From Brachypterus glaber (taxonomy: Eukaryota > Arthropoda > Insecta > Coleoptera > Kateretidae): a stretch of 64,000 nucleotides of DNA. The stretch spans positions 42,492,006 to 42,556,005 of the forward strand of contig OY294047.1 of NCBI GenBank assembly GCA_958510825.1, written 5' to 3'. This document shows, one piece after another, positions 1-64,000 of the stretch; positions within the stretch are counted from its first letter, which is position 1, and each line of letters starts with the position of its first letter. The translations under genes and the position numbers were made by a program. Below the pieces are notes generated by a model. That model was not told the origin of the DNA and did not search any database. It saw only the letters and a program-made list of their open reading frames with translations.

Positions 1-189
1 ACCATGGTAACTAATAGTAATTATTGCTGTTAGCAATTTTAAATAGGATGAAAGAAAATTAAGGTTTTATTGAATGATTGATTAGTTAATCCGATCTATC
101 AATCATATAAACCATGGGCCCTAACATTTTATTGGACAAGAACTAGAAGAAGAACAAGAAGATGTATTTTGGTTGAATACAAATCTGAT

Positions 190-700
190 TTATTTATTTA
201 TTTATTTCTTTATTTATTTATTTATACAGACGGACTTCCAACAGGAATTATATCCCAATATGGAAAGTCACTAATTTACAACAAAAAAAATATGAATAGC
301 CTAGCATAGCAAAGTAAATAGAAAATTAATAACAAAATTTTTTTACACTGAAATTAATATAAGTAATTAAAATGGTTATCTATTAGTGGTTAAAAACCTA
401 ATTATGTTACGTTTAAATGAGACCAAATAACTTTTAAAAATGTCAATACTGCTTAGGTTATTATTATAATAATTTGGTATTCTTTGAAACGCAGATTTTT
501 GTGTTAAGTTACTGTTAGAATTGACAATACAAAAATGTCTTGTCTTCTACAACCATGTAGCGGTACTCTAATATTTATATAATCTAATAAATTTGAATCA
601 AGATTGGCGTTTAAAATTTTATGTAAAAATACAGTCTAATAAAATTATTCTTTCTTTAAGGCTAAGAAAGCCATGAAACGAAAGGTACTGATTATATACA
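190..700 (-). pseudogene. 3' end of a non-LTR retrotransposon with the RT C-terminal tail
   Basis: Read on the minus strand this stretch ends in a run of AAATAA units (190-230), the kind of simple tail that closes many insect non-LTR elements. Upstream of it an open stretch ends at a stop at 376-378 and contains KTRHFCIVNSN, then KSAFQRIPNYYNN, then IDIFKSYLVSFKRNII. That order (basic segment, Phe-rich segment with an Arg-Ile-Pro and Tyr-Asn, then a 'FK..L..FKR' close) is the usual C-terminal tail of Jockey/CR1-type reverse transcriptases. In-frame stops further upstream (around 560-600) show that it is decayed, and no catalytic RT motifs are left, so it is a strongly 5'-truncated copy. The 5' limit near 700 is a guess. 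Confidence 0.55.
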
Positions 701-1092
701 ATTTTCAATTGTTTATAAAAAAATTTTAGGATATTAATAATAATTTAATATGTATTTATATTCCATTCTAATGTAGAATTCAAATATCCTAAAGCAAGAT
801 ATTCAGAAAGTAAGTCAAATTATTTCAATTTTTCTGTGATATGGTGCTGTGCACTTTTAAAGCATCTTTTATTATGATTAAATATTAAATTTGTTATTAA
901 ATTTGTTATAGAAACACCTCATAAAGCACGTAAATTGTTTATATATATTAGAGATTTTATAATATATCCTATTTTAACAGATAATAGGCATCACGAAAGG
1001 AAAAGCTTCTAGCTATAAATATTTGCAATTCCTATAACTTGACCTATGTCCTGAAACTATAGAAAATAAATAGAACATTTTTTTGCATACAC
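701..1092. other. AT-rich stretch without recognisable feature
   Basis: No open frame, splice-site pair, TIR or tandem repeat could be supported here. Confidence 0.5.
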
Positions 1093-1096
1093 TTAC

Positions 1097-1290
1097 ACGG
1101 TTTTAAAGCGTCTTGAGGGTATGTTTGATGCCCAATTTTCATTACTTTCTGTCCATTGTCGTTTCCTCAGATCACCGGTACTTATCGCTTTTGTTACCCC
1201 TTCATCAATAATTGTTTGGGTCTTTCTCGTTTCCTTCGTTGTGGTGGTACCCAATTCATTGTTTGTTTGGGAAACCAGCCCCTTTCTCTC
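1097..1290 (-). other. exon-like open frame with a perfect splice donor
   Basis: On the minus strand an open frame of about 60 residues runs toward the left with protein-like, charged content (for example RKTQTIIDEGV, TGDLRKRQWTESNENW, SRRFKT) and then meets GTAAGT at 1096-1091, a consensus 5' splice site, one base before an in-frame stop. I found no convincing acceptor; the right side abuts, at about 1290, the point where the plus-strand LINE begins. Two readings fit: a host exon cut by the LINE insertion, or an inverted 5' piece of the LINE itself (twin priming). I do not recognise the protein. Confidence 0.3.
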
Positions 1291-2503
1291 CACGGAACCT
1301 AACCAGTTTGGTTTTAAGAAGCGTTTAGGAACCTCCGAAGCTGTTTTTGTACTCAAGGAAACTATTAGATACTATGTCAACCTGAAAACTCCTGTATATG
1401 CTCTATTCCTTGACCTCAGTAAGGCTTTCGACCGAGTACATCATCCAACCCTCATGAAGATTCTTAAGGAGCGAGGAGCGCCTTCTCTCTGGTTGCGGCT
1501 TTTGTCGCATTGGAACAATAACGTAGTCGGAGTTGCCAGATGGGGTTCCAGTTTATCTCCACCGTTCTATATCAGAAATGGTGTGCGTCAGGGTAGCCTT
1601 CTTTCACCTGATGTATTTAATGCCTACATCGACAGTCTTCACCTTCGTCTAAAACTCTCCGGTGTTGGGTGCTATATCAATGGAGTGCTAATTAACTGCC
1701 TTAGCTATGCGGATGATATGGTTCTGCTGTGCCCTTCCCTTGAGGGACTGTATAAACTCATTAGGATATGTGAAGATTTCGCTGTAGAGCACCACCTTGT
1801 ATATAATGTCAACAAAACCTGTGCCATGGTGTTCAGACCTTCTAATTATAAAGACTTAGTGGTGCCCCCGATCAAACTTAATGGTAGTCTTATAAGTATA
1901 GTGTCGCAATTCAAATACTTAGGGCATATTCTAACCTGTGATCTCTCCGATAATCTCGACATTCAGAGACAGTACGAAGCCCTCTGCGTCCGTGCTAATA
2001 TGTTAACCCGTCGTTTCTCCAAGTGTAACTCTGACATTAAAACACTGTTATTTCAAACATATTGCTCAGGGATCTACATGTCCGAACTTTGGTGTAATTA
2101 TACACTGGGATGGTGGAATAAACTGCGCGTGTGCTATAATAATGCGTTTAGACTCTTAAATAACATACCGAGATTTTCTAGTGCTAGTGAAATGTTTGCT
2201 ACGGCTCGTGTTAATGGCTTCCTAGCTATTCGTAGATTTCGGGCTTTTGGGTTCCGCGATCGGCTGTATAAATCTTCCAACCTCTTTATTGTGGCTCTGC
2301 TAAGGAGTGACATTCTATGGCGTTCCAATCTATGGCATACCTGGAGTAGAGTTTTAATGGGGGGACGGTAGCTCTTTTGAACTTTTGTATATTGGCTAAT
2401 TATTAATTTTCTTGTAGATATTTTGTATGTTTTGTATTTTTTTTTTGTATTTTTTGTATATGGCCCTCTGGGCTGGAATAAAGGATTATTATTATTATTA
2501 TTT
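1290..2503 (+). mobile_element. 5'-truncated non-LTR retrotransposon (CR1/Jockey group)
   Basis: The copy begins inside the RT domain, runs through the RT C-terminus, a short 3' UTR and ends in an ATT microsatellite tail (2485-2503) directly after the sequence GGAATAAAGG. A simple-repeat tail instead of poly(A) is common in CR1/L2-like and related clades. The endonuclease and the N-terminal part of RT are missing, so it cannot move by itself. No clear target-site duplication was found, partly because the 5' junction is uncertain. Confidence 0.85.
1304..2371 (+). pseudogene. reverse transcriptase fragment of the LINE
   Basis: The open frame starts at 1121, but only the part from residue 62 on resembles RT. 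Visible motifs: NQFGFKKRLGTSEAV (residues 61-75, entry to the fingers), FLDLSKAFDRVHH (96-108, RT motif A with the first catalytic Asp), NGVRQGSLLSP (153-163, motif B) and SYADDMVLL (195-203, motif C with the catalytic Asp pair). The thumb and C-terminal tail follow without a stop to the natural end at 2371. The frame is uninterrupted over 355 codons, so the insertion is fairly young. The family's full RT-endonuclease protein is usually 900 residues or more; this is the C-terminal third. The first 57 residues are leftover flank in frame. Confidence 0.85.
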
Positions 2504-2804
2504 CAGACATTTTTTGTTTCCAAACCATCTTAACTGTTTTCAACGTCATTATATAATGTGCCTTCAACTACCATTCTTCTTCTGACTTCAATTTGACAAT
2601 ATCCGATACAAAAAGAACCAGACTTTTACAATTGTAAAATTCTGTGGAAATAAATATATCTTACCTTATCTTATCTGACTTCTTAATTTCTAATTCTGTC
2701 TGCCTCTAGTTTTCTTTTATTGTAATTCTTCATTATTCAGCTCCATAAATTAGGCTTCTTTTAATAATTATATTATATTCACTATATATATATATTTTCT
2801 TAAA

Positions 2805-3037
2805 CAGTGACGGGCTGGACAACCCGTGGCCCGTGAGATTTTTGACACGTGAAGGGCCCTCAAGCAAAAGGTCCTCACCTCTGAAAAAAGAAGCTTTACT
2901 CCTGGTGGAAAATTTTGATGATGACTAAAAAAAAGACTATCTCTTCTGACGAGGTGGGGCCCAATGTATGAGGGGCACCCAAACCGCGTGAGGGCGTGAG
3001 ATTTTTCTCACTATCTCACTTGTCTAGTCCGACACTG
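2805..3037. mobile_element. hAT-type MITE with 8 bp target duplication
   Basis: The ends are CAGTGACGGGCTGGACAA at the left and, reverse-complemented, CAGTGTCGGACTAGACAA at the right. The element is flanked on both sides by the identical octamer TTCTTAAA (2797-2804 and 3038-3045). An 8 bp duplication with a CAGTG-type terminus is the hallmark of the hAT superfamily. The 233 bp body is clearly more GC-rich than the surroundings and has no coding capacity, so it is a non-autonomous copy. Confidence 0.85.
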
Positions 3038-3045
3038 TTCTTAAA

Positions 3046-3678
3046 CGTACAAGTTAAAATTTATAATACAAATAAAGACAACACACCATCCAAATCAAAT
3101 AAGTGATATAAAATATTATAACTCAAAGAATTTTAAAATGAGTCAACAGATATTTTCTCATAGTATCCCTTATAATAAGGGTATATAAGGGATTCCCCTA
3201 TATATCTCATGTTTAAGAATATTTTTGTCTCTGTATACTTGTATACTCAATAATCTTTAGATAGAAAAAAGTAGCCTTATTTAATTGTTTTAAAGCTTAA
3301 GGCAACCAGGCGGTTCTTTTTCGAGCTAGTTAAAAGTTTAATAATCTAAACAGATGTGGCCAGGTGTATTATTTATTCTAATAATATACAATTCAGAATT
3401 TTTATTTGTTTATATAATTTGTTTTATTGAATTTAAATTAGCAGTATGTAAATAACTGAAAATTATTTTTAATCTTGATTTTTATCTGGTCGGATATAGT
3501 CTTTAGTGGAAACAAAAATAGCCAGTAGCTACTTAGTTTAAGCAAAAGTTATTTGTAGGCGTTTATAAAATGTTCCGGTATTATTAAAAGTAAAACTTAG
3601 GTACTTTGTTGGTTTTGCTGTCACAGTTTTTATATCTGGTCAGCAAAATGTCTAACTTAGATCACTTTTAAAAATATA
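3046..3678. other. gene-free AT-rich stretch
   Basis: Only a small direct/inverted motif around 3168-3206 (TATAAGGG and relatives) stands out; no gene or mobile element could be supported. Confidence 0.4.
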
Positions 3679-3897
3679 TTTATATACGGCCGTGATTAAT
3701 AAGCTTATTAATCACGGGTCTGTAAAAATAAACCGTTTACAATTTAAAACGACCGTGGATAAAGTATAGAATTCTACTCGCGTATAATAGCTATTAATCA
3801 TTCGTGTGATTAGGTCCTTGCCTTTCGGCTTATGTCCCAAAATTCACCCTCATTGATTAATAGCAATTATTATACGCTCATTGAATAATATACTATT
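3679..3897 (-). mobile_element. palindrome-ended YR-type element, family D, copy 2
   Basis: On the minus strand the copy starts AATAGTATATT at 3897, forms a long imperfect palindrome (about 3897-3765) with a GC-richer tip, then the inner repeat TTTATCCACGGTCGT-like (3763-3749) and ends with the inverted partner near 3679 (ACGGCCGTATATAAA, diverged). The cargo between the inner repeats is only about 55 bp and is itself palindromic (GTGATTAATAAGC / GCTTATTAATCAC). It is joined without any spacer to copy 3, and another copy sits at 35705-35924 in the opposite orientation. Confidence 0.7.
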
Positions 3898-4117
3898 TTT
3901 ATCCACGGCCGTGATTAATAGGCCTATAAACCAAGCGTCTGTAAAAATAAACCGTTTAAAATTTAAAACAGCCGTGAATAAAGTATAGTATTCTACTCGA
4001 GTATGACAACTATTAATCATTCTGGTAACTACGCCACTCGCCTATCGGCTGGTGCCGAAATATTCACGTTCATTGATTAATAGCAATTATTATACTCTCG
4101 TTAAATAAGATACCATC
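3898..4117 (-). mobile_element. palindrome-ended YR-type element, family D, copy 3 (tandem)
   Basis: Same organisation as copy 2 but more diverged at its outer (4117) end. Its terminal repeat CCGTGGATAAA (minus strand) ends at 3898 and the next base is the first A of the AATAGTATATT start of copy 2. This head-to-tail junction, GGATAAA followed by AATAGT, fixes the element ends exactly and is what integration of a circular YR element next to a resident copy would give. Confidence 0.65.
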
Positions 4118-4182
4118 ATACAGGGTACTGCCATAGAATCACCTCTTAAATTTTGGCATGCCAGTTGTTGATCACCCTGTAT
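4118..4182. repeat. small inverted-repeat fragment with ACAGGGT ends
   Basis: ATACAGGGTACTGCC at the left and GATCACCCTGTAT at the right are inverted with respect to each other over about 9 bp. This may be a deleted remnant of an ACAGGGTG-type TIR element such as the one at 46756. Confidence 0.3.
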
Positions 4183-7100
4183 ATTATATTGTTAAAAGGT
4201 TTTTGCCTTATCCCCTTTCCTTATGTTCCACAAAAATTTGTTAACATCGTTAACATTGTTAACTTGACATCAAGAGCCCAAACCTACAAAAAAAAAATTT
4301 TCGGCTAGAAGTTTTTGAGAGCAGAGGGGATTGCGCCAACCTAGACTTGCCCTATGATTATGAAGAAAATGTTATAGAATATATGCATAGATAAATAAAC
4401 TCGGCGCATTATCTATCTAAGTAACAAATTGTATCAAGGAAGCTATGATTAGTGGTTTAAAAATGACTTTTAGTAATATTTTTATTACGCATTGTGCCTT
4501 TGATAATTTTTGACCTTTAGATTAAAATAACTGTCATGTTACGTCTTACAAATAATTATAGAAAGTGTTTAAGAAGTGTAAATGTGTTAAAAGTTATAAT
4601 AAAAGTAAGTTTTTTTTATTTATAATATGCTATTAAAATAAAAGTTTACCCTACCTGAGCTTAAATTATGTTTTTTAAATAAAATTATGAACAGTATTAT
4701 GTTAACTCGCCAAAAAAATATTTTCACATCGTTTACTGTGAAACCCTGATTTAGCACTGTATTATATTGCTTAATTTTTACAAAACATTTGTAGATTGAT
4801 TCTTTAGTTTCCTTTTTAAAGATTTTTCTTGAACTTTCTTCTTGCTTTTTAATAATTATTTGGATTTTTTTTAAACGTCAAAATAATGTTTGTATTGACA
4901 ATGAATTTAAAACTTGATAGCAACCTTACATATGGAATTAAATTTATTCTACCAACCATACAACAATAAAACAAATAAACATCAACTTAGATAGATTCTG
5001 CGCGGAGTTTACCTTCACTATTTATGTTAAGTATATACTTACCTAAGTATTAGATTGTATATAATTTCTTAATTATTTCTTTATAATTAAGTTGTCGACT
5101 CTCATTAACGATATATCGTATGTTTCAAATCAATAACCACAATAAAAAAGTTATATTATCATAACCAAACCATATAATATTAAATTAGCTTCTGGAACGT
5201 TCTGGAAGTAATTAAACTCATCTACACTGCTAAAAATATTGGGAAGAATATTAAAATACATTGCTCAAAAAATTATTATTTATGGTGTAAAAAGCAAATT
5301 AATTGCGTAGATGATAAAAAATAAAAAGAAGGAACAAATATTTCTAATAGATAAAGATTTAGTTAGATAAAGAACTTTTGGGGCTAACTACTTATTATAA
5401 ATACCCATAATAACACATAATGCGACTTATAAACCCATAAAAATTTATGAAAGAAATTGAGAGACGTAAAATGTACATTTCTAATTTCCTAAATTTTTTG
5501 TGTAAAAATGAGTAAATTTTTCTAAAATTTAAGTTTTTACAAAATATTATTTTATTTACAGTGTATCATAAATTTACACGTTTACTTGGTCTATGTAAAC
5601 AATTTTAAATTAAAACTGTATAATTTAAATGTACCTCGCGGGTCGGTCAGTAAATAAATAATTTAGTAATTAAATCTATTACTAGTCTATTACATGTATA
5701 AATATTAAAATTGTATATTATTATACAATTTATAATGATACTATGTTTACTAGATACATAGTAAAATATCTACCGCATCGTTTTCATGACAAATTAAATA
5801 TATTACGAGAATTGTGTTTTAAATATAAACAGGATTGTACTTAAATAGATAGCGCACAAGCATACCTACATCTATCTAATGAACTTTTTTTTTTTAATAA
5901 ACAAAGCCTGGTATATTTTTTGGTACCAATAGTCCGAAACTGTAGTCTCTGTAGGACGGTAAAAATAGTTAAATGAAATACTACGTTTAAAATCTATAGA
6001 ATTGCCATGAAATTAATTTAAATTAAAAAGTTATTTTTTAAATACTATTTCACGTTCTATTAAATTATAATTTAATAATTATTAAAACCGGCTATTACTG
6101 CAGTTATATTGTAAAAAAAGTGTATGCGTATGAAATACACTTTCCAGCTAGTTATGTACACTATTTTTCCTACGATCTCGAAAAAATATGAAGTTTCTTA
6201 TTTTAAAATTTTCTAATTTATATTAACTTTTAAGAAAATCGAAGCACAAAATAATAATAAATAGCATACAAATTTATATATTTATGTCAAACAGGAAATA
6301 TGATTTTCATTTACCTCTAGTTTTCTTGGTTTTATATTTAATACAATATAGGTATTATTATATTATATAGCTGTTTAATGTGTTGCCTATATGCTTGTCC
6401 TAAATAAAGGCAAACTTGACAGTTTGTTAGATTTCTGTGGTTATGCTGCTATATAAGACACCAAAATTGTACTGTTTTACATTTCATAAGAAAAATATTG
6501 TGTGTATTGATGTTTTTTTATAAAATGTATGGTAACTAAATCAAAATTAAGTAATTTTTATAAATTCTAGACAGTAATAGTTAAAATAGTAACGTAATAA
6601 CTATAGTTTCTATTTTTGGCATGAGAAACAGAAATATATGGATTAAAAAATATCAAATATATAAAAAAAAGGCTGCGGTGAAAGGTGAAAAATGGGTTAT
6701 AAAACAAGGCGAATAAAATTCGTAGAATCTACGAGGTAAATATCTGAATAAAATTAGGAAACCCTCCATACATAAATATCACACTAGGGTGATATGAAAA
6801 TATCAAAGTATTGTGCTAAAAGTTATTGTCATAGAGGATCGTAGGAAAATTAAATTTACAGAATAATAAGAGACAAGTACAAAATAAGAATAAACAAGAA
6901 AAAGACAAAAGGTTTAACTTGTAGGTTTAGAGAGAAAAATACTAACGATCTTATAAAAATTGGGGATGAAAACATCGAATTCTATTTGCATATTTGAAAA
7001 GTATTATTACTAAGGATTTTAAATAAATAAAAGGGATATTAGGCAAGAAATATCAAAAGGAAACATTGCTTCTATTTCAAAGAAAAATTTATTGTGCTCA

Positions 7101-10100
7101 TCAAAAAAAAAACGTAAAAAATAGGAAAATTATTTTAAAAGCGCTGTAAGTTTTTGAAACATGGTAAAATAGAGTCCTTTTTTGTGTTTTAGTTATAACA
7201 TATACCAAAATTTTAAAGATAAAATTAGAGAACGGTTCTTACCACTGTCCGACCCTGAAAGTGCAAATCTCTTGCATAAGAAAACAGTAAGATTTAGTGG
7301 ACAGCATTGTGCATTGGCGTCCGTGGCTTCTAATAATAGAAGATTAACTACTAGTTAATAACTAGCCTATAGGCTGCAAGCATAATTTATTATGTTAATT
7401 TTCTACGTTAATTTACCTTCTTAATTGGTTTTAGAACTTATTTTTAGATTAAGAGACTTTAAGTCTCAAGTTTTTCACTTGCAAATCATTTCTGGAGTTT
7501 TTAATGATTTTGTCGTAAATACGAGCAAAAAATATAATGACAGGCTGATTCTATTTAAATCTATCTTATTTTAGAATTTGCATCCGTTGTTTTATGAGAT
7601 TCAGTGGTGTAACTAAAAAAATCTTAGAGCGTCTCCAACAGTTTGTGACAATCCGGTTAAAAATATTTGAATTTAAATTGAGAGCGCACTTTATTTATTG
7701 ACAACCAGTTCTGCCAACCCCCCTAAAAGCTAATTTGGCGGGTGGCCCGTAGGTTAATGACGACATTTTAGATATTTTTGTTCAACCATCAAAGGGGTAA
7801 CTAACCCAATTTTGTTAAGCCCCCCCAAATCAAACTATAAAAGTAAAATTACGCATATATTTTTTGCATATACATATATGTAGAGGCCTCAAGCCCCTCC
7901 CCCTCCAAATTTGGTTAAGCCCCTATCAACCATCAACATGAGCTAATGAACGTAACTTTTCCTTGGTCAGTCAATTTTTTAAACTTTCTTACAAATCATT
8001 TGAGACCTCTTTCGCAAAAATCAGCCGTTTAAGTTTCAAATTCATTACCTTTCCCAAGCGTTACCGTAGTCGGGTAATAAACGGGATCACAGCTTGCTTG
8101 TCTATCATAAATCTAATTGCGAATAATGATATCGATTTATTCAAAGTCAAATATCGATTAAATATCTATCAAATTATAACTTTAATTGAATAGCGCTGTT
8201 GCTGCTATAAACAATTTTCCATGACCTACTATCAATAACTTAAAGTGCAAATTAGGTACTTCTATTATGCCGCACTTAGAAAAAGAGCACTTGTGTAGTT
8301 TTTCAGCAAATTAAGTAAGTTGTAAAATGTAGCAGCTTTTCCTTTCCCTTTTACGCTACTTTCTTTGTCACTAGTTCTGTTTTTCAGGTTTAGAATTTCA
8401 TGAAACCGTGTCATTGAAAAAGTCCAAACGAGCTAAGCGACAAATAAGGGCTCCTAAAAGTGGCTTATTTAGAAGCTCTTACTTGGTGTTTAGCTCGTTT
8501 TGTTTTGATTAAATTTTAATATTATGAATAAATATTAGAATGCATTAAGTAAAAATAATTTCAGTCCACCATAAATTAAAACAAAGGTCCACCCTAATGT
8601 GGCATATACATCTTTCTTTTTAGGACTGGCAGAATTCAGTTTCAAACCTTATATTCACCACGTAGGAGTAGAGAAAATTACAGTTTTTAATAGCAACCAT
8701 GTAAACTATTATCGTAAAAACCACCAATAAGATAAATTCACGCAGAGGTTAATTAAATGTTTGTGTGTATGTTTGTGTGTGTACGTTTAATTAATATTTC
8801 TAATCGTGTACGTGTACTTGCAGTAATAATTAATTAAATCTTGTGCTTTATTCGATGCGTAAATTTTAATCGTTCAGATGTTTTATTAAGTTCAAAATAC
8901 ACTACCAGACAAAAGTTTTCATTTTTTAAATTTTTCGGAAAAATTTAATAACCTTGCATAGTAAGTACTAATACCAATTTAAAATCAATAAGATAAAAAA
9001 GTAAAAATGCCAAACGTTACATTTTAATATAAGGAATCATTTCCCAGAGTTTCAGAAGGATGCCATTTTGTACGTTTTTTGTATATTAATATACATTTTA
9101 GTTCGAGTGTATATAGGGTAGAGGGTGACTATGGTAAATATTAGTATATTTAGGCCATATACATAGCGATCAAGGTGGAATCAAGTAAACATGACAACAC
9201 TGCTGCGCTCGCAGGTATTACACGTTAGTTTTCTGTTCATAGCCAGAAGGACGCTAATATAGCCGGTAGGTATACCTGATGCCACCTTGCTTTTTAAACG
9301 TATTTAATATACAGAAAATATACAGATACATACATAAAAAATAGTATCTATATCTCTACTTCATGTTTTATTCTCTTATGAAAACTTGATATGTTTGTAT
9401 GTCCGGAAAAGGGTAAGAAAAGAGAATAAAGAGAAAAGTCAAGACATGTAAAAAAATAAAAAAAAATGCTGAAAAAAAATTAATTAGGAAGCCAAAATAT
9501 CAAAAAAGAAAAGCAAATAAAGTAATATTCATTCCAAAGAGATATGTGCATATATCAAAAATTATTTTTCCTAGGTCCTCTTATACAGCTATCAATTTGG
9601 CAAAATCAGATAATACAAAATGATTTCTTTTAATAATACTTTAAAGGCAAACAATTGAATTTTGACAGTTTTTATAGAAATTAAATTAAATTTTTCTGCA
9701 TAAAGAATCATAGAAACTTTACGTTTAATGTATAGGAGATAAAGTTTCCTTAATTCTTTTTTGCATTGCCAGTTACGTTATAATTATGTTGTTTATTTTA
9801 ATTTTTTTCTTCTCCTATATTTCCTTCTTTTGACCCCTTAGCTGGAAAATCTTTCATGATTTCAAACTTTATATTGACTAGTATAATTAATTAATGAAAT
9901 GCTTAGTTTATTCAATGAGCAATTTTTAATCGTTTGAAAACTTTCTATAAGGTAAAGATAGCCAAGACTTGAATTATTATTTGTTGAAGGGCTACCACAA
10001 GGAGCCATATTTGGACTTGTATCATTAACTATCGATTTACTATAATTAACTTTTAAACTTATCCGTAAATAATAGTATAAATGAATAATTTAAAGATGTT

Positions 10101-10825
10101 CAATTGTTTAATGGTATATTTTATTATCATTTGTTTACAGCATTTTATTAGTTATTTTATTTTATATGTCTACCTGATTTGGATAGAACGTCATAGTATT
10201 ATGAAGCTATGAGTGGAGACCACCGTAATGTAGAAATTAAATGTTTTATTAGATATTTATTAGGTATTGTCTAATTTTTATCTATATGATGTTGTCAACT
10301 GACATTTTACACTTAAGTATTTGTGGTTTCATCATTATATTGTCATTAAATTTATAATAGGAGTTTCGACACTTTATTTTATTGTTTTAAAAGTAACAAA
10401 GCTTGCCAAAATTGATATATTTTTCAAATGTAAAATACTATGCCTCAGATATTTGGACTGTGTTTTGCAACAACTTGTTTATCCATATTTTTACCCATAT
10501 TGGGGGGAAGTGAGACTGGCTCACTGATGCTGGAGTTGTATCGGTCGGGAAGAATTCCCGACTAATTATTGGTGGGCACCATTATTGGTTAAGAATATTT
10601 ATAATCTTTTTGTGAGTGGTGGGATATTAGTGATCGTAATCTAGAAAATTTGAATGGGATGGGGTAGGGTCTTTTTATTCCTATAGATTAAGATGCCTTT
10701 TTTATTGGCGTTTACTTTGATTTTGCGTACCTAACTTCGCCTTTATTAGATATCTAGTGGTGTTTTTAATAATCATTATTTTATATTACCCCGATTGAGG
10801 TTAATAACTATTTATGTTGTTTCAG
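4183..10825. other. 6.6 kb gene-free AT-rich region
   Basis: No convincing exon, RT motif or complete TIR element was seen. A short GC-richer patch at 7700-7935 carries two imperfect direct copies of AATTTNGTTAAGCCCC about 97 bp apart (near 7812 and 7908), each followed or preceded by CAACCATCAA, so it may be part of an old repeat. A 76-codon open frame at 7963-8193 has no recognisable features. A (TG)-rich run lies at 8760-8785. If the exon at 10826 is real, this could be intron. Confidence 0.4.
8426..8500. repeat. 75 bp nested hairpin
   Basis: AAACGAGCTAA at the left pairs with TTTAGCTCGTTT at the right, and an inner AAATAAGGGCT / GGCTTATTT pair continues the stem. It could be a decayed MITE; it lacks the AATAGT start of the YR-type elements. 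Confidence 0.4.
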
Positions 10826-10902
10826 ATTTTCTATACCGACACAATGTTACCATTGACCAATGTACGACAGAAGTAGAAATTATGGATACATCAAGATGTT
10901 CG
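10826..10902 (+). CDS. candidate internal exon of a Ras-like small GTPase
   Basis: The 77-base segment is bounded by a good acceptor (ATGTTGTTTCAG ending at 10825) and a consensus donor (GTAAGT starting at 10903). Only one frame is open: after two bases completing a codon it reads FLYRHNVTIDQC then TTEVEIMDTSRCS. The order basic/aromatic segment, 'VTID', two short strands and 'xEIxDT' matches strand beta2, beta3 and the G3 box (DTAG in Ras) of Ras-like proteins, in particular the divergent RERG/RASL group that reads 'ID...VEILDTxG'. Here the Gly of DxxG would be replaced (DTSRC) or displaced, which is odd. The exon begins in phase 1 and ends on a codon boundary. Partner exons with the P-loop or NKxD motifs were not found in the window, so introns would have to be long. 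Family assignment is inference; the exon itself is better supported. Confidence 0.5.
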
Positions 10903-10943
10903 GTAAGTAATATCCAATTTTCTTTTAATTTTTAATGGCTGTA

Positions 10944-11279
10944 AATAGTTATTTATGGTACTAGTGGGTAAAGTAAGATATTGCCCATGAGAAAATTAAC
11001 CTGCGAGGCGTCAGCCAAGCAGGTTAATTTTCGAGAGGGCAATATCGGTTTACCCTTGAGTGCCATACAAGGTTTTATCCAATAAATAGCTTAGGAATTC
11101 ATATTTTTATTAAAAATTTTAATTAAATTTTGCAAGAAAATAATTTGACAAGTGACACTTGAGTGGGTAAAATAAATAATTATCCACTCAATAAAGTAAA
11201 AGCCACGCGGGGGTTATTATTGAGTATCTATTTAAAATAAAGCTGGTAATTATCTTATTATCTGTATGTATTGGATAAA
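10944..11279 (+). mobile_element. non-autonomous YR-type element, family A, copy 1
   Basis: The start is AATAGTTATTTATGG and a 120 bp imperfect palindrome follows to 11067 (TATGGTACTAGTGGGTAAA at one side, TTTACCCTTGAGTGCCATA at the other), tipped by a GC-rich loop at about 11001-11020. The inner inverted repeat TTTTATCCAATA lies at 11073-11084, a second hairpin GAGTGG...CCACTC at 11161-11189, and the right terminal repeat TATTGGATAAAA at 11269-11280. It has no open frame. Copies 2 and 3 (16609, 34543) are close to it, and the recombinase-bearing element at 39198 shares its ends. It sits 41 bp after the exon-like segment, i.e. in the presumed intron. Confidence 0.85.
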
Positions 11280-11600
11280 ATATTTTTACATAATAAAAAG
11301 CATTTTTTTTATTAAACATTTAGGCTTATTTGTTGTTAAAAAATTGTATAAATTTAAAATTTATCAGCATTACTTATACTTGACTTCACTAAGGCATTAA
11401 ACAGCTTCTACACCAAAATTATTTGTCCAAAAAACAGTGAATAAAACATCTTCGTAATTGGTTTTATTATTACGATTTTACCTATTTTGGTTTACTAAAT
11501 TCATCGTTCTCTGGTATTCAAATATTTACTGTTTTTTTTCTGTTCCTGTTCTAAAAAAGTTGACGAGACCTTAAAATGTGTAATCATAAATAATATTTAT
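11280..11600. other. gene-free AT-rich spacer
   Basis: Nothing supportable between the family A element and the SINE. Confidence 0.4.
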
Positions 11601-11870
11601 GGGAGGGTTTGGCTTAGTTGGCTACCGCGTCTACATGACAAGCCGACTAGCCAAGCAAGCGTGAGTTCGATTCTCGCTGGCGCCGATTTACCTTTTTCAG
11701 TTAATTAATAATTGAAATTTGGCGAAGGCGATAAGTGAAGCGGACGCTCCCTAGAAAAAGTGGTCAGTCAGCCGGTGGTTCCCTCTACTACTAGCCCACA
11801 CAAGTCCTGGACTTAGGGGATGCTTAATTAAGTAGAAAAATACGAGGTTTGGACAAACATGTAATGTAAT
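11601..11870 (+). mobile_element. tRNA-derived SINE, copy 1
   Basis: The first 90 bp look like a tRNA gene: A-box-like GGCTTAGTTGGCTACCGCG and B box GAGTTCGATTCTC, followed by GGCGCCG in place of the acceptor stem. The tRNA-unrelated body follows (AATTTGGCGAAGGCGATAAG, then CCTCTACTACTAGCCCACAC, then CAAGTCCTGGACTTAGGGG) and ends in a short tail ACATGTAATGTAATG. A second, independent copy at 55221-55490 matches along the whole length. SINEs use internal Pol III promoters and borrow LINE machinery; the head here has an extra loop of about 15 bp compared with copy 2. Confidence 0.85.
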
Positions 11871-14685
11871 GTTTTGACTTTAATTTAATAGTTCACTTTT
11901 AGGATAACCCTTAACTTAAAAGAAATAATACCTAATTTTATTTAGACATAATTGAATATTATTCAATTTAATGTACAAATAGAAAGGATATACAACCTTT
12001 TATATATCATATATATTGTTTTCTTCTATTTTGGATCGATGTCATTTATAGAACCATTTCTGTAAAACAAATAAAAAAATCTCATACATTGCTCATTCTC
12101 GTGTTCTAAAATCAAAGTTGTTTTAACGATACTATCACATGGAGACGTGTATGTGCTCCCGATTTATGTAAATCACGCGTTAAACAATCTGCTCTTTGGA
12201 AATACATCTATTCAATGTAAATAAATTGAAGGGATTTGATCAAATATTGATATGAATTTTGCATAATTCTTTTTATTTTCATTTAATTTCTTCAAATTTA
12301 CTAAAGGAAGGAGATAATACACTTGGTAGTTAATATGGCATAAAACAGCGGGAAAAAAAATTATTTGAAACTATATTTTTGGAGCAGTTCGTAAGAATAA
12401 AATAAAAGCAAACAGGTTTGGACTTTTATTTATTATTATTATTTCATGATTCAAAATTAAAACTAGGGGATTGCACTTTTTCAAAAAATAATATTCAGGT
12501 TTTTGTAATAGGTCTTTTGACTTTACTGTACCTAGAAAAATTCACATAACCTCAAATATTTAAAGGAGCCTTCTTATGCTATCTCAGCGATGAGAGGGAA
12601 ATTGCTTGAAAGTAAAGCTAATCTAACATTTTTCATTTTGACATAATCTTGGGCACAATAATTTGTGTTTTGTTGCTCGTAATATCAGCGACCTATTACA
12701 AAAAGATCAAACAACTACACATTGCTTTTATAAAAACATTGTTATAGGAGTGGCTTTAATTTATTTATTTTATTTTATCTATTTGTAGTCATTCTGGGAC
12801 CTCGAAGGTGTTTTTTTGCATTCTGATAAGTTTCAAGGCTTAAAAAACAACAGGTTCAGCATTAAATCAAATTTTCATCTTTACCTTAGAAGTTTAAAAT
12901 ATCAGTAGGCTGTTACTTTTCAAATTAACCTCTGAGAATTTCTTGGGATTTGCAATTAACGCTATAGCATTACCCTTAATAACATCCCAAATCCCAATTT
13001 TTGTATCAGACCCTTCAATTTGAAAATTGACTTGGCCTGACCAAAATGCCACTTACTTTTTCTATGTCTATTAACCATTTAATGCACACATCTCAAACGT
13101 CGTGTGAAAGTACAAGATATTTTTGAACATATATACTAACAATTTTTTGCATATATCAGCTTCTTATATGAGCTTATACCTATATGGTAATATTGTGTTC
13201 AAATAAATTTACTTTGATTGATACAGTCAAACTAAATCGAATATATTCTTTTTTAATCATTTGGATTTAAATTTTAAACTTGTATGGTTTTCTCTGTATT
13301 ACATAACGATATCAAGGATAGTTGTTAATAAAAAAGAAGTAAAACGTACAATAAAAAGGAAAAATAATGCAAAAAATACTTTGGTATTTTAATAGCTATT
13401 TATGTAACAAGAAGTAAAAGTAATTTTTTATCATAGGGCGTGAAGATTTTCCAATGTCCTTAAGGTGCAGTTATGATAGACAACAGTCTTTATAACCTTT
13501 TATTTTTCTCTATAAAGAATTTACACTGCTCTACTGCAGAATTTTCACAATCAATGAGAAAATCCCTACCAAAATGTCATATAGGTGCTATTTCACGCTT
13601 TTTTTGGGATCATCAGTGAGCATATATTGGTATGGTTGCTTTCGCACAGATTGTTGAAAATTTAAAATACTTATTAAAAATAAGCATATCTGTATTGAGA
13701 GCTTAAAAATTGGTGGCGCCATCTAATGTTGCACAAAAAGTACCACATAAGATGTTGGCACACCTGTAATCTGAAAAGAATTATCTATATCTAGATACAC
13801 ATTTGAGTTTCATGTTGATTCTAATAAAATTAAAACCATCTATTTTCTATGTATCCAGAATTTCGTAAATTTCCAAATAATTACATCCCCAACAAAAAAT
13901 CAATTTTAAAATTGCACTTTTGTTTAAGAGTAACAATTTTTCATAACTCTTTTATATTCTTTAATTTTTTATCCTTTTTAACGCTTTACCTAGAGCTGTA
14001 GAATTACTAGGACCGTAAATTTATTATACTTTCCTTCTCGTGAATGACCCCACGTTGGGTGCCAATTTTCTAACCTTACATTACTGTAATTTAAAGCGAA
14101 TTAATCAATTACCTATTAACGTTCATTTCCTGAGTCTTCCTGTCAAATTAACTCACCGCCAACCTATCTTATTATTGCTCAGTATTATTATTAATTTAAT
14201 CGATTCATGTAACTTTCCTTCTAATTACCCTATAATTAAATGCAATTTCCATACCCATAAATCTGCACGACCCCCCTATACAGGTCCTGCTGCGCTGAAA
14301 ATAATATTAATTGAAAATACAGAGGTTCTCAAAACATATTAACATAGGCAGAACTAGCAGGGGCTATGGTGGGTATATGCTTATAAAGCTAAGTTCACTA
14401 GTGCACTGTTTAGTTTTTTTCGTCCTACCTAGTTTACACAAAATAACGAAAAATGCATGTTCACTATATATCCTCGTTAGGATATATTTCTATCGCACGA
14501 ATGCATAGTGTATATTTGAATGAAATGACAACTATGCACACTCATTTATCCAAACGATTACACATAGCATTCGTTTTGACAAAAGTCATTTGACGTTTAT
14601 TAAATGTTGAAATGTCAAAATTAAACACAGGTAATTCTTTAAAATATACATTTTTAAAGAGTCTAGACTGTAGATCGAACAAAAA
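11871..14685. other. gene-free AT-rich region
   Basis: No exon, RT or TIR pair was recognised. An AATAGCTATTTATG at about 13391 resembles the start of the YR-type elements but no palindrome follows. The open frame at 14040-14342 begins with GTG, has no family features and is probably chance. Confidence 0.4.
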
Positions 14686-14690
14686 ATGTT

Positions 14691-14814
14691 GTTCGCAACT
14701 CGTTTGCGACAAGTCCTTAGTGCACTCCAATGATTTTTTGACTTCGCTTTGCGTCGTCAAAAAAACTTTATTCTCGTGCACTAAGGACTAAAGTCGATTA
14801 CTCGTTACGAAATA
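14691..14814. mobile_element. long hairpin resembling the YR-type terminal palindromes
   Basis: An imperfect palindrome with a perfect core (AGTCCTTAGTGCAC at the left, GTGCACTAAGGACT at the right) and an outer, weaker arm (CGCAACTCG / CGAGT...CG). The tip, GACTTCGCTTTGCGTCGTC at 14740-14758, is nearly the same as the tip of the 47.5 kb element (GACTCCGCTTCGGGTCGTC). This shared tip suggests membership of the same superfamily, but I could not define the start motif or the inner/terminal inverted-repeat pair, so the element limits are unknown. Confidence 0.4.
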
Positions 14815-15082
14815 GTGAAAATGCATTATTCTTTATTTCGTATATACTAGGTCGTACGAAACCTACTATTTCCATAATCATTATAAGGCGGAACTTCTAG
14901 GTCATGAGTACAAGACTGTTGCATATGAGCATTTTAATACTATATTAACCCAGCGATTTTCTCTAAAACTAAAAGAAATAATCAGGTCCTGCAAAACCCA
15001 CCTTAAATGGGACAATAATATCTATAAAAAGTAACCAAAAATAAAATTCACCCCTTAAACCTTCCCCCTTACTTGACCCCAA

Positions 15083-15101
15083 GGGAACGTTCAAGTATTA
15101 C
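15083..15101 (+). repeat. solitary GGGAACGTTCA terminus
   Basis: GGGAACGTTCAAGTATTAC matches the terminal inverted repeat of the complete element at 62771-63002 (GGGAACGTTCAGGTATTAC) with one difference. The partner end was not found nearby, so this is probably a truncated copy. Confidence 0.5.
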
Positions 15102-15613
15102 TTAAGGCAAAATTTGGCCATTTTTGACTTATGGCAATGTCATGTATTTTGTTTTAAATTATGTTTTTCTTTATTGACGAGATAGCTCAATTTTTATTAT
15201 CCTTAATTTACCACCTTGAATGAGCTCAGTTTGATAAGGACTCGAAACCGGTCGGTGTTTTTGATAAATATATGGGGTAAAGGACCTTATTCGTTTTATT
15301 ATAGAATAACTAAACTAGAATCCAGGAGATGGGGTGGTAGGTTATTCGATGGTATTCATTTATATTATGGAGTCGCGACTAGTCGTACAGTTGGACCCAC
15401 AAAAAACGCTAGACTTAAATTTGCTAAAATGTCAATTTTACTAATTATTTTATAGTTTAAGTAAGATTTTAAGAAATAGGTTAGATTAATTTGACAATTA
15501 ATTGTCAGTTTTTTTAAAGTTTATTACAGAAAATGCATGCGAATAATGTCGAATGTTAAAAAAATAATAATAATAAATAATAAACTGTAAAAACATTTAG
15601 AATATTTATAAAA

Positions 15614-16110
15614 TCAAATCAAAAAAAGGTTTTTCCGGAGATTTTTTTTCGCTTTTTTAATCTTGGAACTATCGATGCGGAGACTGGCGATGGTTTTTGA
15701 TCCAGGAAAATTTGTATTATTTATAGCATGCACCACTTCTTGTAAAAAACGGTATTCTCTCAAATAATTAACTAAATTTTCATCCTGTATTTCATTTGAT
15801 ATCTTCTTTCTTTCCGAGTCTGCAGGCCCTTTCCTCCCCCATCTATTTTTTCTTCAATCTTGACCATTATTTGTTTTTCTATGATCTCTCCGAAACACTA
15901 AATAACCTTGCCACAATTAAAGGTCTCTATAGAGATCACTAACCACAATCACTTCATTACATCCTGCTTCCAATATACTAATAGTTTGAGATTTCTTAAC
16001 ATTTCTTAACGCATTTCTAATTACTTTATAATTATTAGAAGTAATTTTGACAAATATTGCCAACATGACAACCGTTTTGTTTGTATTGTAATTAATTAAA
16101 TTTACACAAC
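15614..16110 (-). pseudogene. decayed coding stretch of unknown family
   Basis: Two minus-strand open stretches lack an ATG but look like protein. The upstream one (about 16110 to a stop at 15917-15919) includes KTVVMLAIFVKITSNN, YKVIRNALRNVKKSQ and ISILEAGCNEVIVVSDL. The downstream one (15853 to a stop at 15614-15616, 79 codons) includes RWGRKGPADSERKKIS, NYLREYRFLQEVVHAINN and SLRIDSSKIKKAKKNLRK. Between them the frame is shifted and has stops, although WQGYLVFRRDHRKTNN in another frame suggests continuity. Lys/Arg content and the lack of stops over 79 codons in AT-rich DNA argue for former coding. It could be a transposon ORF (gag or transposase) or a host pseudogene; I do not recognise the family. 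Confidence 0.4.
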
Positions 16111-16608
16111 TAAATTTTCAATCTTGTTATTTTTTCGGATTTAACTGTACACATTTGTCTGATAATATCAAATCATTTGAAGATATTCCGTCTGTATTTA
16201 ACAGTGAACCTCACTGTATATCGACGACCTAGGTGGCCATAGATATGGACTATGTTTATTAACCTGGAAGACACCATCTATGAGATGTCATATTGTCTTT
16301 TGAACTATGTAGTACGCACACGGCGCAAAAAACCTTCCAATATACAAATCACGAGGTTGTTACTCTTGCATAAACATAAGTTTTAAGAGCATATATGTAG
16401 ATATACGTGAATACGAAGATACGTGGTTTCTCATAGAAAAATATCCCGCCGCCTAAGATGGTTTTAATGCCATCGAGCAACAGGAAAACGCGACGTGCAG
16501 CTCGTTTTTTGTTTCAAGTGCGGCTGGATTTCTTAAGGGAAAATATCTTCAAACAGACTGCAAGATATTTGTACCTTGTTTTTTCTTAAAAAAAGGATAT
16601 GAAAGGAT

Positions 16609-16914
16609 AATAGTTATTTATGGTACTAGTGGGTAAAGTAAGATATTGCCCATGAGAAAATTAACCTGGCGTCAGCCAAGCGGTTTACCCATGAGTGCCA
16701 ACAAGGTTTTATCCAATAAATAGCTTAGGAATTCATATTTTTATTAAAAATTTTAATGACATTTACAAGAAAATAATTTGACAAGTGACAGTTGAGTGGG
16801 TAAAATAAATAATTATCCACTCAATAAAGTAAAAGCCACGCGGGGGTTATTATTGAGTTCATCTGTTTAAAATAAAGCTGGTAATTGTCTCATTATCTGT
16901 ATGTATTGGATAAA
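16609..16914 (+). mobile_element. non-autonomous YR-type element, family A, copy 2 (palindrome deleted on one side)
   Basis: Nearly identical to copy 1 from AATAGTTATTTATGG (16609) to GGATAAA (16914), with the inner repeat TTTTATCCAATA at 16707-16718 and the terminal TATTGGATAAA at 16904-16914. About 30 bp of the palindrome are missing: after AACCTGGCGTCAGCCAAGC the sequence jumps directly to GGTTTACCCATGAG, removing most of the descending inner arm. The left flank ends in GGATAA, the same letters as the element's own right end. Confidence 0.85.
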
Positions 16915-17056
16915 GTATTTTTTTTTCTGCTAGAAAACTTTTCAGTAAAATTTAACAAGAAAAATGCATTTGTTTACCCCATGTAACTGTTATTATTTTT
17001 AATTGATAATTTGTATATCTGACTCCTAACTCGTTTCTAAAAAAGTTTTTTCATTA

Positions 17057-17690
17057 TACGGGGTGTCCCACCAGGTTTTTGTCAAGCTATACCTCCGTTT
17101 TTGAAAAGATTTTTGCAAAAAATAGCATTAAATGGGAGCCATTGAAGATTGTATTGACGTATCCAAAACTGCCCCTTGCTTACTCACCCCCTTGAAACCA
17201 CCCCCAACTTCTGTTTTTCAAATAGCACCCCCCCCCCTCATTGTTATCAAAGAGTATGAAAGTATATTTCATTCCTAATTTAACCATGTATTATCAGGGA
17301 TATCTTATTTCTTAAAGGGGCTCCAAATAACAACTATTATTTATTAATAATATTGTCCCACCAGGTTTTAGACGGGCTTAATCTCCTTTATTTACTGACT
17401 TATGCAAAACTACCCCTTACTTACCCACCCTCTTGGAACCAACCCCAAGTTTGTTGGGTGAAAGCATATTTCATTATAAATTCAACCATGTATTATAAGT
17501 AATATATTGTTTTTTTAAGGGGCTCCAAAGTACAACCCCATCAAATCACAAGCAATATTTTTCATCAAAAAGAAATCCAAAAACTTACGTTAGATTATAC
17601 CTAAAAGAGAACTAATTAATGTTCTCAAAAGCCACCTTAATTACCCACTCTTGGAACCACCTGCAAATTTGTTCTAAATACCACTCTATT
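17057..17690 (+). repeat. diverged tandem repeat, about three units
   Basis: The motif GTCCCACCAGGTTTT occurs at about 17066 and 17355, each followed in the same order by a CCCCTT(G/A)CTTAC(T/C)CACC block (17171, 17413) and an AACCATGTATTAT ... AAGGGGCTCCAAA block (17282, 17488). A third block (ACCCACTCTTGGAACCACC) lies at about 17642. Spacing is uneven (roughly 205-290 bp), so units have gained and lost pieces. The start GGGGTGTCCCACCAGG is a common type of insect repeat terminus. Confidence 0.6.
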
Positions 17691-17695
17691 AATAA

Positions 17696-17810
17696 AACAA
17701 AAAAAAATTAAAAAAAAGTTAAAAAAAAAATCAAAAAAAAATCAAAAAAAAAATATCTTTTTTATTTTCTTTTTGCAAAAAAAAATGATTTTTTTTAATG
17801 ATAGTTTTTT
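17696..17810. repeat. A-rich low-complexity tract
   Basis: Long runs of A interrupted by TT and TC, then T runs. No other content. Confidence 0.8.
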
Positions 17811-17814
17811 CATA

Positions 17815-18175
17815 TTTTAAAAAAGTTTAACTCCCCATAACTTTTTTGTTTTTGGGGGGATTACTTTCGAAAACAATAGGGATCTTCCACTCGTAGAAAA
17901 AAAAAAGCCGATCGGATTATTCGTTCTTGAGTTATCGTGTTCCTAAAAATCGTGACATCGGACGGACGGACAGATGGACGGACATTTCAAAAAAAAAGTT
18001 GCTTTTTTTTATGAAACAAATTTATATTCAAGATACGGTACTTTCGAATTTTCAAAAAAAATCAAAAATCGTCCTAGTTTTTTGTCTAGACAAAAAACTA
18101 GGACGATTTTTGATTTTTTTTGAAAATTCGAAAGTACCGTATAATACTATTCTAGCGCAGGCGCTGTGAATAGTA
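17815..18175 (+). repeat. dispersed repeat R, copy 1 (plus strand)
   Basis: Marker segments in order: AACTCCCCATAACTTTTTTG, GATCGGATTATTCGTTCTTG, GAGTTATCGTG, a GGACGGACGGACAGATGGAC block, a T/A-rich block, and the end TTCTAGCGCAGGCGCTGTGA with AATAGTATAA. The same order on the minus strand appears at 50105-50420 and 58800-59090, and a diverged relative at 49480-49660. The right end forms a small hairpin (AGCGC / GCGCT). The family is non-coding; its class is unclear to me. Confidence 0.65.
18033..18142. repeat. perfect 110 bp palindrome
   Basis: The 55 bases 18033-18087 are exactly the reverse complement of 18088-18142, with no loop; the centre is TCT|AGA. It lies inside repeat R copy 1. 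In the other copies of R only one arm-like segment is present, so the palindrome is a local inverted duplication. Perfect palindromes of this length are normally unstable, so it is recent. Confidence 0.9.
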
Positions 18176-18204
18176 TAATAAGCAATAAATCAGATGACAT
18201 ATGT

Positions 18205-18456
18205 GCGGGTTTAGACAAGCGCCTAAATGCAGCTCTCTATGCAGGAATTTGTTTTGGTTTTTTCTTGTTTGGTCTTTTTTTTAATTGCCTTGGTTTACGT
18301 TAAAGTTGGTTTGGCGTCTGTTTGATGTTTTTTTTTTGTAAAAAAATGTTTTTTATTTAAAATAACATATTGAAAAACGGTCAGCGCATGCGCGTGCTCA
18401 TGCGCAGTTTATCAAAATGTTGCATAAAGAGCTGCACATAGGCGCTCCTGGGTTTA
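18205..18456. mobile_element. fold-back MITE-like element
   Basis: An arm around 18217-18246 (AGCGCCTAAATGCAGCTCTC) is inverted at 18419-18450 (TGCATAAAGAGCTGCACATA, GGCGCT). The loop holds a T-rich stretch and GCGCATGCGCGTGC. It directly follows repeat R copy 1. Terminal bases and duplication could not be fixed. Confidence 0.5.
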
Positions 18457-18851
18457 GCGGTATTTTCGTAGACTTTATAATTTTTGTGACTTACAGTTGT
18501 ATACAATTGTACGATTGTTTAGTTTTCATTTTTACTATTATTGGAAAAAGAATAATATGACAAAAGGATACAACATAATGCAATTCTTTATTGATTTTCG
18601 TTTAATGTATTTTATTAAAACACAATTAAAATTACACAATTTTAAATTGATGACTAGGTAATAGTTCTTATTATACCCATTCTTGGATGAACATGCAAAC
18701 TTGATTATAGTTATTAATCTAATAAATTCAAATTTGCACAATAATCGTTTATTTTTATTAGGGTGGTCCTTTAAAGTTAACTTTTGGGACACCTCTATTT
18801 TTAGTTTTTTTAATTTAAAGTCTTTTATTTATAACAACGTTACAAAATGGC

Positions 18852-19553
18852 CATTGACCATAGAGAAGGAAAGAGAACCATTAGTCCAGCCTGCGCAAGA
18901 TTATTTTGTGACAGAACGGGGCAGCGAAATGACGTAACGCAATATATCTGACCTTGCGCAGTACGCATCTCTATCAGCTGTGAAATGCTGTCGGTCGTAA
19001 AACAATTCATCACCGCAGTATTCATTTGTCTTATCTCCAAAAATCCCTCAGTAAAAATCTTAAAATGTCCAAAAATAGAGATATTGCAAACCAATACTGG
19101 GGTGACGAATTATTAGTAGTTTGTTTATACTGTCAGTACTGTCACATCGTCGTTTGTTTCTGTTAATTTTTCGACTTCTACTGTGTTTTAATTGTTTTTT
19201 TGCTGCATTTGTTTATAACTTTAAACCTAACCTGTATTGTTGCTTTATGAAGAGCAAAGGGTCAATTCCTGGTGTACTCAAAGTAGGTGTACAAAATCCC
19301 GAAACTCAAACACACCTCGAAAAATTCTTATAAAATAATTTTAAAAAACTATTTCGACGTTTCTTCGTAGATATTTATTGTTTTTTGTTGAATTTTTTAC
19401 AATTTTTATTTGACGCAAAAACTAAGGTTAACAATACTCGTCAAAAACAACAATAGTACTGCGCATGTGCAAGTTTATCTCAGATGCGCTAGGTACATTT
19501 ATCACAGGCTTTGGAGGTCTTTCCTTGTCTATGCCATTGACCGAGGTCCTTCA
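18852..19553. mobile_element. candidate TIR element
   Basis: CCATAGAGAAGGAAAGAG at the left is inverted, with a few mismatches, at the right as CTTTCCTTGTCTATG. The interior contains GC-richer pieces (GGCAGCGAAATGACGTAACG, CTTGCGCAGTACGCATC and TACTGCGCATGTGC) but no convincing gene. Assignment rests on the imperfect end pair only. Confidence 0.35.
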
Positions 19554-19639
19554 GCCTATATTCTATATTATACTATTTAACAAATATTGATATGTAAACA
19601 TACTAAAATAAAATTTATATATAAAAAATAATAATAATG

Positions 19640-20376
19640 TAATATATAAATAAATAAACAATACTGGAGGTAATTTATTGTTCGTTTAAATCCTCTATAA
19701 TTTCCCACAGTGTTTTCTCTGGATACTTTGCTTTAGCAGGTCTGGTGTTGTCTCTTGCTACACAATACTTTCTGAGCTGTGTGATGTTGAACTCGTTTTT
19801 AGCAAATTTTTGTGAAAGTGTTTGGATGCGGGGAAGTATTGGGGTAGTAGAGGTTAGTTCCAGGAGAAAAGTGTTTGGAGGATTGTGGAGTGGGTTTGTG
19901 GGATGTCTAACTTTGGTTATAGTCCTCAATGCTGAAGTTTCCGCCACTCTGATGTTTTCCTTAGCGGGATTGTTGGAGTTCAGAAATAGTGGATATCCAT
20001 ATTCTAACAATGGCCTACAGATGGTTTTGTAGATTCTACTAGCGGTGCAAGTACTGATTCCATAATTTTTGTATGTTAGGCTCCTAAAGTGGCTGGCTCT
20101 TGAGATGGTAGATTTTTTGGTATTACTTGTATGTATGTTAAAATTTAGTTTGTTGTCAAGGTTAACTCCCAGGTATTTGACATTTGAGGAGGGGGATATA
20201 TCTTCATTCGTAAGGATTATTCTAGGAGACCTTGGAGATGGTCTATGGTTAAATATATTAAGCTGTGATTTTCGTACGTTTACAGTTTGTCTCCATTTGT
20301 TGTACCAGCGTGCTGTAGAGTTTGCTAGTAATTGAAGGGGATCCATAGTTCTCTTTAGCGTTTTCTTATGTGACAC
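19640..20376 (-). mobile_element. 5'-truncated Jockey-like non-LTR retrotransposon
   Basis: The minus-strand copy ends at about 19625-19640 in a short (ATT)n tail after a very short 3' UTR. It starts just downstream of where the RT YADD box would be, so only the C-terminal third of ORF2 is present. No duplication was identified. Confidence 0.75.
19675..20376 (-). pseudogene. RT thumb and C-terminal fragment
   Basis: The 233-residue frame lacks all catalytic RT motifs but shows the segments that follow them in Jockey-group RTs: LANSTARWYNKWRQTVNVRK (residues 17-36, 'W...W...N..K'), VKYLGVNLDNKLNF (around 66-79, the KYLGV.LD motif), then RIYKTICRPLLEYGYPLF (about 113-130, the 'IR P.L.YG' thumb segment) and the basic tail ending LWEIIEDLNEQ. 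The frame is intact to a natural stop. The first Met is simply the first one after the truncation. A long overlapping frame on the plus strand is a shadow. Confidence 0.8.
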
Positions 20377-20847
20377 CTCTATTTGTTTTAATTTCTCTAT
20401 AAATTTTGTTTACCAAATCAGGTCGATAGCTCGACGTTAACACGTGCATCCTATCGAACAAATAAAGAGAAGAAAAATAGTTTAGAATAAAAAATATATT
20501 TTCTGAAAAAATTACAATTTTTTGATTCTTAGTTTTTTTTTAAATATTTAAAATATTTTTTTTTCTTTTCATTTTTTCGATAGGACGTATTGTTTGCCTT
20601 ATACATTCTTACAAATATGTGTTGATTGAATTGTATTGTATGTATTGTCTTTATTGTATATAATAAACGTACATGTTTATATTAGAAGAATTGGCAATTC
20701 AATTTAGTATTACTAAATTCTATATAAAAAAAATAAAATGTTAGTAAAAAAAGTTTAACTTAAAAGTTACAGAAGGGTGTATACTTGAATGTATGTAAAA
20801 TACACAGCCCAGTAAAAAGCCTTTCCTATTTTTCACATCTGCTCTTG

Positions 20848-21010
20848 AAATAGATTTTTTATTCGCTTGTGTTCCAAAGTGACATTTTTCGGTTAGAAAT
20901 GTTAAGTTAAAAGTGACATTTTTTTTAAGAGTTTGTCTTTTGTTTTACTTCGGCGGGCTTTTTTGGTCCCTTATGGAAAATTGCATAGCGGTTGTATTAG
21001 TCTTTTGTTT
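20848..21010 (+). repeat. dispersed repeat S, copy 1
   Basis: Blocks TTCCAAAGTGACAT, GGTTAGAAATGTTAAG, TTAAAAGTGACA, GTTTGTCTTTTGTTTTAC, TTCGGCG and TATGGAAAATTG recur in the same order at 43383-43580. Within copy 1 the TCTTTTGTTTTACTTYG block occurs twice (20935 and 21000). Class unknown. Confidence 0.55.
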
Positions 21011-21434
21011 TACTTTGCCGGGCAAACGTTGAACCGAGGTGTGAACCACTACAAAATATTTGTACACGAGCTCCCGAGATCTATGCGCGATTTCCGGGGT
21101 TTTAATTAAAATCTATGATTTTTGAGCTTTTCGGTAAGATTTCTGTGAAATCTTCTAAATCTTGTGGAAATTGATTTTTTACATTTTGAAAGATTTTTAA
21201 AATATTTTCGAAATGGACTTTTTTAGACAATTTAAAATAAATTTAGGGGCGTCCCAAAAAACTATTTTTTTAAGGACCATTCTATTGTTTTATGTGTTGA
21301 CAATGGTTTATGGAGAAAGTGGAGGCCGCGGCGTGAAGAATTAATGTGGATTTCGTGTTCAGCACAAATTGATCCGAAGGTCATGTGACCCATCAAACGA
21401 TTAATTGATTAATTATTACACGGCTTCTGTTATT

Positions 21435-22015
21435 TGTCTATCATTTATTATTTGAGCTTTACTGACTGGAAAATATTATAAAAGATAAGTTATTACGACT
21501 AAATAAACAATAAAACAATTTTTCTTGCTATTTCTTTCTGTCTGCCTCACAGAAAGACAGAAACCAACTACGAAAAACTTGGCAGCTGAGTTTAAGTAAA
21601 TCACTTATTTAAGAAATTAATTAAGAGAGTCCCAATAGCGAACCTTGGGTACTTAATGACTCTAATAGTTTATAGCAATATATTTGTGTTTATGACAAAA
21701 TTGGGGAAATTAGCATGACTTTTTCTATTGGTGGATAATAATTTGAGCATTATTGACTCAAAAAGAATTATTAATGATAAATTATATATAACAGTTTAAT
21801 AAACAATAAAACTATCAGCTTTCATTAATTTATTTTGTTCCTATTGCCTTTTTTACTTTTAAATATAAATAGAGAATAACAAAATTCAAACGAGGGTATT
21901 TTAAGAACTGATTAATTTTCAAACTTGACTGCAATGTTTGAATAAATTACTTATTTAGTAAATAAAAAGTCCCAGTACCGAACCTTGAGATAGGTAATGA
22001 ATTTAATATTTTTTA
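21435..22015 (+). repeat. ancient tandem duplication, period about 300 bp
   Basis: The series TTTGAGCNTTACTGACT, AATAAACAATAAAAC, AATCACTTATTTA and GTCCCA(A/G)TA(G/C)CGAACCTTG appears once at 21435-21660 and again at 21738-21995, clearly diverged. No coding capacity was seen. Confidence 0.55.
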
Positions 22016-23442
22016 TATTTCAAAATTTAAAGTTTAATGATAAAAGTGTAACTTAAAGATACTGTTTACACTTAAGTACTTCTTTTGCCTTTTGCCTTAT
22101 GATGATATAAAATATTTCAATAATAATATGGTAAAAGCTCCATAAATTGCACTAATTCTGTTAAGAGTTTTCTCCAAAAACTGTTTCTGATCATCCAGGT
22201 CAATTTGATTTTATTGTTTTGAGATTGATATAATACATAATTTTCCAATACCGTTTTATTTTATTAGAGAGGGTCATTAAGCTTTAGTGTTAGTAAATAA
22301 TCCTTATCAATATTAAAATATACCCACGATATGATTAACAATAGCAAGGTGTAAACCAAGTAAAAAAAAAATAACATAACCTGAAGTCAGTGTTGGGTAA
22401 AGTTTCTTTTATGGTTTCTAGTTTTAATTGTTTTCAAGAGGTATAATGCTAATATAATTATACATTTATTAAATGAAATATAATTATATAATAATTTAAA
22501 AAATCTATTGTAAAAATTATTGATAATGGAAATTAAAAAGATTAATGGAATAAACTTAATTTTATTTTTATTGATAAAAGTAATTTCATATAATACCTAG
22601 CTTACTATTGTATTGAGAAAAAAAATTATGTATGTTGTTATTTGTATCGGAAATTCAAATCCCTTCCTTAAATGGCATTTTTTATTAAATTCTTGGCATC
22701 TCTACCAAAGTGATGGATCTGTTTCTGCCTCATTGAGCATCTTCACCATACCAGTGGTATGGTAGGACTAAACAAATCAGAAATACCTAGACTAGTTATT
22801 AGGTTTACAAGTAACACAAGGGAGGATCAATGTTTCGCCCTTTATATAGCTGGCAGCACTTAGATATTGGAAGGAGAAAAGCTTAATTTTATATTGTAAT
22901 TGTAATTGTAAGAAAATTATCATAAAATGATAAGATAATTATAAATTTCTTGGATTCGTAAAGTAAATTTATACATTATTGAAAACTTGTAACTACGATC
23001 TCATAAAAGGAAATGCTCTATTTTGTAGTAGATACAATATTTTTATTATACTTTCTTATAATTTAAATAATATACAATCCAATCCACGCCTCTGGTGTTA
23101 AAGCTTACTGTAAACCGATATGTTTTAAAAACAGCCAGTGGGTACTTTTGTTTTATTATTTTATTTATGTTATATTTATGTATTGTTGTTATTATCAGAA
23201 ACGATTTTTTCGAACTACACTAGATTACACTTTAGATTAGAAGAGTGGTTTTTAAATTTTGCGACTATTAGTTATCGTTTCTAATGGATTAAATACATCG
23301 GATCTAGTGAAATCATATGGTCTCTTCACATCTATGGAGCTAGAAGAATTTTCAAAATTCTTATTTTTGTCAAGCATTAAACATTTAATAATATTTGTCA
23401 GTTACGTTTTTGTTCAGAACTATAACTTAAGAAAGGAATCTA
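22016..23442. other. gene-free AT-rich region
   Basis: Only short palindromes (for example ACCATACCAGTGGTATGGT near 22745) were noticed. A 68-codon open frame at 23259-23465 has no recognisable features and ends inside the hairpin that follows. Confidence 0.4.
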
Positions 23443-23520
23443 GAAGAAGAAGCTATTTAGTTTGAAGAAAACTAAATTTAATTAAATATAGTTTTCTTCA
23501 AACTAAGTAAGCTTCTTCTT
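23443..23520. other. 78 bp pre-miRNA-like hairpin
   Basis: AAGAAGAAGCT pairs with AGCTTCTTCTT, and after a 2-3 base internal loop TAGTTTGAAGAAAACTA pairs perfectly with TAGTTTTCTTCAAACTA. The terminal loop is about 14 bases. A 28 bp stem with a small bulge is compatible with a microRNA precursor on either strand, but an isolated small fold-back element would look the same. Confidence 0.3.
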
Positions 23521-24323
23521 ATTAATAACAAATTTCCCAGATGGGCAAAATTGATTAAACGGAATCCATTATTGAAATTTTAAAATTTCGGATACAATAT
23601 GGTTGGATGATTTCATGAAGTACAATGAATTTTGATGAAAAAAATGCATTTAGAGGGTTTCAAGGTTGGTGAAACTAAATCCATTATTGAAAATTAAAAA
23701 CGATCTGCCATTTTGAATTTAGGAAATTTAAGAATTCACCCGCATTAAGATTCTTAAAAAATAATTTATACTAATTTTTTGTAAAATCAGATATTAAAAA
23801 AAAGGGTCCACCCTAATATAGCGGATGTTTGTAAAGATTTTTTAATATGATATTTTAAATATCGTATTTATAATTAAAAATGGCCGTATGCAAAAATTTA
23901 GATTTTTGAAATTTTTTATTCATAAGCACAAAAAAAATTGATGAGAAAAAATCTTGGAAAAAATTATTCTCTCAAAAAAGAATCTCTCAAAAAAAAATAA
24001 TTTGATGAGAAATAATTAATTAGCATGCAAGGAGAAGTACAAAACAAGTATATACTCCTAAAATTGAAAATTTAATGTAGGCCTGTGTAATTTAAGGAAA
24101 AATTACACAACCAATTTTTTAAATCTGTAAGTTGTGTCCATGAATACTTGTGATGTACCAGACTTGAGGAAACAATTGGCATAAGTTTCATCCCTTATAG
24201 TCTGGGGGCATCGTACATTTGGTTTTTGCGTCGTTCTTTGGAAAACAGATACATAAACAAGTAAAACTTTCCAAATAAATCAAATTTTTTGAAAAGGTTA
24301 TTTTAGGAAAAAAAAAACAAACA
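23521..24323. other. gene-free AT-rich region
   Basis: Two imperfect direct copies of TTGATTAAACGGAATCCATT / GGTGAAACTAAATCCATTATT (23551, 23668) were noticed; no other structure. Confidence 0.35.
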
Positions 24324-24325
24324 TA

Positions 24326-25233
24326 CCCTGGTAGAAAAGTACATAAATCTAACTTAATATAACATTAGATTAGTGATATTTTTATGTTTAGTCACAAACG
24401 TTATACAAAAACGTTATAAAATATATAAATCTAACCTTAAAAACTAACGTTTGACAAAAACGTTATAAAATGTATAAATCTAACCTTAAAAACTAACGTT
24501 TGACAAAAACGTTATAAAATACATAAATCTAGCGTTAGTTTTCCAACTAAATTCTAACCTTTTTCTAACCTTATTCTAACTTTAAATATTTTTTAAATTT
24601 CCATTATTAATACGTAAGCTATAGTAGAAAATAATCATTTCAGACAGCTATGTGCATAGGTTTGATAATTATTTATTATTTCTATAAGTTTAAAAAAATA
24701 TCCCCCAAAAGTAAAAATTATAGTAAGTCTGTCAACACTGTGCTAGAACTGAAAAAATATTTTAAGATTCTGAATATATAAATAAATATTAACTAAATAA
24801 CTAAATATAAAGTTTTTTTGAGAGGTAAACGTATTTATCGAAGTATAATAGCATATTACACGAAAAATATTTAGGGCCACCTAAAAAGATGGCTATTTTA
24901 TACATAAATGTAACGAAATTATGTTTAAAAATATTATGATTGCTAAAATACATTAAGATTTATTTATATGAATAAATTTGTCTCCAGCTGCCATTTTATG
25001 ATGCAGGTAGAAATTTCCTAGTCGGCCACACCCCTTCCAAAAGTTAGAAATTAAACGTACTCATAACTCATAACGTATTTCTAACTTAAAAATCTAAGGT
25101 TACATTAACGTTTGTAACTAACGTTTGATTCTAACGTTAAAAATCGGGACATTCGCACATATTTTATAACGTACTTTTATACAGTTTTATAACTTTAGAA
25201 AAACGTTATTCTAACGTTAAATTTCTACTAGGG
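24326..25233. mobile_element. TIR element with CCCTGGTAGAAA ends and TA flanks
   Basis: CCCTGGTAGAAA at the left is inverted as TTTCTACTAGGG at the right, and both ends are flanked by TA (24324-24325, 25234-25235). A TA duplication points to the Tc1/mariner type, although short TIRs of this form also occur in unclassified MITEs. The interior is non-coding and is built from repeats of AACGTTATAAA- and ACTAACGTTTGA-like motifs, including the 49 bp tandem array. Confidence 0.7.
24406..24552 (+). repeat. 49 bp tandem repeat, three copies
   Basis: CAAAAACGTTATAAAAT begins at 24406, 24455 and 24504; each is followed by TATAAATCTAACCTTAAAAA-like sequence. The third unit is truncated. The array lies near the left end of the CCCTGGTAGAAA element. 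Confidence 0.85.
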
Positions 25234-25748
25234 TATCCACTGAGAGTATACACTATGGAATAAGATGCATTACATATTTTCACGAGTTGTAAATTTGAAT
25301 CACTGGAAACTAAACTAATGGTTGGTGTTAAAATGTTGCTTATCTAGAAGAAATTTAGTTTTATTTTATAAAATATTTGTTTTGGTTAAAACAATGTCTA
25401 ATCAATCTCCTCACTTTGGGAGAAAGTTAACTACTCTCGTGGTATATCTATAGATAGTAACATAGAGAACGTACCTAAATTAAGCTCTTTAGTTTTATTT
25501 GTAAAGTGTTACTTAATCAGTTGGGGTTAAATTTTTTTCCTAGTTTAAATTAAACATGCAACTTTCAAATGCATATTAAAAGTTAAATGGATTCAAATGG
25601 TGAAAAAAATATTACTCCCTGGTAAGATTAGGCATATGACTTACTTCATAAATAAAGCGTTTTTTCTTTTGGGAACTTGTTTCGTTCTTCTCCTTTTTTT
25701 TAAACACATATTTTTTTAGAGAGAAGCCTTAATCTCGCAGTTGCCAAG

Positions 25749-26274
25749 AATAGTATATTAAAGTACTAGTTTCATAACAACGTTTTTAGCGCACGAGTAC
25801 AAGTTTACAAAACGAGCCGATTGCGGCGAGTTTTCTAAAGTACTAGTGCTCTAAAAACGTCTTATGAAACGAGTGCTTTATACAATTTTTTCTATTATGC
25901 TCTAAAATTTAAAAAACTTACATTTAAATTGATGACTGGTTTATGGATTTTTGTTTTGGGTTGGCATTACAGTTTACACTATGTTTAAAATTCTAAGAAC
26001 AAATGATATTTTGATATATTTTATATTCATCTCTTCTCTTTTTTACTGCAATTAACCAAGCCACAATTTTAACATGGTAAATATAACCTAAACACAAAAT
26101 TTTGTAGAAAATTCAACTTTAAAGTGACATTGACATTTGCACGGAAAACGTCAAGCGATAGGCCAAGTCTGTTGCCAACCCAAAAGAACAAAAAGTACAG
26201 ACCTCTTATGGGCCTATAAAAACACGCAAAATGCGTGTGATTATCAGCTTATAAGAGTCGCAAAATAGAAAAAT
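25749..26274 (+). mobile_element. palindrome-ended YR-type element, family E
   Basis: The start is AATAGTATATT and a 120 bp imperfect palindrome follows (AAAGTACTAGTTTCATAA / TTATGAAACGAGTGCTTT) with GC-rich tip GAGCCGATTGCGGCGAG at 25814-25830. The inner repeat TTTTTCTATTATGC (25887-25900) matches, inverted and with one mismatch, the terminal GCAAAATAGAAAAA (26260-26273). A small second hairpin, ACACGCAAAATGCGTGT at 26222-26238, lies just inside the right end. No open frame. Order of parts is the same as in the recombinase element at 39198. Confidence 0.7.
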
Positions 26275-27055
26275 AAAAAAATGATAAAAATCTGTATTTT
26301 TGCGAAGGGCCATTTTGCATTAAAAAATATGAAAAAACTTCGGCGACTTGGGGTGGTCAATTTTTCTTAATTAACCCTAATGTAACACTCAACATCCCTT
26401 AATTCAAAATGACAAAATTTAATTTAATTAAATATAAAGGATAGATTTTTTGTTATAAAATTTAAACGAAATTAAGCATCGTCCATTCTGAATTTTAAAT
26501 CTTTAATCATGGATTCGGTTTAAGCGACCTTGAAAACCCCTTAATATAATTTTTATCAAAATCCATTGAATTTTTAATATTGGATTTGGTTTCAAAAACT
26601 CCTACAGTTTCACGATAATATGACTAAAAAGCGAATATTGGTCGAGAAAAAGCCTCCTCTGGTCTGTAGTGTGGTAGTTTCAAAAGGTTTCATGATAGGA
26701 AAAATCTAAAAGCACTTTTGAACTGTTGCTACTATATAAGATCACTCACAAATCCAAGAAGCTTTCAAATTTTTATATGCCAAAATAACATCTTTGAAGA
26801 TGAATAATTTTTATCCTTTTTAACGAGCAGCATGCAATTTTATAGGTTGGTCCGAAGTTAAATATATGTATATTGTTTTGATTGATAACGGCCTTACATT
26901 ATTTGGTCGTGATAGAAAGGATATCAAGTTTACAACAAATAAAAAATTAAAAATTTTTGTCAGAAATTCGCTAAAATTGCATAATAAAACACCGCTTTTT
27001 AAAGAGGTTGTACAAATAGATAAATTGGTTTTAATTTATAAGTTGTAAGTTATAA
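26275..27055. other. gene-free AT-rich region
   Basis: A 60-codon open frame (26866-27048) has no family features and unremarkable composition; I treat it as chance. Nothing else could be supported. Confidence 0.4.
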
Positions 27056-27835
27056 CCCAGGTCGCAAGGGATGTTATATTACAAGAAATTAACATCACTT
27101 TTGGGTGTATTTTTAAACTAAATCATAACATCACATAATATTGAAAAATAACATGTATTTAACATCAAATTTGCAACGTAACACGCGTGACGTGACAACC
27201 ATGTTATTTAATAACAAATATTTAGCAACGCTGTGAATATATCGCATGTCACATATTAACGTGGCTTTCACGTGAATGTCATGTTATTTTGCTTCTCACC
27301 GACGTTCGAAGCAAAAAAATCGATATAAGATGATGTTGATAGAGTAAATTATTATAAGGAAATTGTATACACATTATACGATTTCCAATAGATAGGGGGC
27401 TCTGCCGGGCTTCTCAAGACCACGGACACGGATTAATAAAGGAATTTATTCTCCGCTTAATCTGCAATTTCGTATTTAGAATCTATCTACTTCAATCTGT
27501 GATTGTTTCAATTACTGATTAATTTTAAATTCGATTTTTTATAGGGTTATAGCGTTTTTAATGGTTTTAATTTAGAAAAAGCTAATATCCTAGAATATTA
27601 TTTAAATATTAAAGTACCAGTAACGGCATCCATAAGATATTAGATATAACAGGAATGTGGATTTATGATTTCACAAACACGTTATTTTCGGGATGTCATT
27701 GTGTGATGTTATTAGGGGCGGACTTAGGACATCCTCACCATGCTACATTCTTGTTAAATGAGACTACAATCTTAACATCACATGTCACATATTAACGTGA
27801 CTTTCACGTGAATGTCATGTAATTTTGCTACCTGG
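27056..27835. mobile_element. TIR element with CCAGGTNGCAA ends and internal direct repeats
   Basis: CCCAGGTCGCAA at the left and TTGCTACCTGG at the right are inverted (10 of 11). Inside, a 55 bp segment (CATGTCACATATTAACGTG, CTTTCACGTGAATGTCATGT) occurs twice in the same direction, at about 27243-27290 and 27781-27828. The intervening 490 bp include GATAGGGGGCTCTGCCGGGC, which looks foreign to the element, so it may be an insertion. Non-coding. Confidence 0.55.
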
Positions 27836-28380
27836 AAAGCTTATATAAATATAAATTTGAAGGATTTAGAGCCTCTGGCATAATCGATATTGTGTCAATT
27901 TTATCTACGATTGTAATTTTTCCGTTATGTGGCGCTTAAGATGTAAATTCATAATAATCATCCTGTTCAGATAAAATTACATGCAACAAAATTAGAATTC
28001 CTTAATTGGTCTATAAATTTTATCAATATATTATTATAGTTTAAATTTATTATTTAATGTTATTTAATAGTGATACAATCGTTTCCTGGTATAATAGCGT
28101 TTTCTTCTTCTTTATTGTTTGAATAACCTAAGGATGAATAAATAGGAATTTTAATTTTTGACTTTTTATAACCGCTTAAAAAAAAATATTAAACTAAAAC
28201 ATTTTCTGATCATTTATTAAATATTTGTTTAAACTCTCCTGCATGCATGCATACTTGAAGTCATTTTATAATACTACTCAGATTAACTTAAACAAACAAT
28301 AAAAAATATGTAAAATAAAATAATGAATACAATATAAAACAATGAATATAAAAAAAAACCTTAAAAAAATATAGTGCATC
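27836..28380. other. gene-free AT-rich stretch, probably including a LINE 3' UTR
   Basis: The last 100-150 bp may be the 3' UTR of the minus-strand RT fragment that follows. Nothing else stands out. Confidence 0.35.
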
Positions 28381-28863
28381 TTATCTATTCTTAAAAGAAT
28401 TTACCAATACCACTAAATCTGGAAGACTGTTCCATGAGTGGAAGATACGGTTAGTATAGTAATGTTCACGAGCACATTTGTAAAATCTTTCCCTTGAGAG
28501 CCTTAATCCATGTCCATAGAGCCTTCCATCGACATCCAACTTAAAGGTACAGGATATGTCGCAGCTGAAAGTATTGTGAAGTACACGGTATGTAAGTACA
28601 ATATCTCCAGGCATGCGTCGCTCTTTAGGCATTGGAAGGTCCAGTCTTTGTAAATTCTCTTCATATAGCAGTTCTCTCAGAATTGGCAAATCGTCTTTGA
28701 ACACCCTCCATAAGACGTATGTCATAAACAAGTCTTGGATTCCATATTTGAATGCAGAATTCCAGACATGGTCTGACATACTTTTTGTAAATATTTTTTG
28801 GGAAGCAGGGAGATGAATTAACTGATTCGTTTTGCTAGTAGTTGCTTTTCCCTTAATGCGCAA
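28381..28863 (-). pseudogene. C-terminal fragment of a CR1/Jockey-like reverse transcriptase
   Basis: The 160-residue minus-strand frame matches the extreme C-terminus of these RTs: DIVLTYRVLHNTFSCDI (residues about 87-103), then RLSRERFYKCAREHYYTNRI (about 122-141), then FHSWNSLPDLVVLVNSFKNR (141-160), i.e. the 'R.xF..R....WN.LP..VV....FK..L' signature. The expected next residues (Leu-Asp) are cut off by a stop, TAG at 28381-28383, so the tail is slightly short. No catalytic motif remains. It is a heavily 5'-truncated LINE copy; the flanking sequence on both sides has no coding trace. Confidence 0.75.
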
Positions 28864-29154
28864 CGTTGCATAAAGGTATTTGAAACCCTAATGCCAAAAA
28901 TAGCTATCGGTTATCAGCTTTAGTTTTTGATAAAATTTAGGCTCAGATCCGACTATGTTGAAATTACTGCCCTTTTTTCATGTTTAGTGCTACCGCTATT
29001 AAATACAATTAAGCTACAAATTCGAATACTGTTGTTAAGTATTACCAACTCTTACCTTTGATATACAACGATTGCTTTAAGAAGCAATGTTCTTTATAAA
29101 GCAACCTTAGTTGCTATAGCATTATAATGTAGCTAAGATAATTAAGTGGCTGCA

Positions 29155-29200
29155 ACACCAAAGCTGATATATCATCAACACCAAAGCTGATATATCATCA
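29155..29200 (+). repeat. 23 bp tandem duplication
   Basis: ACACCAAAGCTGATATATCATCA occurs twice without spacer (29155-29177 and 29178-29200; given here as one unit type). It lies about 90 bp upstream of the candidate first exon and would fall in its promoter or 5' UTR. Confidence 0.9.
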
Positions 29201-29287
29201 TCCCAATCATCAAAGTAAAAAGTATGAAAGATTTTATTTAGAAGACACTATTATCTGTGGCTCTAAAACTAAAGTTTCATTTACAAA

Positions 29288-29340
29288 ATGTATCTGGTTG
29301 TTTTTTCCATAGGAATAATAACCATTTTACCATTTCACCA
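29288..29340 (+). CDS. candidate first coding exon with signal peptide
   Basis: ATG in good context (ACAAAATG) opens MYLVVFSIGIITILPFH and runs directly into CA|GTAAGTATAC, a consensus splice donor (phase 2). The 17 residues are almost entirely hydrophobic, as expected for the signal peptide of a small secreted protein such as an odorant-binding protein or neuropeptide precursor. No downstream exon could be identified, and the call rests only on start context, hydrophobicity and donor. Confidence 0.3.
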
Positions 29341-30161
29341 GTAAGTATACTTCTAATTAGAAGTTAGACCTATTATTACCATATCAAAAATTGTAATAAA
29401 CAAAATCTCTGCTCAAGTTTATTTATACACAAGGATAATTTTCATCAAAAATTCTACTTTCATAACAACTATAGAAAAAATAGTTTTAGATAAAAGATTA
29501 TCATTCAACGCAGTTACAAAATCTAGATATCTGACGTTAATTAACCTATACTTTCTATTCCTAATCAGTTATTTTTTATCAAAAAATTGAATGCGTCAAT
29601 CATGAAAATTTTATATTTAAACTTGTCAATCGGTATTCAGAAAAGACTACAAGCTTCATAGGGGATCAAGCGCGTCGACTTAATTTTTAAGAGACACAAA
29701 AACTTTATTTACATTTACCAAAACCAACATTTTAACAAGTTTTAAAGTCAAACTTAATTTTTAAAAGATTCTGTTAAAAAAGAAATTGAATTTTAAAATT
29801 CAAAATCGCGGACATATGTAGTATCAAAAATTAGAGATATTTCGACAAAAATCATTACTATTTTCTATATCTCTCTTAATCAATCGTATAAAATTAATTA
29901 AGGAATACAATAAAAGCCTATTTAAATGGTCTCTTTTATTTTTTGATAGACCTAGTAGTTTTTAAATATAGCAGCTCAAAGATTTTAAACTAAAAAAAAA
30001 ATGGGCCTCGGCCACCCTATTTCCCAGTTTCCAGCTTCACTGGTGAATAGTACTATTGTCATTATTTTGACATATTTAGGTCAAGTACCTATAAGGATTT
30101 TATTTCAAAAACCACGTTAAAAATGGCGTTTAACCTTAAAAAATGTACTCTAAATTTTAGA
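29341..30161. other. gene-free AT-rich region
   Basis: Would be intron if the preceding exon is real. No other structure seen. Confidence 0.35.
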
Positions 30162-30744
30162 AATAGTTATTTATATACCAAGGGACTAAACTGGCTGTTT
30201 TAGTCCCGCTGCATTAGTCCTGAGCGAGCGTAGCGAGCGAGGGAAACAGAAATGCAAGGGACTAAAACAGCCAAGTTTAGTCCTGAGGTATATACACTAT
30301 TTTTTGCAGGACCAAACATAATTTAGGTAGGTAGATAAAATTAAAATTAAAAACCACGCGTCTAAAATCGGTTGTTTTATTTTCGTAATTTAATCAAGAT
30401 GCGAAAAGTCAGTTTCATGGCTATCGCGATTTCAATTGTTTTTTAATATGGTTGACACGTCGAAAAAATGGACGAAGATGATAAATTTTAAGTTATGCAT
30501 AAATTGTCATAACAATGTTATTTTTAAAGGTTTTCTTTGTTAAAATCAAATAAATTGGTTTGAATCGCTAATTTATTACAAAACACCACCAAACCTAATT
30601 TTTGAACCAGCAAAGCACATAGTAAGTATAATATTTTAATATTATCAAGATTAGTGATTTTTATTCCCTAGGGAGAAAAACGGCAAGTTTAGTCCCGAAA
30701 ATGAAAGCGTAAAATTAGGTTTTAGTGTTGGTCGTGCAAAAAAT
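30162..30744 (+). mobile_element. palindrome-ended YR-type element, family C
   Basis: The start is AATAGTTATTTATATACC, as in family A for the first 13 bases. A 125 bp palindrome follows (GGGACTAAACTGGCTGTTTT with AAAACAGCCAAGTTTAGTCC) tipped by GAGCGAGCGTAGCGAGCGAG at 30222-30241. Inner repeat ATTTTTTGCAGGACCAA (30299-30315) and terminal TTGGTCGTGCAAAAAAT (30728-30744) are inverted partners with one mismatch. The cargo is non-coding; it contains GGCAAGTTTAGTCCCG near the right end, echoing the palindrome arm, and the motif ACCACGCG also found in family A. Confidence 0.75.
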
Positions 30745-31285
30745 ATATTTTCGCATGAATTCCACTATGAGTTAACCTTCACTTTACGACGCCGTTATGT
30801 GATTGATTGGTTTAATGATTTAATTAGAAAATTAATGGTAATTAATATATCGTTGAATAATTATAATTATTATCCATTATAATAATTAAAAATAATAAAA
30901 GCATTTACTAAAAATATCTAAGATATTTAATATTTTGATTTTAGTTTGACGGCGTATTTTGTTTCGTACCTATATACAGAAAGGGGATCTGGGTACCTCA
31001 TAAAGTTTTCATTGACAACCAAATACTCTTAACTATATATTTGGTTGCCATATTATAAAGAACTCCAGTTGCACCAACTAAAAAAATAGTTGAGTTATAT
31101 TTTAGGAGGAGGAGGAAGAGCTGCACATTTATTTTAATAATGTATTCCAGCTATTTAATTTTCGTGCTACAACAAATTTACTAAAAAATGTTTTAAGAGA
31201 AAATTTGTTGATGGTAATGATGTAAACAATGTACTGGTTTAGTTCTTGAGTTTTTGTGAATAATAAAGGATAAATAAATAAATGT
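30745..31285. other. gene-free AT-rich region
   Basis: No supportable feature. Confidence 0.35.
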
Positions 31286-32246
31286 AGGGGAGAGTGGGGA
31301 TGTTTCGACCTCTTAATGTTGAAATCGTTTTATAAAATATTTAATAAATTATTTTATTTTATTTTTTTATACCAATCTATAGTTTAATATGTTTTCTATC
31401 AAATAATATAGTACAAGTTGTATTAATTTAGAGAATAATTAGTTTTATAAATTAAAATAAAAATAGTTACATTTGGTTGAAACATCTCTCTAGGGTGAGA
31501 GGTTTCAACCAGATGGTGGGGAAGATTAAACCAGGGTAAATAAAATTATAAATTTTATTAAAATATTTAAAATTTATTATTAAAACTTTATAATATAGTT
31601 CTAATATAGTTATAAAAATATAGAACCAACATTAAAATGAACCAAAAATTATTAATGTTTTATTAAAAATAACTAGAACTAGACAAATAATATTAGACTA
31701 ATATTAAAAGGAACTAGAAATTATTTAACTAATATAAATGAAAAACAATACAAAACTACCTAGTAAGTAGCAGGTAATGTGAAAATACCAACCAATATTA
31801 AAAGTATATTGGAAAACTAAAAAACGGATTGGATTTTTAATATTATTTTAATTTTTCGAATGTTCCATCCAGTGGTCGAATCATCCCTATATGCTCTTAT
31901 TTTAAATAATATGATGATACCCGGTAAAATAAACGAATTAGGTTAGGTTCAGTGCATGAAAATGAAGCCAATAAAACACTTGTTTAATCATATAAAACCG
32001 ATTTTGAATAGATTTTTCCACTAGAAAAATATCAATAAAAAATGCACAACCTTACCTGATTTTCACAAAAAATTGATTTTTTCGTAATTTTTCTTAGACC
32101 TTTCCGAATTTGACCAAACTTTAACTAGGCACTATAGCCACTAAACTTATTAGTTGGCACTAGTGGAAGCACGCAAAATTTAAATAGTTTTTAAATGAAA
32201 TCAAATGGTTGAATCCTCCCACTGGTCGAAACATACCCACTCTCCC
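31286..32246. mobile_element. TIR element with GGGAGAGTGGG ends
   Basis: GGGAGAGTGGGGATGTTTCG at the left and, inverted, GGGAGAGTGGGTATGTTTCG at the right (two ends match over at least 22 bases through CGACC). Internal subterminal copies of the same kind of motif (TTGAAACATCTCTCTAGGG near 31478, GTGGTCGAATCATCCC near 31872, GGTTGAATCCTCCCACTGG near 32207) point to repeated binding sites. About 960 bp, no open frame. Confidence 0.75.
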
Positions 32247-32493
32247 ATACCTATAATTGGAAATCAGACAAAAGAATAAATATAAATTTTACTAATATTG
32301 TACGAAAATTTTAAGAAATATGTATTTGCAAGTTTCTCTTATAAAAATTAAACCATTAAATACTCAATGTATCACTACATATCAAGGATTATAGATAATT
32401 TAATGTTACTTTTACCGAATAAAAATTGCCAAAACCCAAGTTATGACGTTTTGTTCTTGCGACTATTACTTTACTCGATTATAATACAACACA

Positions 32494-33070
32494 CTAGCTA
32501 TAAAGTAGAATTATCTCTTTTGCATGTAAACGTAGATGTAAACTTTCCTGCTGAATGGTCAGTTTTAATTGTGTACTCATTCCAGAAATGGTTCTATCCT
32601 CAGATAGATGTATCATATTATTTTTGTATTTAACAACTAATGTATCAAACAGCATAGCTTTCTCCTCAAACTCGTCCAAATCATTGACGTCCTCATCTTC
32701 AACGTCATTCTCAGAGTAAAAGAGTACATAATCATTGACGTCCTCATCTTCAACGTCATTCTCAGAGTAAAAGAGTACATAATCAATAATAACCTACCCA
32801 AATAAAGCAATAAGAAACATTTTGTCGAATCCGGTACATCATTTATGTACGCTAAAAATAGGGATGGTCCCACAACTGATCCTTGTGGTACACCTACATT
32901 TACAAACAACGCAGATGACAATGATGATTAAAACTAACTAACTGCTTGATATAAGTTAATTGGAATAAATTAAATTAAGACTGGTCTTGTCAAATTAATT
33001 TCCAAACTCTAGATTGTCGCACAATGTATCTGGCTCTATCGACATAATCAAAAGCATTGGTTAAGTTAAG
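32494..33070 (-). pseudogene. decayed reverse transcriptase fragment with internal 51 bp duplication
   Basis: On the minus strand LTNAFDYVDRARYIVRQSR (about 33067-33010, RT motif A with the Asp lost or shifted) is followed, after stops and a frameshift, by VNVGVPQGSVVGPSLFLAYI (motif B, about 32900-32840) and then, in another frame, DYVLFYSENDVEDEDV, which corresponds to the region after the F/YADD box. The last part is present twice because of the tandem duplication. Several stops and frame changes make it a clear pseudogene of a Jockey-like element. Three overlapping open frames here are its broken pieces. Confidence 0.7.
32681..32782 (+). repeat. 51 bp perfect tandem duplication
   Basis: The 51 bases from 32681 (TCATTGACGTCCTCATC...) are repeated exactly from 32732 to 32782. 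It lies inside the RT pseudogene and keeps its frame (17 codons), but the gene was probably already dead. Confidence 0.9.
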
Positions 33071-34542
33071 TTAAGAATTTTCTATGTTACTTTTTATTCT
33101 TATAGTATTTTTTCAATTGAACTTACCTATGGCTGATTTGTTTCATCTGAAGCCAAATCTTTGGTTCCAGAGAAGTCATCTAATCACTCAGAAATCAATC
33201 TGAGAATAGATTTTTTGATTGAATAGATATATTTTACAAGATTATTGTATAACTACCTTCATATATAGTAATAAAAAGTGACCTCTTTGGTCTAAGTACA
33301 CCATTTTTCACGCGATACTTGCTTCCTGGAAGCCATACACCACATATGGACAGGCGTAACACCTCGTTTCTCGCATAGACATCGAAATTAAAACGTTCTG
33401 TGCGCACCATAGATCTATTAAAATAATGACTATTCGATTAAAATTTTTCGCTATGGTAACGTGATTTATTACGAAATTATAATGGGATGCTTGCATGGGA
33501 ATGGTAGTAGGCTGGGTGAAAAGAATCTGGATCCACATTTGTAATTGTACAGAGCAAAAGGAATTAATCAACATTTATTGAAAATTATGCAGTCATCTAT
33601 AATACAGGAAACGTAAAAATAGGAATATTAGTTTATAGCTTAAAATAATTAAAACTGTGTCTGTGATTGATGGATTCGTTAAAAACTGAATCTTAAAAAT
33701 TAAAACTTAAAGAAAAACTGATTTATATAACCTATTCCTAAAAGAGAATGTACCTAGTTTAAAGTTTTAATTTTTTAAATATCCACCAATCAAGTTTCAA
33801 ATTTTGAGGAATCCAGCAATTAAATATTAATTTTTAGGAAACGTCAAAATATTTTTTTCTACGACTGCTTTAGAATGTAAGCAAATACACACACTTTTCA
33901 AACACAGAATATATCCATTCTAGCTCTAGATATGGTATGAATATTCTGTATCAAGAATGAAAACATGTAGTGACATCTATTGTTTATAAAATTAAAGAAA
34001 ATTGTAGCAAAATTAGCAAAAATATATACATATTTTACCAAACCAAATATTGAATAATATAATGCAATTTATAGTTTTGCGTTAAAATTACATAAAGTTT
34101 ATTAGTTTTTCTTAATATTTGACCAGTTTTTTATCAATTTAGTTCAAAAAATTAAAACTGCTCCATCTATTGTTAAATATTTAAACCTGATATCTGTCAC
34201 AACAATCTGACATAACCTTCAATTTTTGTATTATAATTTGTAAATATGTGCTAAGATTAAATAAAAATCTTTTTTAAGTACTAATTTGATAAAATTATTA
34301 AATAACATTAATTGCTTTATTTAAAAATATGTGTTTTGTTGCATTTACAATGTCGAATCACAAAAAACATTGTTTTTAACCTTGTCCGCAGTTTAAAGCC
34401 ATACAGTGTTTTATATTTGCAGTCGAAGAAAAAGTTTAGTCTACAACACGTATGACCGACAAACTTTCCGCTCGCGCAGAATATTGTCTACTCCATAGTA
34501 GTTATAGAATATACTATTAAATTTAAAAGTATACTATAATAT
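33071..34542. other. gene-free AT-rich region
   Basis: A minus-strand 88-codon frame at 33308-33574 contains LIDLWCAQNVLISMSMRETR but no family features; not called. AATATACTATT at 34489-34499 resembles a YR-type start in inverted orientation but has no palindrome. Confidence 0.35.
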
Positions 34543-34866
34543 AATAGTTATTTATGGTACTAGTGGGTAAAGTAAGATATTGCCCATGAGAAAATTAACC
34601 TGCGAGGCGTCAGCCGAGCAGGTTATTTTTAGAGAGGACTTTATCGGTTTACCCATGATTGCCATACAAGGTTTTATCCAATAAATAGCTTAGGAATACA
34701 TATTTTTATTAAAAATTTTAATGACATTTACAAGAAAATAATTTGAGTGAGTGGGTAAAATAAATAATTATCCACTCAATAAAGTAAAAGCCACGCGGGG
34801 GTTATTGAGTTTATCTATTTAAAATAAAGCTGGTAATTGTCTTATTATCTGTATGTATTGGATAAA
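34543..34866 (+). mobile_element. non-autonomous YR-type element, family A, copy 3
   Basis: Begins AATAGTTATTTATGG and ends TATTGGATAAA. The palindrome, the inner repeat TTTTATCCAATA (34672-34683), the second hairpin (about 34750-34778) and the block AAAGCCACGCGGGGG all match copy 1, with small deletions. This is the third of three close copies; copies 1-3 differ by indels of a few to 30 bp, so they are probably of similar age. Confidence 0.85.
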
Positions 34867-35541
34867 ACCACTTTTTTATTCCCATTAATATGTCAACTTA
34901 ATTTTGATATGTACATTTAAATCAACAGTATGCCAATACCGCTTTTTTAGTAATTTTAATCTTCTAAGATCTTAACAATATAAAAATTTTAGAAACAAAA
35001 AGGTAGGTTTTAAAGAAAAAAATCCGATTATATTTAAAAATCGATTTTTAAACAGATCTGTAAAAAGTGCAAGTGGATTTGTGAATAAAATAAAATTTAA
35101 AATTGAACTTCATTAAACTTTTTAGATATAGCACCGTAAGCTTTCTGCATTCTACTTCATAATTATTTTTTCATCTATAAATAAATATTATGAAAATTAG
35201 CAAATTTCAAATGAGTTTTTCCTAAATATTTTTTGATGATGATTTCTACTTCCAATCTATTTTCAATACAATGGGAGTTGGAATAAATACGATCGATTAT
35301 TCTCTATCGGCACTCTGTATAAGTGTAGGTTGCTGAAAAAACTATTCGTTACTTTTATTTTCAGTAATCTTACGTAGATACGGAATTATATTTCCCAGAC
35401 TATTTTATGTATTTGAAATATGCATTAAAATTTAAATTGTTGGTATAATCTTTCACTACGCCTAGCTCCAGCATATTTAGAATGCAAAAATACTATAGGT
35501 GGAATTTGAAGGGTTATGTCAAATATTTTAGACTGTCCTCC
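34867..35541. other. gene-free AT-rich region
   Basis: No supportable feature. Confidence 0.35.
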
Positions 35542-35689
<148 letters not shown>

Positions 35690-35704
35690 TTGATCTCCAG
35701 TGAC

Positions 35705-35924
35705 AATAGTATATTATTCAATGAGCGTATAATAGATGCAATTAATCAATGAGGGTGAATTTTGGGGCACGAGCCGAAAGGCGAGTGACCTAGTCACCCG
35801 AATAATTAATATCTATTATACTCGAGTGGAATTTTATACTTTATCCACGGTCGTTTTAAATTTTAAACGGTTTATTTCTACAGACACGTGATTAATAGGC
35901 CCATTAATCACGGCCGTGGATAAA
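35705..35924 (+). mobile_element. palindrome-ended YR-type element, family D, copy 1
   Basis: AATAGTATATTATTCAATG starts a palindrome that runs to about 35840 (CGTATAATAGATGCAATTAA against TTAATATCTATTATACTCG) with tip GAGCCGAAAGGCGAGTG. Inner repeat TTTATCCACGGTCGT (35840-35854) and terminal ACGGCCGTGGATAAA (35910-35924) are inverted partners. Only about 55 bp separate them, so the element is nearly all ends. It is the reverse orientation of the tandem pair at 3679-4117. Confidence 0.75.
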
Positions 35925-38000
35925 TGTATTTAATAAATAGTTTGTAACCGGAATTAATTCCCTAGTAAGCTTTTATTGAGTTTTTTGTGGTAAAATACAA
36001 GAAAAGTATTCATTTAAAACTAACATTTTGTAGTAAAAGTTAACTGGATGTATAACATTTACGTACCCACAATTCTGTAAAGCATTTTTATGGAATTTAG
36101 ATTATTCTGATTATTTCTTTTAATATTTTAAAAATGGTTTTTTTTAATTCCAAAATAAATATTTTTATTGCACCAGGTTCACTAACAACAAAAAAATAAT
36201 GCAATTCTTCTGAAAACAGGAATTTTAGTTTAATGATATTTAATGTACCTAATATATTAAATATATATTTTTTTAAAATAACATTAAAAACGTATACAAA
36301 AAAATATATATCTATTAAAAAAACAAACCTAATAAAAAAATTTATGATAGAAATTTGATTGATAGAAATTACAAAAGTGGCAATTCTAATATTTGTAAAG
36401 GGACATTTTAGATTTTATAGTTCTTAGAATATTTATAAAAGTACAGAATCAGTTGTAAATTGTAGAAAAAGCTTTAAAAATGATTGACAAGAAATTAAAC
36501 GGTTTAAAATTAGCATACACCACGCCACAATGTAATTTATTAGCATCCACCATATCTAATTCATACGTGATATTCTGCGATAAAAACGCATACTCCCTGT
36601 CAATTTTTATTTCTGATGGATTAATTGCAATTATTTCTGTACCAATGAGAGAACCCTTAAGATAATCTTATGCCGCCGATTTTCATTAAATTAAAATTTG
36701 GAAAGGTGTACGTACTGCCGTGATTTGTTTTGTGCCTAGCTTTAAAGCTATATTTATGGTTATATGAGCCTGTGGACGGCGCTTTATTTAGAAATTACCA
36801 AAACGGTTTAAGTAAGAAACGGTTTAAGTTAGAAATTCCCAAAATGCTATGTGACCAAACTATACTACTGCTACTGGTACTACTGCCAAAACTGCTAACT
36901 AAATTCCGCTAATAAGTCTGTCATTCACGTCCTGCCAGCATGACAGAGTAAACCTGATCCCAAACTGAGATAGCTCCATAAATTAGCGTTATCAAAAGTT
37001 GTAGCAAAAATGGAAACGCGCTGTCCCTCACGTATTATTTTGAGAATAAATTTTGGAAACCTCGAACTCAAGAACGAACAGTATAGTCATGGTGAAACAT
37101 GCGCTAATATCTTAAAATATATAGAATTTTTCTGTGTTAAATTAAGTCCTACCAGAAAAAGGCAAATTGATTTTAACGACAGATAGATAACTTTCTAATA
37201 TATATTTTTTCGGCTAAATGGTTTAGGTCCGTGGCATTTTTAATGCACGTTACTGTACACCCTAAATTGTGGCGATTTGCCTTTTGGGAACAAGTGAACA
37301 GATAACAGTGACCACATCAATAGATGGCACCATACTTTTATATCTATCTAACGTTTTATTTAAATATTAACAACATACAAGATATACACTGCTGATGATT
37401 CCCAAAAAGGATGATATGGTACTATTCACTGTTTCCTGTTAATTTGATTTTAACGACAGATAGATAAATTTCTAACTTCATATCTTTCCAAGAGTTAAAC
37501 ATTTTAGGATTTCGCCAGTCTTTTTTTATAGAAATTGCTATAGATTGCTATAGAAAAAGTTAAGGGTTTTTTCGATGATGAGGCAGAATGGTACCTGAGT
37601 AATGATATGCCTCTACGGTAGGGTAAAAGAACAGTTATGTCAGATATGAACATGACATACTTATTTAATAAATCTGACACCTAAAACAAATGAATTCTTC
37701 ACTCGCCAAAGAGCAATATTCATTTGTTTCTTACATAATACGCGTGCCACTGCGTTCGAGATAATCTGATAGTTTATAGTCCGACAATTTCAATTTTTAT
37801 TGTCTTGAAGATGAACATAAATAAAAACAGTAATTCAGAAGCGTAGCAATAAAGTTCATTAAAAATAATGAATTTGAGCTGTATACGTTCAAAAATATTT
37901 GTTGTGTTCAAAATCAGTTCTAAATAGGTTTTTTTTACTATCGAAATTTCCCATCTCATAACGCAGTTCTAGTATAGACACCAAGATTTATTTTAATTAT
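35925..38000. other. gene-free AT-rich region, 2.1 kb
   Basis: Two 60-codon frames (36480, 36730) show no recognisable features. TTTTAACGACAGATAGATAA occurs at about 37173 and again at about 37449 in the same direction, hinting at an old repeat. Confidence 0.4.
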
Positions 38001-38657
38001 TATACACGGTGTATTTGAAATAGCATCGGAAATTTTAACAGATGATTCTACATCATAAAATATGACAAAAAGTTCCTATAAACATATGTCTAAAAATGCG
38101 TCATAAGGGAGCTACGCCCCTTTGAAAGTGGCTAAAAAAATCGGTTTTTATTTAATAACTCAGGAACCCTTTGAGAGATATCAACGAGGTTTTGCACGTC
38201 AACTAATCCTACTAAGGCCTGTTTTTTTGTGTTATTTTCATGTACTTATTTCAACCAGGGGTGTGCGAAACGGGGGGGGCTTATCAGTTTTTTGTCCCAA
38301 ACTTTTTTCTGTGTAACTTTTTTGCAATTTTATTTTTGAAATATGATTCTTCAGGTCAAAATACATAAAAAAGGTACTCTTGTTGTAATAGTGTAGGATT
38401 AACCGTTTTCGAGAAAATTCATAGGCCCCCCCGTTTCGCACACCCCTGGTTTAAATAAGTACGTGAAAATGACATACAAAGATGGGCCTTATTAGGATTA
38501 ATTTACGTGCAAAACCTCGTTAACATATCTCAAAGGGTTCCTGAGTTATTAAATAAAAACCGATTTTCTTAGCCAATTTCAAAGGGGCGTAGCTCCCTTA
38601 TGACGCATTTTTAGACATATGTTTATAGGAACTTTTTGTCATATTACACCCTGTATA
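38001..38657. mobile_element. fold-back element with TATACANGGTGTA ends
   Basis: TATACACGGTGTA at the left, inverted at the right as TACACCCTGTATA. Long inner arms follow: ATGACAAAAAGTTCCTATAA through GAACCCTTTGAGAGATAT to CCAGGGGTGTGCGAAACGGG on the left, with their reverse complements between 38424 and 38640. The loop is about 140 bp (38281-38423). A related, partly deleted copy lies at 57640-57930. TA flanks suggest a TA-target element. No gene. Confidence 0.75.
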
Positions 38658-39197
38658 AAACGAGAGAAAATACACGTTAAAAAATTTAATATATTATTAT
38701 TATTATAATTTTAAATTTGCAATGTAAATAAAGAAAATAAAATAAATTTATTGATATATTATCAAATAATTTATTCTGGATTAATGTTAAGTAAAATAAG
38801 ATGTTAATGAACTAAATTTATCGCACTATCTCTTTATGTCCGATTTTAGCAAATTTATTGTTATTAACTAAACGTGTTATTCTTTTTTATTAAAATTAAC
38901 ACAATACATTTTTTTTTCGTGATTTTACTCTTTATTTATGGGATCAAGACCTTTAGCTATAAGTTAAATCCTTAATAGCAACATTGTTGAATGAATTACT
39001 CAAAAAGCACCAGTGGTGCTGCACAACTTTCACCATCGGACAGCTTTTTTAATTTTTTTTATTATTTTATTCTGAAACTCCCTGAATATAAATAAATAAT
39101 ATTTCTCTTACCCAACTTAAAATTAAACCATAGAACTTAAAACTGTTGGATATATTTTTACATTCCATAAAATGTCTTAGCAGATTTAAACACTTAT
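38658..39197. other. gene-free AT-rich region
   Basis: No supportable feature; a minus-strand 64-codon frame at 39067-39261 runs into the neighbouring element and is not called. Confidence 0.35.
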
Positions 39198-39328
39198 AAT
39201 AGTTATTTATGGTACTAGTGGGTAAAATAAGATATTGTCCACGAGAGAATGTTTGACCCACGACGGCCGTAGGCCGAGTGGGTCAATATTCTTGTGTGGA
39301 CAATATCTATTTGCCCACGTGTGCCATA
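39198..39328 (+). repeat. terminal palindrome of the recombinase element
   Basis: TATTTATGGTACTAGTGGG pairs with CCCACGTGTGCCATA, AAGATATTGTCCAC with GTGGACAATATCT, and the tip GACCCACGACGGCCGTAGG with CCGAGTGGGTC. The tip (39255-39285) is strikingly GC-rich for this DNA. It lies outside the inner inverted repeat, so the two ends of the element are not symmetric: left has the palindrome plus repeat, right has the repeat alone. Confidence 0.8.
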
Positions 39329-39517
39329 CAAAATTTTATCCAATACATTTGTAATCATACGAAAATGCGGTTTTTAATAATGCTTTTTTATGTACACGCA
39401 ATGTTTTATCTCATTACGGCTGCTGTAATAGCAGGCGGCTATGTTACAAAAAAAAACAATTGCAAGTTTAACAGTTCAAGATTTAATTTTCCGCGTGGCG
39501 TCATTTTTAAATTTAAA

Positions 39518-40767
39518 ATGGATTTTGGAGAAGAAAATAGTGTTTTTATCCCTGAGGATATCCTGGAAGAAGCTAAAGTAGCTGCTTTTAATACACTACC
39601 GCCGAAATCAAAGGAAAAATATGAACACGAGTATAAAATTTTCGATAACTGGAGAAATTTGAGAAACATAAAAGGTTTAAATGAGGATGTTCTGCTTGCA
39701 TACTTTTTGCATTTATCAAAGTCATTACAATCGAGTTCAATGTGGTGCAAATACTCAAAATTAAAGGCAACTATAAAAATCTTTGAGGATATAGATATTT
39801 CGAGGTAAAACATACTTATTTTTGTGATTTATTTTCTAAGTTTGTATATTTTAGGTTTACAAAGCTCACAGCTTTTTTAAAAGGTAAAAGCAGGGATTAC
39901 AAGCCCAAAAAGGCTAGAATTTTAGAACGGGAAAATATAGTAAGATTTTTGGTGGATGCGCCAGACAGTCAGTATCTCCTGATGAAGATAGCTCTGATTA
40001 TTGCAATATCAGGGGCATGTCGTTGTGATGAGCTAACAAAACTGACAACTGCTGATATTGAAGACAAGGGAGCATATTTATACATCAAAATTCCAGATTC
40101 TAAAACCAACAAGCCACGTAGTTTTGCTGTTATTGAAGAAGGATTTCCAGTAAACCTATTACAATTATACAAAAAATATGTATCCCTTAGGCCCAAAAAT
40201 CCTAAAACAGATAGGTTTTTTCTATGTTACAGAGACCAGAAGTGTATATGCCAGCCAGTTGGCATTAACACTCTTTCTAAGATACCATTTCATATCGCAA
40301 GATATTTAAACTTACCAAATTCTTCCGATTACACTGGTCACTGCTTTAGACGTTCCTCAGCAACATTGTTGGCTGATGAAGGAGCTGATATTATGGAAAT
40401 TAAACGCCATGGAGCTTGGAAAAACAACAATGTTGCTGAGGGGTACATAGAGGATTCTATTAAGAACAAAATTGAAATTGCAAGAAAGATATCAGGAGCA
40501 AAAACATCTACTGTGGTTCGTACTCCTGTCCACATTCCTGCCACTGATGTCATTGCTTCAACATCAGCCACTGAAAGTGCTCCTGCCACTATTTCAGTCC
40601 CTCCTCCTCCTCCTCCTATTAATATATACTCCTCATCCAGACCGACAAGCCCCATTAATGTTACAGTGAACAATGCCTTAACTAAGGCCTTTGAAGGTCA
40701 GTTTGGGGGTATACACTTCCACGGACCCATCCAAAACATTAACATATATAAAAAAGAAACTGAATAG
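39518..40767 (+). CDS. tyrosine recombinase (Crypton-like), two exons
   Basis: Exon 1 is 39518-39804, a 50 bp intron (GTAAAA...TTTTAG, 39805-39854) follows, and exon 2 is 39855-40767; the joined frame is 399 residues. Residues about 1-125 form a helical SAM-like core-binding domain (SKEKYEHEYKIFDNW; MWCKYSKLKATIKIF), and 126-300 the catalytic domain. All expected catalytic residues are seen: R152 (SGACRCDEL), K179 (PDSKTNKP), H258 and R261 (TGHCFRRSSATLL), H281 with W284 (KRHGAWKN) and the nucleophile Y293 (AEGYIED). The enzyme should cut and rejoin DNA through a 3'-phosphotyrosine and insert or excise the element as a circle. The C-terminus (310-399) is low-complexity with a PPPPPP run. An upstream Met at 39278 is in frame, but ATG 39518 starts where the family-like sequence begins (DFGEENSVFIP). 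A poly(A) signal AATAAA is at 40817. The gene has no stop or frameshift and may be active. Confidence 0.85.
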
Positions 40768-41455
40768 ATTTTACTGTAGTTTTTATACAGTTTTTTGGTA
40801 ACTTTAAAATTATTTCAATAAAATATTTTCAATGTTTCATTTATTAATTTAGAACTACCTATTTTGTACGTTTCATCTACTATAGAGGCTATTCTACATC
40901 GACCAGTTCGATGTAAAAACTATATATTTACAAAAAACGCAAGAAATATAAATATAGTTTATAAATAATAGTCTAAAGACTTCATGACTAAAGTAAATTA
41001 AAGTGAATCATTATGTGCTTAATATGAAATCGATATTTTTAAATTTTACAATCGATATAAAAGCATCCTTACATCAATAAACATCGAGATTCGATGATGA
41101 GTAGGCTTTGGAAAACAAACGTTTGACATTTCAATTTTAAGGTTATGATAGCAATTTTATTGCTTTTAAAATTTCAACATTGTTACTGTTTATTTTAGCC
41201 GTTTGGCTCGTAAGATCAATTAAATGGGATCCCATGATAAACGCACACACCCCAATCACTAAAAAGTAAGTATTTCATTAAAAAACTGCCTTTTCTAAAA
41301 GAGTGGGGTAAAAATATTGTCTCACGTTGCTAGGGGAGACGTGAGACAATTTATAAACATTGAATAATATGTCAATTTCCTTAGGTAAGTTGACGACAGT
41401 AATCAAAGTCTTTATATTGATGTATTGGATAAAATAATGTTAACTATACTGCCCT

Positions 41456-41938
41456 TCTAAGACAAGTTGTCCTATCTGCAAAAATTCACTTTTTGAGATA
41501 ATCACACCATTGTATTGCTTTACACTAGCCCCATGTGCCTACTAAAAAGAAATGTCCTATCTAAACCCCAAATCCTAAAAATTAAGATATTTGTCCTATG
41601 TGGAAAATTTTCAATGTTTTCTAAATAAAATTGTCCCAACTAGTCTTTACTAGACGAATAAGTCAGGACTAGGACTAACTTTACAGATCTTAGTAATTTG
41701 ATTGGAATTTTTAGATCATTTTGTCCTAATTTTCTCAGATAGAAAAAATGCATTTAGTATGACAATTTATTTTTCTGACAAAAAAAATCATTTTTTTCAA
41801 AGGATTTTTGATTTTTGATTTAAAATAAAGCAGAACCTATAAATAAAGCCATATTTATTTAAACAAAAACAATAAAACGGGCCATATCTCAAAACATCTA
41901 ACTTGCAGATAGGACAACTTGTCTTAGCAGGGTAGTAT
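41456..41938. mobile_element. TIR element with ACTGCCCTTCTAAGAC ends
   Basis: The left end (ACTGCCCTTCTAAGACAAGT then TGTCCTATCTGCAA) is inverted at the right as TTGCAGATAGGACA then ACTTGTCTTAGCAGGGTAGT: 34 bp with one or two mismatches plus a 1 bp indel. TA-containing flanks on both sides. Interior 410 bp contains several TTGTCCTA / TTGTCCCA motifs and no gene. Confidence 0.8.
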
Positions 41939-42286
41939 ACTTACAGGATAAATTCTGAATGCTGCTTTGTCATTGGTGAGACCAAAAAGTCCAAACAGAC
42001 AACTATGCTTAAATGTAAATATATGTCCCTAAGTAATTTTATCTACTATACTTAGCTGTCTTTAATTCATAAGTTTGTGTAAATGTGTGTAAATAAATTA
42101 AATCTATGTAAAATAATGTATAAGTCTGGCAAACCTCTGTAAAACGCTGTATTTAAAATTACACAAATTTACAACATTAATGTAAAATTATTTAAAATTA
42201 CATAGATTTAGATTGATTTACGCATATTATCAATTACGGACTATGTACTTTTACAGAAAATTACATATCGGTTAATGGTATATTAC
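41939..42286. other. AT-rich spacer with small inverted repeats
   Basis: TAAATCTATGTAAA near 42098 and AAATTACATAGATTTA near 42193 are inverted partners; TTACACAAATTTACA-like motifs recur. Possibly a small old MITE; limits not definable. Confidence 0.3.
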
Positions 42287-43382
42287 ATATGGGTATTTCT
42301 GTACGAATCCATACCACCTTGGTGATTGAATGTCACGGATTTTCGTTAAACTTTTTTTATATTATCACCACTCTAATACTAAAAGCCTTATGCAAAAAAA
42401 AGAGTTTAAAAAATTTTTTTGGCTGAGATATGATTTTTTTTAAATTTTGTAATTTTTCAATTTTTGACGATAAAGAAAACAGCTTTATTTTCAATTTATT
42501 ACTATAAGTCTGACAATTTTAATCCAAATTTGATGAAATTTGGTGCACCCATGTAATCTTAGATGACAATCTTGAATTTTTTATAATTTTTTTTAATAGT
42601 GGGTTTCTGCTCTTCTTCTTCTTCTTCAAAAATATTTTTTTACGTTTTTTTATAACTATGTTTAACCCGATTTTTCGTAAAGTGCCCCCCCTACGATTTT
42701 TCTCAAATTTTGGTCAAATGTACTTCTAAGTGTCCTTTTTTCAATGACCTAAAATGTATTCTGGGCAAATTAGGTTTACTATATACTTTAGCCATTTTAA
42801 ATTTTTACGACAATGAGGAATTGTGCTGGAAATAGCTGTTTTACAAAAAAAGGCACATATTATTTTTTATATGTTTTTAATAGTTTAGGTCAAATGCTTC
42901 ATTTTAAGACAAAAACAAAATAATTAATTGTTGTTTTTTTTCAAAAAAGGCGCAAGTCCACAATTTTATTACTTTTTTATTTCTATATATTTTGTAGGCG
43001 TTTTTTTTCTGGTGTAAACGTTAGCTTACGTTAAATACTAAGTCTTTCACATCAAAAACTATTTTTATTTTTTTTTTAACACAATATGTTTTTTGATTTT
43101 GTTTTTGATCTTAAAAATGCCTGAAAGTTGGTAAACTGTCAGAGTAAGAAACTTTTTTTTTGTTATAAATCTTTTTTTAATTCGCAGCTCAGAGAAAAGT
43201 TTTCTATGCCGGGAATAAATCCTTAATAAAAATTAATTTAAAAAATATTAATTTATTTAACATACTAATTCTTTATTTACAATTTATTTATGTCTTATTA
43301 TTTAACTTTAATTATTATACAAAGCTTATCAAAATTTTTTAAATTTTTGTGAAGCGCATCCATCGCTAAAATATAATGAACT

Positions 43383-43580
43383 ATTTTTTTATTTGCTTGT
43401 ATTCCAAAGTGACATTGTTCGTTCGGTTAGAACTGTTAAGTTAAAAGTGACAATTTTGTTAACAGTTTGTCTTTTGTTTTACTTCGGCGTTCCCTTTTGG
43501 AAAATTGTATAGCGGTTGTGCTTGAAAAAACAAAAACAAAATTTTGTTGGCCCCTTATGGAAAATTGTCAGATAACTGAC
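43383..43580 (+). repeat. dispersed repeat S, copy 2
   Basis: Blocks TTCCAAAGTGACATTG, GGTTAGAACTGTTAAGTT, AAAAGTGACAA, GTTTGTCTTTTGTTTTAC, TTCGGCG and GGAAAATTGTATAGCGGTTG match copy 1 at 20848-21010. A GGCCCCTTATGGAAAATTGT block appears again at 43550. It lies in the centre of the giant inverted repeat. Confidence 0.55.
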
Positions 43581-43628
43581 AGAACCAAATTAAAGCTAAT
43601 TTTACCTATTACTTTTACCTTTTTGTGT

Positions 43629-43775
43629 TAAAATATGTTTAGAAGCGAAAAAAAAAATAGCGTATGATCCAAAGACGAGGAATATATCTCAATCTCTGCA
43701 TGCGACCGAGCAACATTATTTCTCGTCCTTGGATCATACGCAATTTTTTTTTCTCTTATAAACATATTTTTAACA
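43629..43775. repeat. 145 bp imperfect palindrome
   Basis: TTAAAATATGTTTAGAAGCG pairs with CTCTTATAAACATATTTTTAA, and GCGTATGATCCAAAGACGAG with CTCGTCCTTGGATCATACGC; the tip contains GCATGCGACCGAGC. In size and GC-rich tip it resembles the terminal palindromes of the YR-type elements, but the start reads AATATGTTTA instead of AATAGT and no inner/terminal repeat pair was found, so membership is uncertain. Confidence 0.55.
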
Positions 43776-43902
43776 AGAAATAAATAATAATGTCATATTA
43801 AAAAAATGGCAGGCCAGCATCTTGTCGTATATAACTGGCAGTTGTTTTACGATTGACAGGCCGCGGCATGCCGGTTGCCTACACTGTGCGCGCGAAAAAA
43901 TG

Positions 43903-43941
43903 TACTTTCCCGCACGCTGCCATGGTAACGTGCGGGAAAGT
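43903..43941. repeat. GC-rich 13 bp-stem hairpin
   Basis: ACTTTCCCGCACG and CGTGCGGGAAAGT are perfect partners with a 13-base loop, in a local patch (43855-43945) that is much more GC-rich than the surroundings. Confidence 0.8.
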
Positions 43942-45553
43942 AAAAAGCTAAGAAATAGGATATTTTGTGGTCAGAAAACTTCATTTGTTTATGTAGAAAT
44001 GTGAACTTTTCTATTAGATCGTAGAAAAACTTTTTTTGATCTGCGTTATTATGGTATGGTATTTTTTAATTGTAAATCAGTTAGCCTTGGATTGGTTTAT
44101 GCATGACATGTGTCAAAATATACTAGCGTCTTTTCAGAATTTAAATAAAAAATAACTTTGTATAATAAATTAAAGTTAAATAATAAGACATAAATAAATT
44201 GTAAATAAAGAATTAGTATGTTAAATAAATTAATATTTTTTAAATTATTTTTTTTTAAGGATTTATCCCCGGCATAGAATTCTCTGAGCTGGGAATTAAA
44301 AAAAGATTTATAACGAAACAAAAGTGTCTTAGTCTGACAGTTTACCAACTTTCAGGCATTTTTAAGATCAAAAACAAAACAAAAAAACATATTGTGCTAA
44401 AAAAAAAATAAAAATACGTTTTGGTGTTAAAGACTTAGTATTTAACGTAAGCTAACGTTTACACCAGAAAAAAAAACGCCTACAAAATATATAGAAATAA
44501 AAAAGTAACAAAATTGTGCACTTGCGCCTTTTTTGAAGAAAACCAACAATTAATTATTTTGTTTTTGTCTTAAAATGAAGCATTTGACCTAAACTATTAA
44601 AAACATATAAAAAATAATATGTGCCTTTTTTTGTAAAACAGCTATTTCCAGCACAATTCCTCATTGTCGTAAAAATTTAAAATGGCTAAAGTATATAGTA
44701 AACCTAATTTGCCCAGAATAAATTTTACGTCATTGAAAAAAGGACACTTAGAAGTACATTTGACCAAAATTTGAGAAAAATCGTAGGGGGGGCACTTTAC
44801 GAAAAATCGGGTTAAACATAGTTATAAAAAAACGTAAAAAAATATTTTTGAAGAAGAAGAAGAAGAGCAGAAACCCACTATTAAAAAAAATTATAAAAAA
44901 TTCAAGATTGTCATCTAAGTTTACATGGGTGCACCAAATTTCATCAAATTTGGATTAAAATTGTCAGACTTTTAGTAATAAATTGAAAATAAAGCTGTTT
45001 TCTTTATCGTCAAAAATTGAAAAATTACAAAATTTTAAAAAAATCATATCTCAGCCAAAAAATTTTTTTAAATTCTTTTTTTTTTGCATAAGGCTTTTAG
45101 TATTAGAGTGGTGATAATATAAAAAAAGTTTAACGAAAATCCGTGACATTCAATCACCAAGGTGGTATGGATTCGTACAGAAATACCCATATTGCTTCTA
45201 TAGAAAATTGTACGAATAGACCTATCAGTTGCCACTTTTTTTATAAAGAACAAAAACCAATTATCCTTACAATAGAAAGCTCTCTAAAATGTCCACTATT
45301 TATTTTTCTATTTTAACATGTCCAAAATATGCAAAATACAATAAACTTCCATACACCATAAATAATTGGTACTCTTAACGTGTTACACAAAAAGGAAAAT
45401 AAAAAAAAACGTGTTTCGGATATTTTCATTTTCCAGATCAAAATAGTACTGTTTAAGTACCACGAATGGTCCATGGTAGGAGCCAACTTTTTAAATGTCC
45501 CTCCGTGTATGGGTATTTGGTGTTAATGCTTAAAGTTGAAGATAGTTAAGATT

Positions 45554-46605
45554 TGATGTAAAACTCTGCAGGAGTTATTTCCTTAATTCTAAATGTTATC
45601 AATTTGATGAACTGAAATAATTTAAAATCCCCTCCATATACACGGTAAAAATAAATTACATTAAATTAGTCCGTAAATGGTAATATGTTGCCATAGACCG
45701 GAATGGTAAAAATTACATAGTCCATAATGGTAATATTTTGCATAGACCGGAACGGTAAAAATTACATAGTCCAGAATGGTAATATTTTGCATAGACTTGA
45801 AATTTGAAAAAAAATATTTACTACTTAGAAAATGTTTGTTCCAAATCACAAAAAGTCTCTATGTCAAAGCTTTCTTGAAATATCGTAGCGTAAAGTTTAT
45901 TTGGTTTAATAAACCAAACGATTTGCACCCTTAATACGAGTATAAACTGCTTACATCTTTCTTTAAAGATATATTAGCTGATAAAGATCGTAATTTATAA
46001 TGAATGTAAATTTTAGGCTACAAATAAAGCATTTAAATATCGTACATAAATAATATTTACCTTTTTATACACTTTTAACACTAACCTAGAGGCATGCGTC
46101 GCTATCTCTCTAACAATAACAATATTAAACAGTCCGTCTCATGATGCGACGCCTTCTTGGTTATTGTCCAAAGCGCACGCGCGTCTTAAAATAACATAGC
46201 CCGACATTGTAAAATCATATAAAAATATGTAAAAGACAATTTATTTAAAAGTAGTTTTAGAAAAAAATCAACACATCTTTAGTTTATTTTACGCATGTAT
46301 TTGTTAAATCGTAAAACTCTGCAGCGGGTATTTCCTCAAACGTAAATTTTATCAATTTGATAAATTTAATTAGTTTAAAATCCCCTTCACATATGGATTC
46401 ATTTATATAAATTCTCAAAAATTGAAGACATTGAATATTTGTTCTTTTGTGTAAAAGACAATTCGTTAAAATATAATTTTAAAATAGAAATCAACACAAT
46501 TTTAGTTTATTTTACGCATATAATTGTTAAATCGTAAAACTCTGCAGCGGGTATTTCCTTAATCGTAAATTTTATCAATTTGATAAATTGAATTAGTTTT
46601 AATTA
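45554..46605 (+). repeat. three dispersed copies of a 100-150 bp repeat
   Basis: GTAAAACTCTGCAGCGGGTA followed by TTTCCT(T/C)AA, then TTTTATCAATTTGATAAA and AATTAGTTTAAAATCCCC occurs at 46311 and 46534 (223 bp apart) and in a diverged form at 45558. The 46.3 and 46.5 kb copies also share the preceding 80 bp (ATCAACACA, TTTAGTTTATTTTACGCAT), so the unit is a real tandem duplication. Confidence 0.75.
45671..45800 (+). repeat. 49-50 bp tandem repeat, three copies
   Basis: AATGGTAATAT starts at 45676, 45726 and 45775, each followed by TTGCATAGAC, and the first two by CGGAAYGGTAAAAATTACAT. It lies between two copies of the larger repeat just described. Confidence 0.85.
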
Positions 46606-46755
46606 ATTAGCAATAAATAAATAGAAACTCTCTTGAAATGGCCAATTTGCGGTTATGAGTTGAGACATATACATGTGGGCAGAGAAAGTGTTTTCAGATA
46701 CACATCTTACATTTAATTTTTAATTTCTTTGGAAGCGTATCGTGTTTTAAATTTT

Positions 46756-47872
46756 ACAGGGTGATCAAATTATTACGAATATTCTGTATAATACTAAAAG
46801 TAAAATACGAGTTAAAACAAAACCAAAAAAAGTAGGGTATACCTGTATGATTTGGTGCCAATTTGATACAAAAAAATTTTTGAAAATTTTTAACACATTT
46901 GGTGACGTACATACAAATATATTTTTCTTCAAGCGTACTAAAATGTTCATATTTTATAACTGAACACACTAGTTAGACGTGATCTATTTTTTTACAGTAA
47001 AAAAATAAGTTCATTGTTGTACGCCGTTAAAAAAAGTTAGTTAGCAAAACCACCACTGGCGGCAGCACTCTTTGACTTTGATAACAGCCATACTTCAAAC
47101 TTGTTTGTTTATAATGTAAACAGGTGGTTGACTCGAGATTCTGTGCAAAAACCTTGTTTGAAATTGATTAAAAATGATTGAAGAAGAATATATGGTTTAT
47201 ACACCTACAAATCTCCCCGGAATTGCAAATGCTACATTAGACAAGATATCATCAACATCGCGAAAAGTGTACGATTTAGCCCGCGAAAAAAAAATAAAAT
47301 GAGCTAAGGAAGGTTTAAGTTTATTTCGAAAGGGTTTTATTGGCCTATTTTAATAAAAAACATACTTTATTACTGAATAAATTAAATTTAAAAAATTAAT
47401 ATTTAAAAAATATATATAGGATGCTTGAAGAAAAAATAGTATGTTTCACTCAGAGGAAAAGTGCTTTTTTTACTCGCCTGTAGTTTCCGGACTCCGCTTC
47501 GGGTCGTCCAATTCTACAGACAAATAAAAAAAAGCTTTACTTTTCCTCTTAGTAAAACAATATACTATTAATTTAAAACCAAGGCCGACCGCGGCCGTAG
47601 TGTGCAACTTGGTGAAAATTCTTAATTTATTAAAAGGGAAATTGTCATTAACCAAATTATGGATCAATTGAAGAACATTTTTTTAAATGTTAAATTGACT
47701 AATGAAATGAAATACTTAGATAGCATAAAATCTATTAAAAAAATAAATTAAATATTTTATAAAATATTAAATAAAATTATATTCGCTCCGATTAAAGAAT
47801 AGCATATTCTTTTTTTAAGCGTTTTTAACCTTCTTTATTAAAATTTTATACCCTTTTTTTAAATCACCCTGT
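46756..47872. mobile_element. candidate ACAGGGTGAT TIR element hosting a nested element
   Basis: ACAGGGTGATCAAA at the left and TTTAAATCACCCTGT at the right are inverted over about 12 bases, with T/A flanks. The family D-like YR element G lies inside. Short TIRs make this pairing tentative; both ends could also belong to different copies. Confidence 0.4.
46920..47569 (-). mobile_element. palindrome-ended YR-type element, family G
   Basis: On the minus strand it starts AATAGTATATTGTTTTAC (47569) and continues as a very clear 130 bp palindrome to 47436 (CTAAGAGGAAAAGTAAAGC with GCACTTTTCCTCTGAGTG-type partner), tipped by GGACTCCGCTTCGGGTCGTCC (47490-47510, plus strand). The inner repeat is at 47421-47436 (plus: ATGCTTGAAGAAAAAT) and its inverted partner at 46921-46936 (plus: ATTTTTCTTCAAGCGT). 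The cargo, about 480 bp, has no intact gene. Same order of parts as the recombinase element. Confidence 0.7.
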
Positions 47873-48555
47873 ATTTTAAAATTAAAATCCAAATGATGTT
47901 ATTTTGGCCACCCGCAACATCAAATCTTATCTAATTAATGTTAAATAAGCACGGAGTAGATAAAACTAATTAAGAATCGATCAGTCATTAATTATTCTTT
48001 GAATAAACTTTTTCCAAGAGTATTTTTTTTAAACAGACCACCCTAAAGATTTTTATTTTTAAAATAAACTACAGCTTATTAATTAATTCGTTAATATTTT
48101 CAAATATTTGGTAATAAAAGAGTAAAATTTAGTTTGAATGCTATAATATATATTATATTATATTAGAGCTTATATTAATAGCTATATATTTTAACAAACT
48201 ATCATACTGAGTGATATTGGTAGACTGTAGTTTGGCACACACATATTGTAGAATAAAGCTTTTTTTTAACTTTTTCAATATTACTTGTTATTGCCCTTCA
48301 GTGTAGACTAAAAATAAAGAAAAAAAAAATTAACCACTTTTCTGAAAAAAGTGGTGCTTTAAAGGGTTAAAAATTTTGTGGAAATAGTGATTTATACTTA
48401 ATTTTTGCTCCAAAATACTAGTATATCCTTTAAATCTTTTTTTACCACACGGAATTAGAGGCAAGATGTATCTTTCTTTGACTTTGAATGGCGATTTCTC
48501 CCGTTAGATTAGACAGGGACAAAAGTTCTACCCAAAAAGGATAGAAGACATACTG
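47873..48555. other. gene-free AT-rich region
   Basis: No supportable feature. Confidence 0.35.
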
Positions 48556-48642
48556 ACACTCCCACTTCCACCCAACCAAACAAATTCTGTATTTGTTCTT
48601 TGTTAAACAAATACAATATTTACTTGGCCGGTCGAAAAGTGT
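48556..48642. repeat. 87 bp hairpin, diverged relative of the next one
   Basis: The arm CCCAACCAAACAAATTCTGT then ATTTGTT is matched by AACAAATACAATATTTACTT then GGCCGG with several mismatches; outer ACACT / AGTGT close the stem. Sequence order is the same as in the hairpin at 48746, so both derive from one source. Confidence 0.7.
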
Positions 48643-48745
48643 AACTATATTATTTTTATTAAAGAAATTACTGGCGTCATCTAAATTTTAGTAGAATTTT
48701 CTTATTCTACAGATTCACATTAGCTATGTTTGTTCGTGCCGCTCA

Positions 48746-48837
48746 GTGCTACACTTTCCGGCCAACCAAATAAATACTGTATTTGTTGTATGAAAAACAA
48801 ATACAGTATTTATTTGGTTGGCTGGAAAGTGTAGCAC
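48746..48837. repeat. 92 bp near-perfect hairpin
   Basis: A 42 bp arm beginning GTGCTACACTTTCCGGCC pairs with its reverse complement ending GGCTGGAAAGTGTAGCAC with a single mismatch (which is a G-U pair in RNA) and an 8-base loop. It contains the palindromic AATACTGTATT. It could be a small fold-back element or a source of hairpin small RNA. Confidence 0.85.
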
Positions 48838-49479
48838 AAATGAGATAGAGATAGGGTAGACGTCTTTTGTTTCATAATTCTCGTTGTAGTCAGCTCCATT
48901 TATTATTATCGAAGATTCACTTTAACTTTTGAGTGATTAGTAAGTAGACTTTTTTAATTATTTTCTTAGTATTTTTTTAAACTTTAATGTCAAAACTCAG
49001 TTGCTAATCAAAAAATTCAAACCCTTTCCCCCATTTCCTGTATTTTAAGTAAACTTGTACTTATTTCTATGTCATTATAATAAATATAAATTAAAAAAAA
49101 CTATCAAATTACCCATAATTTTATTTAAACATTACATGTCTGCATAATTAAGTGCCAATAAAGATTTACAATCTTAATATACACGTTAAATAAACAGTGT
49201 TAATAAAAAAATAGCAAAAATTATTAGAAATTTTTCGCTAATTCTCAAGACAACAGTTTTATTAGAAAAGGCATCATGTCACACTCTTTGATGCTCAAAA
49301 GCCAGAAGAATATTATAGGTTTTAACCTTTAAAGTTGGAAAACGAAAAAAATATATAAAAAAAATTAAAAATTAAAAAATTAAAAAACGCTATTTTTTGT
49401 AAAACGAAAAGAAAAAATAAAAAAAATAGTTTTACCCCATTTTACCCCCTTCCCCTCGATGTTTACCGAAAACAATCCC

Positions 49480-49660
49480 AGCACAAAACTTTGGATAAGC
49501 AGCCTATAGTCTAAAAGTTTAGCTCAAAGCGTTCTCGAGTTATTGTGGTCACAAGTTTCTCGGAGAGGCAGACTGACAGACAGACCAACGGATAGACAGA
49601 CAGAAAAATAAGTAATCTTTTTAGTTGAAAATACTAAACCTATAATTATAATTATACGTT
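49480..49660 (+). repeat. dispersed repeat R, diverged relative
   Basis: GCTCAAAGCGTTCTCGAGTT, ATTGTGGTCACAAGTTTCT and the block GACTGACAGACAGACCAACG correspond to the 'anguished' GAGTTATCGTG / GGACGGACGGACAG series of repeat R, but the end hairpin is missing. Relationship is inferred from block order. Confidence 0.35.
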
Positions 49661-50104
49661 TATATAGTTATCCGCATGAAAGAAAGTCTCCGACGAAAGG
49701 GGGAGGAATCATTCGTGCTCTCTTCTTTCCGTCAAGAGCGTTATAAGGCGTGCGTGCCTACATCGGGCCTCCCACTTGGACACACATTCCAAAAATATTT
49801 CCCGTAGCCACAGATCCGTGTTTCAAACTATAGTAGCAATAATTTTGAAGCGTATACTTTTAAATGCGTAGTATTTATTTCCCTACCTGTCAGTAATATG
49901 TATATACCTATCGTAAACTTTGTTACAAGTATATTTAACAATTTCTTAAACGCAGAACACATAGTATATTTTCAGGATATATTTTCAGGATTTTTTTATG
50001 AATTTTAACCAGTATCGTGCTGGCATATACTCTTCTTCAGACTTTGTAGCATATGTCTTATTTAATTTATTATAATTCAATAAAACTAAATACCTACTTA
50101 TTAT

Positions 50105-50420
50105 ATTATTCACAGCGCCTGCGCTAGAATAATATTATACGGAGTTTTGAATTTACAAAAATTTTCAAAAATCATCATAGACAAAAAATTCTTTGATATA
50201 AATTTGTTTCATAAAAAATAAGCAAAATATTTTTTTTTACGTCAGTCCGTCTGTCCATCCGCTCGTCCGTCTGGTGTCACAATTTTTGTAAACACGATAA
50301 CTCAAGAACGAATAATTCGATCGACTTGAAATTTTCAGGAAAAATCAAGTTCTACGAGTTGTTTTTGAAAGTAATCCCCCAAAAAAAAAGTTATAAGGGG
50401 TTAAACTTTAATACAAATCG
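50105..50420 (-). repeat. dispersed repeat R, copy 2 (minus strand)
   Basis: Reading the plus strand: TTATTCACAGCGCCTGCGCT, then a T/A-rich block, CGTCAGTCCGTCTGTCCATC, CACGATAACTCAAGAACGAA, TAATTCGATCGACTTG and AGTTATAAGGGG. This is the reverse complement of copy 1 in the same order. Only a single, not inverted, version of the AAAAATCNTCNTAG... segment is present. Confidence 0.65.
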
Positions 50421-51120
50421 AAAAATGCTGAAAGAAAATTTCAATTAAGGTAACTTTTTTAGAAAAAAACTTTTATTATAAGGATCAATTCTACCAATTT
50501 TAAAAGGAATCCCCCCAAAAACAAAATAGTTATGGTGGGTTAAACTGTTAAAAAATCGAAAAAAGCTGAAAGAAAATTCCGATTAAAGTAATTTTTGAAA
50601 TAGTATAGTCTTTTAAAAAGAATCTTTATTTTATATAAAAAATACTGTTTATTAGAGCAGATAATAATCTATGCATCTCCCCTGAATTTGTTATTAATTA
50701 TAATTAATAACAAATAATAAGATAATTATCCAAGAGTAAAGGAGAGCTACAGTCTCCAAGGTTTTTGGTTCTTATTTTCTGTTTGGGTCTCCTGTTTTTT
50801 AATGTCTAAACTTAAAATAAAATAAGAACAAAACTAAATATAATAGTTCATGTAGGTTCTTTTTATATTTGAAGCTATTTACTGAAAAAGAACCAAGCCA
50901 CAAACAAAATGATGAATTCATCATGATATATTATCAGCAGTTCGATAAAAAAGAGAGTCAAAATTCTACAAATAAAAACAATTATCAGAATAGTAAACAT
51001 TCGAAAATATGGTCTGCTCTCTTCGGCTGATAAGCGGTCAGTACAACGCGATGCTACCTTAAGGCCTATCAGAAGCTTGCATAAAAACATAAAAAATAAG
51101 AATGCGATGCCGTGATTTTT
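50421..51120. other. gene-free AT-rich region
   Basis: A diverged second pass of AAAAAATCGAAAAA(A/T)GCTGAAAG, TTCCGATTAAAGTAA (50550-50600) repeats the tail of repeat R. A minus-strand 87-codon frame (50875-51138) is hydrophobic and has no family features; its N-terminus is the translated ATT tail of the next element, so I do not call it. Confidence 0.4.
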
Positions 51121-51380
51121 AATAATAATAATAATCACTTTATTGAGTAGGAAGAATCCTAATAAAACATACAGAATTTAAGTACATACATTAAATCACA
51201 TTAAAAAAAACTTAAGATTACGGTGGCTCACAAGATATATGGCTGCAGATCAAGCCCATCATGGCATCGCATTGTTATATATTATGTTCTTATGCGCGTT
51301 TGTGAATAGGCACTTACATCTAACCTATGCACAACTGTGTTGACTCAATCGGGATAGAGCGGCACCTACTACTCACCAAG
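51121..51380 (-). mobile_element. 3' end of a LINE or LINE-tailed SINE
   Basis: On the minus strand the piece ends CTCAATAAAGTGATTATT followed by ATT units (51121-51135), the same kind of end as the LINE at 2503. The 240 bp upstream are GC-richer than the flanks (GTGCCGCTCTATCCCGATTG) but show no RT motif, so it is either UTR of a truncated LINE or a SINE. Confidence 0.45.
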
Positions 51381-52402
51381 AACTAAAACTTTAAAATGAA
51401 CATGTAAAAATAAAATATTTGAGAAAGCGTCAAATAATTTGCGATTTTTTATACTGTAAATTAGTGGGAGGGGGAATCCCGGATATTCATTTTAGTTTAT
51501 CCTAACTAATAGTTTATCCTAACTAATATTTCAAAATGTTGCCAGAAGCCCTACAAAAAATTCTTAATTTTATATAAAATATTTCTATTCGTAAAACAGG
51601 CACCATTTTAATCAATCTTTGAGTGCTTTGAGCTACCCCTAAACAATAAATGATTTCATTTCCTTTTGCCACCGTTTCTTACCAAGGAGACATTTTTAAA
51701 CACACTAGCGTTTTTTTTATTTTAAAAATCAAAATTTTTTAAAACACCGTATTACCTACTAATGTATGAGATAGAAGTTGTATAGTTTTATTATACAACT
51801 TATACGTTAAACTAGGACTAAAAATAACTGTTCTATTTTAGGTAATAGACATTAATTTATTATTGTAACAATTATCAATTATGATAATAATAATACATTT
51901 TGTCCATGTGTTAAGTTTGTTGTCTTAACACTTCACTTTCACCGTAATTTAATTATTTCAACAACAAATCTTTGACACTTAACCATAAATTGTATTATGG
52001 TTCAGTAGGCTGTTGTTTTAACATATATTTTAATTAATTTTCTATTATCATTTTCAATTATTAGCAAAAATAAAATAAAAACAAAAATGTATAATATTTT
52101 TAACAATATTTCCAATAGGCCGGGTCGAAAAATAACTTTTTTTTGGGATACAAGTGCATTATTGATAAATATTATTTATATGATTATATTATTATATGAT
52201 TTAAACCCATTTTTCTACTATTTATTAGAAAATTTAATTAAATCTTTAAATATACCCTCATACTATGAAAATGTAATATTAAAGTTTTAAATTTTAAAGT
52301 TGGGTTAAGTTTTAAAATAAGTACAATATATTGTATATATTATAGTAGTTTTTAAAACTTCTTTAAAGCCTACGATGATCTCGCAATATTAAACTTTTAT
52401 CC
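51381..52402. other. gene-free AT-rich region
   Basis: TAGTTTATCCTAACTAA is duplicated in tandem at about 51493-51528. A 67-codon frame (52087-52290) has no recognisable features. Confidence 0.4.
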
Positions 52403-52813
52403 TTTATCCAATACCCATTATTAGAGAGACTTAATTTGACGTTTTCTGTCAAGATTCATTGGCAGAAAACGTCACATTAAGGCTATCTACCAAGCTTACA
52501 CTTGACAATTTAATCATTGAAAGTGACGTTTTAATTATTCTGTAAAAAACAACTCACAAGTTATACTATGGAATTTTTAATCACCGAAACGTGACGGTTT
52601 ATTGAAATTACAACTAAATTTTGTGGAAATGTGATTTTTAAATTTGATTAAGAAGTATTTTTAAGTGGTATTGGAAAAAATGTTGTACAGCACATGTGAG
52701 GTAAGTGACAATATTTACTCAAAAATTAACCCACTTGGCAAAGGGCCTCATGGGTCAACGTTTTTTTAGTAAATAATATCTTACTTACCTCATTTGTACT
52801 GTAAATAACTATT
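52403..52813 (-). mobile_element. palindrome-ended YR-type element, family B
   Basis: On the minus strand: start AATAGTTATTTACAGTAC (52813), palindrome to 52685 (AATGAGGTAAGTAAGATATT with its TGACAATATT...CTCACATGTGCTGTAC partner) tipped by GAGGCCCTTTGCCAAG, inner repeat (plus TATTGGAAAAAA, 52669-52680), second hairpin TTTGACGTTTTCTG / CAGAAAACGTCA (52435-52474) and terminal repeat (plus TTTATCCAATA, 52403-52413). Ends are recognisably homologous to family A although the middle is unrelated. Both flanks carry GGATAA, the element's own end sequence. Confidence 0.75.
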
Positions 52814-53478
52814 ATCCAAGTTTTAAAATTACAATATTATTTGAAAATTACATTATGGAATTGCGCAAAATTTGCAGTTTTAAATTAAAAAGTTATTACA
52901 AAGTAAAAATTTAACTTTATTGTAAAATTTTTATTTTATATTTGTTTTAAAATGTTATCCGTACCGGAAACATTTTTTACAGTGTATTTATCCAAGCAAA
53001 AAATAAATAAAGTACTTACATAATTATATAATAGGTTTCAATCTGACACATACGTGTTAGTACATTCAATTTTTCATAAAAAAAGGTTGTAGTCTAGCCG
53101 TTTGTAAGCTTTTAATTATTTTTGCGGAAATCGAACAAAAGCAAATATAAAGACATTAGCTTTGATTGGCAGAACATAAATACATAGTTCAATAACACTG
53201 TATGATCAAATCTCGTGCTAACATATAATTAATATTACATTTTGATTTTAATCTTATTTACATGAACCGTTCCTCGCATGCACCTTATCAAAATCGGAAC
53301 ATTTGTAATGTTTTCGTTTATTTTCGCAAATAAAAAATAAGTACAAATAGGGTTTCAAAAATTAATAGCTTTTAAATGCGTCATATTTTGTTAATCTAGA
53401 AAGTTTAAATTTATTAGATTTAGTAATATTGAATAAAGTAATTTCCATACTTTTAAAGTATTCAGGTAGTTCATTCTT
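52814..53478. other. gene-free AT-rich region
   Basis: No supportable feature. Confidence 0.35.
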
Positions 53479-54390
53479 ACCCTAAAGTGTCTTCCTCTCA
53501 GATTTTTTGACGTTTCCTCATTGTATAGTTCTATAGTAGTATACAAAAAACTGTTTTTTGAAATCTTTTATCGTCCTTTTTTTAATGGTAACGAAATTCA
53601 TAAAAATTCCAACAAATTTTCAACTTTTGAGAGTTGATTTGGATCTGACAGGTGATTTTGGGTAATTTAGTTATGCTGAGTTCGAATATAACTTCCGTTT
53701 TTGTCCATCACGTAAGGGTTTTGAGCAATCGCACAGTGGGCCATGGAAAAACTGACAGGGACGAAATTCTGAATGTTTGCATACAGATATTTTTGATACC
53801 GCTGATTTCGAATAAAAGAACGAAAAATTTCAAAAACTAATTTCCGCGCCAAAATTTTATTTTTGTTTCAATTTTTCCAAAAATATGTCAAATGACTTCT
53901 GTTATTGATTGATTGATTATATTGATCATCACATACTCGAATCACATACTCAAAAGAAGCCATTTGACACATTTTTGGAAAAATTTAAACAAAAATAAAA
54001 TTTTTGATCACCCTAATGGCGCGGAAATTAGTTTTTGAAATTTTTCGTTCTTTTATTCGAAATCAGCGGTATCAAAAATATCTGTATGCAAACATTCAGA
54101 GTTTTGTCCCTGTCAGTTTTTCCATGGCCCACTGTGCGATTGCTCAAAACCCTTACGTGATGGACAAAAACGGAAGTTATATTCGAACTCAGCATAACTA
54201 AATTACCCAAAATCACCTGTCAGATCCAAATCAACTTACAAAAGTTGTAAATTTGTTGGAGTTTTTATGAATTTCATTACCATTAAAAAAAAGGACGATA
54301 AAAGATTTCAAAAAACAGTTTTTTGTATACTACTATAGAACTATACAATGAGGAAAAGTCAAAAAATTTTAGAGGAAGACACTTTAGGGT
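53479..54390. mobile_element. 910 bp fold-back element with 420-435 bp arms
   Basis: Left arm 53479-53900 and right arm 53955-54390 are reverse complements with few mismatches; the loop is 54 bp. Outer ends are ACCCTAAAGTGTCTTCCTCT at both sides. Each arm therefore encodes the same 61-62 residue frames on opposite strands (for example MARKLVFEIFRSFIRNQRYQ), which is a consequence of symmetry and not evidence for a gene. A 35 bp segment (TTTTTGATACCGCTGATTTC) also occurs at about 56363 in another context. Confidence 0.85.
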
Positions 54391-54536
54391 GGGGGATAAT
54401 TCTGCCGGGGTGTGACACAGAAACGGCTTAAAATTGTTAATATCGTTTTTTCTGTATTTCCTTTCCAATACCCAAAAACTCGTTCTTCGATTTTTTACAA
54501 ATACTATAATATATGTAAAAATTTAAGAGGTGATTC

Positions 54537-54990
54537 TACCTTAAAGGCTGGGATAATTGAGTTCTCGGCTGAGAGCATTGAGTTCTCGGATGGAATCTTT
54601 GAGTTCTCGGATGGGATCATTATTAAAAACGTTCTACTGTACAAGTAAAGCAAAACCGTGATACGATTAATATGTTTTAAGCCTCCAGTTACGAGACACG
54701 GTTTTCCTTACTTGCATATTTCTTAATATCGTAAGCGTCACATAAATTTAAAGTTCTCGGCTGGGACCGTCACATAATTTTGGGACACTTTTGCGTCACT
54801 AATTTTGGAACACTTTTGCTTCACATAACAACAATGATCCCATCCGAGAACTCAATGATCCCAGTCGAGAAATTTAAATTTATGTGACGCTTAATGATCG
54901 CAGCTCAATGCGAGCGTTAAATATTTTGGGAAACTTTTTCGTAAGGGTTTTTTCGTAACGGTTTTTTTTTTCGTAACGGTTTCAGACCCT
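54537..54990. repeat. complex of short direct and inverted repeats
   Basis: TTGAGTTCTCGG(C/A)TG is repeated three times at 54555-54620 and a fourth similar unit lies at 54750. Inverted copies (CCATCCGAGAACTCAATGAT, CCCAGTCGAGAA) lie at 54838-54877. TAAGCGTCACATAAATTTAA (54734) is inverted at 54875-54898. CGTAA(C/G)GGTTTTTT-type units repeat at 54950-54990. Probably the inner part of a degenerate fold-back element. Confidence 0.6.
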
Positions 54991-55220
54991 TCTAGCATGA
55001 ATGTAACACTTCGACACCTTTTGTGTCACAGTAAAATTAAAGTAGGTAATTTATTTGTACTAAATAGTATGTTAAAAACAGTAGCTTATACAAAGTTAGT
55101 GCCAATAAATATGTATAATGTTTTAAGTTTTTAAATATTTAATTTAATAAAATTTTATTGGTTATAAACTTTACACTAGAACCCCATTAATTTAAATATA
55201 TGAATAAACTATATAATTAT

Positions 55221-55490
55221 GTGGGAGGCATAGCGTAGTGGCTAGCGCGTATGCATAGCAAGTCTACTATCGTGAGTTCGATTCTCACTGGCGCCGATTT
55301 GCCTTTTTCAGTTAATTAATAATTGAAATTTGGCGAAGGCGATAAGTGAAACGGACACTCCCTAGAAACTGGTTCGAAAGTCAGTATAAGCCGGTAGTTC
55401 CCTCTACTACTAGCCCACACAAGTCCTGGACTTAGGGGATGCTTAATTAAGTAGAATAGTACGAGGTTAAACAAACATGTAATGTAATTA
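55221..55490 (+). mobile_element. tRNA-derived SINE, copy 2
   Basis: The head GGGAGGCATAGCGTAGTGG then CTAGCGCG (A box) and GAGTTCGATTCTCACTGGCG (B box) are closer to a real tRNA than in copy 1. Body and tail (ACATGTAATGTAAT) match copy 1 at 11601. Not a functional tRNA: there is no acceptor-stem complement and the anticodon arm is degraded. A possible short duplication TAATTA flanks the copy. Confidence 0.85.
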
Positions 55491-55890
55491 CCAGTCATCG
55501 GCGAATTTCCAGTGCTCGCATAGGCACCGCGTCGATTCTAGCGTTGACGCGAGGTTTTAAATATTTACATTTTTATTTCTTTTTATCTTGATTGTTTTTA
55601 ATGATTCCATTTAAACGAGTTAGGTGGGAAAAAAAGTTATGCATAAATAAAAATTGAAAACTTTCGTATTCTTAAAAGAAATAAAATATCGATTTTTTCT
55701 TCGAAAAACACCGATATATATACATATTTATAGTTAATATGTATAGTCAATATTGTTGTGTGTAACAAATTAGTCGTCAAATGTTTCGATTTAGTGACCT
55801 TTATAAAAATTTCCCTCATAATTCGGCAAAATTATTCCGTAAGCCTATGTTTCTGTGTTTATTTTCAACGTTGATAAGTTATAACTGAGT

Positions 55891-55928
55891 TTATTATTAT
55901 TATTATAATTATTATTATTATTATTATT
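55891..55928. repeat. (TTA)n microsatellite
   Basis: About 12 units of TTA with one interruption. Confidence 0.9.
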
Positions 55929-56046
55929 CCGATTACTGATAATTACATATTTGCACTACCAAGGCTAAAACTTAATTTGAGGCTTTCATTTGCGAGACTC
56001 AACGCCGTTTTTCTCCCTACACTGATGAAAGACGTTTTACATTGTC

Positions 56047-56161
56047 GACCTGAATTGACACAGAAACGTGTTAAAATATGTAAAATTGTGTAAATTTTAC
56101 GAAAAAAGGTGTTAATTACACACTTTACACAATTTAACACGATGTCTTGTCAATTCAGGTC
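56047..56161. mobile_element. 115 bp hairpin MITE
   Basis: GACCTGAATTGACA at the left is inverted as TGTCAATTCAGGTC at the right; inner arms (CGTGTTAAAATATGTAAA / TTTACACAATTTAACACG) continue the stem with mismatches. No coding content. Confidence 0.75.
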
Positions 56162-57639
56162 TACACGAAAATGAAAAAAAGTGTATTCCAATAGGTACTT
56201 GTATATTTAAAATATAAAAGTTATTATAAAGGATAAATCCCTGAGAAAAAAATATTGGAGATATAATATGCTGGCGAAGAGAATTTTTTCATGAAGCAAT
56301 CTTCTGCCCTGTTGGCTGAGAAAAAAAAGATGGACCAAAATCTAAATTTTTTCATACCAGTATTTTTGATACCACTGATATCGAATATGATGAGTGAAAA
56401 AGATGAAAAAAAATCCGTGCCACTAGGGTGCACAGGCGCCGACTCTTATAAACCCCAGAGGGGGCCAAATTATTTTGAAATACAAGAATATATAAAATAT
56501 GTGTGGTTTTTTTATATGACATCGGAAGATCCACGAAATCAGTCTGAGGGGGGGAATTAAAAAAGAAGATACTCGTTCACCGCAAACTGTGATTTATGTT
56601 AAAACCAAAGTTTTATTTTATTATTGTTTGTACAGGGTATACCCTATACTTATATAGTGTTAGCTCAATCATGATTATTCTTGTGTCACAAGGCTTTTTA
56701 ATATATATATATATGTTTACAGTGTATCCAAAACAGACAAAAATTAATTTAAAAATCTGGTGCCTCCGCATAAATTCAAAAAATGGACCAGATATGCCTG
56801 TCAACGAGATATGACTGTCAACCATGCCAATATGTTCTAATTTTAAAACATTAAATATATAAATTTGTAAAAAAGCCTAGCGCCGAAGGATTTTTTTTTG
56901 CATAGGTACATAAAAAAGTTTTACAATCTTAAATTAAAACAAATGTGGGAAATTTTACAAATTTGATGGTATATTTTAGTTTTAGAACAGTTAAAATTTT
57001 AGAAAAATGCAAGAAATCCGTAGCGCCGCAGGCGAATTTCTTTTTTAATATGAGGTTCAAGTACCCAGTTTTATAATTTGGAACTTTACAAAAATATAAG
57101 AAAATTTTATTGCCACAGGCGAAAATGTTTCTGAATTTAAAGATTTATTATGAGTTTAGACAATTTTCCACGGGGGGGTCCACAGTGCCCTGTCGCCCTA
57201 GTTATGAACACGGCACGCCGCGGCGTGTACTACAATATATTATTTTTTTGAGTGTATCATTTACTCTTTAGCAATTTATGTTGTAAAAAACGTTGATATT
57301 ACAAAGAAATTGTACACTAAAGTAGGTATACGTGTATTATTTTAAACAAATTAATTATTTTGTAATTATTTGTAATGGATATTGCCTTTCTTATTAATTT
57401 TCCGGGTGTAACTTAATATATGTAGGCATAATATGCACATATTAACAACATGCAAAAATAATTCAACATTAAATTTTCAAATTTACGATTATTGTTCTAT
57501 TTTACTGCCTTAAATAATCATACCTAATACAAAATTTACAAATGTAAATGTTTAATATGTAAACGGTTGTTTTTACTCTTAAAAGATATACAGTTTGAAG
57601 AGGGAAAATCATATTCAAAACATCGTTGCTAGAACACAA
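56162..57639. other. gene-free region
   Basis: A plus-strand 89-codon frame at 56291-56560 shares the FLIPLISN segment with the fold-back at 53.5 kb at the DNA level, so it is repeat-derived. Short AGCGCCG(A/C)AGG and TTGTAGCGCCGCAGGCG motifs near 56878 and 57021 and TTGCCACAGGCG near 57110 look like one degenerate repeat unit in three steps. Confidence 0.4.
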
Positions 57640-57930
57640 AGGGTTCCTGAGTTAATAAATTAAAATCGAATTTTTGGAACCCATTCTGAAGGTGCGGTTT
57701 TGGATATGATATTATTGTCAATTTTTTGTGGTAACGCCGGTTAACCAGTATGTTACTCTTTCTCTGTTTAATTGATGAGTTAAAAAGAGAGAGAAATACA
57801 TATTCCCCTAACTTGGTGAGTAACCGCTTCTCCACAAAAAATCGGCATATGTTTAGGAACTTTTTCTTACTACTAACCTTTAGAGCACAACCTTAACATA
57901 TTTCCATTACCTCGCGAAACACCCTGTATA
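57640..57930 (-). repeat. diverged copy of the 38 kb fold-back arm, interrupted
   Basis: AAAGGGTTCCTGAGTTAATA (57638), CATATGTTTAGGAACTTTTT (57846) and ACACCCTGTATA (57919) match, in order, the right arm of the element at 38001-38657. The MITE copy at 57717-57850 interrupts it between the first two blocks. Confidence 0.6.
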
Positions 57931-58079
57931 CTATTTATAGTAGATATATGCCGATTTTTTGTGGAGCAGCGGTTACTAACCAAGTTAGGGGAATATGTAT
58001 TTCTATCTTTTTTTAACTCATTAATTAAACAGAGAAAGAGATACATACAGGTTAACCGGCATTACCACAAAAAATTGAC
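57717..58079. mobile_element. pair of TTTTTTGTGG MITEs in inverted orientation
   Basis: Each copy (about 57721-57842 and 57954-58075) has imperfect TIRs ATTTTTTGTGG...GGTTA / TAACC...CCACAAAAAAT. The two copies are reverse complements of each other including short flanks (57717-57850 against 57946-58079), and the 95 bp between them belong to the older repeat. This points to an inverted duplication of a resident MITE. Confidence 0.7.
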
Positions 58080-58362
58080 TATAGTATATTCAACATCAAT
58101 ATGAAGTAGAAGTAAATAAAAAAATCGCGCACGCGGTAGCTGGCTCGTGGTTTCATTGGTTAGAACACTCGAATGTTGCGAGAATAGGTATGTAGAAAAT
58201 TAAACAGGTCAGTACGTGAGCACTTGCGATGAAGTGTACAATGCATTGCAATGGACCGTTATATAGAAATATTTAGTTTTGAGTCCTACCTTGTCACTAA
58301 ATCCGTTGTTGTCACGTGCGTTTGTTTACGCTCACTACATTTTGAAGTTGAATATACTATAG
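58079..58362. mobile_element. TIR element with CTATAGTATATTCAAC ends
   Basis: CTATAGTATATTCAAC followed by ATCAATATGAAGTAG at the left, inverted at the right as CTACATTTTGAAGTTG then AATATACTATAG (about 28 bp with mismatches). It directly abuts the second MITE copy. Interior has GTCACGTGCGTTTGTTTACG; no gene. Confidence 0.65.
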
Positions 58363-58799
58363 TATATTGTACTTTCCCAAATACTTATTTTACACAAGTT
58401 AAAATGATTTAACTAAAATTCAAATAAAGTTAAAAAAAACTGACACTTTAGGCGCTGTATCAAAAACAAAACAAAAAAAAATAAAAACAATTCTAAAGAA
58501 AATGTTCACAAAAATGCAAAACAATATTTACTGAAAGTGTATACTTTTACGTGCTAAGCATTATATATTTTCATTACTTGCTTGTTTTATATGTTTCTAT
58601 ATACCACAATGTGCATTACAAATGACTTCAAGTAAAGTACTTCCGTTTACATAAAGCTGTAATTTAATAGTTATGAGAAAGACAAGATACGTCTACGTAA
58701 ATTTTTAAATTAAAAAAATAATTATAATTATTTTTAAATCAGTAATATCATAAAATTTTTATGACCATGGCAACATATAATCGTGGGCCATTGTCACCA

Positions 58800-59090
58800 T
58801 TATATTCTTCACAGCACGTAAGCGCTAGAATAGTATAACACGATACTTTTAAATTTTCCAAAATTGCCAAGAAAAAAATTGGGTATGTCCGTGGGTCGGT
58901 CCCTCCGATGTCACGTTTTTTTTGTAAACACTATACCTCAAGAATTAATTTTCCGATCCACTCAAAATTATGAGGAAAAATCTATTATTATGAGAGGAAG
59001 AACCCTAATGTTTTTGAAAATAATCTCCTCAAAACAAAAAAATTATGGGGGTAAAAGTTATGTAAAAGAATAGGAATAAAAGCTTAAGGA
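58800..59090 (-). repeat. dispersed repeat R, copy 3 (minus strand)
   Basis: Plus-strand blocks TTCACAGCACGTAAGCGCTA, GGTCGGTCCCTCCGATGTCA, CACTATACCTCAAGAATTAA and AATTATGGGGGTAAAAG match copy 2 in order; the end hairpin AGC(G/A)C...GCGCT is retained. More diverged than copies 1 and 2. Confidence 0.6.
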
Positions 59091-59537
59091 AAAGTCGAAT
59101 TAACGTAATATTTTATCTGAAAGCTTTTTTTTAAATAGTCTGTATTATTATCTCGACTGCCTTTCTACTAAACGGGATAGAATCATTATAATATATTCTT
59201 TAAAAAATATATAACTTAATTTAATGAAAACAAATCTATACCAGAAAAATTATGGTTTCTGGCCCCTTTGGCTTTTGGCCCCTCACTTACAGCCAGTTTA
59301 AACCAAGTCAAGTTATTCCTATCTATTTATTTACGTCATTTTAATAATTGGAACCACAAGACCACCATAGACTTATTTCTTGATTGTTGTCAATAGTTAT
59401 GTTACGCTAAGTGCGCTTCCAGAGGGCGCCACCATTGACATTTATCAAATGTCATTTGTCAGTCAATAGGTAACTGTAAATATTTGGTTTGTAGTCCAAC
59501 TAAAAGAAAATGGTTTGCGTCTGAGCTAAAAATACAG

Positions 59538-59729
59538 GGATGCACAAAAAATGTAAAAATTACAATGTTAACCTGTGATCAAGCATTATTAAGTAATTTT
59601 CACATTTTTTGTAATACGCAATAACTACATATAATATTATAAAAGAATGTGAAAAATATACATGATAATGATTGATCACAGGTTACACACGTAATAATTA
59701 TAATTTTTACAATTTTTTCTAGCACGCCT
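59538..59729. mobile_element. 190 bp TIR element with TAACCTGTGATCA inner arms
   Basis: GGATGCACAAAAAATGTAAA then AATTACAATGTTAACCTGTG at the left; inverted at the right as TGATCACAGGTTACACACGT ... TTTTTACAATTTTTTCTAGC then ACGCC. The interior between the TGATCA blocks is a second, weaker palindrome. Confidence 0.65.
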
Positions 59730-59754
59730 AATTTTTTTTTAGTAATTTCTATTT

Positions 59755-59757
<3 letters not shown>

Positions 59758-59814
<57 letters not shown>
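59758..59814. repeat. (AT)n microsatellite
   Basis: About 28 uninterrupted AT units. Confidence 0.95.
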
Positions 59815-59817
<3 letters not shown>

Positions 59818-60768
59818 AAATTATAAAAAATTGTGAACTGCTTTAAATGCTACATATAGAAAAATATAGAAATAATTTTTATAATAGAAAAACTTACGAT
59901 TAAAATTAGACAAAAAAGTTGGCTTCTTTTAGCAAAACTCTTGAGCTATGTAAAAGATTGTTAGTCTTAAGAAAATATAAAAAAATATAAAAGTAATAGT
60001 AATGAGATTGCAGTTAAATTTTTCACTGTGATCTCCTGTAGTTTAAAATTCTAGGCCTTTTCTATCCATACCTTAAAACATTCTCCTTTCAATATTTTTT
60101 TGGAAATTCGGTCAAATGCATACGCCATATTTTCTATGTTTACTTACTACCTTTTTGGGGTTCCATTAAATTGTTATTTATTTATTAGAAAGCCCAAATA
60201 ACCATTAAGCATATGCTAGGGACTTATTTTAACATACAAAATCGAAAGTATTGGTGAAACGGTTTTTCTGACTTGTTTCAAAATTTTTTAGTTTTTTCTT
60301 GATTTCTACAAATTCTTCATGTTTTCCGCATAAAAGATAATGTAATTGGGGATATTTTTTTGCTTATAAATTTCTTTTATCTATTAAGGGTTAATACAAA
60401 TGAAACAGATATCATTATAATGTCAAATTGTTTATGACTTTTTAATCAACAAGCTTCTAGCAATTTAAAAATTGATTAAAATTGTCAATATTTTAGGAAT
60501 ATTTGAAATTAATGTCAATATTTTCCTGAATATTTAAGGAATATTTAATATCTCTCTTATTAAAGGCCCTCTGGATGGGCACTGTAAAACACAAGTTTAG
60601 AAAGAAATCTGTAACATAAAACTGTTGACAACCCAGATGATTTTTTCATCTTGATTGAAACGAAGATATCTGGAGTCTTTAGTTCCTTTAGTCATCTTGA
60701 TTAAAACATAGTTCTGACAGTTATGTCATTTTAATGGTTGAAAAATAGTCTTAATTTTTTTCAAAAAA
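59815..60768. other. AT-rich region upstream of the membrane-protein gene
   Basis: Should hold the promoter and any 5' UTR exons of the gene at 60769, but no TATA/initiator pair is distinctive in such AT-rich DNA. TCATCTTGATTGAAAC (60646) and TCATCTTGATTAAAAC (60693) form a 47 bp-spaced direct repeat. Confidence 0.35.
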
Positions 60769-61428
60769 ATGAAATTATATCTGCTTTTTATATTTTTAAA
60801 TCTCTATTACTCTTTCGCATCAAATGAACCTAACGACCGAAAATATAAATTCAAAAATAGAAGAAACTGTGATGACGATTATGACGACGAAGCATTTTAC
60901 AGAAAAAGCGTTTTCGAAAATCCTTTATATTTAATTTTTATCCTAGTTCTTGGAATACTATTCGCACTGCTTTTACTTGGACTTCTTAAAGGTACGATAG
61001 GGATATTGTGTTCTCAAGTTATTGGTACAGCAGGACTCCACACTTTGATCGATCTACCCAGATCTCTAGATCGATATCAGGAATCTGAAATAAAAGGCAG
61101 GAAAGTTCTCTATGATGTTGCAGGATGGCCGATACATCCAGACACGAGAAAACGATCGGTTCGGTGTATGACAAAAAGAACTGAATTTTGCTTAAATACA
61201 ATCTTCTTCCTAGCATATCCTATGGCCATGCTTATCAATGTTTGCGCAGTCTGTTTCTGTATAGAATCCATAGATAATACTTCAGAAACCTACATAGATA
61301 AGAAAAATGTGCAAGTTGGACATGGAGCTGATATTTACCAAGACGATTTGAATGAAGATAGGGATACAAAATATGTAATAGATATGATGCGGCATAGTAA
61401 AATGTCCTTTGATAGAGAATCTGATTAA
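60769..61428 (+). CDS. unidentified predicted membrane protein, 219 aa
   Basis: This is the best host-gene candidate. The frame is open for 219 codons in AT-rich DNA, starts at the first Met (context AAAAAAATG) and is followed 20 bp after the stop by a poly(A) signal AATAAA (61448). Residues 1-18 form a hydrophobic signal peptide (LYLLFIFLNLYYSFA). An acidic/basic segment follows (RKYKFKNRR, CDDDYDDEAF, 24-43), then a strong transmembrane helix (52-75, LYLIFILVLGILFALLLLGL), a conserved-looking soluble segment (LHTLIDLPRSLDRYQ, 90-104; LYDVAGWPIHPDTRKR, 114-129), a second Cys-rich hydrophobic stretch (139-165, FFLAYPMAMLINVCAVCFC) and an acidic tail. I do not recognise the family. Low-complexity is absent and codon use is mixed, unlike chance frames. 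It may be a single-exon gene or the last exon of a longer one. Confidence 0.65.
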   Translation: MKLYLLFIFLNLYYSFASNEPNDRKYKFKNRRNCDDDYDDEAFYRKSVFENPLYLIFILVLGILFALLLLGLLKGTIGILCSQVIGTAGLHTLIDLPRSLDRYQESEIKGRKVLYDVAGWPIHPDTRKRSVRCMTKRTEFCLNTIFFLAYPMAMLINVCAVCFCIESIDNTSETYIDKKNVQVGHGADIYQDDLNEDRDTKYVIDMMRHSKMSFDRESD

Positions 61429-61745
61429 ATATACATACTTATATCTAAATAAAATTATATACAGACATTAGTATTTTCCTTTTGCCCATAAGATATATTT
61501 TTAGGATTTTGGACTTTTGGACTTTTGTTTTCAAAAACTCGATATATTTTATCTCAGTTCTAATTCTTGAAATTCTATAAAATTGAATTGTACAATGCTT
61601 CTGTTTGCAGTTATAAATAACTAGGATAATGTGTTCGTAAGTAATTGCCTCAGGTACAGGAGATGGGGTAAAGGGAATGCTGGCAAGCCCAACATGTAAC
61701 TTCTATCTATAAAAGGCCTATAGGCTTCCATATTGAGATATAAGT

Positions 61746-62173
61746 ACACTGTAAAAAGCAAAACTAAATACTCAGTTACAAATGGATAGAGAGTTATTAT
61801 CTTATACAATTGTACTTTAATTTTTGTTAAAAACACGGGACTTTTCATGTCTGTCATTGAATATTAAAGTACATGACTTTAAAACTATAGTTCTAAAGTC
61901 ACGTTCTTTAATATTCAGTGGCGGACATGAAATTTTGATGTTTTTAATAAAAATTAAAGTACAATATCCATTTGTAACTGAAGATTTAGTTATGGTTCTA
62001 TACAACTGTACTTTAATTTTTGTTAAAAACACTATAGTTTTAAAGTCACGTACTTTAATATTCAGTGGGACATGAAGTGTTTTTAACCAAAATAAATGTA
62101 CATTGCATAGGATAATAACATCCTAGCTTCCTATCCAAATATAACTGAATATTCAGTTTTGCTTTTTACAGTG
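61746..62173. mobile_element. TIR element with CACTGTAAAAAGCAAAACT ends and nested repeats
   Basis: CACTGTAAAAAGCAAAACTA at the left, inverted at the right as AGTTTTGCTTTTTACAGTG; the TIR continues with ACTCAGTTACAAATGGATAG / CTATCCAAATATAACTGAAT, about 45 bp in all. Inside, a GTACTTTAATTTTTGTTAAA block occurs twice directly (61811, 62008) and once inverted (61945), and the TAAAGTCACG / TTTAATATTCAGTG block twice, so the interior has been duplicated and inverted. Confidence 0.8.
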
Positions 62174-62770
62174 TACTTTACTCACTGGAACCAGATCATA
62201 ACATTCGTCTAAAACCTTTACTGGATATAAAAAAACAGGGCTGAAATAATTCTTTGCGGATAACACAAAAGTCCCTAGGGACACGATGTTGAGGGCTATG
62301 AATCCCGCATTGAACTTATCAGACTAACTAAACTAATGGTACAGCAAGAATCTATGTTTTTATAGGTTACTTGTAAATCTGGAGAGATATCAGGAACCTT
62401 AACCGAGAGGCAAAAAATTAGGTTATTTTTTGCGTGGAAGAATATAGGTGCCATAAGTGTGGATTGCGTTAATAAAAAAAACTCTATCCAAAAAAGTATT
62501 AAGAATGGCATTTTTCAGGAATAACTAATAAATGTCTAATTAAATGTCTAAATGTTTAATTTCTTGACTTCTGCTATTATCGTTGTAAAAAGGAAAATTT
62601 AAAAACATATTGCAAAAACCACTACTGTCGCAATGGGTCATTTACTACTCAATCCCTTTTATTCAGTTTTATTTGAGCTTGACAACAAACGAAATTAATT
62701 TGTATAGATTTATAAATCTAGATATATCTATATGTTAGTATACATTTTGTATAATAATTTATAAAAGTTA

Positions 62771-63002
62771 GGGAACGTTCAGGTATTACGCAACGCAAAT
62801 TGTACCAAAACTCATACACTTCATACCTCGCGTTATTATAGATTATAGAGATTTTATATTTTGGCTACCCCCACTAATAGGGGGTATGTTAGGGGGGATA
62901 GCCAAAATACGAAATCTCTACAGCCCTGAATAACGGGAGAACCGAGGTATGAAGTGTATGAATTTTGGTACATTTTGCGTTACGTAATACCTGAACGTTC
63001 CC
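62771..63002. mobile_element. PIF/Harbinger-like fold-back MITE with TTA duplication
   Basis: Left end GGGAACGTTCAGGTATTACG; the right end is its exact inverse (CGTAATACCTGAACGTTCCC). Both ends are flanked by TTA (62768-62770, 63003-63005). Arms stay complementary for about 100 bp (ATACACTTCATACCTCG; TTTTGGCTACCCCC), with a small loop around 62880-62895. TTA duplications and GGG-type ends fit PIF/Harbinger. No gene. Confidence 0.8.
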
Positions 63003-63591
63003 TTATGGTGTTTTGCAGTAAATTTTCACACATGTGCCTGGACTATATTTTTTTGAATTTTGATATAGCAGAAAGTTCTAGTGCGTGACTCTAATGTCCT
63101 AACAGCCTAACTGTTATGGTAATGATGTACTACCATGTGCACATTTTACCTCCTGATATTGCCATGTAATGGAAAATGTTAAGCTGTACCTGTAGTTAAC
63201 GAAATCGCAATATTTACGTAATACTGCTAAAACTCCTGCTGGCTACCTTTTTTAATAGCAGGAATCTGAATAAATATTACATGAGACTTTCATATTGGTA
63301 AAATAAAACGATTATTTAAGCGATTATTGCTTGAAATCATTAGTTTAAGTCGATTCTGGAAACTAAAATGAAACAGTGTTTATTAAGTTTATTAATCATA
63401 GAGCATTTCCTATAACTGGTTTTTTAAATATTTTCTAGTTATACTGTAGTGACATTTAATTAGTTGGTTTAACTTGGTTTTTAAATATACATTTATTAAA
63501 TAGGTGTTTGTTAGTCACACAATCCTGCAATGAAAAATAGTCAAATATGCAACAACTATTTTTCTAGTTAGAATTTTGTATAATATACTTG

Positions 63592-63803
63592 CAGTGTATA
63601 TGGCAACCCATATAGCACCGGTCGTCCAATGGACGTCCATTTTAGATCCCGTTTAAGTACATTGGTCGACGGACTAATAATGGATGTACTATGTACGTCC
63701 ATATATTTACATCCTTTGTACGGCTATTAGTGGTTGTCCATTCAGTGTCCATTTTACGCCCATAATTTTTTAAGCTATATGTCTGCTGGTGCCATATACA
63801 TTG
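63592..63803. mobile_element. TIR element with CANTGTATATGGC ends
   Basis: CAGTGTATATGGCAACC at the left, inverted at the right as GGTGCCATATACATTG. The interior repeats the short palindromic unit GGACGTCCAT and variants (63629, 63684, 63712, 63737), which is unusual. No 8 bp duplication was found. The last 190 bp of the window hold nothing further. Confidence 0.6.
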
Positions 63804-64000
63804 TCACACGGACGTTCTGTATACGACTTATTTAATTTAAAAACAAAAAGGTTTATACTGTTACACATGTGAGTTTTAGCTTATAAACAAATAAGTACGT
63901 CAATTTTAGAGTTTATGGATTTAAGGGTTAATAATGGTCTTGCAAATTCATATTAAACCAGCCGTCTCGAATGAGCAAGAATACTTTCTCATAAAAAAAG

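Follow-up and report, generated by a model that had tools for sequence, protein, structure and literature searches.

Integron attC sites form hairpins that are split by integration, with a few bases placed at the opposite end of the unit; the cassettes stand in head-to-tail arrays, and attC carries extra unpaired bases near the crossover. Folding of attC is mentioned in an account of the strand-biased circularizing integrative elements of Vibrio, and in that account the attachment sites of these elements have no attC-like inverted repeats (PMC9345347). According to Kojima and Jurka (2011, PMC3212892), terminal repeats, either direct or inverted, are absent from animal Cryptons, and Crypton excision is proposed, by analogy, to yield a circle. 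In a curation guide, the one feature said to mark Crypton ends is a short direct repeat (PMC8969392). In DIRS1-like elements, as described, internal stretches complement both ends, the circular junction spans 3 bp and the target is not duplicated (PMC3266345); it has been proposed that DIRS/YR (tyrosine recombinase) retroelements arose from a Crypton and a Gypsy reverse transcriptase (RT; cited in PMC6681497). In the literature on Cryptons, covered as titles and the beginnings of abstracts and with subscription journals and Repbase outside its scope, we found no description of the architecture reported below.

We analysed an element that lies in a window of 64,000 nucleotides (the whole stretch of DNA under analysis). 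Our main reading, to which we give a probability of roughly 0.7, is that it is a Crypton-like, RT-less YR transposon with a long imperfect inverted repeat as its recombination site, and that integration cuts this repeat near one end. Its features are the following (a slash in a motif marks a joint or an insertion point):

39200–41432, + strand: complete YR transposon, family A, TAG...GGATAA, placed by the same ends in other copies, by empty sites and by GGATAA/TAG junctions
39208–39328, no strand: imperfect palindrome, predicted hairpin-forming part of the split site, from its self-inverse match, fold and covariation
39336–39347, − strand: inner repeat TTATCCAATACA, reverse complement of the right terminus
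39518–39804, + strand: YR gene, exon 1
39805–39854, + strand: predicted GT-AG intron of 50 nt
39855–40767, + strand: YR gene, exon 2, with the catalytic residues and the stop codon
41316–41350, no strand: short perfect hairpin near the right end, with 12-bp arms (z = −3.38)
41421–41432, + strand: right terminus TGTATTGGATAA, the putative outer part of one hairpin arm, separated by integration

An initial inspection of the letters alone, which we refer to as the sequence-only reading, had placed this element at 39198–41433. The element stands, and its exact limits do not: junctions and empty sites put the unit at 39200–41432, and the AA and the A on either side are part of the A-rich target or core, outside the unit. 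A separate element with inverted ends (41441–41481 versus 41903–41943, 93%) occupies 41441–41943, beginning about 10 bases past the right end of the YR element.

The YR protein of family A has 399 residues and is encoded in two exons. Phage_integrase is its sole Pfam domain (E = 1.2e-11; threshold E ≤ 1), and a C-terminal GCR1_C domain was not found at this threshold. An alignment of 24 sequences shows no variation at R152, K179, H258, R261 and W284 and almost none at Y293; the gene is therefore, as had been proposed, an intact two-exon YR gene with R, K, HxxR, H/W and Y in place. The only long frames within 39198–41433 are those of the YR, and neither the open reading frames nor Pfam (E ≤ 1) gave any RT, RNase H, DDE transposase or other enzyme in this interval. 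These results uphold the exclusion of a DIRS-type retroelement for want of RT, and they also support the Crypton-like assignment by gene content: YR only, no RT. We conclude that family A is an intact, recently active, YR-only DNA element that is Crypton-like by content and has a palindrome at one end only. Homologues of the YR amount to 413 proteins; among the 120 listed, every named one comes from an insect, in most cases a beetle, and many of the rest are unnamed proteins from metagenomes or assemblies. A pattern drawn from the alignment, used to look for relatives with DNA context outside this genome, matched 8 times in viral contigs and 57 times in genome contigs, and tblastn confirmed none of these matches. 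An AlphaFold model of the exon 2 part (303 residues, mean pLDDT 80.6) has Cre and XerH as its closest folds; the integron integrase IntI ranks 44th, on which ground a special likeness to it was rejected. The intron follows codon 96 in family A and seemingly lies elsewhere in other families; the tblastn matches of families B, D and E (L059–L069; see below) break near query residues 140–156.

The genome from which the window comes (648 Mb, 842 contigs) was searched for further copies. The best 40 of 951 candidates from the DNA search were scored, so the copy counts are lower bounds: at least 21 full or near-full family-A copies at 98–100% identity and one at 84%, together with shorter derivatives that have both ends. 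The 399-residue frame is kept in 15 of the 22 long copies, the window copy counted, and is lost in 7. The exact 23-base left end occurs 7948 times in the genome (reversed control, 0); since the searches returned only about 22 long family-A copies, most of these left ends probably belong to gene-less copies. Across 28 loci compared, the left end reads (AA)TAGTTATTTATGG and the right end GTATTGGATAA(A) or a one-base variant. The exceptions at the left are L008, L017, L019 and L026, in which the first three bases deviate and the left-end trinucleotide is not AAT, and L014, L016, L022 and L024, in which the left side is shortened. Flanks differ among the 28 loci, except that L018 and L020 share theirs, both being placed at the same position of a related gene-less copy. 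In L017 (501–2981), behind a full-length copy, a piece of about 406 bp from its own 3′ part (element positions 1786–2212) is repeated head to tail about six times, and the series finishes in a normal right end.

Gene-less copies that share these ends had also been reported in the window. Their presence is borne out, and their number is corrected from three to four:

10946–11278, + strand: gene-less copy c1; ends, palindrome and inner repeat as in the complete element
16611–16913, + strand: gene-less copy c3, palindrome partly deleted
34545–34865, + strand: gene-less copy c2
52404–52811, − strand: gene-less copy c4, diverged; palindrome kept, with changes on both arms

Copy c4 (left end at 52811) is the most diverged of the four, and c3 (left end at 16611) is without much of its palindrome.

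Empty sites define what an insertion adds. L003, L018 and L020 each sit inside a gene-less relative. When the flanks of each are joined, they align across uninterrupted relatives, gap-free over 183 bases (L020) and 167 bases (L018); for L003 the lengths differ by 11 bases. Searches of the genome with 13 of 21 prepared joined flanks showed that two of them, from L005 and L010, align across the site with other repeat copies without a change in length, and that the one from L002 does so with a 2-base length difference; the other 10 gave no through match among the matches listed, repeats filling the list. The empty sites found (L003, L018, L020, L002, L005 and L010) lack the palindrome and the repeats; this, and the constancy of the ends at the 28 loci (four of them shortened at the left), are the two points on which the sequence-only reading had staked its case. 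The sampled empty sites read AA/A; what an insertion contributes is TAG...GGATAA, and apart from the shared A's nothing is duplicated, although a 2-bp AA duplication is indistinguishable from none because the core is A-rich. Both empty relatives of L010 read C after the insertion point where the insertion has A, and one of the two empty relatives of L005 has a single-base difference in the A run. Of 46 loci given, 44 were scored: 39 have AAT as the left trinucleotide, and all 44 have AAA as the right one. For L003 and L004, one of the ends scored is that of an adjacent gene-less copy. Bearing in mind that 20 gene-less copies are the best-scored matches of a query that reaches 11–12 bases into the right flank, the right flanks of these copies are no fair sample of targets.

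The design of the site emerges from the two ends taken together. The sequence 39208–39328 matches its own reverse complement at 75%, and 39198–39350 has a predicted fold of −40.5 kcal/mol, as compared with a shuffled mean of −12.75 (sd 2.82; z = −9.84; 0 of 200 shuffles as good); the palindrome that had been noted outside the inner repeat, on one side only, is thus confirmed. An inverted-repeat search of 39000–41700 yielded no long terminal inverted pair for the element; within this interval, a pair of 21-nt arms (39328–39348 and 41420–41440, 90% complementary) connects the right end with the inner repeat. As the inner repeat is complementary to the opposite terminus, joining of the ends, as in a circle, would complete one hairpin of about 160 nt. 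Judged by its sequence, then, the palindrome together with the inner repeat is one site, a point that the sequence-only reading had missed, and the asymmetry of the element would result from where integration cuts that site: TAG, palindrome and inner repeat stand at one end of the insertion, and the last 12 or so nucleotides of the outer arm, TGTATTGGATAA, stand at the other. When the ends are joined as GGATAA/TAG, one predicted hairpin is restored, with the inner repeat and the right terminus as pairing partners. The same holds for right-to-left joining of the window element and of its four gene-less copies, with a weaker fold in the damaged copies c2 and c3. The right subterminal hairpin (41300–41352) opens with GTGGGGTAAAAATATTGTC, which by eye is like the outer palindrome arm GTGGGTAAAATAAGATATTGTC and is possibly a third copy of the arm sequence. 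The core of the uncut arm (39330–39347), GGATAA/AATTTT, resembles an inserted right end beside its usual target (AA/AATAT); the uncut arm might mimic or guide the target.

Covariation in the stem was followed in 12 of 23 non-redundant left ends (57 before thinning), 10 of family-A type and 2 of family-B type. The 11 left ends that were dropped have palindrome deletions (e.g., L004, L018, L020, L095 and the window copy at 16611) or were in the wrong place or orientation (e.g., L070_-167 and those of L096), so the results describe copies with intact palindromes: 86.2% of cells pair, and two-sided compensated changes occur in 20 of 50 stem pairs, a number reached in 0 of 500 shuffles and never above 9 with a slid partner. 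The number of further pair types is within the shuffle range (175 of 500 shuffles). We consider this compensation to be strong sequence evidence for pairing, though it is no formal probability, since the structure was taken from family A and the sequences are related. It bears on an alternative to which we assign less than even odds, although it deserves serious attention: that the YR binds double-stranded inverted sites and uses no single-stranded fold, the palindrome acting as symmetric arm sites or as a DIRS-like internal complementary region that helps to bring the ends together. The ends, the mostly-AAT 3-bp junction and the absence of target duplication all match the published description of DIRS1 (PMC3266345), and the nearest folds, Cre and XerH, act on duplex DNA. 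On the other hand, the arms change in a compensated way within families and differ between families, which fits pairing better than a fixed protein-binding sequence; the weight of this argument is lessened by other processes that can also keep palindromes symmetric.

A protein search of the genome identified further YR families, of which copies of B, C, D and E were fetched; family S54 is represented by L054, the best stretches of which have 42–51% identity to the query. F1 (L069) and S52 (L052) are family-B copies. All six families are thus from one genome, and the five further ones (B, C, D, E and S54) share the arrangement of A. Each of the six has a palindrome at one end only (self-inverse matches of 118–153 nt in the five), which lies 5′ of the gene in A, B and D, and 3′ of the gene in C, E and S54. 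In every family the outer end of the palindrome reads (AA)TAG, and the complement of the opposite terminus sits directly inside the palindrome: of 16 bases, 13 are complementary in A, 13 in B, 15 in C, 13 in D, 14 in E and 14 in S54. In a shuffle control that ignored position, such complementarity arose in 4, 4, 0, 10, 0 and 0 of 2000 shuffles, respectively. The joined ends fold into one predicted hairpin in each family (for D the termini were taken from two copies), and in all six folds, as read by eye, the cut arm is 2–3 nt longer than the uncut arm near the crossover. L053 (S53) has the palindrome, but its opposite terminus was not found and it was left out of the six. In one blastn comparison family A DNA had no match to B, C or S54; in another, A matches B, D and E in the gene only, plus a 40-nt A-rich match beyond the end of D. 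The left ends of B and D nevertheless show about 68% likeness, and 40 nt of the outer end are common to D and C, which indicates that the families are related rather than independent inventions. The window pieces 46915–47570 and 33854–34518 include a gene-less relative of family C, with ends and palindrome region, and a gene-less relative of family S54, with ends.

These families also speak to whether the palindrome might be a transcription or RNA element of the YR gene, outside the recombination site. In family A it does lie 5′ of the gene and could be part of a transcript; yet gene-less copies keep it, and its position 3′ of the gene in C, E and S54 means that the gene can lie on either side. 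For these reasons, we regard such a role as very improbable.

The joined ends occur as such in the genome. A search for the family-A pattern GTATTGGATAA-N(0-4)-TAGTTATTTATG gave 230 head-to-tail junctions genome-wide, with 0 matches to the reversed-pattern control and 0 to a tail-to-tail pattern; in 98 of 100 listed junctions, from about 58 loci (hand count), no base lies between the ends. Right ends face each other 6–7 bases apart in L072 and L073, beyond the gap of the tail-to-tail pattern; as facing right ends are found in 2 of 20 gene-less copies, neighbouring insertion is not only head-to-tail. Eight arrays were fetched, the longest of them with 17 units. L090 (7 units of 334 bp) and L091 (17 units of 334–335 bp) are built of near-identical units, neighbours being 98.5–100% identical, and L093 has five complete units of 328–332 bp. 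Unit lengths (in bp) are 334, 265, 336, 336 and 334 in L092; 1332 (a unit with a nested insert) and 259 in L094; 303 and then three of 334 in L095; and 334, 239 and 239 in L096. In L097 a 263-bp family-A-type unit is followed directly by a family-B-type element. The 1332-bp unit of L094 (497–1828) is a gene-less copy with an insert of about 1 kb that starts CCCAGGTAGCA and ends TGCTACCTGGG. The joined pattern of family C gave 8 matches, and all four that were fetched consist of right terminus and left end; one family-B junction was found, in L052. The joined form is therefore present in the genome as head-to-tail arrays, some of them mixed; neither these nor the five further families were within reach of the sequence-only reading.

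Could such arrays arise without the YR? Adjacent insertions or tandem duplications might have been amplified by unequal crossing-over or rolling-circle replication, or the arrays might be assembly errors. The near-identical units of L090 and L091 are of the kind that unequal exchange gives, and uniform arrays may come from that process alone. However, the joints without a base gained or lost, the mixed unit lengths of L092, L094, L095 and L096, the A-to-B joint of L097 and the same kind of joint with different neighbouring units in family C all argue against this origin for the arrays in general, and we consider it unlikely. The mixed arrays, like the cross-family pair, suggest instead that units were inserted at an end already present. 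As for the split-hairpin design itself, the predicted fold, the junction counts, the tail-to-tail null and the covariation disfavour an origin by chance; the complementarity of terminus and inner repeat, taken alone, does so more weakly, since some shuffles equal it in A, B and D.

We hypothesize, in keeping with our main reading of a site cut by integration, that the YR works through a circle carrying the joined site GGATAA/TAG; joined ends are observed within chromosomes. The hairpin, as single-stranded or cruciform DNA, would be what the YR or its synapse recognises, and the exchange with an A-rich target would fall no more than about 3 bp from the junction core (AAT). Arrays would grow by insertion of a circle at the end of a resident copy, or by insertion of a multimeric circle, and gene-less copies would be moved in trans by the YR. 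Several observations weigh against this account: the C in both empty relatives of L010, the left trinucleotides other than AAT, the facing right ends, the shuffles that equal the complementarity in A, B and D, the palindrome of L053, for which no opposite terminus was found, and the limitation of all families to one genome. A stronger form of this explanation, which we advance only tentatively, is that the YR acts on one folded strand, as with attC: the 2–3 extra bases of the cut arm would fix polarity, as do the extrahelical bases in attC, and replication would resolve the product, so that the donor can stay. It would account for joined sites that fold into one predicted hairpin in six families, for stem changes that are compensated while the sequence diverges, for a cut arm that is longer near the crossover in all six (by eye), and for head-to-tail arrays of units of mixed length. 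Against it, the hairpin folding is a prediction, the predicted YR fold ranks Cre and XerH first and IntI 44th, and no replication-strand bias is seen, the order of strands looking random in a hand count of a small region (C1 0.1–1.32 Mb). Nor were the copies of this region grouped into orientation domains, a pattern that would have spoken for a replication-strand mechanism. In C1 1.51–3.0 Mb there are ‘+’ copies only among the matches listed, probably a listing effect and not an orientation domain.

If the site works as we propose, it changes what can be asked of Cryptons. Their recombination has so far been proposed by analogy, with ends that are hard to define (PMC3212892), whereas the putative site is visible here; it recurs in six families within a single genome and its cut is precisely placed, so that the reaction can be tested with short DNAs. 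A design like the DIRS internal complementary region (ICR), in an element without RT, suggests that the complementary region of DIRS may be a YR recombination site older than its reverse transcriptase, and so bears on the proposed Crypton and Gypsy RT origin of DIRS (PMC6681497). The head-to-tail arrays offer a route from transposon to satellite-like repeat. It is a doubtful further step, and in our view an improbable one, to see here a eukaryotic counterpart of the integron cassette, in which the YR recombines a folded, single-stranded, split hairpin, disperses gene-less cassettes by the thousand and assembles cassettes into head-to-tail arrays; the internal complementary region of DIRS would then derive from this site design.

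How, then, does the element compare with known systems? By analogy, it may be described as a Crypton-like YR transposon with an attC- or ICR-like split hairpin site, the workings of which would resemble those of attC or of the DIRS internal complementary region. Its palindrome and terminus-complementary inner repeat depart from the published description of animal Cryptons (PMC3212892). With CryptonI, the insect Cryptons of that description, it has in common that it is a YR-only DNA transposon with no C-terminal extra domain in what, to judge by the relatives of the protein, is an insect host, and that it has gene-less derivatives sharing both ends, as in the published CryptonI-1N1_RPro; it differs, by that description, in that palindrome and inner repeat appear to form one split site (PMC3212892). 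The likeness to DIRS1-like elements, as these are described, lies in the YR, in an internal stretch complementary to the ends as joined in a circle, in a 3-bp junction that is often AAT and in the absence of a target-site duplication; the differences are that here there are no RT and RNase H and no long inverted terminal repeats, and that the complementary stretch is joined directly to one terminus, in a predicted hairpin (PMC3266345). The Vibrio features that invite comparison are YR elements, circles from one strand and a T-rich crossover region, but the Vibrio elements are described as bacterial, of several kb, and without attC-like repeats (PMC9345347).

The integron cassette is like our element in a site that is split by integration, with the remainder at the opposite end (here by sequence and predicted fold), in head-to-tail arrays of different units joined at the site, and in extra bases near the crossover. 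There are also differences. Here the YR is encoded inside an autonomous element, although gene-less copies must be served in trans, and it is not IntI-like by fold ranking; and here the units enter A-rich sites genome-wide, with no primary attI-like site known.
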